Part shown: piece by piece, positions 1-64,000 of the stretch | Position numbering within the stretch: position 1 is the stretch's first letter | Layout of the letters: the number at the start of each line of letters is the position of its first letter | Assembly: GCF_000473205.1 (NCBI RefSeq) | Contig: NZ_KI421507.1 | Location: 965,934-1,029,933 of the forward strand | Length of the DNA: 64,000 bases | From: Pseudophaeobacter arcticus DSM 23566 | GTDB lineage: Bacteria; Pseudomonadota; Alphaproteobacteria; Rhodobacterales; Rhodobacteraceae | Reading direction: 5' to 3' | Made by a program: the position numbers and the translations under genes | Notes under the pieces: generated by a model | What the model saw: the letters and a program-made list of their open reading frames with translations, nothing else | Database searches by the model: none | What the model was told of the DNA's origin: nothing

Positions 1-2
1 AG

Positions 3-38
3 GCCCGCGCCGCCGCGCGCGCTTTGCTGGCGAGCTAA
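3..38 (+). CDS. possible C-terminal end of an upstream gene (partial)
   Basis: An open frame runs in from the left edge and ends at a TAA at 36-38, reading as an alanine/arginine-rich tail (ARAAARALLAS). This composition is common at protein C-termini in GC-rich Rhodobacteraceae, and no other feature explains the bases. Only eleven codons are visible, so neither the product nor the reality of the gene can be judged. Confidence 0.25.
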   Translation, partial: ARAAARALLAS

Positions 39-151
39 GGCACCACACCGTGAAACCAGGATCGGGCGGGCTGTAGCCGGATGCCAACCAATTCTTTACG
101 GTCTAATTTTACTTTAGGCTGAACACGCACGCCAGGTATTACAGGATCCCA

Positions 152-1834
152 ATGCCCAAGCCACAAGACCATTCTCTGTCCGTTCAGCTTTCCAGGGGGG
201 TATCTAGGATAAGAGATAACTGGCTTGTTCTGCTGCACCGGGGCCCCAGCCAATTTCGGTTTTGGCTGATCGCGCTCTTGATTGGCGTCAGTGCGGGCCT
301 GGCGGCGCTGCTGTTTCGCAAGGGAATCTCCGCCCTGCAGGCCTGGGTCTATGGTGCTGAAGATGCCAATTATCTCCATAGTTATGCCGCAGACCTTGCC
401 TGGTATTGGCTGGTGCTGATTGCCACTTTGGGGGGGCTGATCGTGGGGATCATCCTGGATCGTTTTACGCCGGACGGGCGCGTGCGCTCGGTGGCGGATG
501 TGATCGAGGGGGCTGCTCTGAAAGAGGGGCGGCTGGAGGTCAAGGCGGGCTTGGCCTCGGCGCTGGCATCGTTTTTGACGCTCTCTACGGGGGGATCCTC
601 TGGGCGCGAAGGGCCAGTGGTGCATTTGGCCGGGGTGATTTCGAGCTGGGTAAGCGACAAGATCCGCGCCGATGGCATCACCGGGCGTGATCTGCTGGGA
701 TGTGCGGTAGCGGCGGCGGTTTCCGCCAGCTTTAACGCGCCGATTGCCGGGGCGCTTTTTGCGCTAGAGGTGGTCTTGCGCCATTTTGCCGTGCATGCCT
801 TTGCCCCCATCGTGATTGCCTCGGTGGCGGGGACGGTGATCAACCGGCTGGCCTACGGCGATGTGACCGAGTTTTCGATGCCAACCCCCGGCGCCTTGCA
901 GTTTTATGTGGAATTGCCCGCCTTTCTGATGCTGGGGGTGGTCTGTGGGCTGGTTGCCGTTGTTTTGATGCGGGCGATCTTTTTTGCCGATCACATCGGG
1001 GATGTTCTGCAGCAGGGGCTGAAGATCCCACGTTGGCTGCGGCCTGCGATTTCCGGTTTTCTGCTGGGAGGGATTGCAATCTGGTATCCGCATATCATCG
1101 GCGTTGGCTATGAAACAACAGAGCTGGCGCTGACCGGCGGCCTGGTGCTGTCGCAGGCGCTCATTTTTGTGGTGGTCAAAACCGCAGCTGTGGCAATCAC
1201 CATGGGCGGCCGCATGGGCGGTGGCGTTTTCTCCCCCTCACTGATGATTGGGGCACTGACCGGCCTGGCCTTTGGGTTGATTGCCACCTCTGTTCTGCCG
1301 GATGTCTCGGGCACCCATACGCTTTATGCCTTTGCCGGCATGGGAGCAGTGGCCGCCGCAGTATTGGGGGCGCCAATTTCGACAACCTTGATTGTTTTTG
1401 AACTGACCGGAGACTGGCAGATTGGTTTGGCGGTCATGGTGGCGGTTTCCATTTCGACCGCATTGGCGTCGCGTTTGGTGGACCGCTCCTTTTTCCTGAC
1501 CCAGCTGGAGCGGCGCAATATCCACTGTGCCGCGGGTCCGCAGGCCTATCTTTTGGCGCTGCTCAATTCGGATGCGGTGATGCGCCCCCTTGGCGACCCA
1601 CGCTGCGCCTCGCGCGCGGAATGCGAGGCGTTGCAAAGCCAGGGGCTGAGCCTGGAGAGTGGCGCATCCCTGGAGGCGGCGCTGCCTGTGTTTGACCGGG
1701 CTGATGCGGTGTTTTTGCCGGTGGTGGCGCTACACGAGGGCGAGGAAGAGCTGCTTGGGGCGATCTACCATGTGGACGCCTTAAAGGCCTATAACCGGGC
1801 ATTGGTTGCGGTTGCGGCGGAAGAACATAGTTAA
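152..1834 (+). CDS. ClC-family chloride channel/transporter
   Basis: A 560-residue integral membrane protein of the ClC family, which moves chloride as channels or as Cl-/H+ antiporters. The selectivity motif GSSGREGP lies at residues 148-155 with the gating glutamate E153, followed by the helix motif FNAPIAGALFALEV near 195-207. The position matching the internal proton glutamate of E. coli ClC (second E of IIEE) is V207, as in family channels, while the preceding E206 is kept. About ten hydrophobic segments fill residues 35-450. The C-terminal 100 residues look like one shortened CBS-like unit (VMRPLGDP ... VDALKAYNRAL) rather than a full CBS pair. The gene stands alone; the ATG at 152 precedes a basic N-terminus. 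Family assignment is firm; channel rather than antiporter is inferred. Confidence 0.93.
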   Translation: MPKPQDHSLSVQLSRGVSRIRDNWLVLLHRGPSQFRFWLIALLIGVSAGLAALLFRKGISALQAWVYGAEDANYLHSYAADLAWYWLVLIATLGGLIVGIILDRFTPDGRVRSVADVIEGAALKEGRLEVKAGLASALASFLTLSTGGSSGREGPVVHLAGVISSWVSDKIRADGITGRDLLGCAVAAAVSASFNAPIAGALFALEVVLRHFAVHAFAPIVIASVAGTVINRLAYGDVTEFSMPTPGALQFYVELPAFLMLGVVCGLVAVVLMRAIFFADHIGDVLQQGLKIPRWLRPAISGFLLGGIAIWYPHIIGVGYETTELALTGGLVLSQALIFVVVKTAAVAITMGGRMGGGVFSPSLMIGALTGLAFGLIATSVLPDVSGTHTLYAFAGMGAVAAAVLGAPISTTLIVFELTGDWQIGLAVMVAVSISTALASRLVDRSFFLTQLERRNIHCAAGPQAYLLALLNSDAVMRPLGDPRCASRAECEALQSQGLSLESGASLEAALPVFDRADAVFLPVVALHEGEEELLGAIYHVDALKAYNRALVAVAAEEHS

Positions 1835-1950
1835 AATTGTCTATCTCGAACCTTGCCCCTCCAGGCTGGCGGGCAGGTTGGACGAAAAATCTGTCTAAAA
1901 TTTCATCATTCACCCCATGCAGAGGGCCTGTTTTTGAAAAATAAGGGGGA

Positions 1951-1992
1951 ATTGCGGGGTATCTACATCACATTGCGGGGTATCTACATCAC
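1951..1992 (+). repeat. 21-bp perfect tandem duplication
   Basis: Two identical 21-bp units, 1951-1971 and 1972-1992, each starting ATTGCGGGGTATC and ending ACATCAC, lie between the ClC gene and the small ORF at 2089. They sit about 100 bp upstream of that ORF, where a promoter or operator would be expected, but no function can be assigned. Confidence 0.85.
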
Positions 1993-2088
1993 ATATTGGT
2001 TAATTTTTTCTTTCTATTGATTCGAAACTTGGATTGTCGGATTCTGTTCTTGCGGTAACATTGGTTACTAAAGTGCGGAAGGGAAAAA

Positions 2089-2277
2089 ATGCGTGCTTTA
2101 AAAGATGGCCCAGAAGAGGCTGCACAAAGTTTGACTGTAGGCGAGCAAGACAAAGAAAAGGCATCCTTGGAAGCATTGATTGACTATGCAATGCAATGCG
2201 CGATGGAGACCAATGTCTTTAGCGCTGATGGTCGGTTGGAAGATGTACGGCGCACCCTGTGCCGGGCTGTACTCTAG
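2089..2277 (+). CDS. small hypothetical protein (62 aa)
   Basis: A 62-residue soluble, acidic protein beginning MRALKDGPEEAAQ. The ATG follows a purine-rich GGAAGGG about six bases upstream, a good ribosome binding site, and the region before it is AT-rich like a promoter. The middle (KEKASLEALIDYAMQCAM) would form an amphipathic helix. It is not recognised as a member of any family. It lies alone between the ClC gene and a repeat-rich stretch. The strong RBS and promoter-like upstream favour a real gene; its size and isolation argue for caution. Confidence 0.5.
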   Translation: MRALKDGPEEAAQSLTVGEQDKEKASLEALIDYAMQCAMETNVFSADGRLEDVRRTLCRAVL

Positions 2278-2385
2278 AACTGCAACAAGGGTTCAGTCCG
2301 CGCTCGGATGAGGTTGGGGTTTGCCCTTTGCGATCTGATGGATCGTCCTTTTGGTCTGGCTGGATCCCAGTACTCTGTCCGCACC

Positions 2386-2605
2386 GGTGTTTTGGCCACT
2401 GGTTTTGACAGGTGTTTGGGACATTGTTTTTAGCCAGGGTTTTTAGGCAATGTTTTTGGCCAGTGTTCCGTCTGCGGGTTTTGTCGGCGGGTTTTGACAA
2501 ACCACATGCCTGTCCTGCGCCCGCCCCAAACCTTCCCCATACCCCTCAACAGCTTCCAACCAGGCAGTTTCCACCCAGGTAGTTTCCACCCAGGTAGTTT
2601 TCACT
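2386..2605. repeat. gene-free stretch with two kinds of short tandem repeat
   Basis: The 530 bases between the small ORF and the DUF427 gene hold no convincing gene. They contain about three to four degenerate units of 26 bp (from 2386, 2411 and 2437; each like GGTGTTTTGG...TTTTTGGCCA). Further on are three 15-bp units at 2561-2575, 2576-2590 and 2591-2605 (CAGGTAGTTTCCACC with few changes). ORFs crossing these arrays on either strand encode only the repeats. The arrays look like products of replication slippage. Confidence 0.7.
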
Positions 2606-2808
2606 GGCAGTGCCTTTCATGTACGCGTCGCGCCGGGGACAGCCTGCCGCTGCAGCCATGTGCCTGCGGTCCAGTGCCCGCCCGGTTTATGGCGATCCTT
2701 GCCAGCTGGGGAGGTTTGAATTCCTGCACCAAAAAGCCGCGACACATTGGTGCCGCAGCTCTATCCTGAGATGTTTGTGAGGAAAGGGGTGGGAGGAGCG
2801 CCTTGGCT

Positions 2809-3150
2809 TTAGATCTGCTCTACTTTTACAGAGTCGCTCAGATGAAAGGCGAGGTAGCCTTTGATCTGCGCCAGGTCTTCGTTTGGCGCTTCATAGCTCC
2901 AGACCATATTTTCCGTTACCGATGACTTGTTGACGATTGAATAATAGGTGGCATCGCCCTTGTAGGGGCAGTGGGTTGTTTTGTCGCTGGGGTCCAGGAA
3001 GGCAACGGCGATGTCTTCGCGGGGGAAATAGATCACCGGATTATGGCCGTCCTCGTCCAGTTCCAGCGCGCGTGTGGTTTCACCCAATACTGCGCCGCCC
3101 GAGCGAACGACCCAGGTGCCAGCGGCCTTGCGGATGCGGATTTTGTTCAT
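2809..3150 (-). CDS. DUF427 domain protein
   Basis: A 113-residue soluble protein matching the DUF427 family as I know it: an N-terminal strand region with VVRSGGAVLGET, the central YFPREDIAVAFLDPSDKTTHCPYKGDATYYS block with the family's HCPYKG motif, and a C-terminal WSYEAPNEDLAQIKGYLAFH. The whole protein is one domain, so length is typical. The biochemical role of the family is not established; a small-molecule-binding beta-tent fold has been described. The gene lies 62 bp downstream of the aminopeptidase P gene on the same strand and could share its transcript. Confidence 0.9.
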   Translation of the reverse strand: MNKIRIRKAAGTWVVRSGGAVLGETTRALELDEDGHNPVIYFPREDIAVAFLDPSDKTTHCPYKGDATYYSIVNKSSVTENMVWSYEAPNEDLAQIKGYLAFHLSDSVKVEQI

Positions 3151-3212
3151 TTCTTCCCCCTGATTTGGTCACATGGCATGTCTCTGTGCCCTATGTATGT
3201 AACAATCTGTTA

Positions 3213-5003
3213 TCAGATTGGTTTGGTAACGTCATCCAGCCAGGATTGCGCTGCGGCACTGACGTGGGGGCGCAACTTCGCGGCGGTCTCGTCGTGATAG
3301 GCATTCAGCCAGTCTCGTTCTGCAGGCGTCAACATATCCACCAGAATGAGGCGGCGGTCAATCGGGGCGTAGGTCAGCCCGCGCCAGCACAGCATATCGC
3401 GCTCGGGATCGCTGGTGGCAAGCGCCGGAGCCGGTTCCACCACCAGCAGGTTTTCGATGCGAATGCCAAAGGCGCCTTCGCGGTAGTAACCCGGCTCGTT
3501 TGACAGGATCATTCCGGGTTCCAGTGGCACGGTTGAGACACGGCTCAAACGCTGCGGACCTTCGTGCACACTGAGATAGGCGCCAACACCATGGCCCAAC
3601 CCATGATTAAAATCCTGCCCGGCCAGCCAGAGCGGCATCCGGCCCACGGCTTCGATATCGCGGCCTGCCAGCCCCTTTGGCCAGCGCAGGCGGGACATTG
3701 AGATCATCCCCTGCAGCACCCGTGTAAAGGCAGCGCATTCGTCAGCCCCCGGCGTTCCGATGGCAATCGTACGGGTGATATCGGTGGTGCCGTCCAGATA
3801 TTGTCCGCCACTGTCGAGCACCAGCAGATGGCCCTCTTGCAGGCGGCTGTTGGTCTCTTCGGTGACCCGGTAGTGCATCACTGCGCCGTTTTCTCCGGTG
3901 CCGGATATGGTTTCAAAGCTGATATCGCGCAGCGCGGGATCCCGGCGGCGCAGCTCTTCCAGGTGTTTGGCCACCTCGATTTCGGTCACCGTACCACTGG
4001 GTTGGGCATCCAGCCAGGCGAGCAGTTCCACCACGGCGGCCCCATCGCGCAGATGGGCGGCGGCAGAGCCGGCGATCTCGGCGGCGTTCTTGCGGGCCTT
4101 GGGCAGAGCGCAGGGATCGCCTGCGTCCACCAGACGATGACCCAGCGCGTCGGCAACAATTTGCGGCAGGCTGGTGGCATCGACACTGACCTTGCCGCCA
4201 AGCGCCTGCACCGCGCCAAGGAAATCGCTGGGCGGATGGCAGGCGACGCTGGCGGGCAGGTGATCGGTGATTTGATGCAGCTTTTCAGGTGCCATGAACA
4301 GATCAACCCGCGCATCATCATGCAGGATGGCAAAGCCATGCGCCACCGGGTTTCGGGGGATATCGCCGCCGCGAATATTCAACAGCCACATGATGCTGTC
4401 GGGCAGGGTGATCACGGCGGCACTGTGACCGGCGGTGCGCAGATCTGCTGCCAGCCGGGCGCATTTGTCAGCCGCAGCTTCACCTGCATAGCTCAGCGCA
4501 TGGGGCAGGGCAGGCTGCAACGGTGGCGCGGGCTGGTCCTGCCAGATCCGGTCAACAAGGTTGTCACATTGCACCAGCTTGATCCCGGATCCTGCCAGGT
4601 CTTGCACCAGGCGAGAGATCTGGTCGCTGGCGTGTAGCCAGGCGTCATAGCCAACCTTGCCGCCCTGTGGCAGCTGCTCCTTCAACCAGCTGGCAAGGGA
4701 TACCTCGGGCCAGGGCACCGGGGTGAAATCGGCGGCGACCTGTCGCTTGACCTGGGTGCGGTAGCGACCGTCAATGAAGACGCCAGCGCTGCTGTCGAGC
4801 ACCGCGCAGAAACCGGCTGATCCTGTAAAGCCAGTAAGCCAGCTGAGCCGCTCGTCGCGCGGCGCCACATATTCCCCCTGATGCGCATCGGCACGGGGCA
4901 CCAAAAAGCCGTTCAGCCCCTCTTGGGTCAGTTCCGCCCGCAGGGCTAGAAGTCGTGGAGGGCCCTGCTCGGGGCGCGCGGTGACTTCGAAACTCTGGAA
5001 CAT
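3213..5003 (-). CDS. Xaa-Pro aminopeptidase (M24B, aminopeptidase P family)
   Basis: A 596-residue cytosolic metallopeptidase that removes an N-terminal residue preceding proline. It has the three-part layout of the long, eukaryote-like aminopeptidase P: two creatinase-type N-terminal domains (about 1-150 and 150-310) and the pita-bread catalytic domain. The dimetal ligands are visible: D397 and D408 in the DSGGQYLDGTTDITRT block, H471 in GLGHGVGAY, and glutamates in SNEPGYY and RIENL. The start at 5003 gives the usual short leader (MFQSFEVTARPEQGPPRL). It stands alone, with a 500-bp repeat-bearing gap upstream, and may be cotranscribed with the DUF427 gene. Confidence 0.93.
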   Translation of the reverse strand: MFQSFEVTARPEQGPPRLLALRAELTQEGLNGFLVPRADAHQGEYVAPRDERLSWLTGFTGSAGFCAVLDSSAGVFIDGRYRTQVKRQVAADFTPVPWPEVSLASWLKEQLPQGGKVGYDAWLHASDQISRLVQDLAGSGIKLVQCDNLVDRIWQDQPAPPLQPALPHALSYAGEAAADKCARLAADLRTAGHSAAVITLPDSIMWLLNIRGGDIPRNPVAHGFAILHDDARVDLFMAPEKLHQITDHLPASVACHPPSDFLGAVQALGGKVSVDATSLPQIVADALGHRLVDAGDPCALPKARKNAAEIAGSAAAHLRDGAAVVELLAWLDAQPSGTVTEIEVAKHLEELRRRDPALRDISFETISGTGENGAVMHYRVTEETNSRLQEGHLLVLDSGGQYLDGTTDITRTIAIGTPGADECAAFTRVLQGMISMSRLRWPKGLAGRDIEAVGRMPLWLAGQDFNHGLGHGVGAYLSVHEGPQRLSRVSTVPLEPGMILSNEPGYYREGAFGIRIENLLVVEPAPALATSDPERDMLCWRGLTYAPIDRRLILVDMLTPAERDWLNAYHDETAAKLRPHVSAAAQSWLDDVTKPI

Positions 5004-5153
5004 ATGGGGGTCTCCTAGGGACGGGCAGGGGCAAGAGCAGGGCAGCTACAAGCAACAAAGGCGAAAGAGAAATAGGTCTGGCTTGTGCCAGGACCCTGTG
5101 AAGGTCAGCTGGCCTAACCGTTTCAATTGTTTCAAACTATGGCGGGGCTGGCA

Positions 5154-5164
5154 GGGGGGGGGGG
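5154..5164 (+). repeat. homopolymer of eleven G
   Basis: An uninterrupted run of eleven G lies about 150 bp upstream of the aminopeptidase P start, on the template side. Such runs slip during replication and can alter promoter spacing, but the run is far from the start codon and no promoter is evident around it. Confidence 0.8.
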
Positions 5165-5210
5165 CACAGTGAAGGACACAGGGAGGGACCCCAGGTGCCC
5201 CTTGATGAAG

Positions 5211-5291
5211 CGAGCGCTCCCGCCCGCAGTCAAAAGCATCACAGATGCTGTTCCTGCCGTTGGGCCCGGCGCCGTGCTGTCGCACGGCGCG
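5211..5291 (-). repeat. three-hairpin dispersed repeat, copy A
   Basis: Read on the minus strand, this copy has stem 1 GCCGTGC-gaca-GCACGGC (5288-5271), the linker GCCGGGCCCAA, stem 2 AGCATC-tgt-GATGCT (5249-5235) and a GCGGGCGGGAGCGC tail. The same order recurs at 5345-5424 and 30351-30424 with different but still paired stem bases, while the linker and both loops are nearly unchanged. It lies between cobT and the aminopeptidase P gene, in the same direction as both, so it could be in a cobT 3' UTR or a pepP-like 5' UTR. Confidence 0.75.
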
Positions 5292-5344
5292 GCTGTGCCC
5301 TTAACCGATCTGATCTTATGAAACGAATGATATGCCACAACCGC

Positions 5345-5424
5345 AGCGCGCGTCAGCGCGCTGCCGGGCCCAAGGCTGTGAGGCGCATCTGTGATGCGTC
5401 CCAAAGGCGCGGGAGCCCCCCCGT
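5345..5424 (+). repeat. three-hairpin dispersed repeat, copy B
   Basis: Stem 1 is AGCGCGC-gtca-GCGCGCT (5345-5362), followed by the linker GCCGGGCCCAA, stem 2 GCGCATC-tgt-GATGCGT (5383-5399) and the tail GCGCGGGAGCCCCCC. It is inverted relative to copy A with 53 bp between the two stem-1 elements, making a BIME-like inverted pair. It runs antisense to the end of the cobT transcript. About 100 further bases to 5520 show no gene. Confidence 0.78.
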
Positions 5425-5520
5425 TCTGGGCTGGGGCGGGTGGTACTTTGGGGCCTGTTTTGGCACTGCCCAAACAATACCCATAGACAGGGGGCTGCGC
5501 CAAGCTGCGTTAGACTGAGC

Positions 5521-7398
5521 TTAGCTAACCTTGCGGATCCCCATGACCCGGGCACGGGCGCGGGGGTCACTGTCAAACAGGGCAGCAAGCTGTTCGGTCA
5601 TGGCGCCGGCCAGCTGTTCCACATCGGTAATGGTCACCGCGCGATCATAATAGCGCGTCACATCATGGCCAATCCCAATCGCCAGCAGTTCTACCTGTTT
5701 GCGCTTTTCCACCATGGCGATCACATCGCGCAGATGTTTTTCCAGATAGTTGGCCGGGTTCACCGAGAGGGTGCTGTCATCAACGGGCGCGCCATCGGAA
5801 ATCACCATCAGGATCTTGCGCGCTTCCTGGCGGGCGATCATGCGGCGATGGGCCCATTCCAGCGCCTCACCGTCGATGTTTTCCTTCAGCAAGCCCTCCT
5901 TCATCATCAGGCCCAGATTGGGCCGCACCCGGCGCCAGGGGGTGTCGGCGGATTTATAGATGATGTGGCGCAGATCATTCAGCCGCCCCGGCATCTGCGG
6001 CCGCCCGTCATTGAGCCAGGCCTCGCGGGCCAGCCCGCCCTTCCAGGCACGGGTGGTGAAGCCGAGGATCTCGACCTTGACGTTGCAGCGTTCCAGGGTG
6101 CGGGCCAGAACATCGGCGCAGATCGCGGCGATGGAAATGGGGCGCCCGCGCATCGAGCCGGAGTTGTCCAGCAAGAGCGTGACCACGGTGTCGCGGAATT
6201 CGGTGTCTTTTTCGCGCTTGAAGGACAGCGGCGTGGTGGGGTTGGCAATCACCCGCGCCAGACGGCCGGCATCCAGAATACCTTCCTCCAGGTCAAACTC
6301 CCAAGAGCGGTTCTGCTGGGCCTGAAGCCGACGCTGCAGCTTGTTGGCCAAGCGGCTGACAGCGCCCTTTAAAGGCTCAAGTTGTTGATCAAGATAGGCG
6401 CGCAGGCGTTCCAGTTCAGCCGGTTCCGCCAGCTCTTCGGCGGCGATTTCTTCGTCATTGGCGTCGAGGAAGACCTTGTAGTCCGGGTCGGCCTCGGAGA
6501 CGGGCGGCGGCGGTGGCGGATCCTGCGGTGCCTCACCGTCGGGCATTTCGGTTTCTTCGGCCAGCTCTTCGTCGGCCATCTCATCCATCGAGACCTGTGC
6601 CTGGCTTTCGTCCTGCTGTTGCTCCTGCGCCTGCTCGGCGTCAGCATCGGCCTGTTCGTCGTCGGAGTCATCTTCGCCGGTGCTGTCAGGATCGGGCTGC
6701 TCTTCGGCGTTGTCTTCGGCCTCGTCGTCCTGGTTGTCGTCCAGCTCATCCGGGTCATCGCCCAGCTGATCACCATAGCCCAAGTCAGCGATGATCTTGC
6801 GGGCAAATTTGGCAAATTCCGACTGATCAGCGATCTTGCTGTCGAGATCTTCCAGCGTCTCCCCGGCCTGGGATTCGATAAACCCGCGCCACAGCTCCAT
6901 CACATTGTCGGCGCCCTGGGGCAGCGGGCGGCCCGTGGCCAGATGGCGCACCAGATAGCCCGCCGAGGCCGCCAGCGGCGCCTCGGATGAGCTTTTCATC
7001 TGGTCATAGCCGCGCCGGATGGCGTCATTGCGGATCTTGACGTCGATATTGCTGGCCGTCCCCGGCATATGCCGCGCCCCCATGGCCTCGCAGCGGGCGG
7101 TTTCCATCGCCTCATAGAGATCACGCGCCATTTCCCCCTGGGGGGTGTATTTGGCATGGGTGGCATCGTCATGGAACTTGCGGCGCAGGGCCAGGGCATC
7201 CGCGGTGCCACGGGCCAGCAGCACCTCCTCGCGGGTCATGCGGCGGCTAACCTGCGGCAGGCGCATATTGTCGCCGGACACCCCCGAAGGGTCGACGGTA
7301 TAGGAAACGCTCAGCTCCGGATCATCGGCCATGACCTTGGTGGCCTCGGCCAGGGCCTTTTTGAACGGATCAGCAGGATTGTCGTTTTGTTTTCTCAT
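5521..7398 (-). CDS. cobT: aerobic cobaltochelatase subunit CobT
   Basis: A 625-residue cytosolic subunit of the CobNST complex, which inserts cobalt into hydrogenobyrinic acid a,c-diamide in aerobic cobalamin synthesis. The N-terminal CobT domain (about 1-330) contains a long Asp/Glu-rich stretch (about 205-310) typical of the protein. The C-terminal von Willebrand A domain has the MIDAS motif DNSGS at 411-415 ([13 protein letters not shown]) and a later SDGAPVDD. It lies 166 bp downstream of cobS on the same strand, and the gap carries stable hairpins. Length and architecture match characterised CobT. The first [19 protein letters not shown], fits family starts. Confidence 0.97.
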
Positions 7399-7499
7399 GG
7401 TCGCACCTTGTCCCTGATGAGCATCCTCCCTCTTTTTGGGAAAGTCCAGTCGAGCGGCAGCGAAAAGGGCGGCGCCCGACCCGGCGGGGAGGAAGCGAA

Positions 7500-7551
7500 G
7501 CGCCCGCCCCGTGGGGGACGGGACGGGCGCTGCCCGGCCTTGCGGCCGGGC
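7500..7551 (-). repeat. intercistronic hairpins between cobS and cobT
   Basis: Two stable inverted repeats occupy the 166-bp cobS-cobT gap. On the minus strand the first is GCCCGGCC-GCAA-GGCCGGGC (7551-7532), a GNRA-type loop; the second pairs GCGCCCG (7530-7524) with CGGGCGC (7506-7500) around a GC-rich interior. No U tract follows, so they look more like mRNA-stabilising or REP-like elements than terminators. They may set the CobS:CobT ratio. Confidence 0.6.
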
Positions 7552-7564
7552 GGCACGTCACAAA

Positions 7565-8551
7565 TCAGCCCAGTGAAACGCTGGCGGCGCTTTCGGGCAG
7601 CTCTTCGTCAAAGCAGCGCTGGTAGAACTCGGCGACGGTCTGGCGCTCCAGCTCGTCACATTTGTTCAGGAACGACAGACGGAAAGCATAGCCCACATCG
7701 CGGAAGATCTCGGCGTTTTGCGCCCAGTTGATCACGGTCCGCGGGCTCATCACGGTCGACAGATCGCCGTTCATGAATGCGGTGCGGGTCAGATCCGCCA
7801 CAGTGACCATCTGGGCGATGCTCTTGCGGCCGGGCTCGGTGTTGTAATGGGGGGCTTTGGACAGCACGATGGCGGTTTCGGCATCATGGCTGAGGTAGTT
7901 CAGCGTGGCCACCAGCGACCAGCGGTCCATCTGGGCCTGGTTGATCTGCTGGGTGCCGTGATACAGCCCCGTGGTATCGCCGAGGCCAACGGTGTTGGCG
8001 GTGGCAAACAGACGGAAATAGGGGTTTGGGGTGATGATCTCGTTCTGGTCCAGCAGCGTCAGCTTGCCGTCATGTTCCAGAACCCGCTGGATTACAAACA
8101 TCACATCGGCGCGGCCGGCGTCATATTCATCAAACACGATCGCAACCGGGTTGCGCAGCGCCCAGGGCAGGATGCCTTCGTGGAACTCAGTCACCTGCTT
8201 GCCGTCGCGCAGCTTGATGGCGTCCTTACCGATCAGGTCGATCCGGGAAATATGGCTGTCGAGGTTGACCCGGACAGAGGGCCAGTTCAGACGCGCGGCG
8301 ACCTGTTCGATATGGGTCGATTTGCCCGTACCGTGGTAGCCCTGGATCATCACCCGGCGATTGTGGCTAAAGCCGGCCAGGATGGCCATGGTGGTGTCGG
8401 GGTCGAATTTATAGGTGGGATCAATCGCGGGCACACGGTCAGAGCCTTCGGCAAAGCCCTTGATGGTCATGTCGGTATCGATGCCAAAGACATCGCGCAC
8501 CGAAATGGGGTCGGTGGGTTTTGCATTCATATCCAGCATGCCGTCAGTCAT
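7565..8551 (-). CDS. cobS: aerobic cobaltochelatase subunit CobS
   Basis: A 328-residue AAA+ ATPase that powers cobalt insertion together with CobT and CobN. The Walker A motif GYHGTGKST is at residues 71-79, followed by [13 protein letters not shown] (Walker B) and the sensor stretch [20 protein letters not shown]. The start at 8551 ([16 protein letters not shown]) is preferred over an in-frame start 42 bases upstream because it matches the usual CobS length and has AGGA upstream. It is the first gene of the cobS-cobT pair. The CobN subunit is not in the window. Confidence 0.97.
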
Positions 8552-8737
8552 CACAGTCGATCCTTGTTCCTCTCCCGCCGATTGCGGGGTCAATCCGGGG
8601 GATTGGTGCCTGATCTTGCGGTGAAGGGCAAGGGGCAGAGTCGGGGGTGGCCAAATAACGTGATGTTGCAGAGGGAACTGGCCTTATGCGTGGCTCGAAA
8701 TTTGAACCGAAGGACGCCAATAGCGATATCTGGGCAC

Positions 8738-8762
8738 AAAAAAATAGGCAGCTCCCGCTGCC
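8738..8762 (-). terminator. terminator of the J-domain gene
   Basis: On the minus strand, GGCAGC-GGGA-GCTGCC is followed by TATTTTTTT, a classic intrinsic terminator about 50 bases past the J-domain protein stop. It separates that gene from cobS. Confidence 0.85.
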
Positions 8763-8814
8763 CATTTTCTTTCTGTTCCAAGACTCGGGATCTGGGGTCC
8801 TGACCCTAAGCGCA

Positions 8815-9438
8815 TTATTTGAAGCTGCGGCTGTCCTTGATCTGCTCCCAGGCCCAGCGGACCTCTTGCAGCTGCTCTTCCTGGCTGCGGTCACCGCCGT
8901 TCATATCCGGGTGCAGCACCTTGATCAGCTTTTTGTAGGACTTGCGGATGTCGGCCTTGGACCAATCGTCCTTGGCCTCCAGCAGCTCAATAGCGCGGCG
9001 TTCGGTGGCGGGCAGGCGGCGGCCGGTGGCGGCAGAGCGGCCCGGGTTCTGGGTGGCATTGCCGCCAAGAACCTGATGTGGATCCTCAATGCCAAGCCGG
9101 GCCCAGGCGCGCGCTTCGGGGTCGCCCATGGGTTTGGTCTGACGTTCCCAGACCTTGTCCTTGGACTGCTGCGCGTTCAGCTCTGCCTCGGTTGTGCCCT
9201 GGAAGAAATTCCAGTGGTTGTTATATTCGCGAACATGTTCCTGGCAGAACCAGAAATAATCATCCAACACATCCGGGGCCTTGGGGGCGCGGAACTTGCC
9301 GGCCTCTTCGCACCCCTCCTTGTCGCAGACCCGCACAGAGGTCTCCGAGGCGCCGGACATGCTGCGACGTCCACGCGGATTCTTCTTCTTGGCAGAGCTG
9401 ACGGACATATCGAAACCGAAAGGATCTGATTTACTCAT
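8815..9438 (-). CDS. J-domain (DnaJ-like) protein
   Basis: A 207-residue cytosolic protein with a C-terminal J domain of about 65 residues that carries the HPD motif (KVLHPDMNGGDRSQ) needed to stimulate Hsp70 ATPase. The N-terminal 130 residues hold a CDKEGC-type cysteine pair and aromatic residues (YFWFCQEHVREYN), a layout known from small DnaJ-related proteins of alphaproteobacteria. It lacks the G/F and zinc regions of true DnaJ. The start at 9438 is an ATG preceded by GAGAAGG and is preferred to a GTG nine bases upstream. It is divergent from bolA, 106 bp apart. Confidence 0.92.
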   Translation of the reverse strand: MSKSDPFGFDMSVSSAKKKNPRGRRSMSGASETSVRVCDKEGCEEAGKFRAPKAPDVLDDYFWFCQEHVREYNNHWNFFQGTTEAELNAQQSKDKVWERQTKPMGDPEARAWARLGIEDPHQVLGGNATQNPGRSAATGRRLPATERRAIELLEAKDDWSKADIRKSYKKLIKVLHPDMNGGDRSQEEQLQEVRWAWEQIKDSRSFK

Positions 9439-9544
9439 GGGGTGCACCTTCTCGACGCAACTACTCGACTCGGAGGCAGCAGTTTAGTCTAAGGGGCGCC
9501 AGATTGAAGGGGGTGCGAGAAATAAATATGAGGATGAGCGGAAT

Positions 9545-9802
9545 ATGAGCATTCGTGTCGAGATGGAGCAGCGGCTGCAGGCAGCCTTTGCGCCCACGGA
9601 ACTGGAGGTTGTGGATGACAGCAACAGCCATATTGGCCACGCGGGCCATGATGGCAGCGGTGAGAGTCACTTTAACGTGAGGATCCGCGCCGCAGCCTTT
9701 GCCGGGCAAAACCGGGTGCAGCAGCACCGGGCAGTGCACAGGGCGCTGGGGGACATCGTGCCGCGCATTCACGCGCTGGCACTGGATATCGGCAGCGATT
9801 GA
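9545..9802 (+). CDS. BolA family protein
   Basis: An 85-residue class II KH-like protein of the BolA family, which partners with monothiol glutaredoxins in Fe-S and redox signalling. The family signature is present: SHIGHAGHDGSGESHFNVRI followed by F-G-NRVQQHRAVHRAL. The invariant histidine of the loop and the C-terminal helix are both intact. It is divergent from the J-domain gene. Which BolA subtype it is cannot be decided here. Confidence 0.95.
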   Translation: MSIRVEMEQRLQAAFAPTELEVVDDSNSHIGHAGHDGSGESHFNVRIRAAAFAGQNRVQQHRAVHRALGDIVPRIHALALDIGSD

Positions 9803-9901
9803 TCTGTCAGACCCTGCAGAGGTGCCCCGAGCTCAAGAGGCTTGGACCCTTGCAGGGAGGATGGCCCTTGCAGGGAAGGGGGGCCTTGCCGGGAGGCGCG
9901 G

Positions 9902-10423
9902 TTATTCGTCGTCTGCGGCGTGCAACTTGGCGCGGGCTTTCAGGGCGGCAGTCATGCCAGAGACCGGGCTCAGCTCTTCGACCCCATCGTCGGCCCGCAT
10001 GCTGGCAGCTCCCTGACCTGGAACAGGAGTTGCTCCTGCTGGCGCTTCGGGATCGCCTGCGGTGGCTGTTAACACGCCAGCCGCAGGGGCGGCGGCAGGG
10101 GGGGCGGCAACCGGTGCCTGCACCGCTGGCGCATTGCCTGCGGGGGCGGTGGTTGCGGCAAGGGCGGGTGCGGACACACTCTCGGCTGTTGCCAATGCAC
10201 GGCGAAACACCAGCACATTGCGCCAATGGGTGGTTGATCCGGTCAGGCCGGAACGCTCATCCGAGGGCAGGAGTTCTGCGCGTTGGTACTCCCAGCCTTC
10301 AGCTGCCATTTGGTTGAGAGTGATCTCAATGGAACTGGCAAAACGCCCCTCGGGGGTTTTGACGCCTTTGGTCTTGGTGCCCTTATGGGGAGCGGGAACA
10401 ACTTTGTACTCAAACGCCTGCAT
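9902..10423 (-). CDS. DUF4177 domain protein with low-complexity tail
   Basis: A 173-residue protein with an N-terminal DUF4177-like domain of about 75 residues (MQAFEYKVVPAPHKG ... ITLNQMAAEGWEYQRAELLPSDERSG). This fold is typically one small domain beginning YEYKVV and ending with a WELV/WEYQ strand. Residues 85-150 are Ala/Pro-rich and probably disordered, and the last 25 residues form a charged helix (GMTAALKARAKLHAADDE). The function of the domain is unknown. It lies on the same strand as pepT, 157 bp downstream of its stop. Confidence 0.82.
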   Translation of the reverse strand: MQAFEYKVVPAPHKGTKTKGVKTPEGRFASSIEITLNQMAAEGWEYQRAELLPSDERSGLTGSTTHWRNVLVFRRALATAESVSAPALAATTAPAGNAPAVQAPVAAPPAAAPAAGVLTATAGDPEAPAGATPVPGQGAASMRADDGVEELSPVSGMTAALKARAKLHAADDE

Positions 10424-10580
10424 TGCGGTCTCCTGACTTCCGGCGCAGGTTTACCCTATGCAGGCGAGGGGTCAAGTCTGGGTTCGCTGACAGAGGATCC
10501 TCCAGCCGAGATTGCCGGGTTTTCCAGCAAGACACCGCTGCCCGGTCCTGGAACCGGACAGCGGGGGGGGGCGACGGGGG

Positions 10581-11819
10581 CTATTTGGCTGCCGCCAGTT
10601 GCGCCAGGGTCAGGCAGACCTGCAGGGACGCGGCCATGTCCTGCACCGACACCCATTCCAGGGGGCCGTGAACACATTGCATCCCGCAGAAGATATTGGG
10701 GGTCGGCACCCCCATTTCCGTCAGGCGCGAGCCATCGGTGCCACCGCGGATCGGCACCGAGATTGGTTCGATCCCATTGGCACGGCAGGCCTCCAGCGCC
10801 AGATCAACCGGGGTCATGTCCTCTTCCAGCCAGTAGCGCATGTTGCGATACTGCGGATAGATCTCGCAGGTGATTTCGGCGCGCGGCTCTGAGGCCTGCA
10901 CGGCGGCGCAGACCTGGCGCAGCAGATCCCCCTTGGCCGCCAGACCGTCGCGTTCAAAATCACGCAGGATCAGCTTGATCTCCATCTCTGACGACCCCCC
11001 CGCCATATCGGTGACATGCAGGAAGCCCTCGCGCCCGTCGGTGGTTTCCGGCGTCATGGTCGCCTGCGGCAGGGTCTGCACAATCTTGGAGGCCAGATGC
11101 GCGGCATTGACCATCTTTTCCTTGGCCCAGCCAGGGTGGATCGAGACGCCCTTGATCGAGACCACGGCGCGATCCGCCGAGAAGCTCTCGTAGATGATCT
11201 CACCCAGGTCACTGCCGTCCAGCGTATAGGCAAAATCAACGCCCAGATCTGCAGGCAGCCTGGCGTCAACGCCGCGCCCAATTTCTTCGTCGGGGGTAAA
11301 GGCGATGCGGATGGGGCCGTGCGGGATATGTGGGTTCTCGATCAGGTGCTGCGCCAGGGTCATCACGATGGCGACGCCGGCCTTGTCATCGGCGCCCAGC
11401 AGGGTCAGGCCGGAGGCGGTGACCAGATCATGGCCCTCTTTGCCCGCCAGATAGGGGTGGTCCTGTGGAGACAGCACCAGATCGGGATTATCCGGGAAAC
11501 TGATGTCGCCGCCGTTGTAGCCCTTGATGACGCGGGGTTTGACCCCTGCCGCATTGAACTGCGGCGCGGTGTCCACATGGGCGAGAAAGCCAACCGTCGG
11601 CCCATCAATAGTGCCGGGAATTGTCGCCAGCACGGTGCCATAGTCGGTCAGCGCCACATCCTGCGCGCCGATCTGGTTCAGCTCGGCCACCAGCAGGTTC
11701 AGCATATCGAACTGGATCTCGGTGCTGGGGGAGGAGGGAGAATTCTCATCGCTTTGGCTGTCGATGGTGGCATAGCGGGTGAGGCGATCCTGAAGGGTCT
11801 GGTCGAAGGGCGTTTTCAT
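10581..11819 (-). CDS. pepT: peptidase T (tripeptide aminopeptidase)
   Basis: A 412-residue M20B cytosolic aminopeptidase that removes N-terminal residues from tripeptides. Zinc-site motifs of the family are present: FLAHVDTAPQF (first His and Asp), GADDKAGVAI (bridging Asp), TPDEEIGRG (catalytic and metal Glu) and YTLDGSDLGEI. A C-terminal RGGTDGSRL and NIFCGMQCVHGP complete the pattern. Length matches the E. coli enzyme. The start MKTPFDQTLQDRLTRYATIDSQS is typical. It lies alone and divergent from the 511-residue unknown gene, 137 bp apart. Confidence 0.96.
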   Translation of the reverse strand: MKTPFDQTLQDRLTRYATIDSQSDENSPSSPSTEIQFDMLNLLVAELNQIGAQDVALTDYGTVLATIPGTIDGPTVGFLAHVDTAPQFNAAGVKPRVIKGYNGGDISFPDNPDLVLSPQDHPYLAGKEGHDLVTASGLTLLGADDKAGVAIVMTLAQHLIENPHIPHGPIRIAFTPDEEIGRGVDARLPADLGVDFAYTLDGSDLGEIIYESFSADRAVVSIKGVSIHPGWAKEKMVNAAHLASKIVQTLPQATMTPETTDGREGFLHVTDMAGGSSEMEIKLILRDFERDGLAAKGDLLRQVCAAVQASEPRAEITCEIYPQYRNMRYWLEEDMTPVDLALEACRANGIEPISVPIRGGTDGSRLTEMGVPTPNIFCGMQCVHGPLEWVSVQDMAASLQVCLTLAQLAAAK

Positions 11820-11956
11820 CGTGTTTTCCTGTGGCTGTCACATCTGGCGGCAGGCTGGGGCAGAGCAGGACAAGGGTCAAGGGCAGGCTTGCAACAACCG
11901 GGGCTTGCGGGCAGAGTTTCTGTATTGCAGGGCCGAAGTTGTAAGGAACAGCGCAT

Positions 11957-13492
11957 TTGGACGTCAGCGAGATTGTAGATCGAAAGAGTTATGAGGCCTG
12001 GCTGGGGGCGCTGCCAAAGGAGCGCCGACGCGAGAGTGCCGTGGCCCTTGCCACCCGTGCGGCGCTGCGGGCGTTTCCCTTTTGGGCCGCTGAAATGCCA
12101 GCAGACTGGGCGCGCAAAGGGGATTTGACAGTGCTACCGCTGTCGCGCAGTCTGCTTATACCGGCGGTTGCGGTCAAAATGCCAACAGCAGAACTCAGAA
12201 ACGCCGCTGACTCCATCACCGCAGCCGCCAGCGGTGAAACCTTTGCCGCCGCGGCTGCCGCCTACGCGGTCTACGCCGCCACCGGCGCTGCCGCTACCGC
12301 CTCCTACGCGCCCTATGCTTCCGTCGCCTCCTACGCAGCCTACGCGGCCGCCGACAGCGTCTCCGCTACCGCTGCCTCCGCTGCCGCCTTTTGGGCTGTG
12401 CTACGGGCAGACTGCACGGCGATTTTGGCTGGGGGCGATATCCTGCACCGCCCACTTTGGCCGGAGGGGCCAGCGCCAGACGAGCTGCAGCGGGCCTGGA
12501 CCACAGGCCGGACCTGGATGGAGGCCGCCCCGGGCCACGCCTTCTGGATCCGCTGGTATGACGCCATCCTTGCGGGCCGCCCCCTGACCCATGACTGGGA
12601 CAGCCACTGGCAGCTGATGTACAACATCGCGCTGATCGACCCCAAAGATTGGGGAGAAGGCAAGGAACCCGACGCCATCCGCGTGGCGGGGATTATTGCG
12701 GACCTCTGTAAGCCCTACGCCCTGAAGCTGACACAGAGTAACGAGGCGGTGGAGCAGAACCCGGAAACCGGTTTGCTGCGTCTTGTGCCAGTCGCGCCGC
12801 TGGAAGAGGGGTTTCACCTCTATATCCGCCGCAAGCTTACGAAGGCCTTGCGCGTTTTTGGCAATCATCCCGGCAATGAACATACCGCGATCATTCCAGA
12901 ACTGGCCCTACTGCGCGACGCAATCGCAGATGCGGATAACCTGCCGGTAGAGCTTTTTGATGCCTGCACATCTGTCACGACACGGGTTGCGGCGCGGATC
13001 CGAGAAGGCTCTTTGCCGCCCAAGGATAAGGACCCGCTGGTTGCTGATTTTCTAAAGCATCTCCGGGAGGCAGGTGCTGAGATCTTTTCCGAGGATGAGG
13101 AAACGCAAAAGGCGCTTGCCCGGCGGCAGAAAGTTGCGCCGAGTGATGCACTGCAGAACGAAAGCGAAGCCGTCCGGAAGGTTGCCGAGGTTATTGCTGA
13201 ACACGCCGAACCCGGACCACTTTCGCAGATAGGGGAAACGGCAGCAAAGGTTCTGGATCCAGCCGCCTCGGCAGAGGAGCAGCATACACTTCGTTTCAAA
13301 TTCGTTTCGCGGCTCTTGCGTGGCATGGGCGCGCTGGGGTGGAGTTATCTGGATTCGGCGGCAAAAACAGCTGGAAAGGCGACGGGAACTGCTGGTGTCG
13401 GTGCTGTCATTGATGCCGCGACGTTACAGATTACGACCCCATACTTTCAGGCGGCCTACCGCGCAATTCTCCAGTTTTTGGGGATAGGATAG
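11957..13492 (+). CDS. uncharacterised Ala/Tyr-rich protein (511 aa)
   Basis: I do not recognise a named family. The start is a TTG preceded by AAGGAA nine bases upstream. Residues 1-60 are a helical, Ala/Trp-containing segment (SYEAWLGALPKERRRESAVALATRAALRAFPFWA). Residues 90-145 are a low-complexity run of Ala with regularly placed Tyr (AAYAVYAATG, SYAPYASVASYAAYAA). Next comes a Trp-rich part with PLWPEGPAPDELQRAW and FWIRWYDAILAGRPL near 165-210. The central region is ordinary soluble sequence and residues 360-430 are charged and probably coiled. The last 65 residues are Gly/Ala-rich and hydrophobic (GAVIDAATLQITTPYFQAAYRAILQFLGIG), possibly membrane-active. From memory, the Ala/Tyr run plus PLWP and WYD motifs recur in other uncharacterised proteobacterial proteins. 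It is a single-gene unit. Confidence 0.72.
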   Translation: MDVSEIVDRKSYEAWLGALPKERRRESAVALATRAALRAFPFWAAEMPADWARKGDLTVLPLSRSLLIPAVAVKMPTAELRNAADSITAAASGETFAAAAAAYAVYAATGAAATASYAPYASVASYAAYAAADSVSATAASAAAFWAVLRADCTAILAGGDILHRPLWPEGPAPDELQRAWTTGRTWMEAAPGHAFWIRWYDAILAGRPLTHDWDSHWQLMYNIALIDPKDWGEGKEPDAIRVAGIIADLCKPYALKLTQSNEAVEQNPETGLLRLVPVAPLEEGFHLYIRRKLTKALRVFGNHPGNEHTAIIPELALLRDAIADADNLPVELFDACTSVTTRVAARIREGSLPPKDKDPLVADFLKHLREAGAEIFSEDEETQKALARRQKVAPSDALQNESEAVRKVAEVIAEHAEPGPLSQIGETAAKVLDPAASAEEQHTLRFKFVSRLLRGMGALGWSYLDSAAKTAGKATGTAGVGAVIDAATLQITTPYFQAAYRAILQFLGIG

Positions 13493-13561
13493 CGACTAAC
13501 CGCTGAGGGCGCTTCGCACCCACCCGAGGTCGGGCACTCTCCTATCTTTGAAAACGACAGA

Positions 13562-13588
13562 GGGCGACCCTTTGGCCGCCCACTTTTA
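13562..13588 (+). terminator. hairpin between convergent genes
   Basis: GGGCGACC-CTTT-GGCCGCCC (one mismatch) is followed by ACTTTTATTT on the plus strand, 70 bases after the 511-residue gene and just before the convergent gatB stop. It probably terminates the plus-strand gene and may act in both directions. Confidence 0.65.
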
Positions 13589-13606
13589 TTTCATCTGTCC
13601 TGTGCC

Positions 13607-15115
13607 TTAGCCCAGTTTTTTGGCAACCAGCTCGTTCACCGCCTTGGGGTTGGCCTTGCCGCCGGTGGCTTTCATCACCTGACCAACAAACCAGCCTGCC
13701 AGTTTGGGGTTCTGTTTGGCTTTTTCCACCTGCGCCGGGTTGTCGGCGATGATCTGATCCAGGGCCGCTTCGATGGCGCCGGTATCTGTGACCTGCTTCA
13801 TGCCGCGCTCTTCGACGATCTGCGCCGGGTCGCCACCCTCGGTGTAGACGATCTCAAACAGATCCTTGGCGATCTTGCCCGAGATGGTCTCGGCCGAGAT
13901 CAGCTCGACGATGCCGCCCAGCTGTGCGGGGGTGACCGGGCAGTTGGCGATATCCTTGTCGTCGACTTTCAGGCGGCCAAAGAGCTCGTTGATCACCCAG
14001 TTGGCAGCGAGTTTGCCATTGCGCCCCTCTGCCACGGACTCAAAATAGGCGGCGGATTCCACATCCGCCGTCAGCACCGAGGCGTCATAGTCGCTGAGTT
14101 TGAAATCTGCGATGAACCGCGCCTTTTTGGTGTCGGGCAGTTCCGGCAGGCCGGCTTTGATCGCCTCCACCCAATCCTGTTCGATCTCCAGCGGCAGCAG
14201 GTCAGGGTCGGGGAAGTAGCGGTAATCATGCGCTTCTTCCTTGGACCGCTGGGTGCGGGTCTCGCCCTTGACGGGATCGAAGCCACGGGTTTCCTGGTCC
14301 ACCTCACCGCCTGCTTCGACGATGGCAATCTGGCGACGGGCCTCAACCTCGATCGCCTGCTGGATGAAGCGGGTCGAGTTCATGTTCTTGATCTCGCAGC
14401 GGGTGCCGAGATGGCCGAAATCACCGGTTTCGCGGTAGCGCTCGTAGGCGCCGGGCAGGCAGATCGAGACGTTGACATCGGCGCGCAGGTTGCCGTTTTG
14501 CATGTCGCCGTCGCAGGTGCCGAGATAGCGCATGATCTGGCGCAGCTTGAGGATATAGGCGGCGGCCTCTTCGGGGCTGCGGATGTCGGGGCGCGAGACA
14601 ATCTCCATCAGGCAGACGCCGGCGCGGTTGAGATCGACAAAGGACATGTTGGGATCCATGTCGTGGATGGATTTGCCCGCGTCCTGTTCCATGTGAATGC
14701 GTTCAACCCGCACCGTGCGTGCGGTGCCATCGCCCAGCTCCACCAGGACTTCGCCTTCGCCGACGATGGGGTGATAGAGCTGACTGATCTGATAGCCGGC
14801 CGGCTGATCGGGGTAGAAATAGTTCTTGCGGTCAAAGGCGGACCAGAGGTTGATTTCGGCCTTGAGGCCCAGCCCGGTGCGCACTGCCTGCTCAACGCAG
14901 TAGTCGTTGATCACCGGCAACATGCCCGGCATGGCCGCATCCACAAAGGAGACGTTGGAGTTTGGCTCGGCGCCAAATTTGGTCGAGGCGCCTGAGAACA
15001 GCTTGGCATTGGAGCTGACCTGGGCGTGGACTTCCATGCCGATGACCAGTTCCCAGTCATGTTTGGCGCCCGAGATCACCTTGGGCTTGGGGAGTTCATA
15101 TGTCAGGTCGAGCAT
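13607..15115 (-). CDS. gatB: Asp-tRNA(Asn)/Glu-tRNA(Gln) amidotransferase subunit B
   Basis: A 502-residue subunit of the GatCAB complex, which converts misacylated Glu-tRNA(Gln) or Asp-tRNA(Asn) to the amide form. The N-terminal kinase-like domain has [18 protein letters not shown] and the family signature near [38 protein letters not shown]. The [16 protein letters not shown] block and the C-terminal YqeY-like domain ending in [13 protein letters not shown] complete the pattern. Length is as usual. It is divergent from tex; gatA and gatC are not in the window. Confidence 0.97.
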
Positions 15116-15245
15116 CGCGCACCGGCTCCTTTTATCACGTTTGGTCCGGTTCTAGGCCAGCGCGCCATGCGGGGCAAGAGCATAAGGGCCTGGCGCAGGC
15201 CTGCCGAGCTTTGTCCATAGTGTCCCCGCCCATTTTGCCAGCAGA

Positions 15246-15281
15246 AACACTGTCAGGAATACTGTCAGGAATACTGTCAGA
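15246..15281 (+). repeat. 12-bp tandem repeat, three units
   Basis: Three 12-bp units of AATACTGTCAGG (first unit AACACTGTCAGG, last ending AGA) run at 15246-15257, 15258-15269 and 15270-15281 in the 284-bp gap between divergent gatB and tex. Their 12-bp phase is not a whole helical turn. The rest of the gap shows no gene. Confidence 0.85.
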
Positions 15282-15399
15282 AACGGGGCAAGAAACCGGG
15301 CCTGACGGACCAGGCTGGAATCTGGGCTCTTGGCGTGACTGGCTTGCAAAGCTATGAAGATCGCCCGCGCAGAATCCCGCGCAGAAAAAAGAGGACACA

Positions 15400-17799
15400 G
15401 TGTTGGACACCGCAGCCCGTATTGCCCAGACCATAGCCCGTGAAATTGGTGCCGCCCCAAACCAGGTGAACAGCGCCGTGACCTTGCTGGACGAGGGGGC
15501 TACCGTTCCTTTTGTGGCGCGCTATCGCAAGGAGGCCACGGGCGGGCTGGATGATACCCAGCTGCGCACCCTGGCGGAACGGCTGGCCTACCTGCGTGAG
15601 CTGGAAGCGCGGCGGCTGGCGATCCTGGACTCGATCAAGTCGCAGGACAAGCTGACGGAGGGGCTGGCGGCCTCCATCGCCAAGGCCGAGACCAAGGCGC
15701 AGCTGGAAGATATCTATCTGCCCTATAAGCCCAAGCGCCGCACCAAGGCGATGATTGCGCGTGAAAATGGCCTGGAGCCGCTGGTGGAGGCCATCTTGGC
15801 GGACCACAGCGCAGACCCGGAGGCGCTGGCCGCCGCCTATCTGACCGAGGCGGTGCCGGGCACCAAAGAGGCCCTGAACGGGGCGCGCGATATCCTGACC
15901 GAGCGGATGACGGAAAACGCCGGGCTGTTGGGGCGTTTGCGCCAGTTCCTGCAGGCAGAGGCCCGGTTCACCGCGCGGGTTGTCGAGGGCAAGGAGCAAC
16001 AGGGCGCCAAGTTTTCTGACTATTTTGATCATAGCGAGCGCTGGGCCGATGTGCCCTCGCACCGGGCGCTGGCAATGTTGCGAGGCGCCAATGAGGGGGT
16101 GCTGACGCTGGATATCGGTCCCGAACCGGAAGCGGGCGTGGTCCGCGCCGAAGCCATGGTGGCGGCAGAGCTGGGCGCCAGCGGCTCTGGCCCCGGCGAT
16201 AAATGGCTGCGCAAGGTGGCGGGCTGGACCTGGCGGGTGAAGCTGAGCCTGTCGATGATGCTGGAGCTGATGAGCGAGCTGCGCAGCCGCGCGCAGGAGG
16301 ATGCCATTCAGGTCTTTGCGCGCAACCTCAAGGATCTGCTCTTTGCCGCCCCGGCCGGTGCGCGACCGACGCTCGGGCTGGACCCGGGCATTCGCACCGG
16401 CGTCAAGGCGGCAGTGGTGGATGCAACCGGGAAACTGCTCGCCACAGAGACGGTCTATCCATTTCAGCCAAAGAATGATCTGCGCGGCGCGCAGGTCAGC
16501 ATTCTGAAACTGATTGCCGAACATGGGGTCGAGCTGATCGCCATTGGCAACGGCACCGCCAGCCGCGAGACAGAGCGCATGGTGGCGGAAGTCATCAAAC
16601 ATCTGCCCGCCAAGGTCAAAGCCCCCACCAAGGTGGTGGTCTCAGAGGCCGGGGCCTCGGTCTATTCCGCCTCGGAGCTGGCGGCGCGGGAATTCCCCGA
16701 CCTTGACGTGTCGTTGCGCGGTGCGGTGTCGATTGCCCGGCGCCTGCAGGATCCGCTGGCGGAGCTGGTCAAGATCGAACCCAAGAGCATTGGCGTCGGC
16801 CAGTACCAGCACGACGTCGACCAGCACCGGCTGTCAAAATCGCTGGAGGCGGTGATCGAGGATGTGGTGAATGGCGTTGGCGTCGATCTCAACATGGCCT
16901 CAGCACCGCTGCTGGCGCATGTTTCGGGGCTGGGGCCTGGACTGGCCGAGGCCATCGTTGCGCACCGGGATGTAAACGGTGCTTTTGCCTCGCGTCGCGA
17001 CCTGTTGAAAGTGGCGCGCCTTGGCCCCAAGGCCTTTGAGCAATGTGCAGGGTTTTTGCGCATTCGTGATGGCAAGGAGCCGCTGGATGCCTCGGCAGTG
17101 CACCCGGAAGCCTATAGTCTTGCCCGTCAGGTGGTTGCGGCCTGTGGCCGCGATATTCGCCAGATCATGGGCGATGGCAGCGCCCTGAAAGCTCTGCGCG
17201 CAGAGCAGTTTGTCGATGAGACCTTTGGCCTGCCCACCGTGCGCGATATCTTTGCGGAACTGGAGAAGCCGGGCCGGGACCCCAGGCCCTCTTTTGTTAC
17301 GGCCACCTTCGCGGAAGGGGTTGAGACCATGCAGGACCTGAAACCGGGTATGGTTCTGGAGGGCACCGTGACCAATGTCGCTGCCTTTGGGGCCTTTGTG
17401 GATGTGGGGGTGCATCAGGATGGGCTGGTGCATGTCAGCCAGCTGGCCGACAAGTTTGTCAAAGACCCACATGAGGTGGTGAAGGCCGGGCAGGTGGTCA
17501 AGGTCACCGTGACCGAGGTGGATGTGGCCCGCAAGCGGATTGCCCTGACCATGCGCAAGGATGGTGGCGCTTCTGCGCGCGAGGATCGCAATGCGCGCTC
17601 GGAGGGCGGCGGTGCCAAAGGTGGCGCTTCGCGCGGGGGGCAACACTCCAGAGGTCAAAAACCGGGAGGCCAGAAAGCGGGGGGCCAGAAACCGGGAAGC
17701 CAGAACGCTGGGAAAATGTCGTCCTCCCCCCGCAAGGCTGCGTCTTCGGAAACCGGCGCTCTGGGCGCGGCGCTGATGGATGCGTTCAAAAGGACCTGA
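15400..17799 (+). CDS. tex: Tex family RNA-binding transcription accessory protein
   Basis: A 799-residue cytosolic nucleic-acid-binding protein. It has the Tex order: N-terminal helical region with [19 protein letters not shown], a YqgF/RNase H-like domain ([10 protein letters not shown] with D328 in the DPG triplet), helix-hairpin-helix repeats ([20 protein letters not shown]) and an S1 domain from about residue 647 ([27 protein letters not shown]). After the S1 domain comes a basic, Gly/Gln/Lys-rich tail of about 80 residues with GGQK-type repeats, probably disordered and RNA-binding. The start is GTG at 15400 after AGAGGA; a TTG follows directly as an alternative. A strong terminator follows at 17852. 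Confidence 0.95.
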
Positions 17800-17851
17800 T
17801 GTTTGCCGTCAGAGCCGCTGAAATTGGCGGGTTTTGGCAGCCGCAAAAGCA

Positions 17852-17878
17852 AAGACCGGGAATATCCCGGTCTTTTTT
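17852..17878 (+). terminator. intrinsic terminator of tex
   Basis: AAGACCGGGA-ATA-TCCCGGTCTT followed by a T run, about 50 bases after the tex stop: a textbook Rho-independent terminator. The A tract on the other side could let it act on the convergent gene as well. Confidence 0.95.
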
Positions 17879-17904
17879 GTGACCTTTGAAAAAGATCCGA
17901 GCGC

Positions 17905-19383
17905 TTAGCCCGGCAGCAGCGCAAACCCCTTTGGTGTGAAGGTGACCCTATGGCCGCTGTTGATCTCGTCGCGGAAAAAATGAGCCAAACATTGCAGGGC
18001 CTTGACCTGGCCATGGGCAGCAAAGCGGCGCGGCGAGGTGATGCGGGCATTGTTGTCAAACCCTTGGCAGGCATGGGCCCAGATCAGCGGGTGCAGCTCG
18101 TGCAGGTGACTGCGCACCAGCCAGCGGGCCGCTTTTGAGATCTCCATCCGGTTGTGATCCGCCGACGGGTTGATCCCCAGCCCATTGGGCAGGGTGACGG
18201 CGCAATAGGCCGCAAACAGGTTGATCATTTCCTGGCTTGGATCGGCGCAGAGAATATCCTGCAACCCATCCAAAAAGAATTTGGCATCAACACGGGCGCA
18301 GGCCTGATCGTCGATGGTCATGGCGTCAAAATAGACCCAAGTATAGCCGCCAGCGCCCCACTGATGTTGGGTGCGCGCTGCGGTGCGACGGGCCTCTAGC
18401 TCAAGCGCCGCATAAGATCCATTTGCGCGGGGCAGCATCTGGGCGCCAAGAGCACGCATTGGCCGTGGGTTGTCCGGGGCCTGATCAATCAGGGCGCCAT
18501 AGGCATCTGCAACCTGCAGGGTATCGGCACATTGCCCGGCAAACAGCGCGCATTGAGCGGCCGACAAAAAGGCGCTGTCGCGGCTTTGATCCTTGAGCGG
18601 TGCCAGCAGCGTTGTGGCGCGCTCAAAATGCGCATTGGAGCGGCGCATCTGCGCTTCCCGTTTGGCTTTGCCTGCGGATTCGTCAGCGGCTGCGGCACGC
18701 CAGGTCCAGGCGATATCGATATGGGCCAGGGCGACAATTGCCGTCAGGTAGATGTCCCTTGGATGGTCGCGCCGCAGGCTTTCCAGCGCCATGACCCCCT
18801 CAATGAGGATTGGGTTTTCGCCAGATTTCTTGCCAGCAGATTTTTGTCCACCGATGTCTTTGGCGCCCGTTCTTGTAGTGGTTGCGGCTGACTTGTCATT
18901 TCGGTCTTGCAGTGCATGTTCCACTGCATTCACCACATCAGAACGGGCGCCATAGGCCAGAAGGTCCGCTTCGGGCAGACCGCTGCTGGTGCGGCTCTGG
19001 GCTTTGTCTGCGTCGCGGATCAGCTGTGACAGGTCGGACCAGCGCTCTTGCCGCGCCAGGAACTGACCTTTGTCCTGCAGGTTTTGACGGCTCTGACTGT
19101 CGGGACAATCGCTTAGGGTTGGGATCAGCAGCTTGGCTGCTAAGCCTTCCAGATCCTGTTCCACTGTCGTCTCAGATGTCGCCTCGGATATTGTCTCGGA
19201 CTGGTGGAGTGTCTTTGCAACGGGGGCAGCGGCTGTTTGATCACCAGCGTCTGCCAGGGGCACCTGCGTGGCGTCAGCGCCTGAGCTGGAGGTTACACCC
19301 GAAAGTCCGGCTGCAATCCAGGCGGGAAACTCCTTGTGCAGTCGGGAGAGGTGCATCCACATTTGGTTTTGAGGTCTGAGCAT
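17905..19383 (-). CDS. uncharacterised protein, TPR-like helical (492 aa)
   Basis: No family is recognised. The first 80 residues (MLRPQNQMWMHLSRLHKEFPAWIAAGLSG and a Ser/Thr/Ala-rich part) are followed by a long helical region with Ala-rich helix pairs such as YLTAIVALAHIDIAWTWRAAA and SAAQCALFAGQCADTLQVADAYGALI, which suggests tetratricopeptide-like repeats. A disordered Gly/Lys insert (GAKDIGGQKSAGKKSG) sits near residue 175. The C-terminal half holds WGAGGYTWVYFDAM and NGLGINPSADHNRMEISKAARWLVRSHLHELHPLIWAHACQG, which look like a conserved folded core. No signal peptide or membrane segment is evident. The ATG at 19383 follows GCAGGAA. It is a single-gene unit, convergent with tex. Confidence 0.75.
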   Translation of the reverse strand: MLRPQNQMWMHLSRLHKEFPAWIAAGLSGVTSSSGADATQVPLADAGDQTAAAPVAKTLHQSETISEATSETTVEQDLEGLAAKLLIPTLSDCPDSQSRQNLQDKGQFLARQERWSDLSQLIRDADKAQSRTSSGLPEADLLAYGARSDVVNAVEHALQDRNDKSAATTTRTGAKDIGGQKSAGKKSGENPILIEGVMALESLRRDHPRDIYLTAIVALAHIDIAWTWRAAAADESAGKAKREAQMRRSNAHFERATTLLAPLKDQSRDSAFLSAAQCALFAGQCADTLQVADAYGALIDQAPDNPRPMRALGAQMLPRANGSYAALELEARRTAARTQHQWGAGGYTWVYFDAMTIDDQACARVDAKFFLDGLQDILCADPSQEMINLFAAYCAVTLPNGLGINPSADHNRMEISKAARWLVRSHLHELHPLIWAHACQGFDNNARITSPRRFAAHGQVKALQCLAHFFRDEINSGHRVTFTPKGFALLPG

Positions 19384-19543
19384 TCAAATTCCTGCAGGTT
19401 GGCAGCTTGTCCGGTAGGGCTCAAAATGATTGTGCAATGCGGCGCAATCGTGGCAGCGATAGGGTTATTACCGTTAAGAATTGGGAAATGGCATGGCAAA
19501 GTGGCCTTGCGTGCTGGCAGGCTGGCCTGGCCTGCGGGTCAGG

Positions 19544-20029
19544 CTATAAAACCGTGAAGTGGTGGCGCTGGCTGGGGATGCCGCGCGCCGATAGCGCCTC
19601 TTCCAGTTGCTCTACCGGGGGGAGAACATGCTGTGGCATCCGTAGTTTTTGGCCATCTTCCAGGATGAGCGTTGCGCGAAAGGACAGATCCCACCGCCGG
19701 TCAAGCCGCAGCAAAGAGACTTTGGCCAGCGGTACAGCCGTGTTGCCGGTTGCCGTGAACCAGCAGATCTGATCCGCCGTCAGCGCGAGCCGCGACATGG
19801 GGTTGCGCCAGAGTTCCCAGAGGCCCGGCAGCGTCGGCAGGGCCAGAACGGCAAGGAGCCAGGCCGAAATTTCCAATGCAACCCCGCCAAAAATCAGGGC
19901 CGCCAGCCACAGGAAAACGGCGCTGGCCAAGGCCCAGCTGCGCCCGCGACGCTGAAAATGGAGCGGTGTCGGGGGCGCAGCGGTCGGGTGATCTCTGCCT
20001 GCCTGATCTGGGGGGATCTGGTCAGGCAT
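19544..20029 (-). CDS. membrane protein with PH-like C-terminal domain
   Basis: A 161-residue protein with a proline-rich N-terminus ([14 protein letters not shown]), two adjacent transmembrane helices (about 35-75: [22 protein letters not shown] and [19 protein letters not shown]) and a cytosolic C-terminal domain of about 85 residues. That domain ([34 protein letters not shown]...) resembles bacterial PH-like domains. The ATG at 20029 overlaps the pepN stop by eight bases (ATGCCTGA), implying translational coupling; a start 24 bases upstream is possible. Function is unknown. Confidence 0.8.
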
Positions 20030-22586
20030 CCAGAATTCGGCTGACCATTTCATTGGTGTCGCGGCTCAACCCCTGGGTGTCCTTGATCCGCTGCAGCTGG
20101 TTGCGGATCAGGGTCTGACGGGGGGCGTCGTAGCGCTTCCAGGTCTGGAAGGCTGTGCACATCCGGGCGGTGGTCTGCGGATTGAGGCCGTCCAGCGCGA
20201 TCAGCTTGTCTGCCAAGAGTTGATAGCCTGCGCCGCTGGCATGGTGAAACCCTGCGTGGCTGCCAGCCAGTGCACCCATCACCGCCCGGAAGCGATTGGG
20301 GTTCTTCAGGGTGAACAGCGGGTGCTCTGTCAGTTCAGATGCGATCCGCGCGGTTGCCTCTGGTGCGGCGGCAGCGACCTGCAGGGCAAACCATTTGTCC
20401 ATTACCAGCCGGTCATCCTGCCATTGCTGATAAAAGGCCTGCGATTGTTCGGTGCCTTTCTCGGCGGTCAGCAAGGCGGCAAGGGCCGCATATTGCTGGG
20501 TCATATTGTCGGCGGCGTCATACTGGCGGCAGGCCTGGTCGCCGCCATCAAGACGCGTGAGCAGGGAGAGAATACGCCCGTTCAAAGCGCGCTTGCCGGC
20601 GCTCACCGCATCGGGCTGATAGGGGCCTTGCACGGTGGTATCGGCATAGAGCCGCGGCAGGCTGTCGGCCAGTTGCTGCGCCAGAGTCTGGGTCAAGGTC
20701 TCGGCTGCGTCATAGATTTTTTGCGGATCGGGCAGGTGACCGCGCTCATGCAGGCTCTGGGCGATGTCGGACTGGCTGGGCGGTTGCAGGATCAGTGCCC
20801 GGAAGGCCGGATCAATGCTGTCGTCGCGCACCAGCTTTTGCAGCGCATCCAGATAGGATGCATCCGGGGCCGCACCCGTCAGTACCATGGCGATGCGGGC
20901 CTCGCGGGCCAGGGCATTGCCGGCCTCCCAGCGGTTGAACAGATCGCTGTCATGGGCCAGCAAAAAGGCGCGCTCTGCGTTGCTGGTGTCGCGCTCCAGA
21001 ATGACGGGGGCCGAAAACTCGCGCAGGATCGAGGGCACGGGTTTGCTGGCCAGCCCTTCAAAGGTAAAGCTCTGCTTGGCTTGGGTCATTTCCAGCACGG
21101 TGGTTGGCTGCACCTCATCGCCATTGCCATTCAAAAGCCCGACGGCAATTGGAATGACGCGGGGATCTTTGTGCGCCTGACCCGGTGTTGGCGCCGTGTT
21201 TTGCTCGAAGGTCAGGGTATAGGTGCCATCCGCAAAGCTTTCCGCCACTTTCAGACGCGGCGTGCCTGCCTGGGCATACCAGAGTTTAAATTGCGTCAGA
21301 TCACGGCCGGTGCTGTCCGCAAAGACCTGGAGCCAGTCCTCAATGGTGCAGGCCTGACCGTCATGGCGATCAAAGTACAGATCCACGGCCTTGCGATAGG
21401 CTTCATCCCCCACCAGACGTTTCAGCATACCGATGATTTCGGCGCCTTTCTCGTAGATGGTGGCGGTGTAGAAGTTATTGATTTCCTGGAACTCTTCGGG
21501 TCGTACCGGATGGGACAGCGGACCCTGGTCTTCGGGGAATTGGCGGGCGCGCAGGTCAATCACATCAGAGATCCGCTTGACCGAGGCAGAGCGCATGTCG
21601 GCGGTGAACTGGGCGTCACGGAACACCGTCAGCCCCTCTTTGAGGCAGAGCTGGAACCAGTCGCGGCAGGTGATGCGGTTGCCGGTCCAGTTATGGAAAT
21701 ACTCATGGGCAATGATCGCCTCGATGCGTTCAAAATTGGCATCCGTCGAGGTCTCGGGGCTGGCCAGCACGCAGGAGGAGTTGAAGACGTTCAGGCCTTT
21801 GTTCTCCATCGCGCCCATGTTGAAATCATCCACCGCAACGATGTTGAAGATATCAAGGTCATATTCGCGGCCATAGGCGTCTTCGTCCCAGGCCATGGAT
21901 TTTTTCAGGGCTTCCATGCCAAAGGCACATTTGTCCTCGTCACCGGGACGGACCCAGATGTTCAGCTCGACCTCTTTGCCGGACCGGGTGGTGAATGTAT
22001 CGGGGTGGTTGACCAGATCGCCGGCCACCAGCGCAAAAAGATAGGCGGGTTTGGGCCAGGGGTCGTGCCATTCGGCCTGGCCCTGTGATTGCAAGACGGG
22101 GTTGCCGTTGGACAGCAGCACCGCCTCATTGCCCTCGATGCGCACCGTAAAGGTGGACATCACGTCTGGGCGGTCGGGGTAATAGGTGATTTTGCGAAAG
22201 CCCTCGGCCTCACACTGGGTGCAATACATGCCACCGGACATATAAAGCCCCTCAAGCGCCGTATTTGCCGCCGGATCAATCTCGACCTCGGCCTCCCACA
22301 GGAAGGGCTCTGCAGGGGTGTCGCAGGTCAATCCCTCGGCAGTGATCTCTGGGGAGACCTCAACACCGTCGATCTTGGCAGAGATCAGTTTCAGTTTCTC
22401 GCCATGCAGGAAAAACCGTGGATCAGCAGCATCCTGTTTGGGGGTAAAGCGGATCTGGCTCAGCACGCGGGTGGCATGGGGGGCCAGCCGGAAGGTCAGC
22501 GCGACGCTCTCTACCACAAAGCCAAAGGGGGTATAGTCCTTGAGATAAAAGGTTTCTGCTTTGGCCTGGGCTGATTGGCTGGTCAT
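20022..22586 (-). CDS. pepN: aminopeptidase N (M1 family)
   Basis: An 854-residue zinc aminopeptidase with broad N-terminal specificity, cytosolic as in E. coli PepN. The exopeptidase motif [12 protein letters not shown] precedes the zinc site H294-E295-YF-H298 with the third ligand, E317, in [11 protein letters not shown]. An N-terminal beta domain ([16 protein letters not shown]), a catalytic tyrosine region ([12 protein letters not shown] here as [17 protein letters not shown]) and a C-terminal helical domain match the family, and the length is normal. The stop codon overlaps the start of the following membrane protein gene. It is divergent from malate synthase G. Confidence 0.97.
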
Positions 22587-22784
22587 CTTGCTGTCCTCGT
22601 CTCACCGCGACCAGGGGCTGGGCCGGGGATTTGTTGCTTTTGGTTGTTCTAGTGGTAGGCAATGGCGCAGAGCCGGGCAAGCGCATGACGCGAAAAAGGC
22701 GAGCAAATCCGCAGCGTATTTACCTGTTCTTTTTGAAGTGTCAGGCGATTTGCTGTGAAAATTTGAAGCAGCCTCGTGTAAATT

Positions 22785-22801
22785 GGTAAAGTTATATTAC
22801 C
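22785..22801 (+). promoter_or_regulatory. inverted repeat upstream of malate synthase G
   Basis: GGTAA-AGTTATA-TTACC forms a perfect 5-bp inverted repeat in an AT-rich stretch 73 bases before the glcB start. Spacing and sequence resemble GntR/FadR-type half sites (GGT...ACC), which would fit acetate or glycolate control. The operator role is inferred. Confidence 0.45.
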
Positions 22802-22873
22802 GCCTCTGTTGCTGATAAGAAACTTTTCCTGTATCGGGGAAACAGGATCGACAATCGGTGAAGGAGAAGGTCA

Positions 22874-25006
22874 ATGAGCCAGAGGCGCACGATCGAGGGG
22901 ATGCAGGTTGCAAACCATTTGGCGGAGTTCATTGAAAGCAAGGCTTTGCCAGGCACCGGAGTGTCGGCGGCGGCCTTCTGGGCCGGGCTGTCCGGGCTGG
23001 TCAATGGCATGGGCGACGAGAACCGCGCTCTGCTGGCCAAACGCGCCGATTTGCAGGGGCAGATTGATGCCTGGCATGTGGCCAACCGTGGTGCGCCGCA
23101 GGATGCCGCAGGTTATGAAGCCTTCTTGCGTCAGATTGGCTATCTCTTACCCGAAGGCGATGATTTTGAGATCGAGACGGAAAATGTCGACGCCGAGATC
23201 GCCTTTACCCCTGGTCCACAGCTGGTGGTGCCGATCACCAATGCCCGCTTTGCGCTGAACGCGGCCAATGCCCGCTGGGGCTCGCTTTATGATGCGCTTT
23301 ATGGCACCGATGCCATGGGCGATCTGCCACAGGGCGGTGGCTATGATGCGGCGCGCGGGGCCCGGGTGATTGCCTGGGGGCGCAGTTTCCTGGATGAGAC
23401 CTTCCCGCTGCAAGGCGGCTCCTGGAGCGATATCACCGGCCTGGCCGTTGCTGAGGGGACTTTGGTGCCCGCGCTCAAGGAGGCCACCCAGTTTGCCGGT
23501 CACGTAGGTGACGCCACTGCCCCGACGCGGGTTTTGCTGAAAAACAACGGTTTACATGCGGTGATCGAGGTGGACGCGGCAGGCAATATCGGTGCCTCTG
23601 ATGCCGCCGGGATCAATGACATCACGCTTGAATCCGCACTCTCCACCATCATGGACTGCGAAGATTCGGTGGCCTGTGTCGATGCCGAAGACAAGGTGGT
23701 TGCCTATTCAAACTGGCTGGGTCTGATGAAACGCGATCTGGCCGAGGAGGTCAGCAAAGGCGGCAAAACCTTCACCCGTGTCTTGAATGCGGACCTCGAC
23801 TACACCAGCGCCGCCGGAGAGGCCGCCAGCCTCAAGGGGCGCTCCTTGCTGCTGGTGCGCAATGTTGGCCACCTGATGACCAACCCGGCCGTTCTGGACA
23901 GCGAAGGCCGCGAGGCGGGCGAAGGCCTGCTGGATGCGATGATCACCGTGATGATCGCCATGCATGACCTGCAGGCAGAGGGGGGCAACTCGCTCAAAGG
24001 TTCGGTTTATGTGGTCAAGCCCAAGATGCACGGCCCCGAAGAGGTTGATTTTGCCTGCCGCATCTTTGATCAGGTTGAGGCCGCGCTGGGCCTGCCGGCC
24101 AATACCGTCAAGATCGGCATCATGGATGAAGAGCGCCGCACCTCGGTCAATCTGAAGGAATGTATCCGCGCCGCCAAATCCCGCGTGGCCTTTATCAACA
24201 CCGGCTTCCTGGACCGCACCGGGGATGAGATCCATACCTCGATGGAAGCAGGGGCGATGCTGCCCAAGGGCGAGATGAAAAACACGCCCTGGATTGCCTC
24301 CTACGAGGATCGCAACGTCGATATCGGTCTGGTCTGTGGTCTTAAGGGGCGCGCCCAGATTGGCAAGGGCATGTGGGCGATGCCGGACCTGATGGGGGAC
24401 ATGCTGGCCGCCAAGATCGGCCATCCAAAGGCGGGCGCGACCTGCGCCTGGGTGCCGTCGCCAACCGCCGCAACCCTACATGCCACCCACTATCACCAGT
24501 TTGATGTGCTGGCGCATCAGGATGCGCTGCGTGCGGCGGGCCCACGTGGCACGCTGACTGATCTGCTGGATATTCCGGTGATGCAGGGGCAGAATCTGTC
24601 GGATGAACAAATCACCCGCGAGATTGAAAACAACGCCCAGGGTATTCTGGGCTATGTGGTGCGCTGGGTTGATCAGGGCGTTGGCTGTTCCAAAGTGCCT
24701 GACATCAACAATGTCGGCCTGATGGAAGACCGCGCCACCTGCCGGATCTCCAGCCAGGCCCTGGCCAATTGGCTGCACCACGAGGTGGTGAGCGAACAGC
24801 AGGTGATGGCAGCCATGCAAAAGATGGCCGCCGTGGTGGACCAGCAAAACGCCGGGGATGCCAGCTATCGGCCCATGGCGCCCGGCTTTGACGGCATTGC
24901 CTTCCAGGCCGCCTGTGATCTGGTCTTCAAGGGGCGTATCCAACCCTCGGGCTATACCGAGCCGGTGCTGCATGCCCGCCGCCTTGAGCTCAAGGCGGTC
25001 GGCTAA
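22874..25006 (+). CDS. glcB: malate synthase G
   Basis: A 710-residue monomeric enzyme condensing glyoxylate with acetyl-CoA to malate, the last step of the glyoxylate shunt and glycolate use. Family features include [16 protein letters not shown], the [18 protein letters not shown] block with acidic metal ligands, [31 protein letters not shown] and a C-terminal [25 protein letters not shown] block. It is long, like the G isoform, not the shorter A isoform. The ATG at 22874 follows GGAGAAGG. A hairpin and the glcG-like gene follow; no isocitrate lyase is in the window. Confidence 0.97.
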
Positions 25007-25024
25007 CGCAGCCATAGAGACGGG

Positions 25025-25049
25025 GGGCAGGGCGCGGTCCTGCCCTTTT
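25025..25049 (+). terminator. hairpin between glcB and the glcG-like gene
   Basis: GGGCAGG-GCGCGGT-CCTGCCC followed by TTTT lies in the 78-bp gap. It looks like an intrinsic terminator or attenuator that would reduce read-through into the downstream gene. Confidence 0.75.
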
Positions 25050-25084
25050 CCCTTATTCTTGATCCTGACCAAAAGGACGCGACC

Positions 25085-25510
25085 ATGACAATTTCTCTGC
25101 AATCCGCCCGGACCATTATCGACACAGCCCTGGCCAAAGGCCATGAGATGGGGTTGAAACCTCTTTCTGCCGTGGTGCTGGATGGCGGCGGCCATGTGCA
25201 GGCCTTTGCCCGCGAAGACGGTGCGGCGCCGGGGCGCTTTGCCATCGCCCATGGTAAGGCCTATGGCGCGGTGATGCTGGGCATGGCGGGCACTGCGCAG
25301 ATGGCGCGGGCCGAAGCGCAGGCCTATTTCATGGCGGCGGTGAATGGCGTCTATGGTGGTCAGGTGATCCCCGTGCCCGGTGGTGTGTTGCTGCGCGATG
25401 ACAGCGGCGCGGTCATTGGTGCCGTTGGCGTCACTGGCGATACCTCTGACAATGACGCGATTGCTGCCATGGCGGGGATCGAGGCGGCAGGGCTGATTGG
25501 CGAGATCTGA
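25085..25510 (+). CDS. GlcG/HbpS-like heme-binding family protein
   Basis: A 141-residue protein of the GlcG/HbpS (DUF336) family: ISLQSARTIIDTALAKGHEMGLKPLSAVVLDGGGHVQAFAREDGA, then AIAHGKAYGAVMLGM and the C-terminal glycine-rich VPGGVLLRDDSGAVIGAVGVTGDTSDNDAIAA. This is the canonical pattern and length. GlcG is encoded in glycolate operons and its precise role is unsettled; the position behind malate synthase G supports a link to glyoxylate metabolism. The ATG at 25085 follows AAAAGGACGCGACC. Confidence 0.92.
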   Translation: MTISLQSARTIIDTALAKGHEMGLKPLSAVVLDGGGHVQAFAREDGAAPGRFAIAHGKAYGAVMLGMAGTAQMARAEAQAYFMAAVNGVYGGQVIPVPGGVLLRDDSGAVIGAVGVTGDTSDNDAIAAMAGIEAAGLIGEI

Positions 25511-25539
25511 TCTGCCGGAAAATCGCTACCTCTCTGGGG

Positions 25540-25566
25540 GACGTCGCGGCTTGCGGCGTCCTTTTT
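25540..25566 (+). terminator. intrinsic terminator after the glcG-like gene
   Basis: GACGTCGC-GGCTT-GCGGCGTC (8-bp stem with one G-T pair) followed by CTTTTT, 30 bases past the stop. Confidence 0.85.
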
Positions 25567-25740
25567 GGTTTTTGGCTTCTCTATTGTTTCCGATCTGCCC
25601 TGTTTTGTCGCGAAACCTGCCAGTGACGCAACGACGTGCAGAATTGAACAGCAGCCTGCGCGCCTGCCGATGGCTTGGGTGGTTGCGGGATCCGGGGGGA
25701 GGCCTTAGCCTTGTTTTGTCCTCTCGCATTCGGAGTCCCC

Positions 25741-26523
25741 ATGGCGCGTCCCAAAGTTGGCATTATCGGCAATTCCTATCTGCTCAACGATCAATACCCG
25801 GCACATGCTGGCGGCACGATGAATTCCGAGGCCGTGGCCGAGGTTGCCGGCTGTATGCCGCTGCTGATCCCGTCGGACCCGCGGTTCCTATCGGTCGAGG
25901 AGCTGTTGGAAAGCTTTGACGGATTTTTGCTCACCGGGGGGCGGCCAAATGTGCACCCCAATGAATATGGTGAGGCAGAGACCGAGGCACATGGGGCCTT
26001 TGATCGGGCGCGGGACGCAATTGTGTTGCCGCTGGTGCGGGCCTGCGTTGAACGTGGTCAGCCCTTTCTGGGGATTTGCCGTGGCTTTCAGGAGGTCAAT
26101 GTGGCCATGGGCGGCACGCTGTACCCTGAGATCCGGGACCTGCCCGGGCGGATGAACCACCGGATGCCCCCCGATGGCACCCTGGAAGAGAAATTTGCGC
26201 TGCGGCACCCGGTGAAAATGACCCCCGGTGGTGTCTTTAGCGGCGTGTTTGGCGCCGATGAGGTGATGACCAACAGCCTGCATGGGCAGGGCATCAAAAC
26301 GCCGGGGGCGCGTATCATGATCGACGGGGAAGCCCCGGATGGCACGCCCGAGGCGATCTATGTCCGCGACGCGCCCGGTTTTACCCTGGCGGTGCAGTGG
26401 CACCCGGAGTGGGACGCCAACAATGACCCGGTCTCCAGGCCGCTGTTTCAGGCCTTTGGCGCAGCGGTCCATGCCTGGGCCAATGGCCCCCATGAGGTCG
26501 GCGGGCTACAGGAAACAGCCTGA
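25741..26523 (+). CDS. class I glutamine-amidotransferase-type hydrolase (gamma-Glu-GABA hydrolase family)
   Basis: A 260-residue cytosolic peptidase C26 family enzyme related to PuuD, which cleaves gamma-glutamyl amide bonds such as gamma-glutamyl-GABA. The nucleophile elbow FLGICRGFQEVNVAMGGTLYPEI and the C-terminal histidine/glutamate in AVQWHPEW form the Cys-His-Glu triad. The GFLLTGGRPNVHP block forms the oxyanion region. The ATG at 25741 follows GGAG; the upstream open frame is not conserved-looking. No polyamine genes flank it, so the substrate is not known. Confidence 0.9.
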   Translation: MARPKVGIIGNSYLLNDQYPAHAGGTMNSEAVAEVAGCMPLLIPSDPRFLSVEELLESFDGFLLTGGRPNVHPNEYGEAETEAHGAFDRARDAIVLPLVRACVERGQPFLGICRGFQEVNVAMGGTLYPEIRDLPGRMNHRMPPDGTLEEKFALRHPVKMTPGGVFSGVFGADEVMTNSLHGQGIKTPGARIMIDGEAPDGTPEAIYVRDAPGFTLAVQWHPEWDANNDPVSRPLFQAFGAAVHAWANGPHEVGGLQETA

Positions 26524-26741
26524 TGAGTGATCTGCCACCACAGGCCTGACCAACTCTGTCACCATGGGAACTCTCAGCGGTATGCATCCGCTCGCGCGCG
26601 GCTGCCATGGTGCCATGCGGGGACAGAGCTGTGACGCCTGGGCGCCAGTACGGTCAGTAAGGCAAGATCAGTAAAGTCAGGGTGCAGGCACTCTCTGCGC
26701 TGCTGCGGTTTGAGCGCGACGTGAGCAGTCTTGATCAAGCT

Positions 26742-26787
26742 GCCAAAGCCCCCCACCGATGTGTTCTTGGCGGGGGGGGGCTTTGGC
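26742..26787 (-). terminator. long inverted repeat between convergent genes
   Basis: GCCAAAGCCCCCC (26742-26754) and GGGGGGCTTTGGC (26775-26787) form a perfect 13-bp stem with a 20-base loop. It lies 19 bases past the stop of the minus-strand molybdenum hydroxylase and 218 bases past the plus-strand hydrolase. There is no T tract; it is likely a bidirectional terminator or 3'-end stabiliser. The remaining 215 bases of this gap show nothing else. Confidence 0.7.
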
Positions 26788-26806
26788 GGTGCCTTGGCTG
26801 GTGACC

Positions 26807-29044
26807 TTACACAAAGCTGAACCGTTTGTTCAGGGGCAGCTCCCGCGCGCGTTCCCCTGTCAGGTCAAAGAGCGCATTTGCCAGCGCCGGTGCGGCTGGT
26901 GGAGTGCCGGGTTCACCCGCGCCGCCCATGTGTTTCTGGTTTTGCAAAACCGCAACCTCGACGGCTGGCATGCTGGGCATGCGCATGGCGTCGTAATCGG
27001 GGAAGTTTTCCTGCTCCACCGCGCCATTGTCAAAGGTGATCTCGCCAAAACAGGCGGCAGACAGCCCATAGGCCAGACCGCTGAACAGCTGTGCTTCGGT
27101 GTTTTGCGGATCCACAACAAGGCCTAGATCGGCGGCAATCCAGGCCTTGGTGATGGCAATATCGCCGTCACGATCAGCCACCTCGATGACCTGTGCGACG
27201 GGGGTGCCAAAGCTGTAGACCAATGCCACGCCCCGGCCAATTCCTGCGGGCGTTTTGCCGGTCCAGCCGGACATGTCCCGCACGGTTTTCAGTACTTTGG
27301 CGGCGGGCTCCCATTCGGCGCGGGCCAGCTCCAGACGGAACTCCAGCGGGTCGCGGCCTGCCTTATGGGCCATCTCATCAATAATACTGTCTGAAAAGAA
27401 CCCATTGAACGAGGCCGCCACCGAGCGCCAGAACCCAACCGGGATCATCGGCTTGGCGATATAGCCCTCGACGCGGAAATTCGGGATAGCCAGGGGCTGG
27501 TTGAACGCGGCGTCCACATGCCCCTTGTCCGGGCCTGACATTGGCAGACCCAGCATCCGCCCGGCACCTTCCTGGGTGGTGGACTGGGCTGCGATCTTGC
27601 CATGGACCATGACCGCCTTGCCATCCTTGACGGCGGCGCGGTAGCGGCCAATGGCACCGGGGCGGTAATAGTCGTGGCGCATGTCTTCTTCGCGCGACCA
27701 GGTGAGCTGCACCGGCGTGCCTTTGAGCTGTTGCGCGATCTGCACGGCGCGGTTGGTGTAATCCACCTCGATGCGGCGGCCAAAGCCGCCCCCCAGAAAG
27801 GTGGTATTGACGGTCACGGCCTCTGTCTCCAACCCGGTGAGCGCGGCGGCGGCTTTCTGCACCACCGTGGGGCCCTGATTGGGCGCCCAGATCTCCAGCG
27901 CATCCCCGGTATAAAGTGCGGTTGCGTTCATCGGTTCCATGGTGGCATGGGCCAGATAGGGCAGGCGGTATTCGGCCTCGATCAATTCCGCCCCCTCGGG
28001 AAGGCTGTCAACGTCGCCGTCATCGCGCATGGTCGAATTGGCGGAGCCGGCAAAGGCGGCTTCAATCTCGGCAAAGATCGCCTCGGTGCTGCCGGGGTAG
28101 GTGGCAGGCTCCCAGTCAACATCGATGGCATCAACCGCCTGCTGCGCCAGCCAGGTATTGCTGCCGACCACGGCCACCGCATCGCCAAGATCCAGGATCT
28201 GCTCGACTCCTGCCATGTCCTTGGCGGCCGAGGCATCAAAGCCGCGCATACCGGCGCCAAAATGCGGGTTCTGTTTGATGGCGGCAAATTTCATGCCGTC
28301 AATGCGGGTATCCAGGCCAAAGCCTGCGGTGCCAGTGACCTTGGCTGTCATATCAATACGCGGCACCGGTTTGCCGATGTATTTCCACTGGGCTGCGGGG
28401 CGCAGCTCGGCCTCCTGCGGTGCAATCTCGGCGGCTTCTGCGGCCAGATCAGCGTAGGAGAGTTTTACATCCCCCGGAGCCAGAACATATCCCGCCTCGG
28501 TTTCAAGCAGGGCGCGGGCGATGCCAAGCCGTTGCGCGGCGGCCTCTTTCAGGGTCTCGCGGGCACTGGCACCGGCCAGCCGCATGCGGGTAAAGCCGTC
28601 TTTCATCGAGGAGGAGCCACCGGTGACCTGCAGATCGAGGAATTTGGAGAAATTCCCGACGATCTGCCCCAATGAGTGTTGGAAATCGCTGGCGTTATAG
28701 CCGCGCCCGGGCAGGGCCTCGGCCATCATGGCGCTGTTGTAATAGGCCTTGGCGGCGGGGCCATGGATGACAGTGACCTGTGCCGGATCCACATCCAGTT
28801 CTTCGGCGATCAGGGCGGCCCATGAGCTGCGCACACCCTGGCCCATCTCAGCCCGTGGCGCGATCAGGGTGACGCCGGACTGGTCGACAAAGACAAAGGG
28901 GTTCAGCACCGCCTTGCCCTCACCCGGGGTCAGCGGGTTGGGGGCGGGCTGGTGATATTTGAAGGTGCCAAAGGCAACCCCGCCCAGAATGGCGGCAGAG
29001 CCGACGAGAAAGCTGCGGCGGGCGATTTTTTTCAAGCTGGCCAT
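26807..29044 (-). CDS. molybdopterin-containing hydroxylase large subunit (isoquinoline 1-oxidoreductase beta type)
   Basis: A 745-residue member of the xanthine-dehydrogenase superfamily, IorB-like branch, which binds the molybdenum cytidine-dinucleotide cofactor. A Tat signal (RRSFLVG at residues 9-15 followed by a hydrophobic stretch) indicates periplasmic export. Two Aldehyde-oxidase-type halves follow: MGQGVRSSWAALIAEELDVDPAQV, VTGTAGFGLDTRIDGMKFA, ATMEPMNATALY, NTTFLGGGFGRRIEVDY, and a C-terminal GEPGTPPAAPALANALFDLTG with a catalytic-type Glu (the GAGEPG motif). The Fe-S subunit gene lies immediately upstream with a 4-bp gap. Substrate cannot be read; the IorAB family includes isoquinoline and aldehyde oxidations. 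Confidence 0.93.
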   Translation of the reverse strand: MASLKKIARRSFLVGSAAILGGVAFGTFKYHQPAPNPLTPGEGKAVLNPFVFVDQSGVTLIAPRAEMGQGVRSSWAALIAEELDVDPAQVTVIHGPAAKAYYNSAMMAEALPGRGYNASDFQHSLGQIVGNFSKFLDLQVTGGSSSMKDGFTRMRLAGASARETLKEAAAQRLGIARALLETEAGYVLAPGDVKLSYADLAAEAAEIAPQEAELRPAAQWKYIGKPVPRIDMTAKVTGTAGFGLDTRIDGMKFAAIKQNPHFGAGMRGFDASAAKDMAGVEQILDLGDAVAVVGSNTWLAQQAVDAIDVDWEPATYPGSTEAIFAEIEAAFAGSANSTMRDDGDVDSLPEGAELIEAEYRLPYLAHATMEPMNATALYTGDALEIWAPNQGPTVVQKAAAALTGLETEAVTVNTTFLGGGFGRRIEVDYTNRAVQIAQQLKGTPVQLTWSREEDMRHDYYRPGAIGRYRAAVKDGKAVMVHGKIAAQSTTQEGAGRMLGLPMSGPDKGHVDAAFNQPLAIPNFRVEGYIAKPMIPVGFWRSVAASFNGFFSDSIIDEMAHKAGRDPLEFRLELARAEWEPAAKVLKTVRDMSGWTGKTPAGIGRGVALVYSFGTPVAQVIEVADRDGDIAITKAWIAADLGLVVDPQNTEAQLFSGLAYGLSAACFGEITFDNGAVEQENFPDYDAMRMPSMPAVEVAVLQNQKHMGGAGEPGTPPAAPALANALFDLTGERARELPLNKRFSFV

Positions 29045-29048
29045 GATA

Positions 29049-29513
29049 TCAGGCCTCCTGCATCATTTTGGCGGCGGAGTGGATGGCGGCGCGGATCCGC
29101 GGGTAGGTGCCACAGCGGCACAGGTTGCCCTGCATCGCCTCGTCGATATCGGCGTCGCTGGGACTGGGGTTTTCCGCCAGCAGGCTGGCCGCCTGCATGA
29201 TCTGGCCGGACTGGCAGTAGCCGCATTGCGCCACCTGATGCGCCACCCAGGCCTGCTGGATCTTGGCCAGGTTGTCTGGCGTGCCCAGGCCCTCGATTGT
29301 GGTCACCTCCCCCTCGACATCGCCGAGGCTCAGCTGGCAGGATCGCATCGCTTCACCATTCACCTGCACCGTGCAGGCGCCACAGGCGGCCACGCCGCAG
29401 CCAAATTTTGTGCCGGTCAGACCAATTTCGTCGCGCAGTACCCAGAGCAGGGGCACATCATCGGGCAGATCCACCTCATGGGTCTTGCCATTGATACGGA
29501 GCGTTTTTGACAT
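29049..29513 (-). CDS. [2Fe-2S] subunit of molybdenum hydroxylase (IorA type)
   Basis: A 154-residue electron-transfer subunit with two [2Fe-2S] clusters. All eight cysteines are present: plant-ferredoxin type C39, C44, C47 and C59 ([13 protein letters not shown]...RSC) and the C-terminal helical-bundle cluster C97, C100, C132 and C134 (QCGYCQSG...LCRCGTY). It lacks its own signal and would be co-exported with the Tat-bearing partner. The ATG at 29513 ([10 protein letters not shown]) is chosen over an in-frame start 51 bases upstream that would run into the operator region. Confidence 0.95.
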
Positions 29514-29558
29514 GGAACTGGCCTCTTTGCTGGGTCCGGGGGCTGGGGGCGGGAGTTC

Positions 29559-29616
29559 TGACAAAATGCATGAAATGTGTCATGGTGTCAATTGACAAAA
29601 ATATATGAAAGTGTCA
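29559..29616 (+). promoter_or_regulatory. pair of near-identical palindromic operators in a divergent promoter
   Basis: Two 24-bp sites share the form TGACA-N14-TGTCA, at 29559-29582 and 29593-29616, with matching interiors (AAA...ATGAAA). Their centres are 34 bp apart. The inner half sites also create TGTCAATTGACA at 29586-29597. They fill the 114-bp gap between the hydroxylase pair and the TetR gene and are the obvious binding sites for that regulator, which would control both directions. Confidence 0.75.
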
Positions 29617-29627
29617 GAAGCGAGACC

Positions 29628-30212
29628 ATGACGTTTTCAGCCCCAGATTCCAAGACACAGACCATCCTTGCCGCCGCCTGGGCGGGTTTCTCCGCCTATG
29701 GGTTTCGCAAAACCTCGATGGATGACATAGCGCGGGGGGCCGGCATGTCACGTCCGGCGCTCTATCTTCATTTCAAAAACAAAGAAGCAATCTTTCGCGG
29801 CCTTGTGGCGAGCTACTACGCTGAGGCCGCGCATGAGGTGGCGGCAGCTCTGGCGCAGGAGGGGGCTCTGTCGCAGCGTCTGGCGCGTGCCTTTGCCGCC
29901 CATGGCGGTGAGACCATGGAGGCGATGATGTCTTCGGCCCACGGAATGGAGCTGTTCGAAGCCAGCATGAATGTCGCTGGTGATATGATCGAAGAGGGGG
30001 AAGCACAGTTGCAGGCAGTCTATGGGCGCTGGCTGCGGGCCGAGTCTGCCCGGGGGCAGTTGCAAATGACAGGGGAGGCGGATGCACTGGGGGGGGTGTT
30101 CTGCGCCTGCCTCAAAGGGATCAAACATACCTCAAAGAGTTACGAGAGCTATCGGAGCGGGGTGGCGGAGTTTGCGGCGCTTTGCGCCCGAGCCTTGGCG
30201 CCTCTGCCCTAG
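29628..30212 (+). CDS. TetR/AcrR family transcriptional regulator
   Basis: A 194-residue one-component repressor. The N-terminal helix-turn-helix (about residues 10-55: TILAAAWAGFSAYGFRKTSMDDIARGAGMSRPALYLHFKNKEAIF) fits the family closely; the C-terminal helical domain would bind an inducer. The ATG at 29628 keeps the gene clear of the second operator; an in-frame start 51 bases upstream would place coding sequence across it. Divergence from the IorAB-type genes and the paired operators suggest it represses them and itself. The ligand is unknown. Confidence 0.92.
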   Translation: MTFSAPDSKTQTILAAAWAGFSAYGFRKTSMDDIARGAGMSRPALYLHFKNKEAIFRGLVASYYAEAAHEVAAALAQEGALSQRLARAFAAHGGETMEAMMSSAHGMELFEASMNVAGDMIEEGEAQLQAVYGRWLRAESARGQLQMTGEADALGGVFCACLKGIKHTSKSYESYRSGVAEFAALCARALAPLP

Positions 30213-30350
30213 GGTCCTCGCTCGCCCTTCTTGCCTCCCTGCGAACGGGGGCCTGTCGATGGCCTAAAATCACGGCCTAAATCACAGCCTGAACGCGGTT
30301 GCTTCGATCCCGTGCGTTCTTCTCCCCTGCGTTCTATTCTGCGGTGACGC

Positions 30351-30424
30351 GCCGCGCGTCAGCGCGGCGCCGGGCCCAACGGGATGCGACATCTTGGATG
30401 TCGCGAGACGGGCGGGAGCCCCCC
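30351..30424 (+). repeat. three-hairpin dispersed repeat, copy C
   Basis: Stem 1 is GCCGCGC-gtca-GCGCGGC (30351-30368), then the linker GCCGGGCCCAA, stem 2 GCGACATC-ttg-GATGTCGC (30386-30404), and a third stem GACGGG/CCCGTC around GCGGGAGC. Same order and orientation logic as the copies at 5211-5424, with changed but paired stems. It lies in the 278-bp gap between the TetR gene and kynA, downstream of both. No gene is seen in the gap. Confidence 0.8.
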
Positions 30425-30490
30425 GTCTCTGTTTTTTAATGTCTCTGTTTTTCCCGTCTCTGTTTGCCCTGGCTCTGTTTATCCTGCGGG

Positions 30491-31348
30491 TTACAGCGTG
30501 GTGCGCAGGTGCCAAAGCTCGGGAAACAGCTCCACCTCCAGCATCCGCTTTAGGTAGTTAACCCCACCAGTGCCGCCGGTGCCGCGTTTAAAGCCAATGA
30601 CCCGCTCCACCGTGGTCACGTGATTGAACCGCCAGCGGCGGAAGTAATCTTCAAAATCCACCAGTTTCTCGGCCAGTTCATAAAGCTCCCAATGGGCCTC
30701 GGGGGCGCGGTAGACCTCAGACCAGGCGGCCTCTACCGCCGCGCTGGCCTGATAGGCTTCGCAGAGGTCACGATGGATCACCGCGTCAGGCAGGGCAAAG
30801 CGCGCATGCAGCGCCCGCAGGGCCACATCATACAGCGAGGGCTGGGCCAGCTCTGCCTCCAGCAGCGCCACCAGATCGGGGCGATGGGCATGGGGTTTCA
30901 GCATCGCCTTGTTGCGGTTGCCCAGCATGAATTCAATGAGCCGGTACTGATGCGACTGAAAGCCAGAGCTCTGCCCCAAGGCATCGCGAAAGGCGGTGTA
31001 ATCCGACGGCGTCATGGTGCGCAGCACATCCCAGGCGGAATTAAGCTGCTCAAAAATCCGCGCCACCCGCGCCAGCATCTTGAAGGCCTGTCTGGTCTCG
31101 CCCTTGAGCAAACGCGCGCGCGCCGCCTGCAGCTCATGAATGGCCAGCCGCATCCACAGTTCGGATGTTTGGTGCTGGATGATGAAAAGCATTTCATCAT
31201 GGGTATCGGTCCAGGGTTTCTGGGCGTTCAGCAACATATCCAGCGAGAGATAGTCGCCATAGGACATGCGGCCGTCAAAATCCATCTGGGCGCCGTCATC
31301 GGCGGGGTTGAAGGGGCAGCCCTGTGTCGTGGTCTTGGAATCACTCAT
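30491..31348 (-). CDS. kynA: tryptophan 2,3-dioxygenase
   Basis: A 285-residue heme enzyme that opens the tryptophan indole ring to N-formylkynurenine. Family motifs are clear: [37 protein letters not shown] (with the distal His), [20 protein letters not shown] and the heme-ligand region [31 protein letters not shown]. The ATG at 31348 is preceded by AGGAGGAA and is chosen over a longer frame. It follows kynU by 148 bp on the same strand, forming a tryptophan-to-anthranilate route. The formamidase is not adjacent in this window. Confidence 0.97.
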
Positions 31349-31496
31349 TGGATTCCTCCTTTTCCAAATTGAAGTATAGCTCAGGAAAGGGAGAAATGCC
31401 TTTTGTTCAGGGTGCCGCATTGGGCCAGGCGACGCCACAGCGCCACCCAGCCAAAGGGCCGGCACAGGGGCAAGGCCTTGGTGCCAGGTAGGGCCA

Positions 31497-32690
31497 TCAG
31501 GTCACGGCCGCGCGAATTTTATATTCAGGGGTGTCCCACAGGCGGTTGTTCATCACATCGGCAATGATCGCCACTGCGCCATCGACATCTGCCGCATCAA
31601 TATAAAGCGGGGTAAAGCCAAAGCGCATGATATCCGGCGCCCGGAAATCGCCAATGACGCCACGGGCAATCAGCGCCTGCATGGCCGCATAGCCGTCTTC
31701 AAAGGCAAAGGAGACCTGGCTGCCACGGGCCGTGCCGTCGCGCGGTGAGGCCAGGGTCAGCGCCGGGCAGTTGGCCTCAACCCCGGCAATAAAGCGATCA
31801 CACAGCGCGATAGAGCGCGCCCGCAGCGCCTGCATATCCACCTGATCCCAAATATCCATCGAGGCACCAAGGGCGGCCAGCTGGATCATCGGCGGGGTGC
31901 CGACGCGCATGCGCTCAATACCGGTGCCGGGGCGATAGTCGAGATCAAAGGCAAAAGGCGCCTCATGTCCCAGCCAGCCCGACAGGGCCGGGCGGGCGGT
32001 GTCGACATGGCGCGGGGCGACATAGATGAAGGCCGGGCCACCCGGACCAGAGTTGAGGTATTTATAGGTGCAGCCGACGGCAAAATCCGCCTTGCACCCG
32101 GCCAGATCCACCGGCAATGCGCCGGCGGAATGGGCCAGATCCCAAACCGTCACCACACCCTGTGCATGGGCCAGTTCCGTCAGGGCTTTCATGTCGTGTT
32201 TGCGCCCGGTGCGGTAGTCGACCTCGGTGAGCATCAAAACGGCGATCTCATCGGTGACGGCCTCGGCCACGTCTTCGGGGTTCACCACCCGCAGCTCATA
32301 GTCTTTGCCAAGCGATTTCAGCAGGCCCTGCACGATATAGAGATCCGAGGGGAAGTTGCCATTGTCCGACAGCACCACGCGGCGGCCGGGGTTCATCTCC
32401 AGTGCCGAAGCAACCGCCTGGTAGACTTTGATTGACAGGGTGTCCCCCATCATCACATGGCCCGCCTCTGCACCGATCAGCCGTCCGATACGGTCGCCAA
32501 TGGCGCCGGGTTGCTGCATCCAGCCGGCCTTGTTCCAGCCGGTGATCAACATCTTGCCCCATTCATCCTCGATCATCGCGGAGACGCGATCCTTGGTGGC
32601 CTTGGGCAGCGGGCCCAAAGAGTTGCCATCGAGGTAGATCATCCCCTCGGGCAGGTCGAACATCGCCTTGGTGGCAGCAAAATCAGTCAT
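31497..32690 (-). CDS. kynU: kynureninase
   Basis: A 397-residue PLP enzyme (fold type I) cleaving kynurenine to anthranilate and alanine. Typical motifs: [14 protein letters not shown] at the N-terminus, [56 protein letters not shown] with the Schiff-base lysine in CTYKYLN, and [15 protein letters not shown]. Length is normal. It is the upstream gene of the kyn pair, and a 30-bp palindrome lies 21 bases before its start. Confidence 0.96.
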
Positions 32691-32710
32691 GGGGGCCTCG
32701 CTGGATCGAA

Positions 32711-32740
32711 AAATACTTCAAGCTTAAAGCTTTTGTATTT
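32711..32740 (-). promoter_or_regulatory. palindromic operator candidate of the kyn genes
   Basis: AAATAC-ttc-AAGCTT-a-AAGCTT-tt-GTATTT is an AT-rich near-perfect palindrome centred at 32726, 21-50 bases upstream of kynU. It stands out in a GC-rich genome. Lrp/AsnC-type KynR proteins control kyn genes in other proteobacteria and favour such AT-rich palindromes; the assignment here is inference, and no kynR is in the window. Confidence 0.6.
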
Positions 32741-32871
32741 CGTATCCGATCCAATCTGGTCTGTCCAGTGTCTCTTGCCGGTATCCCTTTCCCGTGTCCC
32801 TTGCCCGTGTCTCTTGCGGGGTCTGAAGCCAAGATTCGGGCGGGGTCACAAGCAGGGGCGCAGCCCGGGCT

Positions 32872-33246
32872 TCAGGTCTTTGGCGCGGGCTCCGGGATAC
32901 CCAATGCGGCCCTTTTCTTCTTTGACAGGCCTGCGGTGACCATCTGATAGGACTGGGTGATACAGTCGCGCAGCTCTTCATCGCTGAGGCCATCTTTGGC
33001 AAACTGTTGCAGCCATTTCATGCCGCGCGAGGCCAGATAGGGGGCAGGGCGTACACCTGGGCGTTCCTGCAGGACCTCAAAAGCGATCTCTCCGGCCTTG
33101 AAGGTAAAAGCGTCTTCGCCATCGGCCCAGCCGCAGACGGCAAAAAGCTTGCCGCCTGCTTTCCAAACGTCGGAATTGCCCCATTGCACCACATGTTCCG
33201 CTGCGGGGAAGGTGGCGCAGAACTGGTTGAATTCTGCCCTGTTCAT
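32872..33246 (-). CDS. MmcQ/YjbR family protein
   Basis: A 124-residue protein of the MmcQ/YjbR fold (double-wing, DNA-binding-like). The family pattern is visible: MNRAEFNQFCATFPAAEHVVQWGNSDVWKAGGKLFAVCGW, then FEVLQERPGVRPAPYLASRGMKWLQ and LSDEELRDCITQSYQMVTAGLSKKKRAAL. The start at 33246 leaves 13 bp to the upstream dehydrogenase gene, so the two are probably one transcript. The role of the family is not well defined. Confidence 0.92.
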   Translation of the reverse strand: MNRAEFNQFCATFPAAEHVVQWGNSDVWKAGGKLFAVCGWADGEDAFTFKAGEIAFEVLQERPGVRPAPYLASRGMKWLQQFAKDGLSDEELRDCITQSYQMVTAGLSKKKRAALGIPEPAPKT

Positions 33247-33259
33247 CTTGCCAGCTTCA

Positions 33260-34012
33260 TCAGGTCTGCCCACCTGCGATTTCGATGGTCTGGCCATTGA
33301 TGGACTGCGACCCGGGACCACAAAGCCACATGGCGGCGGCGGCCACTTCCTCTGGTTCGATCAGGCGCTGGTGGCGGTTGGCATTGACCATGACCTTGAG
33401 CGCCTCGTCTTCGCTGATACCGGCGCGGGCCGAGATCGAGGTGACGTTGCGGTCCACAATCGGGGTATCGACATAGCCAGGGCATATCGCGTTGGCGGTG
33501 ATCTGGCTGCCCATGTAATCCTCGCTCAAAGCGCGGGTGAGGCCAATCATGCCATGTTTGCTGGCGCTATAGCAGGCGCCGCCTTTCAGCCCCCGCAGAC
33601 CGGCGATCGAGGCCACGGTGATGATCCGGCCCCAGTCGGTCTGATGCATGGATTTCAGGCATTCGCGAATGGTCAGAAAGGCACCATCCAGGTTGGTCGA
33701 CATCATGTTGCGCCAGAACTCCATCGTGGTCTTGTGCAGGGACTTGCCCTCGGCCACGCCGGCATTGGCGACGCAGATCTGGATCGGGCCACGGGCCTCC
33801 ACCGCTGCGGCGACCTTGGCAATGATGTCGTCCTCATTGCGCACATCCATCGCCAACGGGTGTAGGCCTTTGGTTGCGACCTCTTCCAGTACCTCCTGGC
33901 GGCGCCCGGTGATGGTCACCTGGGCGCCCTGCTCGGCCAGAGCCCGGGCAATGGCAAGACCAATGCCAGTGCCACCGCCGGTGACCAATGCATGTTTACC
34001 GTTCAAATCCAT
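33260..34012 (-). CDS. short-chain dehydrogenase/reductase
   Basis: A 250-residue classical SDR. The cofactor loop TGGGTGIG follows the first strand (KHALVTGGGTGIGLAIARAL), the NAG motif is VANAGVAEG, and the catalytic Ser-Tyr-Lys set is in TVASIAGLRGLKGGACYSASKHGMIGL. Overall pattern resembles 3-oxoacyl-ACP reductase or 3-hydroxybutyrate dehydrogenase, but the substrate cannot be fixed. The start MDLNGKHAL at 34012 follows GGAGGAAA. It is divergent from the MBL gene. Confidence 0.93.
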   Translation of the reverse strand: MDLNGKHALVTGGGTGIGLAIARALAEQGAQVTITGRRQEVLEEVATKGLHPLAMDVRNEDDIIAKVAAAVEARGPIQICVANAGVAEGKSLHKTTMEFWRNMMSTNLDGAFLTIRECLKSMHQTDWGRIITVASIAGLRGLKGGACYSASKHGMIGLTRALSEDYMGSQITANAICPGYVDTPIVDRNVTSISARAGISEDEALKVMVNANRHQRLIEPEEVAAAAMWLCGPGSQSINGQTIEIAGGQT

Positions 34013-34107
34013 CTGTGTTTCCTCCTGTTTGCTGCAGGGTATCTGCGCGACAGGGCTGTGCAAGCGCGCCGTTCCGTCACAGCGGCGATTGCGGGGCGTA
34101 AAACCTA

Positions 34108-34137
34108 TTTACAATCATATTCGCAAGTGTGAATTAT
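34108..34137 (+). promoter_or_regulatory. putative promoter of the MBL gene
   Basis: TTTACA (34108-34113) and AATTAT (34132-34137) are separated by 18 bp, a plausible vegetative-type promoter in the AT-rich gap before the MBL gene. Transcription would start near 34143. Confidence 0.4.
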
Positions 34138-34141
34138 TGAC

Positions 34142-34171
34142 GTGGACCAGCGTATTGTGGACCAGCGTATT
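34142..34171 (+). repeat. 15-bp tandem duplication in the MBL gene leader
   Basis: GTGGACCAGCGTATT occurs twice head to tail (34142-34156, 34157-34171), and a partial third GTGGACC follows at 34175. The copies lie between the putative promoter and the ribosome binding site. Confidence 0.85.
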
Positions 34172-34196
34172 GATGTGGACCAAATGGGAGGATGTC

Positions 34197-35183
34197 ATGA
34201 CAAATACCGCGTTGACCCGGCTTTTGACGCCGATTTATGCCGCAGGGCTGACCGTCTGTGTTGCAGGGCTGCCAGTGGCAGGTCTCGCCAGCGAGGATAT
34301 TGCGGATCAATATCCCCAGTCCGAGCTGTATTCCAAGCCTGTCGAGGTCATCCCGCATGTGTTCTCGGCCATCGGGGCCACGGCGCCGCCGACCTATGAA
34401 AATGCCGGCCACAATAACAATCTCTCCTTTATCGTGACGGACGAGGGGGTTGTGGTGGTCAATGCCGGCGCCTCAGATGGGCTGGCTGCTGCCCTGCACA
34501 GCGAGATCAAGGCGGTGACGGATCAGCCGGTTGTCTTGGTCATCAACGAAAATGGCCAGGGCCACGCGGTGCTGGGCAATGGCTATTGGCGCGACCAGGG
34601 CGTTGATATTCTGGGCCATGCCGATGCCATTGCCGAAACCCGGAAAAACGGCGATTTCATCCTGCAGCGTATGCAGAGCTACAACAAGGACCGTGCCGGT
34701 GACAGCCGCATGGAACATGCCAATCTCAGCTTTGACGACCGCTATGATCTGAGCCTCGGCGGGGTGGATATTCAAGTGCTGCATCTGGGCCCGGCCCATG
34801 ATCCGGGGGATGTTCAGGTCTGGATCCCGGAGTGGAAGATTATGATTGCAGGCGATATTGCCTTTCATGAGCGCATGTTGCCGATATTTCCCCATACCTG
34901 CACCAGCTGCTGGATTGAAACTTGGGTCGAAAAGCTGGAGCCAATGGCGCCGACCTATCTGATCCCGGGCCATGGCCATCCGACCAACCTGGATCAGGTG
35001 CGCCGCTATACGCTGGACTATCTGACCGATCTGCGCGGCAAGATTGGCGCTCATATCGAGGAGGGTGGCGATCTGGCGGGGGCCTATTATGTGGATCAGC
35101 AGCAGTGGCGGGGCCTCGATACCTTTGAGGAGCTGGCGACCAAGAACGCCGGCCGGGTTTTTGAAGAGATGGAGTGGGAGTAG
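34197..35183 (+). CDS. exported metallo-beta-lactamase-fold protein with degenerate metal motif
   Basis: A 328-residue protein with a signal peptide (MTNTALTRLLTPIYAAGLTVCVAGLPVAG, cleavage near ASE) and an MBL fold (NNLSFIVTDEGVVVVNAGASD). The usual HxHxDH zinc motif is replaced: residues 119-124 read NGQGHA, so only H123 remains there. The downstream ligands are kept: H201 in GPAHDPGD, D220 in AGDIAF, and H259/H261 in IPGHGHPT. Thus one metal site at most looks intact. A CTSC motif (FPHTCTSCW) lies near residue 235. The ATG at 34197 follows GGGAGGA. No redox partner genes flank it. Function unknown. Confidence 0.88.
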   Translation: MTNTALTRLLTPIYAAGLTVCVAGLPVAGLASEDIADQYPQSELYSKPVEVIPHVFSAIGATAPPTYENAGHNNNLSFIVTDEGVVVVNAGASDGLAAALHSEIKAVTDQPVVLVINENGQGHAVLGNGYWRDQGVDILGHADAIAETRKNGDFILQRMQSYNKDRAGDSRMEHANLSFDDRYDLSLGGVDIQVLHLGPAHDPGDVQVWIPEWKIMIAGDIAFHERMLPIFPHTCTSCWIETWVEKLEPMAPTYLIPGHGHPTNLDQVRRYTLDYLTDLRGKIGAHIEEGGDLAGAYYVDQQQWRGLDTFEELATKNAGRVFEEMEWE

Positions 35184-35214
35184 GTCAATATGACCTACTC
35201 ATCTCAATCCTTTT
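35178..35214 (+). terminator. terminator overlapping the MBL stop codon
   Basis: GAGTAGGTCA-ATA-TGACCTACTC is a perfect 10-bp stem that includes the TAG stop (35181-35183); TTTTT follows at 35211 after a short gap. It probably ends the MBL transcript. Confidence 0.7.
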
Positions 35215-35400
35215 TGCAGCTTTGGGCCAAGCTGGATCCTGGGCAGGGAACGAAGTTGTGATATGGCTTTAAAAACGAGCATACTGTCCTTTTATCCGGA
35301 CGGTATTTGCTGAAATGCTGGACCTTGCCGCAGGATGTGGGAAATGTGCCGCAAATTGTTATAAGGCCAGGGTCCGCGACTTTGAAGAAAGAGACATGAC

Positions 35401-35850
35401 ATGAAATGGATCGACCTTCCGCCGGTCTGGCTGGCAGGCTTTGCTGCTCTGGCCTGGTGTCAGGCGCGCTATCTATCCTTGGGATTGGAGTTTGGTCCGG
35501 TCTGGGCGGATCTACTGGGGGGGCTGCTTGTTGGGGGCGGACTGGTTCTGATGGTGTTGGCGGTTACCGAAATGCGGCGTCAGAAAACCACGCTCATGCC
35601 ACATGAGACGCCGAGCAGGTTGGTGCAATCCGGCATCTTTACGCGCAGCCGCAACCCAATCTATCTGGGCGATGTCATGGTGCTGGCGGGGCTGATCCTT
35701 TATTTTGACGCGGTTCTTGCGCTGCCGCTGATCCCGGTACTGACCTGGATCCTGGAGAAGCGATTTATCATTGGTGAAGAAAACCGGATGCGGCGAACCT
35801 TTCGCAGCGACTGGGCGCGCTACGAGCAAAAAGTGCGACGCTGGGTCTAG
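35401..35850 (+). CDS. isoprenylcysteine carboxyl methyltransferase-like membrane protein
   Basis: A 149-residue integral membrane protein of the ICMT/PEMT-like family. Two N-terminal helices (VWLAGFAALAWCQARYL; LLGGLLVGGGLVLMVLAVTEMRR) are followed by the SAM-binding pattern TLMPHETPSRLVQSGIFTRSRNPIYLGDVMVLAG and the C-terminal EENRMRRTFRSDWARYEQKVRRWV block. The ATG at 35401 follows AAAGAGACATGAC. The 217-bp upstream gap shows no gene. Bacterial members have unknown substrates. Confidence 0.9.
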   Translation: MKWIDLPPVWLAGFAALAWCQARYLSLGLEFGPVWADLLGGLLVGGGLVLMVLAVTEMRRQKTTLMPHETPSRLVQSGIFTRSRNPIYLGDVMVLAGLILYFDAVLALPLIPVLTWILEKRFIIGEENRMRRTFRSDWARYEQKVRRWV

Positions 35851-35991
35851 GCGGCGGCTCAATGACGGATCAAAGACTGCCTTTCTATTGTAGCGTCACT
35901 TTGGAGGCCAGTTGCAGAATCCACAGCAGTTTAGTTGAGTGGTGCAGAAATGCGGCAACGCGGCAGTGAAATGCGGCGACGCAGCGAAACC

Positions 35992-36014
35992 ATTGCGCAA
36001 AAATGTTGCGCAAT
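35992..36014 (+). promoter_or_regulatory. perfect 9-bp inverted repeat upstream of pntA
   Basis: ATTGCGCAA-AAATG-TTGCGCAAT is a perfect palindromic pair 69 bases before the pntA GTG, directly followed by a -10-like TATAGT (36014-36019). It looks like an operator overlapping the promoter. Just upstream, 35947-35985 holds two imperfect copies of AAATGCGGCRACGC. Confidence 0.6.
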
Positions 36015-36082
36015 ATAGTCATAATGTTTGCGATCCGTACCCAGGCAATGCTGGGGCGGGCAGGACGAGGGGGACCGACAAG

Positions 36083-37654
36083 GTGAAAATTGGAACACCC
36101 AAAGAGGTGATCAACGGCGAGGCGCGTGTTGCCATGACGCCCGATTCTGCGCGTCAGCTGCAGAAACTGGGCTATGACTGCGCTATTGAGAGCGGTGCGG
36201 GCTTACAGGCCGGCTTTAGCGATGCCACCTATGAAGAGGCCGGTGTTGAAATTATCAAGACCGCCGCTGCCTTGTGGAAGGCATCGGATATCATCGCCAA
36301 GGTGCGCCAACCCAATGAGGCTGAGCTCAAGCGGCTGAACTCGACAAAGACGCTGATCTCTTTCTTTAATCCCGGCGGGAATGAAGAGGGGCTGGAGCTG
36401 GCCAAATCCAAAGGCGCCAGCGTTGTTGCCATGGAAATGGTGCCACGTATCAGCCGCGCCCAGAAAATGGACGCGCTGTCCTCGATGGCCAATATTGCGG
36501 GCTACCGCGCCGTTATTGAAGCGGGCAACAATTTTGGACGCTTCTTTACCGGTCAGATCACAGCAGCGGGCAAGGTGCCCCCGGCAAAGGTCCTGGTGGT
36601 TGGTGCCGGCGTTGCCGGTCTTGCCGCCATCGGCACCTCGACCAGCCTTGGGGCCATCACCCTGGCCTTTGACGTGCGTCCCGAAGTGGCTGAGCAAGTT
36701 GAGTCCATGGGCGCCGAGTTTGTCTATCTCGACTTTGAAGAAGAGCAGGCCGACGGCGCCTCCTCTGGTGGCTATGCTTCGGTCTCCAGCCCCGAATTCC
36801 GCGAGGCCCAGCTGGCCAAGTTCCGGGAACTGGCGCCAGAGGTGGACATCGTCATCACCACGGCCCTGATCCCCAACCGCGAAGCGCCAGAGCTGTGGAC
36901 CGAAGACATGGTCGCAGCGATGAAACCCGGTTCGGTCATTGTTGACCTGGCAGCGGAAAAGGGCGGCAACTGCAAGCTCACCGTGATGGATGAGAAAATT
37001 GTCACCGAGAATGGCGTGACCATTATCGGCTATACCGATTTCCCATCCCGCATGGCGGCGCAGGCCTCGACGCTTTACGCCACCAACATCCGCCACATGA
37101 TGACAGATCTGACGCCCGAAAAGGACGGTCAGGTCAATCACAACATGGAAGATGACGTCATTCGTGGCGCCACCGTCACCCATGCCGGTGAAATCACTTT
37201 CCCGCCACCGCCGCCAAAGGTGCAGGCGATTGCCGCCAAGCCCAAAGAGGTGGTGCCAGAGCTGACCCCAGAGGAAAAACGCGCACAAGAAGTGGCCGCC
37301 TTCAAGGCTCAGACCAAAAATCAGGTGACCCTGCTGGTCGTGGGCGGTGCCTTGCTGCTTGGTGTTGGTCTGGTAGCGCCAGTCAGCTTCATGCAGCACT
37401 TTATCGTTTTTGTGCTGTCGGTCTTTATTGGTTTCCAGGTGATCTGGGGCGTGGCGCACAGCCTGCACACACCGCTGATGGCGGTGACCAATGCGATCTC
37501 GTCGATCATTATTCTGGGCGCGCTGATGCAGATCGGTTCGGGCAGCTTTCTGGTGATCCTGCTGGCAGCCCTCTCGGTCTTTATGGCTGGGATCAACATC
37601 TTTGGTGGCTTCCTCGTCACCCGGCGCATGCTTGCCATGTTCCAGAAATCTTAA
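36083..37654 (+). CDS. pntA: proton-translocating NAD(P) transhydrogenase subunit alpha
   Basis: A 523-residue subunit that binds NAD(H) and contributes membrane helices; with PntB it makes NADPH using the proton gradient. The N-terminal domain I contains [23 protein letters not shown], the Rossmann stretch [22 protein letters not shown] and the RQD-loop equivalent. Residues 410-435 form a linker, and three to four transmembrane helices close the protein ([19 protein letters not shown] onward). The start is GTG at 36083 with a GAGGGGGA upstream; a longer open frame exists but is not homologous-looking. pntB follows after 13 bp. Confidence 0.96.
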
Positions 37655-37667
37655 GGAGGCTACAGAG

Positions 37668-39101
37668 ATGGAATATGGATTTACCACTGCCGCCTATGTG
37701 GTTGCGGCTGTTCTCTTTATCCTCAGCCTTGGCGGGTTGTCGGGCCAGGAAAGCGCCAAACGCGCGGTCTGGTACGGGATTGCCGGCATGGCGCTGGCGG
37801 TTTTTGCCACCCTGGTGGGCCCAGGTTCTGGGCTCTGGCTCTTGTCAATCGCGCTGATCGCAGGTGGCGGTGCCATCGGCTATCAGCTGGCAACACGGGT
37901 GCAGATGACCCAGATGCCCGAACTGGTCGCGGCGATGCACTCTCTGGTTGGTCTGGCTGCGGTCTTTGTGGGCCTCATCGCCCATATCGAACTGGGCCGT
38001 GTCCTGGCCATGGACGCTGACGCCAAACAGGCGCTGGATGGCTTTGCAAAACTCCTGGCCAAGAAAGACGGCGTCGAAGTGGCCATTCTGCGGGTTGAGC
38101 TCTTCCTCGGCATCTTCATCGGTGCGGTGACCTTCACCGGTTCGGTTGTGGCCTATGGCAAACTGGCAGGCAAACTGACCTCTTCGGCGGTAAAGCTGCC
38201 CGGCGGTCACATGCTCAACGCTGTCGCTGCTGGCGTGTCGCTGATCGGGTTGATCTGGTACTTCAACACTGGTGGTTTCTTGCCACTGCTCTTGATGACG
38301 CTGGCCGCTCTGTTCATCGGCTATCACCTGATCATGGGCATCGGCGGCGCCGATATGCCAGTGGTTGTCTCGATGCTGAACAGCTATTCCGGCTGGGCGG
38401 CTGCGGCGATTGGTTTCTCCCTTGGCAATGACCTGCTGATTGTTGTTGGCGCCCTTGTTGGCTCCTCCGGTGCCATCCTCAGCTATATCATGTGCAAGGC
38501 GATGAACCGGAGCTTTGTCAGCGTTATCCTGGGCGGCTTTGGTGGCACTACGGGGCCACAGATGGAGGTCGAGGGCGAGCAGATTGCAATCGACGCTGAC
38601 GGCGTTGCCACCGCGCTGGACGAGGCCGACTCTGTCATCATCATCCCCGGTTACGGCATGGCGGTGGCACAGGCACAGCAGAATGTGGCGGAACTGACCC
38701 GTCGCCTGCGGGCCAAGGGCAAGACCGTGCGCTTTGCCATCCACCCCGTCGCAGGCCGTTTGCCTGGCCATATGAACGTGCTCCTGGCCGAGGCCAAGGT
38801 TCCCTATGACATCGTCATGGAAATGGATGAGATCAACGAGGACTTCCCTGAGACCGATGTGGCCATCGTCATTGGCTCCAATGACATCGTCAACCCGGCG
38901 GCCCAGGAAGACCCGAATTCTCCCATCGCGGGGATGCCGGTTCTGGAATGCTGGAAGGCCAAGCAGGTCTTTGTCTCCAAACGCGGCCAGGGAACTGGCT
39001 ATTCCGGCATCGAGAACCCGTTGTTCTTCAAAGAGAACACCCGGATGTTTTATGGCGATGCCAAGGCCTCGCTGGATCAGTTGCTGACAATGATCCAGTA
39101 A
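37668..39101 (+). CDS. pntB: proton-translocating NAD(P) transhydrogenase subunit beta
   Basis: A 477-residue subunit with about nine N-terminal membrane helices ([30 protein letters not shown]) and the NADP(H)-binding domain III at the C-terminus ([76 protein letters not shown]). Length matches the family. The ATG at 37668 follows AAGGAGG, 13 bp after pntA, so the two form one operon ending at the hairpin at 39127. Confidence 0.97.
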
Positions 39102-39126
39102 CAGACCTCCCAAAACTCAGACCAAA

Positions 39127-39160
39127 GGCGCGCCAGAGAGATCCGGCGCGCCTTTTCTTT
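39127..39160 (+). terminator. intrinsic terminator of pntAB
   Basis: GGCGCGCC-N10-GGCGCGCC (each arm self-complementary, so an 8-bp stem) followed by TTTTCTTTT, 25 bases after the pntB stop. Confidence 0.9.
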
Positions 39161-39167
39161 TCGACTT

Positions 39168-39225
39168 CATTTGGCCCCAAATATCCCGGGGGAGGCCATC
39201 GGCCGGGGGCAGAGCCCCTCTTGAT
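39168..39225 (+). repeat. Rhodobacteraceae-type intergenic element
   Basis: TTTGGCCCCAAATATCCCGGGGG followed by GGCC-atc-GGCC and GGGGGCAGAGCCCC. From memory, the opening motif occurs in many intergenic regions of Roseobacter-group genomes, often after terminators. Only one copy is in this window, so repetition cannot be shown here. The rest of the 259-bp gap shows no gene. Confidence 0.4.
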
Positions 39226-39360
39226 TTTTCCTGAGTTTTTGCTGCGTCCCAATGGCTTTGTATACCGTCGTACCCTGGTAACATATTGAAATAAAAGACT
39301 TCTGTACAGGCTATCTCCGAATCGCTATGTTGGCTTCACCTTTTTGGAGACCCCTGCGCT

Positions 39361-40641
39361 ATGCCCCCGATCCCAGACCACCCCCTGCGCTACTCTCTGG
39401 CCAATGAGCTGCACGCCCGGCCTTTTCCGGCGATGCAAAGCCCCAGCACGGTGATCTATCTGGCGGTGAAGCAGCCGGAAAAGGCAGTCCACCGGGACCG
39501 GGCGCTGGATCTGCAGCACCTCACGGCCCTGCTGGAGCGCTATGGCGCGCCACGTCCGCAACCCGGCGCAACCCATCATTCGGCGCAGCTGGGACGTCAT
39601 ACGCTAAAGTGGGAGCAGCACACCGAATTTGTCAGCTACACGCTCTATTGCGATGGCATCAGCGAGCGCGCCTTTGACCCGGCGGATTTTGATGTTTTCC
39701 CCTCAGGCTGGCTGTTGGAGGCCCCCGGTCAAAGGGTCACCTCGCTGATGATCCGGGTGCTGCCGCGGCCAGAGGACAAGCGGATCAAGTCCGACCTGAG
39801 CGACTGGTTTGTTCCCGAAAGCCTGGCGGTGGCCGAGGTGCTGGATGACAGTGCCGTGGTTGCCGGGGATTTCCGCATTGATCCGGCGGGGCATATGCGG
39901 TTTGCGCTTTTTGCCAATGCCGAAACCGGGTCGCAGCGCATTGGTCGACTGGTGCAGCGGCTCTGTGAGATTGAAACCTACCGGGCCATGTCGATGCTTG
40001 GGTTTTCCCGGGTGCGGGGGCTCAGCCGCGACATCGGCGAACTGGACACGCATCTCAGCAAGATGATGGCCGAGATGACCTCTGACACGGTGCCAGCGGA
40101 ACAGACCCTGACGCAGCTTTTGACGGTCTCGGCTGAACTGGAGGCCATGGCAGCCCGCTCGGCCTTTCGCTTTGGGGCCACCGGCGCCTATGAGGCGCTG
40201 GTCAATCAGCGTATCGGACTGCTGCGCGAGACGCGCCACGGCGGTTTCCAGACGTTTTCCGAATTCATGCTGCGCCGATATGAACCCGCCATGCGCACGG
40301 TGAAATCCACGGAAAAACGCATCGGTACCCTGGCAGACCGGGCCCGGCGCGGTGGCGAGCTGCTCAGGACGCGCGTCGATGTGGAGCGCAGCGCGCAGAA
40401 CCAGGCGCTTTTGGCCAGTATGGACCGGCGGGCGGATCAGGCGCTGCAGCTGCAACACACCGTAGAAGGGCTCTCGGTGGTGGCAATCGGCTACTACGCC
40501 GTCTCCTTGGTGTCGTATCTGTTGTATCCCCTTGCGCAGGTCCTGGGCCAAAGCAAGGGGATGTTGACCGCGATGATCACTCTGCCGGTTGTGGGGCTGG
40601 TGTGGCTGGCGATCCAGCGGATAAAGAAGAAGCTGCACTAG
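39361..40641 (+). CDS. DUF3422 family protein
   Basis: A 426-residue protein with the family opening HPLRYSLANELHARPFPAM and blocks such as HTEFVSYTLYCDG, FPSGWLLEAPGQRVTSLMIRV and GRLVQRLCEIETYRAMSMLGF. The C-terminal part is helical and ends with two membrane segments (about 375-420: VVAIGYYAVSLVSYLLYPLAQVL; GMLTAMITLPVVGLVWLAIQRI). Members are predicted membrane-anchored proteins of unknown function. Its last 65 coding bases overlap the convergent YeeE gene. Confidence 0.92.
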   Translation: MPPIPDHPLRYSLANELHARPFPAMQSPSTVIYLAVKQPEKAVHRDRALDLQHLTALLERYGAPRPQPGATHHSAQLGRHTLKWEQHTEFVSYTLYCDGISERAFDPADFDVFPSGWLLEAPGQRVTSLMIRVLPRPEDKRIKSDLSDWFVPESLAVAEVLDDSAVVAGDFRIDPAGHMRFALFANAETGSQRIGRLVQRLCEIETYRAMSMLGFSRVRGLSRDIGELDTHLSKMMAEMTSDTVPAEQTLTQLLTVSAELEAMAARSAFRFGATGAYEALVNQRIGLLRETRHGGFQTFSEFMLRRYEPAMRTVKSTEKRIGTLADRARRGGELLRTRVDVERSAQNQALLASMDRRADQALQLQHTVEGLSVVAIGYYAVSLVSYLLYPLAQVLGQSKGMLTAMITLPVVGLVWLAIQRIKKKLH

Positions 40642-41662
40642 GCGCCTCCCGCACCACCCGGTGGGCCAGAACCCCACCCAGGGCGATGGCGGCCAAAGCC
40701 AGCGGCGCCGCCAGACCCAGGGTGGAAATCCCGGCAAGGCCTGCGCCAAGGGTACAGCCTCCGGCCAGAACCCCGCCAAAGCCCATCAGGCTGGCGCCAA
40801 GCAAATAGCGACCGGTCTGGCGGGGGCTGTCAAAGCTCTGCCACTGGAACTCCCGGCGCAGCAGGGCGGTAAGCAGTGCCCCCGCCAATACGCCGCCGAT
40901 CAGCCCGGGCCCGAACCCCGCAGTCACGGCGCTGGAGGCGATGACATAAAACAGCCCCTCGGACATGGGCGCGGTAAAGGACAGGCTTTCCATGGCAATG
41001 GGGTCAAATTCGTCAAAGAGCACAAATCCGGTGGTGACCCAGGCCAGCGGCACCAGAGCTCCGATCATGGCGCCGCCCAGCAGGGCCAGCACGGTATTTT
41101 GCGACCGCAGGGCCAGCCAAAAGGCGGGCAGGGCAATGACAGCGCTCCACAGGGGCGCGCCACCGGGCAGGGCAGCCAGGGTTGCATAATCCCCCAGTTG
41201 AACGGTGTAGCCGCTCAGAAGGCTGCGCAGCGGCGCCAGCACGCCTTTGAGCGTGGCATGGGCCACAATGGCAAAGATCCCGACGCAAAGCAGTGCGCGC
41301 AGGTTGCCAGTGCCGCTGAGCACGGTGAGGCGCGAAATGCAGCCCCGTGTCAGCACCATGCCGATGCCAAACATCACACCGCCAACAGCAATGGCCAAAA
41401 GCGGCAGCTCCGAGGCCAGCAGGCGGTGGCCGTCAAAACTGATCCAGCCCTGGGTCACAGCGGCCTGCGTTCCCAGCACCGAAACGGCCAGCGCCAGGGC
41501 CCAGACACCGGCGGCCTGTTGGCGGTCCTCACCGATCAGGGCGCGGCGAAAGCAAAACCGGGTGAGCTGTGCCAGCACACCAAAGCCCAGCCCAAGGGCG
41601 AGGGCAAAATACAGCGAGGCCAGTCGTGGGGTGGTCTCTTCAAAACCAAATGTCTCAAACAT
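40577..41662 (-). CDS. YeeE/YedE family membrane protein
   Basis: A 361-residue protein with about ten membrane helices of the YeeE/YedE (DUF395, TsuA-like) family, associated with uptake of thiosulfate or other sulfur compounds. Conserved cysteine motifs are visible: LTRFCFRRAL near residue 36, VLTRGCISRLTVLSGTGNLRA in the middle and GGVLAGGCTLGAGLAGISTLG near the end. The C-terminal tail (Ala/Ser/Pro-rich) overlaps the end of the DUF3422 gene on the other strand. No sulfurtransferase gene is adjacent, so the substrate stays open. Confidence 0.92.
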   Translation of the reverse strand: MFETFGFEETTPRLASLYFALALGLGFGVLAQLTRFCFRRALIGEDRQQAAGVWALALAVSVLGTQAAVTQGWISFDGHRLLASELPLLAIAVGGVMFGIGMVLTRGCISRLTVLSGTGNLRALLCVGIFAIVAHATLKGVLAPLRSLLSGYTVQLGDYATLAALPGGAPLWSAVIALPAFWLALRSQNTVLALLGGAMIGALVPLAWVTTGFVLFDEFDPIAMESLSFTAPMSEGLFYVIASSAVTAGFGPGLIGGVLAGALLTALLRREFQWQSFDSPRQTGRYLLGASLMGFGGVLAGGCTLGAGLAGISTLGLAAPLALAAIALGGVLAHRVVREAPSAASSLSAGSPATPAPQPAE

Positions 41663-41832
41663 CGCAGGCTCCCGTTTAGCAGCGAATTGGAATTATTTCC
41701 CGAAATGAGGCCAAAGCCGGTGGCGGACAAGGGGAAACCCCTGGGGAGCTGGCAGATCCCTGGTGACAGTGTTCTGTCTTGTCGCGCTGTGGCAGTATTT
41801 TCTGCCCAGCCCAATGGGGCGGAGCGAAACAA

Positions 41833-41860
41833 TTTGGCCGCCCCCTGGGGGACGGCCAAA
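41833..41860 (-). terminator. hairpin downstream of the peptide permease genes
   Basis: TTTGGCCG-CCCCC-t-GGGGG-a-CGGCCAAA forms a long GC-rich stem with one bulge, about 70 bases past the DppC-like gene on the minus strand. It is a probable transcription end; the T tract is weak (TTGTTT). The rest of this 266-bp gap shows no gene. Confidence 0.65.
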
Positions 41861-41928
41861 AGCTATGTTCTTATTTGAATATGTCTCAGTGATCTTCAGC
41901 GGCGCAGGGGCTGCACCATCCTGAGGCG

Positions 41929-42840
41929 CTAGCGGCCGCGAATCCGTGGATCCAGCGCGTCGCGCAGCCCGTCCCCAAGGTAGTTCACACTCAGCACGGT
42001 CAAAGAGATCGCCATGCCGGGCCAGAATACCCGCTCGGGGTGCTGCTGCAGATAGTCGGTGGCATCAAACAGCAGCCGTCCCCAGGTTGGGAAATCCGGT
42101 GGGAAGCCGAGGCCAAGGAAGGAGAGCGAGCTTTCGGTGATGATCGCGGTGGCAATCCCCAGTGTCGCCGAAACCATGATCGGAGACAGCACGTTTGGCA
42201 GGATATGCCGGGTGATCAGCTTGCTGTTTGAGGTGCCGATGGAGCGGGCCGCCAGAACAAACTCACGTTCCTTGATCGCCAGGACATCGCCGCGCACGAT
42301 GCGCGCTGTGGGCATCCAGGAGGTTACCCCAATGGCACAGACGATGAGAATAAAGATCCCTTGCTCTGGTCCAAAGGCCGCATTGAGCGGCTCGCGAAAC
42401 AGCAGCATCATCACCAGCAAGAGCGGCAGCAGCGGCAGCGCCAGGAACAGATCGGTCAGGCGCATCAAAGGCCCGTCGAGCCGTTTGAAAAAGCCTGCGA
42501 CCACCCCGACGAAGGAGCCCAGAAATAGCGCCAGCGCCATTGCGGTAAGCCCAACCGACACAGAGGTAGAGCCCCCCGCCATCATCCGGGCCATCATGTC
42601 ACGGCCCAGTTGATCGGTACCAAAGGGATGTACCCAGCTGGGGCCCTGATTGCGGGCGCGGATGTCGATATGGGTTGCTTCGATGTCCCAGAACAGCGGA
42701 CCCAGGTAGACCGCAGCGATAATCAGGATAAACAGGATGCCGCCTATCAAAGCACCACGGTGGGTTTTGAACTGATCCCAGACATCCAGCCACTGGCTGC
42801 GCGGTGGCTTGCTGGGGATCGGATTGCTAAGCTCAGTCAT
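41929..42840 (-). CDS. peptide ABC transporter permease (DppC/OppC type)
   Basis: A 303-residue inner-membrane permease. The N-terminal OppC-type helix (HRGALIGGILFILIIAAVYLGPLFW) precedes HPFGTDQLGRDMMARMMAGG, a family hallmark, and the transmembrane domain carries the EAA-loop equivalent FVLAARSIGTSNSKLITRHILPNVLSPIMV. It ends in GDGLRDALDPRIRGR, also typical. It overlaps the upstream DppB-type gene by eight bases and completes a minus-strand transcript that starts with the binding protein. Confidence 0.96.
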   Translation of the reverse strand: MTELSNPIPSKPPRSQWLDVWDQFKTHRGALIGGILFILIIAAVYLGPLFWDIEATHIDIRARNQGPSWVHPFGTDQLGRDMMARMMAGGSTSVSVGLTAMALALFLGSFVGVVAGFFKRLDGPLMRLTDLFLALPLLPLLLVMMLLFREPLNAAFGPEQGIFILIVCAIGVTSWMPTARIVRGDVLAIKEREFVLAARSIGTSNSKLITRHILPNVLSPIMVSATLGIATAIITESSLSFLGLGFPPDFPTWGRLLFDATDYLQQHPERVFWPGMAISLTVLSVNYLGDGLRDALDPRIRGR

Positions 42841-43840
42841 AGCGGATCCTCGGGTCTAGAATGCCATACAGAACATCGGCGATCAGATTGAACAGCACGA
42901 TGAGAATGGCAAAGATAAAGGTGAGTGTCTGCACCATGGGCAGATCATTAGCCTGAATGGAGCCAATCAGCAGCTGGCCGATACCGTTCACCTTGAACAC
43001 CTGCTCGGTGATGATTGCGCCGCCAAAGATCGCGGGGATGCCAAGGGCAATCACCGTGACCACCGGGATCATCGAGTTGCGCAGAACATGTACCATGACC
43101 ACGACATATTCGCTCAGGCCCTTGGCCCGCGCCGTGCGCACATAGTCCTGATTGAGGTTGTCCAGCATCGAGGCCCGCATAAACCGGCTGAGCTGCGCGG
43201 TGATCTGCAGTGCCAGCACCATGACCGGCATGATCATCTGTTTCAGCTGGTAGACAAAGCTGCTCCAACTGTTGACCACATGGGTGGTGTCATAGATCGA
43301 CGGGAACCAGCCCAGCTGCACCGAGAAGATCACGATGACCAGAACGCCAGAGAAGAACGGCGGCACCGAAAAGCCAACCATCGACACAAAAGTGCCAAGC
43401 TGGTCGAACCAGCTGTACTGACGGTAAGCGGAGTAAATGCCGATGGGCAGGGCGATAAAGATGGCAACCACATAGGCGGTGCCCACAACCCACAGGGTCT
43501 GTGGCATCCGCTGGATGACGATATCCATCACTGGCGAACGGGTCTGCCAGGAGATGACGCGCAGGTCACCCTGCGAAAAGGTGGTGCCAAAATAGTGGTC
43601 GATCAGAACCTGGGGTTCAATCCAGAAGAACTGCACCAGCCATTTCCAGAAGCGGATAGGGGCGGGTTGGCCAAGGCCAAGGGCCTCGCGCATTTTTTCT
43701 TTGACTTCAGGGGGAACTGTGAGGGGAACCTGTGCCATCGGATCGCCCGGGGCGAGTTCGAGCAGCAGGAAAATCACCAGACTGATGAACAGCAGTGTCG
43801 GAACCGACAGGATCAGCCGCCTGATTGTAAAGGTCAGCAT
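42833..43840 (-). CDS. peptide ABC transporter permease (DppB/OppB type)
   Basis: A 335-residue inner-membrane permease opening MLTFTIRRLILSVPTLLFISLVIFLLLELAPGDP, the standard DppB start. The EAA-type loop is DYVRTARAKGLSEYVVVMVHVLRNSMIPVVT, and the end is LFNLIADVLYGILDPRIRYD. A longer than usual periplasmic loop (about 60-115) follows the first helix. It lies 163 bp downstream of the binding-protein gene with a strong hairpin between them, and overlaps the second permease. Confidence 0.96.
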   Translation of the reverse strand: MLTFTIRRLILSVPTLLFISLVIFLLLELAPGDPMAQVPLTVPPEVKEKMREALGLGQPAPIRFWKWLVQFFWIEPQVLIDHYFGTTFSQGDLRVISWQTRSPVMDIVIQRMPQTLWVVGTAYVVAIFIALPIGIYSAYRQYSWFDQLGTFVSMVGFSVPPFFSGVLVIVIFSVQLGWFPSIYDTTHVVNSWSSFVYQLKQMIMPVMVLALQITAQLSRFMRASMLDNLNQDYVRTARAKGLSEYVVVMVHVLRNSMIPVVTVIALGIPAIFGGAIITEQVFKVNGIGQLLIGSIQANDLPMVQTLTFIFAILIVLFNLIADVLYGILDPRIRYD

Positions 43841-43959
43841 GGAGCGTGCGCCTTTTGCAATGTGTTATTGTTGATCTGGACAGGGCGTCAGCGCCGCGAT
43901 GGGCTGCCGCCTTTGGCCAATGTGTCCGGCGATAAACCGGAACGCGGCGCGAATGGCAA

Positions 43960-43986
43960 GAGGCCCCGGTGAAACACCGGGGCCTC
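43960..43986 (-). terminator. intercistronic hairpin after the binding-protein gene
   Basis: GAGGCCCCGGTG-AAA/TTT-CACCGGGGCCTC is a perfect 12-bp stem with a 3-base loop, 18 bases past the binding-protein stop. It lacks a U tract. Such hairpins between a binding-protein gene and its permease genes usually raise binding-protein mRNA over the rest. Confidence 0.8.
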
Positions 43987-44003
43987 GTTTAGGCAAGAAC
44001 CGC

Positions 44004-45704
44004 TTATTTGATGCGGTACCAGTCAGCAGCGTTCCAGATTTCGCTGTCCCAGACGTTCAGCACAACACCACCAAGAGAGTTGGCATGCGCGGACAGACGG
44101 CCACGGTGAACCAGTGGGATCATGCCGCCGTTTTCAACGATGATGTCGTTGAGACGCTTGGAGATTTCGGCACGGGCTGCGGCACCGGCTGTGGTTGTCA
44201 GCTCAGCATGCAGCTTGTCGAACTCTTCGTTGCAGAAGCGCGAGATGTTCTCACCCTGCCACTGCGAGGCAGGCGAAGGTGCTTTGTCGCACAGACCGTT
44301 GGCCAGGTAAGACTGCGGGTCGGTGCCGTTGAAGGTATTGGCATACATTTCAACGTCAGCATAGAACTTCTGGAAGGTGTCAGGCGAACCGGGATCGCCA
44401 CCAAAGAACACGGAACCGCTGAGGTTACGCAGCTCGGATTCGATACCAATTTCGCTCCACCACTGTTTGATCAGAGCCTGGAAATCCTGACGCACGGCAT
44501 TGGTCGAGGTCTGGTACAGGATCTTCATCGGAACCCCATCGGGGGTTTCACGTACGCCGTCACCATTGGTGTCTTTGTAGCCCGCTTCTTCCAGCATCGC
44601 GTTTGCAGCAGCGATGTCCTGCTTGTCGCAGGTGAAGGTGTCAGAGTTTACAGCAGCAGGTGCCGGAACCCAGTTACAGGTGACTTTACCGGCTTTGCCG
44701 TAGCCGATTTCGACCAGCAAAGGACGGTCAATCGCCAGCGACATCGCTTTGTACACCGCAGGGTCACCCAAGAAGGGGTGCGGACGGATCACCGAACGCT
44801 CATCAGGGCCAAGCGCCGGATCAGGGTTGGTGTTGTTCAGCATGATGCGCTCAACCAGCGGGCCAAAGCCTGCGACAGGCGTGCCTTTGCCAGCGGCTTC
44901 CATCTGAGCAATGACCTCGGGGGCCAGCTGCAGGTTCCAGGCGTAGTCAAATTCGCCGGTTTCCATAACGGCACGGCCAGCAGCGGTTGCGTCGCCGCCC
45001 CCTTTGAACAGAACCTTGGCAAAGGCAGGCTTGGCCGGGTCACGGTAGTTCGGGTTTGCCGACAGGGTGATCACGTCGTTGGGTTTGAATTCATCCACAA
45101 CAAAGGGGCCGGTACCGATAGGCGCAAAGTTGGCCTCGGTGCATTCAGGAGCCTTGGCGCCCATACAGTCGGCAAACTGAGCCGCCTGGATGATGGGGCT
45201 TTCACCGCCCACAAAGGGACCATAGGGGAAGGGGGTTGGCTTGGCGAAGGTGACCTTGACGGTCAGATCATCGAGGGCCTCAACCGAGGTCACGCCTTCG
45301 AATTTGGTAACCTGGGCACAGCCGCCTTCGGGGTCCATGCAGTAGTCAGCCGTGAATTTCACATCCGCAGAGGTGAAGGGGCTGCCATCGGACCACTTGA
45401 GGCCGGGGGCGATTTTCCAGGTGATGGTGGTCAGGTCTTCGCTGACGCCACCGTTTTCAACTGTGGGGATTTCGGCGGCCAGGAAAGGTACCATTTCGCC
45501 AATCTGATTGTAGCGCACCAGGGGCTCAATCACCAGCGAAGCGGCTTCAACGTCCTTGGTCCCACCAGACAGGAAGGGGTTCATGATCGATGGCGCTTGC
45601 CAATAGATGATGTTGACCTGGCCGTCGGAGCCGCGCTCAGCAAAGGCTGCTGGAGCGATGGCAGCCGTGGCGATGGCACCCATCAAAAGGGTCTTGAGTT
45701 TCAT
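44004..45704 (-). CDS. peptide ABC transporter substrate-binding protein (SBP family 5)
   Basis: A 566-residue periplasmic binding protein. The signal peptide is MKLKTLLMGAIATAAIAPAAFAE. Family-5 motifs are present: MNPFLSGGTKDVEAASLVIEPL, TITWKIAPGLKWSDGSPFTSADVKFTADY, YRDPAKPAFAKVLFKGGGD and RPLLVEIGYGKAGKV. Several cysteine pairs (CMDPEGGCAQ, CMGAKAPEC) suggest disulfides. The ATG at 45704 follows AAGGAGAG. It heads the minus-strand transporter transcript and has a structured leader. Peptides or related amides are the likely ligand class; the exact one cannot be read. Confidence 0.95.
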   Translation of the reverse strand: MKLKTLLMGAIATAAIAPAAFAERGSDGQVNIIYWQAPSIMNPFLSGGTKDVEAASLVIEPLVRYNQIGEMVPFLAAEIPTVENGGVSEDLTTITWKIAPGLKWSDGSPFTSADVKFTADYCMDPEGGCAQVTKFEGVTSVEALDDLTVKVTFAKPTPFPYGPFVGGESPIIQAAQFADCMGAKAPECTEANFAPIGTGPFVVDEFKPNDVITLSANPNYRDPAKPAFAKVLFKGGGDATAAGRAVMETGEFDYAWNLQLAPEVIAQMEAAGKGTPVAGFGPLVERIMLNNTNPDPALGPDERSVIRPHPFLGDPAVYKAMSLAIDRPLLVEIGYGKAGKVTCNWVPAPAAVNSDTFTCDKQDIAAANAMLEEAGYKDTNGDGVRETPDGVPMKILYQTSTNAVRQDFQALIKQWWSEIGIESELRNLSGSVFFGGDPGSPDTFQKFYADVEMYANTFNGTDPQSYLANGLCDKAPSPASQWQGENISRFCNEEFDKLHAELTTTAGAAARAEISKRLNDIIVENGGMIPLVHRGRLSAHANSLGGVVLNVWDSEIWNAADWYRIK

Positions 45705-45743
45705 TAGACTCTCCTTGTCGAACACATTTACGTGTCTTTTTGT

Positions 45744-45846
45744 GCCGGCCTACGATGGACCGGCTTGTTGCCGCAAAGCTGCGGATACGATGTCGCTCTG
45801 CCTAAGGCGACTTGGAAGGTTTTGAAAGATCAAAGTTTTTTTGATC
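45744..45846 (-). promoter_or_regulatory. leader region with four consecutive stem-loops
   Basis: Four inverted repeats follow each other upstream of the binding-protein gene: GCCGG-N11-CCGGC (45744-45764), CCGCA-AAGC-TGCGG (45771-45784), GTCGC-N10-GCGAC (45792-45811) and GATCAAA-N5-TTTGATC (45828-45846). They end 40 bases before the start codon. The gap continues with a 10-bp tandem duplication ACGATCCATC at 45861-45880. They could form a regulatory 5' UTR or protein sites. No known riboswitch is recognised. The rest of the 373-bp gap has no gene. Confidence 0.5.
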
Positions 45847-46077
45847 CTTTTGGTCGCAATACGATCCATCACGATCCATCGCCAGGGGCAGATACTGGCT
45901 GTATCGAAACAGAGTTTGCAAAAAATGCAAGCCTTACCACAGGATTTTTCCCGACATGGCTGTGCAGACTGAAATTTTGAAGGCTGGATTTGACGCCCCC
46001 CCCAAGATTGTCCTACATCTCAGACAAGCCCGGCACGCAAGCAGGGCATTATTTTTCATAAAACAGGGGGCGTCAGG

Positions 46078-47898
46078 GTGCTCGATCAACCTATTGCACA
46101 AATTAAAGGCCTTCGCGTCGAGTTCCAGACCAAAGACGGTCCGGTTGTTGGCGTCGAGAACGTCTCCTTTGATGTGAACCCCGGAGAAACCGTCTGTGTC
46201 GTCGGCGAGTCGGGCTCCGGTAAATCTGTTTCCTCGCTGTCGCTGATGCGGTTGGTCGAATTTGGCGGTGGTGAGATCGCCGCAGGTGAGCTGATGTTTG
46301 ATCGCCGCGAGGGCGGTGTGCTGGATCTGGCCAAGGCGCCGGGCGATATGATGAAGGACATTCGCGGCAACGAGATCGGTATGATCTTTCAGGAGCCGAT
46401 GACCGCCCTGAACCCGGTCTTTACCGTTGGTCGCCAGCTGACCGAAGGTCTGCGGGTGCACAAGGACATGAACAAGGCCCAGGCCGAGGCGCGGGCGCTG
46501 GAACTGCTGCGCGAGGTGCGCATTCCCGAACCCGAACGCCGGTTGACACAATACCCCCACGAGCTGTCCGGTGGCATGCGTCAGCGGGTGGTGATTGCCA
46601 TGGCGATGGCCTGCGAGCCACGCCTGCTGATCGCGGATGAGCCCACAACCGCGCTGGACGTGACCATTCAGGCTGAAATTCTGGCTCTGATGGACCGCTT
46701 GAAGCGCGAAACGGGGACGGCGGTGATGTTCATTACCCATGACATGGCCGTGGTGGCGCAGATGGCGGACCGGGTGGTGGTCATGTTCCGCGGCAACAAG
46801 GTCGAGGAGGGCACGGTCGAAGAGATCTTTGAGAATCCCCAGCATGACTACACCAAGGCACTGCTGGCCGCGGTGCCCAAACTGGGCGAAATGCAGGGCA
46901 AGGCCTATCCCGAGCCGATGAAACTGATGGGGGTTGAGGGCCAGAAGATTGAGCCGATCAAGGGCACCGACGAGGTGCTGTTGCAGGTCGAAAACCTGAC
47001 CACGCGCTTCCCGGTCAAAGGCGGATTGCTGCGCCGGACCGTGGCCAATGTGCACGCGGTCGAGGATGTCTCGTTCAAGGTTTTCAAGGGACAAACCCTG
47101 TCGCTGGTTGGCGAATCGGGCTGCGGGAAATCCACGGCGGGGCGGTCGCTGTTGCGTCTGGTTGAACCTCTGTCCGGCAAGGTCGAGTTCGAAGGCCGTG
47201 ATATCCTGGGTTTGAGTCAGAAAGATCTGCACAAGGCCCGCCTGGATATGCAGATGATCTTTCAGGATCCCTTTGCCAGCCTCAACCCGCAGATGCAGCT
47301 TTTGGATCAGGTGGCGGAACCGCTGCGCAACTATGGCCTGGCCTCGGGCTCTGAACTGCAGGACCGTGTGGCCAATCTGTTTGACCGGGTGCAGCTGCCG
47401 CGCAGCTTTATGCGCCGCTACCCGCACGAGATGTCCGGCGGCCAGCGCCAGCGAATCGCTATCGCGCGTGCCCTGGCGCTGAACCCTAAACTGATCGTCG
47501 CAGATGAGGCCGTCTCGGCGCTGGATGTTTCTGTGCAAGCCCAAGTTTTGAACTTGATGATGGAATTGCAGGCAGATCTGGGTCTGTCCTTCCTGTTCAT
47601 CAGCCACGATATGGCCGTGGTTGAGCGCGTCAGCCATCAGGTCGGGGTGATGTATCTGGGGCGTATTGTTGAGCTTGGCCCGCGTGCCCGCGTCTTTGAG
47701 AACCCGCAGCATGCCTATACCCAGGCGCTGATGAAGGCGGTTCCCATTGCCGATCCGCGTCGCCGCAAAAGCGAAAAAGACCTGAACTTCAAACCCATTC
47801 CATCGCCTATTCATGGCCTCGGCTACCAGCCGGAACCCTCGCAGTATCTCGAGGTGGAACCAGGTCACTTTGTGCTGACCACCGACAGTGGGTATTAA
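46078..47898 (+). CDS. peptide ABC transporter fused double ATP-binding protein (DppD-DppF type)
   Basis: A 606-residue protein with two ABC ATPase domains in tandem, as in GsiA. Domain 1: Walker A GESGSGKS at 43-50, signature LSGGMRQR at 163-170, Walker B LLIADEPT at 183-190. Domain 2: Walker A GESGCGKS at 345-352, signature MSGGQRQR at 452-459. Each domain is followed by an oligopeptide-transporter C-terminal extension. The start is GTG at 46078 after AGGGGG. It is divergent from the binding protein and permeases, which it should energise, and overlaps the next gene by 11 bases. Confidence 0.96.
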   Translation: MLDQPIAQIKGLRVEFQTKDGPVVGVENVSFDVNPGETVCVVGESGSGKSVSSLSLMRLVEFGGGEIAAGELMFDRREGGVLDLAKAPGDMMKDIRGNEIGMIFQEPMTALNPVFTVGRQLTEGLRVHKDMNKAQAEARALELLREVRIPEPERRLTQYPHELSGGMRQRVVIAMAMACEPRLLIADEPTTALDVTIQAEILALMDRLKRETGTAVMFITHDMAVVAQMADRVVVMFRGNKVEEGTVEEIFENPQHDYTKALLAAVPKLGEMQGKAYPEPMKLMGVEGQKIEPIKGTDEVLLQVENLTTRFPVKGGLLRRTVANVHAVEDVSFKVFKGQTLSLVGESGCGKSTAGRSLLRLVEPLSGKVEFEGRDILGLSQKDLHKARLDMQMIFQDPFASLNPQMQLLDQVAEPLRNYGLASGSELQDRVANLFDRVQLPRSFMRRYPHEMSGGQRQRIAIARALALNPKLIVADEAVSALDVSVQAQVLNLMMELQADLGLSFLFISHDMAVVERVSHQVGVMYLGRIVELGPRARVFENPQHAYTQALMKAVPIADPRRRKSEKDLNFKPIPSPIHGLGYQPEPSQYLEVEPGHFVLTTDSGY

Positions 47899-49075
47899 TC
47901 CCGTGGCTGTGATTTTGACGCCGCTGGAGATCATGCAAAAATTGGTGGCTTTCCCAACGGTGAGCCGTGACAGCAATCTGCCTCTGGTCGATTGGGTGCA
48001 GGAGTATCTGACGGAGCAGGGTATCGCCTCGCACCGCTGGGTGGATCCGGATCAGCCCCATAAGGCCGCCGTTTTTGCCCATGTTGGCCCCGAAGTCGAA
48101 GGCGCGGTTGTGCTGTCTGGACACACGGATGTGGTGCCGGTCGATGGCCAGCCCTGGGACAGCGATCCCTTTACCGTGGTGGAACGTGACGGCAAGTATT
48201 TTGGCCGCGGCACCTGCGACATGAAGGGGTTTGATGCGCTGGCGATCTGGGCCTTGGTCGAGGCGCATCACCGTGGCGTAAAACGGCCCCTGCAACTGGC
48301 GCTCAGCTTTGATGAAGAGATCGGCTGCACCGGGGCGCCGCCGATGATTGAGGCCATGCAGCCGCTGCTGCCCAAGGGATCAGCCGTTATCGTTGGTGAG
48401 CCTTCGATGATGCAGGCGGTGACAGGCCACAAGGGCGGCACTGGCTTTCGCACCCATATGGTCGGTTTTGAGGTGCACAGCTCGCTGCTGCACACTGGGG
48501 TCAGCGCCATCATGCAGGGGGCCCGGCTGATTGACTGGGCCAACCATCGCAATGCGGAAAACATGGCAAAAGAGCCGGGCGCGATGCAATCCCTGTTCAA
48601 TCCGCCCTTTACCACCTGTCATGTGGGCATGATATCCGGTGGCACCGCCCATAACATCACCGCCAAAGACTGCACCTTCATGATGGATTTCCGGGTTGTT
48701 CCCGGCGAGCAGGCCAGCGATTGGGAAGCGGCCTACCGCGCAGAGGTGCAAAAGGTCGAGGCGGATATGCAGGCGATCCACCCGGAGACGCGCATTGATG
48801 TCAGCAAGGGCTTTGACGTTCCCGCCCTGGTGCCCGAAGAGGCCGGCGAAGCCGAGGCGCTGGTACGCAGCCTGACCGGGGACAATGGCACCCATGTGGT
48901 GAGCTACGGCACCGAAGCCGGGCAGTTCCAGGCGGCGGGCTATTCGGCTGTGATCTGTGGTCCGGGTGACATTGCCCAGGCCCATCAGCCCAATGAGTTT
49001 ATCACCGTGGCGCAGTTCAATGCGGGCCATGGCTTTATGAAACAGCTTGTTGCGCGTCTGGAACCGTCTCGCTAG
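47888..49075 (+). CDS. ArgE-like M20 deacetylase (acetylornithine deacetylase family)
   Basis: A 395-residue M20A metallohydrolase. The zinc motifs are VLSGHTDVVPVDGQPW, RGTCDMKGFDALAIWA and LSFDEEIGCTGAPPMI; the dimerisation domain includes GGTGFRTHMVGFEVHSS and the last ligand region is VVSYGTEAGQFQAAG. Pattern and length match acetylornithine deacetylase, but the gene sits inside a peptide-uptake cluster, so an imported N-acyl amino acid may be its substrate. The GTG at 47888 overlaps the ATPase gene; a GTG at 47903 is an alternative, and neither has a strong RBS. Confidence 0.92.
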   Translation: MGINPVAVILTPLEIMQKLVAFPTVSRDSNLPLVDWVQEYLTEQGIASHRWVDPDQPHKAAVFAHVGPEVEGAVVLSGHTDVVPVDGQPWDSDPFTVVERDGKYFGRGTCDMKGFDALAIWALVEAHHRGVKRPLQLALSFDEEIGCTGAPPMIEAMQPLLPKGSAVIVGEPSMMQAVTGHKGGTGFRTHMVGFEVHSSLLHTGVSAIMQGARLIDWANHRNAENMAKEPGAMQSLFNPPFTTCHVGMISGGTAHNITAKDCTFMMDFRVVPGEQASDWEAAYRAEVQKVEADMQAIHPETRIDVSKGFDVPALVPEEAGEAEALVRSLTGDNGTHVVSYGTEAGQFQAAGYSAVICGPGDIAQAHQPNEFITVAQFNAGHGFMKQLVARLEPSR

Positions 49076-49154
49076 CGATCTTTGCGCGCCACCTGTGTGT
49101 CTTGTTCTGTTGCCCCCGTGGTCCTGTATTCTGTTGCTCTTGTGAAAGGTGATT

Positions 49155-49625
49155 ATGCCAAAAGTAGAAAATGACCTGCCCAAAGGGATCTACGAGGACC
49201 TTGATTTTACCGTCTTAGTGCAGATTGCAGGCCGGATGATTGCGCAGCATGTCGAGGCCATAGGCAAAGAATCAGCTCTGTCGGCCGGGCATCTCAGCGT
49301 GTTGGGGATGATCCACCGCAAGCCGGGGATGGTGCAAAGCGTCTACGGGGCGATTCTTGCCATCAACGACGCCACTTTGGGGCGATATGTGGACAAACTG
49401 GAAGACCACGGGCTGGTGCTGCGCGAACGCTGCGATGATGACCGGCGCAGCGTTCGCCTGACGCTGACGGATCCCGGACTGACCTTCATCATCGCCGTCA
49501 AAACACGTCTGGCAGAGATACGCAGCGAGGTGACCGGCGGCTTAAGTCCTTCGGATATTTCGGTGCTGCAGGAGAACCTCGTCACCTTTTTGACCGCCCA
49601 CGGGCCGGATGTGCAAGAAACGTAG
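49155..49625 (+). CDS. MarR family transcriptional regulator
   Basis: A 156-residue winged-helix regulator. The dimerisation helices surround a wHTH: SAGHLSVLGMIHRKPGMVQSVYGAILAINDATLGRYVDKLEDHGLVLRERCDDDRRSVRLTLTD. The ending DDRRSVRLTLT is the usual MarR wing. The start at 49155 is an ATG with AAAGG upstream. It lies between the ArgE-like gene and three amidohydrolases on the same strand and probably responds to a substrate or product of that module. Confidence 0.93.
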   Translation: MPKVENDLPKGIYEDLDFTVLVQIAGRMIAQHVEAIGKESALSAGHLSVLGMIHRKPGMVQSVYGAILAINDATLGRYVDKLEDHGLVLRERCDDDRRSVRLTLTDPGLTFIIAVKTRLAEIRSEVTGGLSPSDISVLQENLVTFLTAHGPDVQET

Positions 49626-49678
49626 ACAAGTCTTTTTTATTGCCTTACCAATCATCTCAATTGAGAGGAGTTGCGCCT

Positions 49679-50845
49679 TTGCCCATCAAAAATCGTTTTG
49701 CCGAAATGCAGCATGAGATCACCGCATGGCGGCATCATCTGCATGAAAATCCTGAACTGATGTATGAGGTGCATAAAACTGCGGCCTTTGTTCAAGAGCA
49801 GCTGCAGAGCTTTGGGGTGACCGATGTAACACCCGGTATTGGCAAAACCGGCGTTGTCGCGGTGATCGAAGGCAAGACCAATACCTCTGGTCGGGTGATC
49901 GGGCTGCGCGCCGATATGGACGCGCTGCCCATTCATGAGGCCTCTGGCGTCGCCTATGCCTCCAAAACGCCGGGAGTGATGCATGCCTGTGGTCATGATG
50001 GCCACACGGCGATCCTGCTGGGGGCGGCGAAATATCTGGCCGAAACCCGCAATTTTGACGGCACCGTCGTGTTGATTTTCCAACCCGCCGAAGAGGGCGG
50101 CGCGGGGGCCAAGGCCATGTGCGACGATGGTCTGATGGAGCGCTGGGGCATCCAGGAGGTCTATGGGTTGCACAATATGCCAGGCCAGCCTGTTGGTGAA
50201 TTTGCCATTCGCCCCGGCGCCCTGCTGGCCTCTTCGGACGAATTTGACATTGTTGTGACCGGCAAGGGCGGCCATGCAGCCACGCCGCATGATGCCATCG
50301 ACACCACCCTGGTGGCCTCGCAGATTGTGGTCTCGCTCCACTCTATCGTGTCGCGCAACGTCAACCCGGTAAAGCGTGTGGTGCTCACGGTGGGGACCTT
50401 TGAAACCGATAGCACGGCCTCCAATGTGATTGCCCATACCGCAAAACTGCAAGGCACGGTGCGGACGCTGGACACTGAATATCGCGCCAAGGCCGAGGAC
50501 TGGGTCCGCCGCGTTGCCACCAGCACCGCCGAGGCCTTTGGTGCCACCGCCGAGGTGACCTGGTCGCCAGGATATCCGGTGACGATCAACACCGATGTCG
50601 AGACCGGTTATGCCATTGAGGCCGCCCGCGCGGTCGGCGCTGCGGTGGATGACGATACCCCGCCAATCATGCCATCGGAAGATTTTGCCTACATGCTGGA
50701 AGAGCGCCCCGGCGCCTATATCTTCCTTGGCAATGGCGACACCCCCATGTGTCACCACCCCGCCTATGTCTTTGACGACGAAGCGATTCCACTGGGCTGC
50801 AGCTGGTTCGCCGAACTCGTAGAACGACGAATGCCCGCAGCATAA
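49679..50845 (+). CDS. M20D amidohydrolase, first of three tandem paralogues
   Basis: A 388-residue hippurate-hydrolase/IAA-amidohydrolase type enzyme, cleaving N-acyl amino acids. Metal motifs: GLRADMDALPIHEASG, MHACGHDGHTAILLGAAKYLAET and FQPAEEGGAGAKAM; the dimerisation domain has GKGGHAATPHDAIDT. The TTG start at 49679 is chosen because it follows GAGAGGAG and aligns LPIKNRFAEM with the MPVKNRFAEL starts of the next two genes; a longer TTG start at 49640 lacks this support. Two further genes follow after short gaps. Confidence 0.94.
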   Translation: MPIKNRFAEMQHEITAWRHHLHENPELMYEVHKTAAFVQEQLQSFGVTDVTPGIGKTGVVAVIEGKTNTSGRVIGLRADMDALPIHEASGVAYASKTPGVMHACGHDGHTAILLGAAKYLAETRNFDGTVVLIFQPAEEGGAGAKAMCDDGLMERWGIQEVYGLHNMPGQPVGEFAIRPGALLASSDEFDIVVTGKGGHAATPHDAIDTTLVASQIVVSLHSIVSRNVNPVKRVVLTVGTFETDSTASNVIAHTAKLQGTVRTLDTEYRAKAEDWVRRVATSTAEAFGATAEVTWSPGYPVTINTDVETGYAIEAARAVGAAVDDDTPPIMPSEDFAYMLEERPGAYIFLGNGDTPMCHHPAYVFDDEAIPLGCSWFAELVERRMPAA

Positions 50846-50867
50846 CCCACCGCACAGGAGACACGCG

Positions 50868-52037
50868 ATGCCAGTCAAGAACCGAATTGCTGATCTGCAC
50901 GAAGAAGTGGCCGGCTGGCGCCGCGATATCCACGAAAACCCGGAAATCCTTTATGAAACCCACCGCACCTCTGCGTTGGTGGCGGACAGGCTGAAAAGCT
51001 TTGGCTGCGATGAGGTGGTGTCCGGCATTGGCCGCACCGGTGTTGTTGCGGTGATCCGGGGGCGCAGCGACACAGTTGGCCGCGCCATCGGGCTGCGCGC
51101 CGATATGGACGCGCTGCCGATGCAGGAACAGACCGGGCTGCCGCATGCCTCAAAGATTGACGGGGCCATGCATGCCTGTGGTCACGATGGCCACACGGCG
51201 ATGCTGCTGGGTGCTGCCAAATATCTGGCCGAGACCCGCAATTTTGATGGCACCGCCGTGGTGATCTTTCAGCCCGCCGAAGAGGGCGGCAATGGCGCCG
51301 AGGCCATGTGCAAGGATGGGTTGATGGAACGCTTTGGCATTGACGAGGTCTATGCCATCCACAACGCACCCGGGCTTGAGTTGGGCAAATTCGCCATCCG
51401 CCCCGGCCCGATTCTGGCTTCGGTCGATGAGTTCACTCTGATCCTGCAGGGCCGTGGCGGCCATGCGGCCAAGCCGCAGGAAACCGTCGATACCACGGTG
51501 ATGATGTCGCATATCATCTGTGCGCTGCAAACCGTGATGTCACGCAATGTCGATCCGGTCCTGCAGGGGGTGCTCTCGATCACCTCGGCTGAGACCTCTT
51601 CCAAGGCCTTTAACGTGATCCCTGATCGGGCCGAAGTCCGCGGCACTGTGCGCACCCATTCGCCCGAGGTGCGGGCGCTGATCCCCCAGCGGTTGCAGGC
51701 CATTGTTGATGGGATAGCCCAGACATTTGGCGGCACGGCAGAGCTGTCTTTCCATCTCGGTGTACCGGTGACCATCAATGATGATGCGGCTGCTGATTTT
51801 GCCCGGTTGGCGGCAGAAACGGTTTCCGGTGCGGGCTCCTGCGAGGAGGTGCCTTTGGCCATGGGCGGAGAGGATTTCTCCTTCATGCTGCAGGAACGTC
51901 CCGGCGCGATGATCCGCCTGGGCAATGGCCCTTCTGCCGGTCTGCACCACCCCGAATATGACTTCAACGATGAGGCGATCCCTACGGGGATCAGCTGGTT
52001 TGCCGAAATGATCGAACAGCGGATGCCAGCCGCCTGA
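50868..52037 (+). CDS. M20D amidohydrolase, second paralogue
   Basis: A 389-residue enzyme of the same family as its neighbours: GLRADMDALPMQEQTGLPHA, MHACGHDGHTAMLLGAAKYL, FQPAEEGGNGAEAM and GRGGHAAKPQETVDTTVM are intact. It starts MPVKNRIADLHEEV at an ATG after AGGAGA, 22 bp past the previous stop. The region around residues 175-195 (HNAPGLELGKFAIRPGPILASVDEF) differs from the HNMPG/HNWPG form of the other two, suggesting a different acyl or amino acid preference. Confidence 0.94.
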   Translation: MPVKNRIADLHEEVAGWRRDIHENPEILYETHRTSALVADRLKSFGCDEVVSGIGRTGVVAVIRGRSDTVGRAIGLRADMDALPMQEQTGLPHASKIDGAMHACGHDGHTAMLLGAAKYLAETRNFDGTAVVIFQPAEEGGNGAEAMCKDGLMERFGIDEVYAIHNAPGLELGKFAIRPGPILASVDEFTLILQGRGGHAAKPQETVDTTVMMSHIICALQTVMSRNVDPVLQGVLSITSAETSSKAFNVIPDRAEVRGTVRTHSPEVRALIPQRLQAIVDGIAQTFGGTAELSFHLGVPVTINDDAAADFARLAAETVSGAGSCEEVPLAMGGEDFSFMLQERPGAMIRLGNGPSAGLHHPEYDFNDEAIPTGISWFAEMIEQRMPAA

Positions 52038-52083
52038 TCTGGCCTGATCTGGCTCAAAATCAGCACAACCCCTTTCAAAACAC

Positions 52084-52101
52084 CCCGGTTTAGTCACCGG
52101 G
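52084..52101 (+). terminator. small hairpin between the second and third amidohydrolase genes
   Basis: CCCGGT-TTAGTC-ACCGGG forms a perfect 6-bp stem in the 88-bp gap just upstream of the third gene's ribosome binding site. There is no T tract, so it may only modulate translation or mRNA decay. Confidence 0.5.
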
Positions 52102-52125
52102 ACAGTAATACCAAGGAGACTATCC

Positions 52126-53289
52126 ATGCCGGTCAAGAACCGCTTTGCCGAATTGCAAAATGAAATCACCGAATGGCGCCGTGACCTTCACGAAAACCCG
52201 GAGATCCTGTTTGAAACCCACCGTACCTCTGCGCTGGTGGCGGACAAGCTCAAGGAATTCGGTTGCGATGAGATTGCCACCGGCATTGGCCGCACCGGTG
52301 TTGTTGGCGTGATCAAGGGCAAGACAGATACCGCAGGCAAGGTCATTGGCCTGCGCGCCGACATGGACGCGCTGCCCATCCACGAGGCCACTGGTCTGGA
52401 CTATGCCTCCAAAACTCCCAATGCGATGCATGCCTGTGGCCATGACGGCCATACCGCCATGCTGCTGGGTGCCGCCAAATACCTGTCCGAGACGCGCAAT
52501 TTTGACGGCACCGTTGTGCTGATCTTCCAACCCGCCGAAGAAGGCGGTGGCGGTGGCAAGGAAATGTGCGATGACGGCATGATGGATCGCTGGGGTATCC
52601 AGGAAGTCTACGGCATGCACAACTGGCCGGGCAAACCCATTGGCGCCTTCTCAATCCGGTCGGGGGCATTTTTTGCCGCCACGGACCAGTTTGCCATCAC
52701 CTTTGAAGGGCGCGGCGGCCATGCGGCAAAACCGCAGGAAACCATCGATACCACGGTGATGTCGGCGCAGGCGGTTCTGGCGCTGCAGACCATTGCGTCG
52801 CGCAACGCTGATCCGGTGGAACAGATTGTGGTCTCGGTGACCTCGTTTGAGACCTCATCCAAGGCCTTTAACGTGATCCCGCAGCGGGTCGAGCTCAAAG
52901 GCACGGTCCGCACCATGTCGAATGAGACACGCGATCTGGCGGAAAAGCGGATCAAGGAAATCTGCGCCGGGGTTGCGGCCACCTTTGGCGGCACTGCAGA
53001 GGTGAATTATTTCCGGGGCTATCCGGTGATGGCCAACCATGACGAACAGACCGAGTTCGCCGCCAAGGTTGCCACCGATATCTCGGGTGCCTGCGAAGAG
53101 GCACCGCTGGTTATGGGCGGCGAAGATTTTGCCTTCATGCTGGAAGAGCGCCCCGGCGCCTATATCCTGGTGGGCAATGGTGACAGCGCCTCGGTGCATC
53201 ACCCAGAGTATAATTTCAACGATGAGGCCATCCCTGCGGGTTGCAGCTGGTGGGCTGGAATCGTTGAGCAGCGTATGCCTGCTGCCTGA
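52126..53289 (+). CDS. M20D amidohydrolase, third paralogue
   Basis: A 387-residue enzyme closely similar to the second one in its N-terminal 100 residues (MPVKNRFAELQNEITEWRRDLHENPEILFETHRTSALVADKL) and more diverged later. Metal motifs GLRADMDALPIHEATG, MHACGHDGHTAMLLGAAKYL and FQPAEEGGGGGKEM are intact. The ATG at 52126 follows AAGGAGAC. It ends the run and is followed by a strong terminator at 53319. Confidence 0.94.
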   Translation: MPVKNRFAELQNEITEWRRDLHENPEILFETHRTSALVADKLKEFGCDEIATGIGRTGVVGVIKGKTDTAGKVIGLRADMDALPIHEATGLDYASKTPNAMHACGHDGHTAMLLGAAKYLSETRNFDGTVVLIFQPAEEGGGGGKEMCDDGMMDRWGIQEVYGMHNWPGKPIGAFSIRSGAFFAATDQFAITFEGRGGHAAKPQETIDTTVMSAQAVLALQTIASRNADPVEQIVVSVTSFETSSKAFNVIPQRVELKGTVRTMSNETRDLAEKRIKEICAGVAATFGGTAEVNYFRGYPVMANHDEQTEFAAKVATDISGACEEAPLVMGGEDFAFMLEERPGAYILVGNGDSASVHHPEYNFNDEAIPAGCSWWAGIVEQRMPAA

Positions 53290-53318
53290 TTAGGCAGCAA
53301 ACCGCACAAATATTGGAA

Positions 53319-53346
53319 AAGCCCGGCATTTGCCGGGCTTTTTTTT
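53319..53346 (+). terminator. intrinsic terminator of the amidohydrolase genes
   Basis: AAGCCCGGCA-TT-TGCCGGGCTT followed by TTTTTT, 30 bases past the last stop. This is one of the clearest terminators in the window. Confidence 0.95.
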
Positions 53347-53447
53347 GGTCTGAAAACAGGGCGATGGGCCTGAAATTTTGTTTATGCCGCCGAAATCAGC
53401 CACCGGATTCAATCCCCGGCTGACGTTTCTGGCTGGTGCTTCTGGCC

Positions 53448-54491
53448 CTAACCTTTGGCCCAAAGCGCCTGATAGACCGCTTCAATTCCCTGGGCTTCGC
53501 GGGCAGCGCTGAAACTCTCTACCGCGACCTCACGGGCTTTTCGACACATGGCCTGATGCTGATCGGGATCTTTAAGCAGCGCCAGCGCCGCCTCTGCCGC
53601 CTCTGCCGGAGCGTTCTGCGGGACAACGCGTCCGGTGCTGCCCTGCGATGAAAAGGCGCGGTAATAGCCGGCCTCAGAACCAACAAAGGGAACCGCGCTG
53701 GCCATGCCCTCCAGGGGCACCATGCCGTAGCCCTCGTAGCGGGGCAATTGCATCACCAGCGACAGCGCCCGCATGGTCTGCGGCAGCTCTGTGGCGGGGA
53801 TCTCACCGGGAAACAAAATGCGATCCGCCAGACCTGCGGTCTTGATCCGCTCCTGTAATCCCTTGAGAAAGCCTTGATGCTCGCGCGCGGCACGTCCCAG
53901 CACCAGTGCCCTGGCACCGGGAAGCTGTGGCAGCAGCTGCACCATGGCCTCGACAAAAAGATCGGTGCCTTTTTCCGGGCGGATACGGCCAATGCTGGCA
54001 ATACCTATATCGCCGCCAAGCCCAAGCGCCTGCCAGGCGGCGTGGCGATCCTGGGCCGGGGTGAAATTCTCGGTATCGACGCCATGGGGCACCACGGCAC
54101 GCACATGGGGCACAAAGCTGGCGGCCTCTTGCGAGGTGGCCACGACCGCATCCATGCGCGAAATCAACCACCGGGGAAAGGCCGAGTGTCGGCGCAGAGC
54201 GGCAGAGGTAAAGACAATGCGGATCGGCAGGCGCAGCACATCCCGCGCCCAGATTGCGGCGCGCATCTCAGTATTGCGGCGCACGTGCCAGATGGCAAAA
54301 GGATATGTGCCGGGCGCAGTGGTCGACAGCTGCCGGGCGCGTTTGACAGGGATCGGAGCGGGGCAGCCGGGCAGGGCGCGCCCAACCAGCTGCACATCAT
54401 GCAGTGCAACCTGTTGGCGCAGCACATTGGCCGCCGTGGCCGAGACGCCGGTGAAGTTCTTGTTGAAATTGGTGACAAAAAGCTCAGTCAT
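53448..54491 (-). CDS. glycosyltransferase (GT-B, family 4-like)
   Basis: A 347-residue cytosolic GT-B glycosyltransferase. The C-terminal Rossmann half has IGIASIGRIRPEKGTDLFVEAMVQLL, LVLGRAAREHQGFLKGLQE and the nucleotide-sugar pattern LVMQLPRYEGYGMVPLEGMASAVPFVGSEAGYY with the EGYGMVPLE acidic pair. The N-terminal half has the acceptor-side LSTTAPGTYPFAIWHVRRNTEM. Its start overlaps the waaA stop by four bases, so a role in LPS core assembly is likely. Donor and acceptor are unknown. Confidence 0.92.
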   Translation of the reverse strand: MTELFVTNFNKNFTGVSATAANVLRQQVALHDVQLVGRALPGCPAPIPVKRARQLSTTAPGTYPFAIWHVRRNTEMRAAIWARDVLRLPIRIVFTSAALRRHSAFPRWLISRMDAVVATSQEAASFVPHVRAVVPHGVDTENFTPAQDRHAAWQALGLGGDIGIASIGRIRPEKGTDLFVEAMVQLLPQLPGARALVLGRAAREHQGFLKGLQERIKTAGLADRILFPGEIPATELPQTMRALSLVMQLPRYEGYGMVPLEGMASAVPFVGSEAGYYRAFSSQGSTGRVVPQNAPAEAAEAALALLKDPDQHQAMCRKAREVAVESFSAAREAQGIEAVYQALWAKG

Positions 54492-55822
54492 GGGGCTCTT
54501 TCAGGCATATGCAGGCCAAGGCTGCTGATCAACCGATCGACCACCACATCCAGTTGGCCGGATTGCTCGTCTACGTAGTGGCGCGCGGCGTCGCGGGCGT
54601 TTTGCAGCTGGTCCGGCTGGGTCAGCCACAGATCGACCGCCTGTGCCAGTTCGGTGGCATCGCACACTTCCTTCGCCCCGCCGGCCGCAATCAGAGGCGG
54701 GTAGGTTTCGATGAAATTACTATATCCCGGCCCCGTGAGCACCGCCGCCCCGGCCTGGGCAACTTCAAAGGGATTGTGCCCCCCGATGGGCAGCAGTGAG
54801 CCGCCAAGAAAGACAATGGGGGACAACGCATACCAGGTGCCAAGCTCCCCCAGGGTATCGGCCAGATAGACCTGGGTGTCAGGCGTCAGTGCCGCGCCAG
54901 TGCTGCGTTGTGCATAAGTCAGGCCTGCTTGGGTGATCTTGGAGCCAATTTCATCGGCGCGCTCGGGGTGGCGTGGGACCAGCAACAGGCAGAGATCGGG
55001 ATGATCCTGCAACAGCGCCTTATGGGCGTCCAGCACGGTTTCTTCTTCGCCTTTGTGGGTCGAGCTGGCAATCCACAGCGCTCGCCCGGCAAGCGCTGCG
55101 CGCATCTCGGCCAGTAGATCAGCGGAGTGCGGCAGGGCGGCGGCACCGGCCTTGAGATTGCCACTGGGGAACACGCGCGCCGGATCCGCCCCAAGCGAGA
55201 GCAGATCTTCGGCCACCTGTTTGTTCTGGGTCAGCAACAGATCGAACAGCCCCATGATGAACCGCGCCGTGGGCAGTTTCTTCCGCCAGCCGGTGACCGA
55301 TTTGGCGGACAGCCGGGCATTGACCAGCGCCAGCCGGGTGCCGCGCGCCTTGGCTGCCGCCAGGGTCACTGGCCAAAGTTCGCTTTCGACAAAGATCCCG
55401 GCATCCGGGCGCCAATGGGCCAGGAACCGGGCCACGGCAGCGGATGAATCCAGCGGGGCAAACTGATGCTGCGCGCAGTCCGGCAGGCGTTTGACGGCCA
55501 TTGCCGCCGAGGTCGCCGTGCCGGAGGTCAGTAAAAAGCGGTTCCCTGGCAAGCGGGAGTGCAACCGGTTGATCAGGGTGATGGCGGCAAGGCTTTCGCC
55601 AACCGAGGCGCCATGAAACCAGATCAGCGAGGCAGAGGCTGCGAGGTCGGGGCGGGGCTGACTGGCATGACCCAGCCTTTCGCGCTGCCGCCTGTCGCTG
55701 ACCCCATGGGCCGCAAGTTTTGCTGAAACTTTGCGATAGGCAAAAGGTGCCAGCAGCCTGGTCAAGGCGCGATAGCTGTAAAACAGCAGCGTCGGCGATG
55801 CTGTTTGGTCAGGCTTGGTCAT
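54488..55822 (-). CDS. waaA: 3-deoxy-D-manno-octulosonic-acid (Kdo) transferase
   Basis: A 444-residue inner-membrane-associated enzyme that adds Kdo to lipid A precursor. The N-terminal acceptor part carries SLIWFHGASVGESLAAITLINRLHSRLPGNRFLLTSGTATSA with the conserved HGASVGE glutamate; the middle has DAGIFVESELWPVTLAAAKARGTRLALVNARLS; the donor half has PIVFLGGSLLPIGGHNPFEVAQAGAAVLTGP. This is the full family pattern. It lies 10 bp after moaA and overlaps the glycosyltransferase gene. Confidence 0.95.
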   Translation of the reverse strand: MTKPDQTASPTLLFYSYRALTRLLAPFAYRKVSAKLAAHGVSDRRQRERLGHASQPRPDLAASASLIWFHGASVGESLAAITLINRLHSRLPGNRFLLTSGTATSAAMAVKRLPDCAQHQFAPLDSSAAVARFLAHWRPDAGIFVESELWPVTLAAAKARGTRLALVNARLSAKSVTGWRKKLPTARFIMGLFDLLLTQNKQVAEDLLSLGADPARVFPSGNLKAGAAALPHSADLLAEMRAALAGRALWIASSTHKGEEETVLDAHKALLQDHPDLCLLLVPRHPERADEIGSKITQAGLTYAQRSTGAALTPDTQVYLADTLGELGTWYALSPIVFLGGSLLPIGGHNPFEVAQAGAAVLTGPGYSNFIETYPPLIAAGGAKEVCDATELAQAVDLWLTQPDQLQNARDAARHYVDEQSGQLDVVVDRLISSLGLHMPERAP

Positions 55823-55832
55823 CTGGTTTCGC

Positions 55833-56843
55833 TTAACCGCCGGTGTGGCTCATGTGGCGGGTGATTGTACCGCCAACCTGTTGCCGGGAGTAGTCAAAAT
55901 CATGGCCTTTGGGTTTGTCCCCAATGGCGGCGCGGATGGCCTGTTCCAGCAGTTCGGTGCCGTCCTGGCTGGCGCGCAGCGGCGCGCGCAGATCGGCAGA
56001 GCCTTCCTGGCCAAGGCAGGTATAGATCTCGCCGGTGCAGGTGACGCGCACCCGGTTGCAGCTTTCGCAGAAATTATGGCTGAGAGGCGTGATAAAACCA
56101 ACCTTCTGGCCAGTCTCTTCCAGCCGCACATAGCGCGCCGGACCGCCGGTGCGTTCGGTCAGATCGGTGACGCCATAGTGGTTTTCATACGCGGCCCGCA
56201 CGTCTTTGAGGGACCAGAACTGGCCGATGCGGTTTTCGTCTCCCATGTCTTCCCCCATGGGCATGACTTCGATCCAGGTGAGGTCAAGATCGCGCTCGGC
56301 GCACCAGCGGGTGATGCTGGGCAGTTCAACCTCGTTGAAGCCTTTCAGGGCGACGGCATTGATCTTGACCCGCAGCCCGGCCTTTTGTGCCGCATCAATG
56401 CCCCGCAGAACCTGCGGCAGCCGACCCCAGCGGGTAACGCGGGCAAATTTGTCTTCGTCCAGAGTATCGAGTGAAATATTCACCCGGCGCACCCCGGCTG
56501 CAAACAGCGCGTCGGCGTATTTTTCCAGCTGCGAGCCATTGGTGGTCAGGGTCAGCTCCTTGAGAGCGCCGCTGTCCAGATGCCGGGTCATGCTTTCAAA
56601 GAAGGTCATGATACCCCGGCGCACCAGTGGTTCGCCACCGGTGATGCGCAGCTTCTGCACTCCCATCTTGATAAAGCTGGTGCACAACAGATCCAGTTCT
56701 TCCAGGGTGAGCAGCTCTTTCTTGGGCAGAAAGGTCATGTGTTCCGACATGCAGTACACACAGCGGAAATCGCACCTGTCGGTGACCGAAACGCGCAGAT
56801 AGGTGATGGCGCGGGCGAAAGGATCAATCAATGGAGCATTCAT
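55833..56843 (-). CDS. moaA: GTP 3',8-cyclase MoaA
   Basis: A 336-residue radical-SAM enzyme for the first step of molybdopterin synthesis. The N-terminal cluster cysteines are C24, C28 and C31 ([11 protein letters not shown]). The second cluster is in [18 protein letters not shown] near residues 265-285. [12 protein letters not shown] and LTTNGSQL are further radical-SAM markers, and the C-terminus ends with the essential double glycine (MSHTGG). It heads a minus-strand operon with waaA. Its product would feed the molybdenum hydroxylase encoded at 26.8-29.5 kb. Confidence 0.97.
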
Positions 56844-56935
56844 AGGTCCATAGCTAAGGCGCTGTCCCGCCTAGGGCAAGTATAGACTGCGTTTTGGTGC
56901 TGGCATTAGGCCCGGCTCAAAGCTAGGATTGGCTC

Positions 56936-57436
56936 ATGAAACAGATGATATTTGTCTTGGCACCCTTGGTGTTTTTGAGTGGTTGCAACACCTTGCAATG
57001 GAATTCCGATATTCTCGGAGGGGCGTCTGGTGGGGCGGTGCAGGCATCGCAAAGCGATCCCGGCACGCCTTTGTCGGCCATTCCAAGCGATGCAAGCCTG
57101 CAAGAGGGCGCAATTGTGCAAGACCCTGCTGCTGTCAGTGCGACAGACCTGGCCGCAAGTTCTGGCGGTGCGCCTATTTCTGCGCGGTTCCAGGGGCGGG
57201 CGCAGACAGTGGCCTCTTTGGGGGATCCTGCGATTCCCGGCCTGTGGATGGAGACATCCCTGGTGACCACCGAACAGATTGCCCGGTTGCGCAGCGCCAA
57301 TGGCAAGCAGGTCATTGTTACGCTGAAACCTGCAACCGGAGGCGGCTCTGGTGGGAGGCTGTCGATCAGCGCCATGCGCGCACTTGGCGCGCCGCTGACC
57401 GAACTGGTTGAGATCGAGGTGCTGCCAGCAGGCTGA
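56936..57436 (+). CDS. small lipoprotein of unknown function
   Basis: A 166-residue secreted lipoprotein: signal peptide MKQMIFVLAPLVFLSGC with lipobox LSG-C17. A low-complexity Ser/Ala/Gly region (about 25-95) precedes a compact C-terminal domain of about 70 residues (PGLWMETSLVTTEQIARLRSANGKQVIVTLKP...LSISAMRALGAPLTELVEIEVLPAG). That domain is also seen, from memory, in other Roseobacter proteins of unknown function. It is divergent from moaA and ends two bases from the convergent AlkD-like gene. Confidence 0.85.
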   Translation: MKQMIFVLAPLVFLSGCNTLQWNSDILGGASGGAVQASQSDPGTPLSAIPSDASLQEGAIVQDPAAVSATDLAASSGGAPISARFQGRAQTVASLGDPAIPGLWMETSLVTTEQIARLRSANGKQVIVTLKPATGGGSGGRLSISAMRALGAPLTELVEIEVLPAG

Positions 57437-57438
57437 GC

Positions 57439-58218
57439 TCAGGAGCTCGGCGCGCTGGTGTCTGCACCGTCGGAGGTTTCGACCTCTGCCGCATCCATCG
57501 GGTCAACCACTGGGGTCACCAGATCTGGATAGTCGATGGGGTCTTTCAGGTATTTGGCCGCTTCTTTGCGGGCAAAGGGCTTCATCGCGGCCCCGTTTGC
57601 AATCAGAAATGCCCGGCTGGCGGCCGCGTCATGTTTGCTCAGGTCGCGGACCCACCAGGCAATGGCCTTTTGCAGGAACCAGTTGCGATCCGGCACATAG
57701 GAGGCCGCCCAGCCCAAGATTCGGTCGCGTCGGGCCTGATCTTCGGGTTTGAGGTTGTTCAGCTTGGCCCAGGGCAGGCAGGCCACCAGGGCGGCGCGCC
57801 GGCTCCACATGTTTTCAGCCGTGGTCCAGGCCTCGACCTCATCCAGCCGCGAGGGATCGGCGGTCAGCCGTTTCTGCATCGCCATGCAGGCGTGATCGGC
57901 AATCGCCCAGCTGTCAAAATCAGGCAGCCAGCTTTGCAGCAATTCCCAGACGGCGGTATCGTCTTTGATGCGCGCCTGGGTCAGCAGCTTGGCGGCGGCA
58001 AGGCGGGCTTCAAACACATCGGTTTTCCACAGCTCATCCGCCAGGGTGACGCGCTCTTCCAGCGTCAACGACTGGCGCCAGCCCTTGGTGATGTCATTGA
58101 TCGCCGTATTGGGGATGCCCAGGACGATGCGCTTTTGTTTGTGGTAGCTCACCATCTGTTCGGCGCGCCCAGGTTCAAAGGCGGCGTTTAACTCGTTCAG
58201 GGCATCTTCAAGGGTCAT
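57439..58218 (-). CDS. AlkD-like HEAT-repeat DNA alkylation repair protein
   Basis: A 259-residue all-helical protein resembling the AlkC/AlkD family, HEAT-like DNA glycosylases acting on alkylated bases. Family-like stretches: MVSYHKQKRIVLGIPNTAINDITKGWRQ, WAIADHACMAMQKRL, NMWSRRAALVACLPW and DRNWFLQKAIAWWVRDLSKHDAAASRAFL. The Trp/Asp residues of the last motif match the AlkD active-site pattern. A Glu/Asp-rich 25-residue tail follows. It starts four bases after glmS on the same strand, an unusual neighbour. Confidence 0.87.
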   Translation of the reverse strand: MTLEDALNELNAAFEPGRAEQMVSYHKQKRIVLGIPNTAINDITKGWRQSLTLEERVTLADELWKTDVFEARLAAAKLLTQARIKDDTAVWELLQSWLPDFDSWAIADHACMAMQKRLTADPSRLDEVEAWTTAENMWSRRAALVACLPWAKLNNLKPEDQARRDRILGWAASYVPDRNWFLQKAIAWWVRDLSKHDAAASRAFLIANGAAMKPFARKEAAKYLKDPIDYPDLVTPVVDPMDAAEVETSDGADTSAPSS

Positions 58219-58222
58219 CAGG

Positions 58223-60046
58223 TCACTCCACCGTAACGGATTTGGCTAGATTGCGCGGCTGATCCACATCGGTGCCTTTGGCAACCGCTGTGTGATAGGC
58301 CAGCATCTGGGCTGGCAGCGCATAAAGGATGGGCGTCAGGCTATCGTGCACCTGTGGCATCTGGATGGTTTCCCAGGTGCCTTCTCCGCCCTCCTTAAGC
58401 CCAGCCGCATCCGAGATCAACAGAACCTTGCCCTTGCGGGCCATGACCTCCTGCATATTGGAGACCGATTTGTCAAAAAGCCCGTCCTTTGGTGCCATGA
58501 CCACCACTGGCATCTGCTTGTCGATCAGCGCAATCGGGCCGTGCTTCAGCTCACCCGAGGCATAGGCCTCGGCGTGGATGTAGCTGATTTCCTTGAGTTT
58601 CAATGCACCTTCCAGCGCCAGCGGGAACATCAGGCCACGGCCCAGGAACAACACGTCGCGGGCTTCGCTCAGCTTTTGTGCCGCCTGGCGGATGGTGTCA
58701 TTCTGTTCCAGCCCGGCCGCCAGCACATTGGGCAGGCCGCGCAGGGCAGAGATATGTGCCTGCAGATCCTCAGCCGAGATTTCGCCGCGATCCGTTGCCG
58801 CCTTGAGTGCCAGCATCAGCAGAACGCTCAGCTGGCAGGTAAAGGCCTTGGTCGAGGCCACGCCGATCTCAACACCTGCATGAATGGGCAGGGCCAGATC
58901 GCTTTCGCGCGCGATTGAGCTTTCGGGCACATTGACCACTGACAGGATCTTGTCCGCCTTGCCCTCGCAGTAGCGCAGCGCGGCCAGGGTGTCTGCGGTT
59001 TCACCGGATTGCGAGACAAACAGCGCTGCGGTCCTGCTGGAAATGGGGGGCTCACGGTAGCGGAACTCCGAAGCGATATCGACCTCGACCGGTAGACGCG
59101 CGATCTGCTCAAACCAGTATTTGGCAGTCAGGCAGGCATAAAAGGCGGTGCCGCAGGCAACCATGGTCAGCCGCTCGATCTGCGAGAAATCAATGCCGTC
59201 TCCGGGCAGATGCACGGCGTCTTCACCCACTGGCAGATAGTGGCGGATGGCTTCGGCAATCACGGTGGGCTGTTCGGCGATCTCTTTGGCCATATAGTGC
59301 TTGTGACCCGCCTTATCGACCTGCGAGGCGTCGATCTGGATGGTTTTCATGGGGCGATTGGCCAGGGCGCCTTTGGCATCGCGGATCTCGATGCTGTTGC
59401 GGGTCAGATAGACCCGGTCGCCCTCGTCCAGATAGGTGACGCGATCGGTGAGCGGCGCCAGGGCAATGGCGTCACTGCCGACAAACATCTCTCCATCGCC
59501 ATGGCCCACGGCCAGGGGCGAGCCTTTGCGGGCGGCAACCATCAGGTCGTCTTCGCCATCAAACAAAAAGGCCAGCGCAAAGGCGCCTTCCAGCCGGTCC
59601 AGGGTCTTGTTGGCGGCCTCAATCGGCGACAGCCCCTCGGAGAGATAGCGCTGGGTCAGCAGGGCCACGGTTTCAGTGTCGGTCTCGGTCTGAAACTCGA
59701 TGCCACAGCCCGCCAGATCTGTGCGCAGCTCACGGTAGTTTTCAATGATGCCATTGTGCACAACCGCCACCGCCCCGGCCTGGTGCGGGTGGGCATTGCT
59801 GACCGAGGGCACCCCGTGGGTGGCCCATCGGGTGTGACCGATGCCTGATTTGCCCGGCAGAGGCTCATGTACCAAGAGGTCGTTCAGGTTGACCAGCTTG
59901 CCCAGGGCACGCCGTCGCGCCAGTTTGCCATCGTTCACGGTGGCGATGCCAGCGCTGTCATAGCCGCGATATTCCAGCCGCTTCAGTGCTTCGACCAGGA
60001 TGGGAGCCGCTTCGTGTTTACCAAGAACGCCAACGATACCGCACAT
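58223..60046 (-). CDS. glmS: glutamine-fructose-6-phosphate aminotransferase
   Basis: A 607-residue enzyme making glucosamine-6-phosphate. The N-terminal Ntn glutaminase domain exposes C2 after Met removal (MCGIVGVLGKHEAAPILVEALKRLEYRGYDSAG). Two SIS isomerase domains follow (SQSGETADTLAALRYCEGKADKIL; FLGRGLMFPLALEGALKLKEISYIHAEAYASGELKHGP), and the end DVDQPRNLAKSVTVE is invariant. Its start codon overlaps the glmU stop by one base (TAATG), so the two are translationally coupled. No glmS-type ribozyme is visible. Confidence 0.98.
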   Translation of the reverse strand: MCGIVGVLGKHEAAPILVEALKRLEYRGYDSAGIATVNDGKLARRRALGKLVNLNDLLVHEPLPGKSGIGHTRWATHGVPSVSNAHPHQAGAVAVVHNGIIENYRELRTDLAGCGIEFQTETDTETVALLTQRYLSEGLSPIEAANKTLDRLEGAFALAFLFDGEDDLMVAARKGSPLAVGHGDGEMFVGSDAIALAPLTDRVTYLDEGDRVYLTRNSIEIRDAKGALANRPMKTIQIDASQVDKAGHKHYMAKEIAEQPTVIAEAIRHYLPVGEDAVHLPGDGIDFSQIERLTMVACGTAFYACLTAKYWFEQIARLPVEVDIASEFRYREPPISSRTAALFVSQSGETADTLAALRYCEGKADKILSVVNVPESSIARESDLALPIHAGVEIGVASTKAFTCQLSVLLMLALKAATDRGEISAEDLQAHISALRGLPNVLAAGLEQNDTIRQAAQKLSEARDVLFLGRGLMFPLALEGALKLKEISYIHAEAYASGELKHGPIALIDKQMPVVVMAPKDGLFDKSVSNMQEVMARKGKVLLISDAAGLKEGGEGTWETIQMPQVHDSLTPILYALPAQMLAYHTAVAKGTDVDQPRNLAKSVTVE

Positions 60047-61401
60047 TACTCAGATCCTTTTGTCAGCCGGGCCTTTTTGGCGCGCAGCATGTCCATGATT
60101 TTCTCGGCGTAGCCTGTCTTGTTTTCCTGCCGGGTGCGGGAAATGGCCAGATCGCCATGGTCTACATCCTTGGTCACCACGGTGCCGGAGGCGGTCATGG
60201 TTTCATGGCCCAGGGTCACAGGCGCCACCAGCAGGGTGTTGGAGCCGATAAAGGCGCGGGCGCCAATCTGGGTGCGGTGTTTCATCACCCCGTCATAGTT
60301 GCAGGTGATGGTGCCGGCGCCAATGTTGGTCTCTTTGCCAATAGAAGCATCGCCGATATAGCTCAGATGGTTGACCTTGGCGCCTTCGGCGATCTCGGCG
60401 TTTTTGATTTCGACAAAATTGCCAATGTGGGTGTTTTCCGCCAGTTCCGCGCCGGGGCGCAGGCGGGCATAGGGGCCGACCTTGGCGCCGCGGCTGACAT
60501 GGCAGCCTTCCAGATGCGAAAAGGCGCGGATCAGCGCGCCGCTTTCCACGGTGACACCGGGGCCAAAGACCACATTGGGTTCGATCACCGTGTCGCGGCC
60601 AATCACCGTGTCAAAGGCCAGATAAACCGTCTCGGGGGCCATCAGGGTGACACCCAGGTCCAGCAATTCCGCGCGGGCTTTGGCCTGAAAAACCGCATCC
60701 GCAGCGGCCAGATCAGCGCGCGAGTTCACCCCCAGGGTTTCGCTTTCATCGCAGGCAATGGCGGTGACAGAGCGCCCCTGGGCGCGGGCAAGTTCCACCA
60801 GATCGGTGAGATAATATTCACCCGAGGCGTTTTTGTTGCCAATCCTGGCCAGAAGGTCAAACATCAGATCCGCATCACAGGCCATCAGGCCCGAGTTGCA
60901 GAAATCCACAGTGCGTTCTGCCTCAGAAGCGTCCTTGAACTCGACAATGCGTTCCAGACTGTCGCCCTGCATCAGCAAGCGGCCATAACGCGCCGGGTCT
61001 GCGGCGTGAAACCCCAGAACCACCAGATCCGCCTGCGCTCGCGCGGCCACCATGCGTTCCAGTGTGTCGGCGCTGACAAAGGGCGTATCGCCATAAAGCA
61101 CCACAACATCGCCGCTGAAGCCTGTCAGCGCGGCGCGGGCCTGATCCACCGCATGTGCGGTGCCTAGCTGCTCTTCTTGCAAAACCACCTCGGCAGTTTC
61201 GTCAATCTCAGCCACGGCGGCGCGAACGGCCTCGGCCTCGTGGCCGGCAACGACAATCACCCGCTCGGGATCCAGCGCGCGACCTGCTGCAAGGGCGTGC
61301 TCCAGCATCGAGCCCTGGGCAATAGGGTGCAATACCTTGGGGATGTCTGAATTCATTCGGGTGCCTTTGCCTGCGGCAAGGACGACAAGGGCAGTGCTCA
61401 T
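60046..61401 (-). CDS. glmU: bifunctional UDP-N-acetylglucosamine pyrophosphorylase/glucosamine-1-phosphate N-acetyltransferase
   Basis: A 451-residue enzyme completing UDP-GlcNAc synthesis for peptidoglycan and LPS. The uridylyltransferase domain starts MSTALVVLAAGKGTRMNSDIPKVLHPI and has VVVLYGDTPFVSADTLERM. The acetyltransferase half is a left-handed beta helix of hexapeptide repeats (EPNVVFGPGVTVESGALIRAFSHLEGC; IGNFVEIKNAEIAEGAKVNHLSYIGDASIGKETNIGAGTITCNYDG). The start at 61401 matches the family; the frame is open further upstream but without homology. It heads the glmU-glmS-AlkD-like operon. Confidence 0.98.
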   Translation of the reverse strand: MSTALVVLAAGKGTRMNSDIPKVLHPIAQGSMLEHALAAGRALDPERVIVVAGHEAEAVRAAVAEIDETAEVVLQEEQLGTAHAVDQARAALTGFSGDVVVLYGDTPFVSADTLERMVAARAQADLVVLGFHAADPARYGRLLMQGDSLERIVEFKDASEAERTVDFCNSGLMACDADLMFDLLARIGNKNASGEYYLTDLVELARAQGRSVTAIACDESETLGVNSRADLAAADAVFQAKARAELLDLGVTLMAPETVYLAFDTVIGRDTVIEPNVVFGPGVTVESGALIRAFSHLEGCHVSRGAKVGPYARLRPGAELAENTHIGNFVEIKNAEIAEGAKVNHLSYIGDASIGKETNIGAGTITCNYDGVMKHRTQIGARAFIGSNTLLVAPVTLGHETMTASGTVVTKDVDHGDLAISRTRQENKTGYAEKIMDMLRAKKARLTKGSE

Positions 61402-61530
61402 TATCAGTTTTCTCTTTGACTTTTCGGTTCCCGTTCTATCCGCTACCAGCAAAGGTGCAAGCCAATCTGCCATCAAAGATGGTTGCGGCTTGCAATAAAT
61501 GGCAGCGAAAACACGCCGAGCGGGGGCAAT

Positions 61531-62193
61531 ATGCGAACAGTTATCTTTGATCTGGATGGGACACTGGCGGATACATCCGGCGACCTTTTGGCGGCGGCCA
61601 ATGCCTGTTTTCGCCACATGGGGCTGGGCGATATCCTGACCCAGCCTGGTGATGCGGCCACGGCGCTGCGCGGCGGCAAGATGATGCTGACGGCGGGGAT
61701 GAAACGTGCGGGTATCTATGACGCCCAAAAGGTCGAGGACTATTACCCGGTGCTGCTCGAGGCCTACCGCGACGCGATTGACCACCACAGCTACCTTTAT
61801 CCCGGCGCCATGGAGGCGGTTGAGGCCCTGAAACAGGCGGGCTACGGCGTTGGTATCTGCACCAATAAACCCGAAGCCCTGGCCGAACAGCTGATGCGCG
61901 CGTTGGGGGTGCGGGATAGCTTTGCCTCGCTGGTGGGGGCGGATACGCTGGCGGTGCGAAAACCCGACCCCGAACCGCTGTTTGAGGCGGCGCGCCGGGC
62001 GGGTGGCGATCCGGCCAGGACAATTTTGATTGGCGACAGTGACACTGACCGCAGTACCTCGGCCAATGCGGGGGTGCCGTCGGTGCTGGTTACCTTTGGT
62101 CCTGCGGGCGGTGATATGGCGGCGCTGAACCCCGAGGCGCTGCTGGACCGCTACGAGGATCTGCCGGGGATCGTTGCCCGCTTGGTCGGCTGA
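61531..62193 (+). CDS. HAD hydrolase, phosphoglycolate phosphatase-like
   Basis: A 220-residue HAD-superfamily phosphatase. Motif I is FDLDGTLADTSG with D7 and D9, the cap follows (helical, about 15-85), motif II is CTNKPEA, motif III K is in VRKPDPEPL and motif IV is LIGDSDTDRSTSANAG. Pattern and length match Gph, but HAD specificity is hard to read from sequence. The ATG at 61531 follows AGCGGGGGC. It is divergent from glmU. Confidence 0.92.
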   Translation: MRTVIFDLDGTLADTSGDLLAAANACFRHMGLGDILTQPGDAATALRGGKMMLTAGMKRAGIYDAQKVEDYYPVLLEAYRDAIDHHSYLYPGAMEAVEALKQAGYGVGICTNKPEALAEQLMRALGVRDSFASLVGADTLAVRKPDPEPLFEAARRAGGDPARTILIGDSDTDRSTSANAGVPSVLVTFGPAGGDMAALNPEALLDRYEDLPGIVARLVG

Positions 62194-62273
62194 TCCCCTG
62201 CCACCGGGTTAGGGGCGCTGCATGTGGGATTGTTCCCCTTGACCCTCGGCGGGTGGCGGCTCACAAACGGGCC

Positions 62274-63482
62274 ATGAGCGAGAAATTCACCGGCAGCTTC
62301 ACCCAGCAAGAAGCACTTCCCGAGGCGGCCATCGAGGCCGCTTTGAACGTCATGCGCCACGGGCGCCTGCATCGCTATAATGTCACTGACGGAGAGCTGG
62401 GAGAAACGGCTCTGCTGGAGCAGGAGTTTGCGGCGCAGGTCGGGGCAAAATACTGCCTGGCCGTGGCCTCAGGGGGCTACGCCATGGCCACGGCCCTGCG
62501 CGCCATTGGCGTGAAACAGGGCGATCGGGTGCTGACCAACGCCTTTACCCTGGCGCCGGTACCGGGATCCATTGCTGCCGTGGGCGCCGCGCCCGTCTTT
62601 GTTGGGGTGACCGAGGAGCTGACCATTGATCTGGAGGATCTGGCGGCCAAGGCAGATCAGGCGCGCGTCCTGATGCTGAGCCATATGCGCGGTCATCTGT
62701 GCGACATGGACCGCCTGATGCAGATCTGCGACGCTGCCGGTATCACCGTGATTGAAGATTGTGCCCATACCATGGGGGCGGCCTGGAACGGTGTCGCCTC
62801 GGGGCGGGTGGGGGCCGTGGGCTGCTATTCCTGCCAAACCTATAAACATGTGAATTCCGGTGAAGGTGGCCTGTTGATCACCGACGATGCCGAGATCGCG
62901 GCCCGCGCCATCATGCTCTCGGGCTCCTATATGCTTTATGAACGCCATCTGGCCGCGCCCGGTCCTGAGGTCTTTGAGCGGGTAAAATACGAGACGCCCA
63001 ATATCTCCGGCCGCATGGATAACCTGCGCGCCGCAATCCTGCGACCGCAGCTGGCTGATCTTGACCATCAGGTGGCGCGCTGGAATGCCCGCTACCAGGC
63101 GATTGAGGTGGGGCTGCGCGACACGCCGGGCCTGAGGCTGGTGGAACGGCCGCAGGCAGAGCGCTATGTTGGCTCGTCCTTTCAGTTTCTGCTGCTGGAC
63201 TGGAACGCAGAAAGCATCGCCGAAGTGATCAGGCGCTGTGCGCGGCGCGGCGTTGAACTCAAGTGGTTTGGCGGCGCAGAGCCTGCGGGCTTTACCTCGC
63301 GCTATGACAGCTGGCGCTATGCCGAGGCGCAAAGCCTGCCCAAAAGCGATCGCATCTTGGCGGGGATCGTGGATATGCGGGTGCCGCTGACCTTTAGCCT
63401 AGATGACTGCGCACAGATTGCGCGGATCATCCGGTCTGAGGTCGGGGCCGTCTATCAAGCGCAAGTTGGTGCTGCCAAGTAA
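62274..63482 (+). CDS. DegT/DnrJ/EryC1/StrS family PLP aminotransferase
   Basis: A 402-residue fold type I PLP enzyme of the sugar/cyclitol aminotransferase family. The cofactor sites are GAKYCLAVASGGYAMATALRAIGVKQGDRV, VIEDCAHTMGAAWNG (PLP-binding Asp) and CYSCQTYKHVNSGEGGLLITDD with Schiff-base lysine K191. YETPNISGRMDNLRAAILRPQL is the usual substrate-side motif. The ATG at 62274 is preferred to a GTG 21 bases upstream. Substrate is not known; no sugar-nucleotide genes flank it. Confidence 0.9.
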   Translation: MSEKFTGSFTQQEALPEAAIEAALNVMRHGRLHRYNVTDGELGETALLEQEFAAQVGAKYCLAVASGGYAMATALRAIGVKQGDRVLTNAFTLAPVPGSIAAVGAAPVFVGVTEELTIDLEDLAAKADQARVLMLSHMRGHLCDMDRLMQICDAAGITVIEDCAHTMGAAWNGVASGRVGAVGCYSCQTYKHVNSGEGGLLITDDAEIAARAIMLSGSYMLYERHLAAPGPEVFERVKYETPNISGRMDNLRAAILRPQLADLDHQVARWNARYQAIEVGLRDTPGLRLVERPQAERYVGSSFQFLLLDWNAESIAEVIRRCARRGVELKWFGGAEPAGFTSRYDSWRYAEAQSLPKSDRILAGIVDMRVPLTFSLDDCAQIARIIRSEVGAVYQAQVGAAK

Positions 63483-63836
63483 GTGCTGCCGGATAGGTGC
63501 TGGGCACGTCCGCACTTCTAACCTGCCATCATTGTTGACCGGGCGGGATCAACCGTCATGGAGCGGGTGTTGCGCAGACGCGCATTGATACCGCTCCCCC
63601 GATGTTGGCTCAGCGCGGTGCCCCGGTAGATGATATCCTGCTGTCGTTTCAGAAACGGGCCGCGCTCCATGGCTCTCTTGCAAATGTGTTGACCTTTGGG
63701 GGCAGGTCGCCGCCGTTTTTCGCAATACCCATATCCCATATCCCATATCTCTTTTGTCGCAGCTGCATCTGGCGTGCGGCTTTGCGCTTTGGCTGTGGTG
63801 TCTTGTCCAGTGAGACAAAGACCGGAGGGCGGGGGA

Positions 63837-63866
63837 TTGACCCGAATCGAGATTTGCGGCTAATAA
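63837..63866 (+). promoter_or_regulatory. promoter of the acyl-CoA dehydrogenase gene
   Basis: TTGACC (63837-63842) and CTAATA/TAATAA (63860-63866) are separated by 17-18 bp, close to the sigma-70 consensus. The start codon lies about 50 bases downstream. The preceding 350 bases (63483-63836) hold no gene; a short CATATCC repeat is at 63729-63750. Confidence 0.6.
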
Positions 63867-63867
63867 A

Positions 63868-63881
63868 TGAACAGGTGTTCA
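63868..63881 (+). promoter_or_regulatory. palindromic operator next to the -10 element
   Basis: TGAACA-gg-TGTTCA is a perfect palindrome placed directly after the -10 region, where a repressor would block transcription start. Leucine/isovalerate degradation genes are controlled by LiuR (MerR) or LiuQ (TetR) in other proteobacteria; which regulator binds here is unknown. Confidence 0.55.
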
Positions 63882-63918
63882 GATAATGTGACAGATAGCT
63901 TGATAAAGGGAGCGGGCA

Positions 63919-64000
63919 ATGTTCAATGCAAGCATGCAATTCGATCTTGGGGATGAGGTAAATGCACTGCGTGACATGGTGCATCGCTGGGCGCAGGATC
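63919..64000 (+). CDS. ivd: acyl-CoA dehydrogenase, probably isovaleryl-CoA dehydrogenase (partial, 5' end)
   Basis: The first 27 codons of a gene that runs off the right edge: MFNASMQFDLGDEVNAL then RDMVHRWAQD. This start is characteristic of isovaleryl-CoA dehydrogenase of the Roseobacter group, a flavin enzyme of leucine breakdown. The ATG follows GGGAGCGGGCA. Only about 7 percent of the gene is present, so the assignment rests on the N-terminus alone. Confidence 0.72.
   Translation, partial: MFNASMQFDLGDEVNALRDMVHRWAQD

Follow-up and report, generated by a model that had tools for sequence, protein, structure and literature searches.

The window, a stretch of 64,000 nucleotides from the genome of Pseudophaeobacter arcticus DSM 23566 (G000), contains three copies (A, B, and C) of a two-hairpin repeat family that comprises about 85 copies in this genome, has no counterpart in Rfam, and is apparently undescribed. 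It is probable (roughly 0.6) that these copies represent an old REP/REPIN-like, single-stranded DNA hairpin repeat of roseobacters that is now fixed under structural constraint. The copies occur singly or as head-to-head dimers, a few of which have one hairpin 1 in common. Their stems covary, they lie between genes and chiefly where genes converge, their dimers have one orientation, their positions are largely shared across the genus, and their polarity follows replication in two genera.

Anatomy and covariation of the repeat

The first-pass annotation had described arms, loops, a linker, and a tail for copies A, B, and C, all of which are present in the sequence as stated (Table 1). The 5.05-Mb genome contains 44 occurrences of the 11-nt linker motif (GCCGGGCCCAA) and 5 of a reversed control pattern. 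At 38 of these 44 sites, a hairpin lies directly upstream (with one mismatch in three cases) and GCGGGAG is found 30–55 nt downstream; the remaining six sites have no tail and no clean hairpin. The 38 sites correspond to 37 copies, two of the sites being the duplicated linker of one copy (L030/L138; C6:3058951-3059058), in which the linker and the nucleotides that follow it are repeated in tandem. A covariance model (R1) was built from 25 of the 37 linker-defined copies, leaving out eight with a hairpin 2 longer than 37 nt as well as L007, L025, L030, and L043. A search of the genome with R1 returned 86 matches at E ≤ 0.1, and the family thus extends far beyond the three copies in which it was first recognized.

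Table 1. Parts of copies A, B, and C and the genes that flank them (positions are those of the window).
Feature	Positions	Strand	Evidence
Copy A, whole element	5208..5290	-	R1 match, C6:971141-971223:-, 71.1 bits
Copy A hairpin 1, loop GACA (cGNNAg type)	5269..5290	-	
Copy A linker GCCGGGCCCAA	5260..5270	-	
Copy A hairpin 2, apex AGCATC-TGT-GATGCT	5224..5259	-	
Copy A tail GCGGGAGCGCTCGCTT	5208..5223	-	
Spacer, 52 bp, separating stem-1 ends of A and B	5291..5342	.	
Copy B, whole element	5343..5424	+	R1 match, C6:971276-971357:+, 76.6 bits
Copy B hairpin 1, loop GTCA	5343..5364	+	
Copy B linker	5363..5373	+	
Copy B hairpin 2, loop TGT	5374..5408	+	
Copy B tail GCGGGAGCCCCCCCGT	5409..5424	+	
Copy C, whole element	30349..30427	+	R1 match, C6:996282-996360:+, 78.4 bits
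Copy C hairpin 1, loop GTCA	30349..30370	+	
Copy C linker	30369..30379	+	
Copy C hairpin 2, CGG/CGG base with G.G mismatch, apex GCGACATC-TTG-GATGTCGC	30380..30411	+	
Copy C tail GCGGGAGCCCCCCGTC	30412..30427	+	
cobT gene, 3' end towards tail of B	5521..7398	-	TIGR01651, 816 bits
M24 (Xaa-Pro type) peptidase gene, start towards tail of A	3213..5003	-	PF00557
Tryptophan 2,3-dioxygenase gene, stop codon 63 nt from end of C	30491..31348	-	TIGR03036
TetR-family regulator gene, upstream of C	29628..30212	+	PF00440

Each copy comprises, in order, hairpin 1, CCCAA, hairpin 2, and CGGGAG over about 81 nt (a unit of about 81–95 bp). Hairpin 1 mostly has 5–10 bp and a loop of 3–4 nt and is followed by a variable 2–5 nt before CCCAA, and hairpin 2 measures 30–49 nt among the linker-defined copies (the copy with the duplicated linker aside). 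Downstream of hairpin 2 come GCGGGAG, a C-rich stretch, and, in the genus Pseudophaeobacter only, a short T stretch. CGGGAG is present in all 86 copies of the genome and CCCAA is in register in 85, and a weaker motif, CGC(A)(A/G)CC, was identified 5' of hairpin 1 among 79 copies. As judged by eye, hairpin 2 often starts with CGG-GA and ends with GA-CGG, which leaves retained G.G and G.A mismatches, and the pairs between and above these mismatches change together. Near-identical versions of hairpin 2 were found at unlinked loci of the genome in one pair among the equal-length hairpins compared (at least 82% identity) and, by eye, in a second pair (3396945 and 4027007) that is one deletion apart.

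Among the 25 paralogues, double changes were observed in 9 of 15 pairs, which none of 500 shuffles reached, and the covariation score was 0.261, whereas slid registers did not exceed 0.075; 20 of the 500 shuffles had at least as many further pair types. We also aligned 9 of the 11 orthologues of copy C (A4; G002 and G004, with a longer hairpin 2, were omitted), using a structure drawn from the P. arcticus copy. In this alignment, 95.2% of cells pair (47% at most in slid registers) and 5 of 23 pairs show double changes, a value reached by 1 of 500 shuffles. Further pair types were not above shuffles in these nine orthologues (316 of 500), one proposed pair is unpaired in six of the nine, and seven pairs of helix 2, including CCC/GGG, are invariant and therefore uninformative. 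Kinship alone can beat such shuffles without structure, and the paralogue and orthologue sets are therefore best read jointly. The copy C orthologues also keep the hairpin 2 mismatches in fixed places (G.G and mostly G.A). Collectively, the stems continue to change in a paired way as more copies are aligned, and the covariation at orthologous sites together with the retained mismatches supports the selection on structure that had been proposed from three copies. This constraint is not absolute, as by eye altered boxes are carried by copy B in both G006 and G007 and by copy A in G010.

Several further structures were considered and set aside. A helix between linker and tail (GGGCCC/GGG-AG-CCC, a close form of which was proposed by RNAalifold) was rejected by eye because the GGG half varies (CCGGG, CCCGG, CCAGG, CCACC, and CCATG in the full set) with the tail unchanged; the nucleotides 5' of the linker CCC likewise differ among copies with no matching change in the tail. 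Since the GGG half varies independently of the tail, only the invariant CCC/GGG could still pair linker and tail. A third hairpin in the tail (GGGC-GGGA-GCCC) has two sides that do not covary as judged by eye, and a G-quadruplex was dropped because the G tract of the linker is not conserved.

Distribution and shared positions among roseobacters

A search of relatives with the covariance model, as the first-pass annotation had suggested, recovered further copies in the genus, family, and order samples. All 12 genomes of the genus sample had matches, with at least 34–85 copies per genome; copy numbers are lower bounds, as at most 150 candidates were scored per genome (31, 23, or 19 in the large sets). 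Under strict filters, the element was identified in 22 of 149 genomes of the family sample, in 34 of 196 genomes and 16 of 87 genera of the order sample (all within the Rhodobacteraceae), and in 1 of 240 genomes of the class sample, this being P. arcticus itself. Screening against Rfam, also proposed at the outset, matched no family: the window had no match above gathering cut-offs, and six matches at E ≤ 1 for 10 copy loci were all below those cut-offs. The accessible text of the literature, including PMC2864571, PMC3733652, and PMC3116915, yielded no earlier description of a two-hairpin family, and a word search of the accessible text of PMC6006769 returned no mention of it.

Among the 80 of at least 119 matching stretches listed, roseobacters and other Rhodobacteraceae are represented, as judged from their titles, by, for example, Leisingera, Tritonibacter, Ruegeria, Tropicibacter, and Pseudophaeobacter. 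Six plasmid records (Leisingera, Tritonibacter, and Ruegeria) match 31–39% of the A/B query, and the annotation of three of these places all three matches between genes (two convergent and one tandem). One matching record is labelled Nocardioides marinus (JAHVJD010000003.1, L254, element at 3052-3103). The genes near this element have 83% protein identity to genes around a P. arcticus copy, and the contig is probably roseobacter DNA under a wrong label.

Positions of the copies are largely common across the genus. Of 47 loci sampled from other genomes of the genus, 44 are flanked on both sides by genes that match the two sides of one P. arcticus copy, and these 44 loci map to 21 distinct P. 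arcticus loci; the sample combines 27 best matches with 20 loci picked from G009 and G001 and leans toward good matches. In the genus, 11 of 12 genomes have an orthologue of copy C downstream of the dioxygenase gene, and by eye the A/B dimer lies downstream of cobT in 8 of 12. Loci without the element were observed at the dioxygenase gene in 1 of 12 genomes and at cobT in 4 of 12, and the edges of these empty sites could not be placed by eye. No instance of a copy on the move and no clean empty site came to light, which counts against the preferred explanation. A wholly different hairpin 2 was found at shared loci in G004 (copy C) and G005 (L094), suggesting that some exchange between copies is possible.

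Inspection of these loci by eye yielded three side observations. In G005, G003, and G004 (L333, L335, and L340), the place of the A/B dimer beside cobT is taken by a different gene-like stretch. In G001, which likewise has no A/B dimer at this locus, cobT is adjoined by a short gap only. An 11-nt G run at window positions 5154-5164, on the tail side of copy A and upstream of the M24 peptidase gene, has an apparently shorter counterpart in relatives (e.g., G009 and G010).

Gene context, dimers, and replication polarity

Gene contexts were taken from codon-usage-based gene calls made for this analysis. Overlap with a called gene stays below 30 nt for all 86 copies (7 nt at most), and the copies collapse to 67 loci, comprising 49 convergent, 16 tandem, and 2 divergent gaps. 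Background gaps (n = 189; gaps of at least 90 bp in the window and in 18 sampled 20-kb stretches) comprised 35 convergent, 105 tandem, and 49 divergent, indicating an enrichment in convergent gaps (Fisher P ~1e-15). Copy C, with a TetR-type gene (+) on one side and the tryptophan 2,3-dioxygenase gene (-) on the other, is an example. Among 80 loci in named relatives, where 86 copies were found, 36 of the 66 scored copies were convergent and none was inside a gene, as compared to 65 convergent gaps among 287 in the background of those relatives. In tandem gene contexts, five single copies were sense and six antisense, suggesting that the direction of transcription does not set orientation.

The inverted pair formed by A and B, on which the first-pass annotation remarked, is one of 19 close pairs in the genome, all of which are arranged minus-then-plus (head-to-head) with hairpin 1 inside and the tails outside. 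Two other genera had the same orientation in all of their close pairs (16 of 16 and 5 of 5), which brings the count to 40 of 40 over three chromosomes. With a looser finder, 14 of 16 close neighbors in named relatives had tails outward and two had another orientation, and these two count against our preferred explanation. Three P. arcticus pairs overlap by 22–23 nt, such that one hairpin 1 is common to both copies. Single copies outnumber pairs in the genome by 48 to 19 (ratio of 2.5).

GC skew places the origin of the P. arcticus chromosome near 3.725 Mb and its terminus near 1.65 Mb. Single copies, read 5' to 3' in the sense direction, point to the origin in 37 of 47 cases (P = 1e-4), with 20 of 21 doing so on one arm and 17 of 26 on the other. 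Convergent loci taken by themselves retain this polarity (27 of 35, P = 0.002), and the two tandem orientations show it in the same direction (4 of 5 and 5 of 6). In G312, from another genus, 61 of 75 singles point to the origin (P = 4e-8), and shifting the terminus by 150 kb either way gives 58–60 of 75. In G296, from a third genus, the count of 18 of 28 is not significant (P = 0.18) and weighs against the preferred explanation. Origins and termini of G312 and G296 are rough estimates, and all polarity counts refer to main chromosomes only (107 of 113 matches in G312 and 38 of 39 in G296). Orientation that follows replication, a hallmark of elements transposed as single-stranded DNA, was thus detected in two genera and was not significant in the third.

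The largest copy-free gap in the P. arcticus chromosome spans 835 kb and is centered on 1.640 Mb, at the skew-defined terminus; none of 20000 random placements matched it. From origin to terminus, loci per arm quarter number 24, 24, 15, and 3 in P. arcticus, 17, 9, 5, and 2 in G296, and 23, 28, 23, and 16 in G312, where depletion at the terminus is not significant. The terminus quarter is therefore depleted in two of three chromosomes.

Origin and possible role of the repeat

The REP/BIME-like character first suggested for the repeat is borne out by its architecture: it is intergenic and palindromic, forms head-to-head pairs, is enriched at convergent junctions, and is present in tens of copies. 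Ends of IS200/IS605 elements are imperfect hairpins whose orientation is tied to the direction of replication, and the repeat resembles these ends and their non-autonomous derivatives in both respects; it differs in that the P. arcticus genome has no Y1 transposase and no defined mobile unit lies between repeat ends. ERIC and other larger intergenic palindromes are similar in size and intergenic placement, but differ in their boxes and taxonomic range. The core site of integron attC resembles GCCCAAC, and attC was considered for this likeness and rejected as the boxes face the wrong way. A further comparison is with the CGTC REPs, which the main text of PMC3733652 describes as alpha-proteobacterial, prevailingly head-to-head dimers in convergent and tandem intergenic gaps, with no associated transposase, and as having a single 8–9 bp stem starting from A-T pairs, an unpaired CGTC tag, and a CCA tail over 20–40 bp. 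The roseobacter repeat is likewise alpha-proteobacterial and intergenic, with head-to-head close pairs and no linked Y1 gene, but it has two hairpins over about 81 nt, a G-C-rich stem 1, and CCCAA/CGGGAG boxes; Ruegeria, Roseobacter, and Rhodobacter are not mentioned in that main text (figures aside). GTAG REPs/REPINs, in the available text of PMC3116915, are extragenic, occur in many copies, form inverted doublets able to fold into one long hairpin, and are associated with a RAYT; their doublets are more frequent than singlets, at a ratio under 2. The roseobacter repeat is also extragenic and numerous, with inverted doublets that carry the foot motif outside. It differs in having CGGGAG (86 of 86) rather than a GTAG tag, in the lack of a RAYT, and in positions that are largely common across the genus. 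The excess of singles over pairs also departs from what is described for RAYT-driven REPINs and counts against the preferred explanation.

Mobilization by a RAYT-type transposase, as originally proposed, did not hold up. No Y1_Tnp match was detected in the P. arcticus genome at E ≤ 0.001 by a search that was positive in 5 of 14 controls. Among the 149 family genomes, 22 have the element, 15 have Y1, and 3 have both (about 2.2 expected), indicating no association. Four of the five Y1 genes in these three genomes were tested, and all four pass the IS200/IS605 cut-off and none the REP-transposase cut-off (one weak match, 36 bits relative to 80). The relative G026 has an IS200-type gene (L327, 2674-3406), whose own match to the family profile is interrupted by a gap, with an inverted copy on either side. 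We considered and rejected this arrangement as a REPtron. The other two IS200-type genes of G026 are near only weaker matches (E of 0.003 and 0.25), and the L327 gene is therefore interpreted as having inserted into the spacer of a dimer. A currently active, RAYT-mobilized REPIN family would account for the head-to-head dimers, the small conserved box at the hairpin foot, and the G026 arrangement, but these transposase results and the positions largely shared across the genus make it very unlikely.

An element that acts as RNA in sense orientation, whether a structured 3' UTR, a small RNA, or an intrinsic terminator, is improbable, though less so than active mobilization. It would fit the strong folding, the placement at gene 3' ends, and the tandem G.A mismatches seen by eye in hairpin 2, as well as the T-rich stretch found in the genus 13–17 nt from where CGGGAG begins (70% of the 86 copies have T at position 14). 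Runs of four or more T follow 28 of 86 tails, and each of two control sides has 9 in 86, but 58 tails have no such run, named relatives have no T stretch (24–29% T), and nothing pairs consistently with the C tract that precedes the T stretch. An intrinsic terminator is disfavored given these tails and the neutral tandem orientation. That neutrality, with five sense and six antisense singles, and a polarity that follows replication suggest DNA rather than a sense transcript, and the small RNA or mRNA 3' element first suggested is accordingly disfavored. Among 49 hairpin-1 tetraloops of the genome, 28 are cGNYAg, 5 cGNRAg, 1 cGNABg, 6 of C..G types, and 9 others, with no UNCG; of 31 triloops, GNA accounts for 10 and other types for 21. 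The named types are stable in DNA, and the classic RNA loops among them are confined to the GNRA and CTTG minority. In named relatives and other genera, cGNNAg tetraloops number 21 on the sense strand and 0 on the complementary strand, and GNA triloops number 21 and 1; within the genus, tetraloops of G..A type number 17 and 1. These strand-specific loops favor selection on, or recognition of, a single-stranded DNA hairpin, an argument weakened by common descent of the loops. From the polarity, the stable-loop strand is the leading-strand template, whereas the simplest form of single-stranded DNA transposition would place it on the exposed lagging template; this again counts against the preferred explanation. 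That template switching during mutation keeps the palindromes perfect in the absence of selection is scarcely credible: hairpin-templated repair is a possible source of double changes in palindromes, but it does not fit the conservation of boxes outside the stems (CGGGAG in 86 of 86), the fixed mismatches of hairpin 2 in copy C orthologues, or loop ends conserved on one strand.

The main rival, and a more interesting one than a relic, is a functional polar chromosome site whose orientation and avoidance of the terminus are selected rather than left over from insertion. A putative protein on the hairpin or the CCCAA/CGGGAG box would then serve nucleoid organization, the supercoils between converging genes, or a one-way barrier. 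Polarity in two genera, the depleted terminus quarter in two of three chromosomes and the 835-kb gap centered on the terminus, positions largely common across the genus, the maintained structure, and the placement at convergent junctions are all consistent with such a site. Against it stand the patchy distribution (22 of 149 sampled family genera under strict filters), orthologous junctions that have no element, the non-significant terminus depletion in G312, a depletion that may instead reflect younger gene content near the terminus, and a binding protein that is hypothetical; we regard this alternative as unlikely. It is conceivable, though doubtful, that replication-polar, terminus-avoiding structured sites at converging-gene junctions form a new architectural class in roseobacters, selected over at least the age of the genus and recognized by a putative protein at the hairpin or the CCCAA...CGGGAG box.

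If the repeat is an old, fixed one, as we prefer, it may have spread anciently along a route that involved single-stranded DNA and was linked to replication forks (chemistry of the IS200/REP type), by means of a mobilizing enzyme that would no longer be encoded in the P. arcticus genome. Copies would have been kept because they do no harm, or some good, where genes end, and constraint would maintain both hairpin formation and the CCCAA...CGGGAG box. Their present role would likely be passive and structural at converging gene ends, for example as a block to transcription, a spacer, or a putative protein-bound hairpin site.

The repeat adds a well-defined family to the alpha-proteobacterial REP-like elements that have no transposase, a group whose origin is left open in the main text of PMC3733652. 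With positions largely shared across the genus and stems that covary, a laboratory roseobacter would allow the deletion or inversion of individual copies. Polarity and terminus avoidance provide a testable handle on the origin of such orphan repeats and on their possible role in the chromosome.
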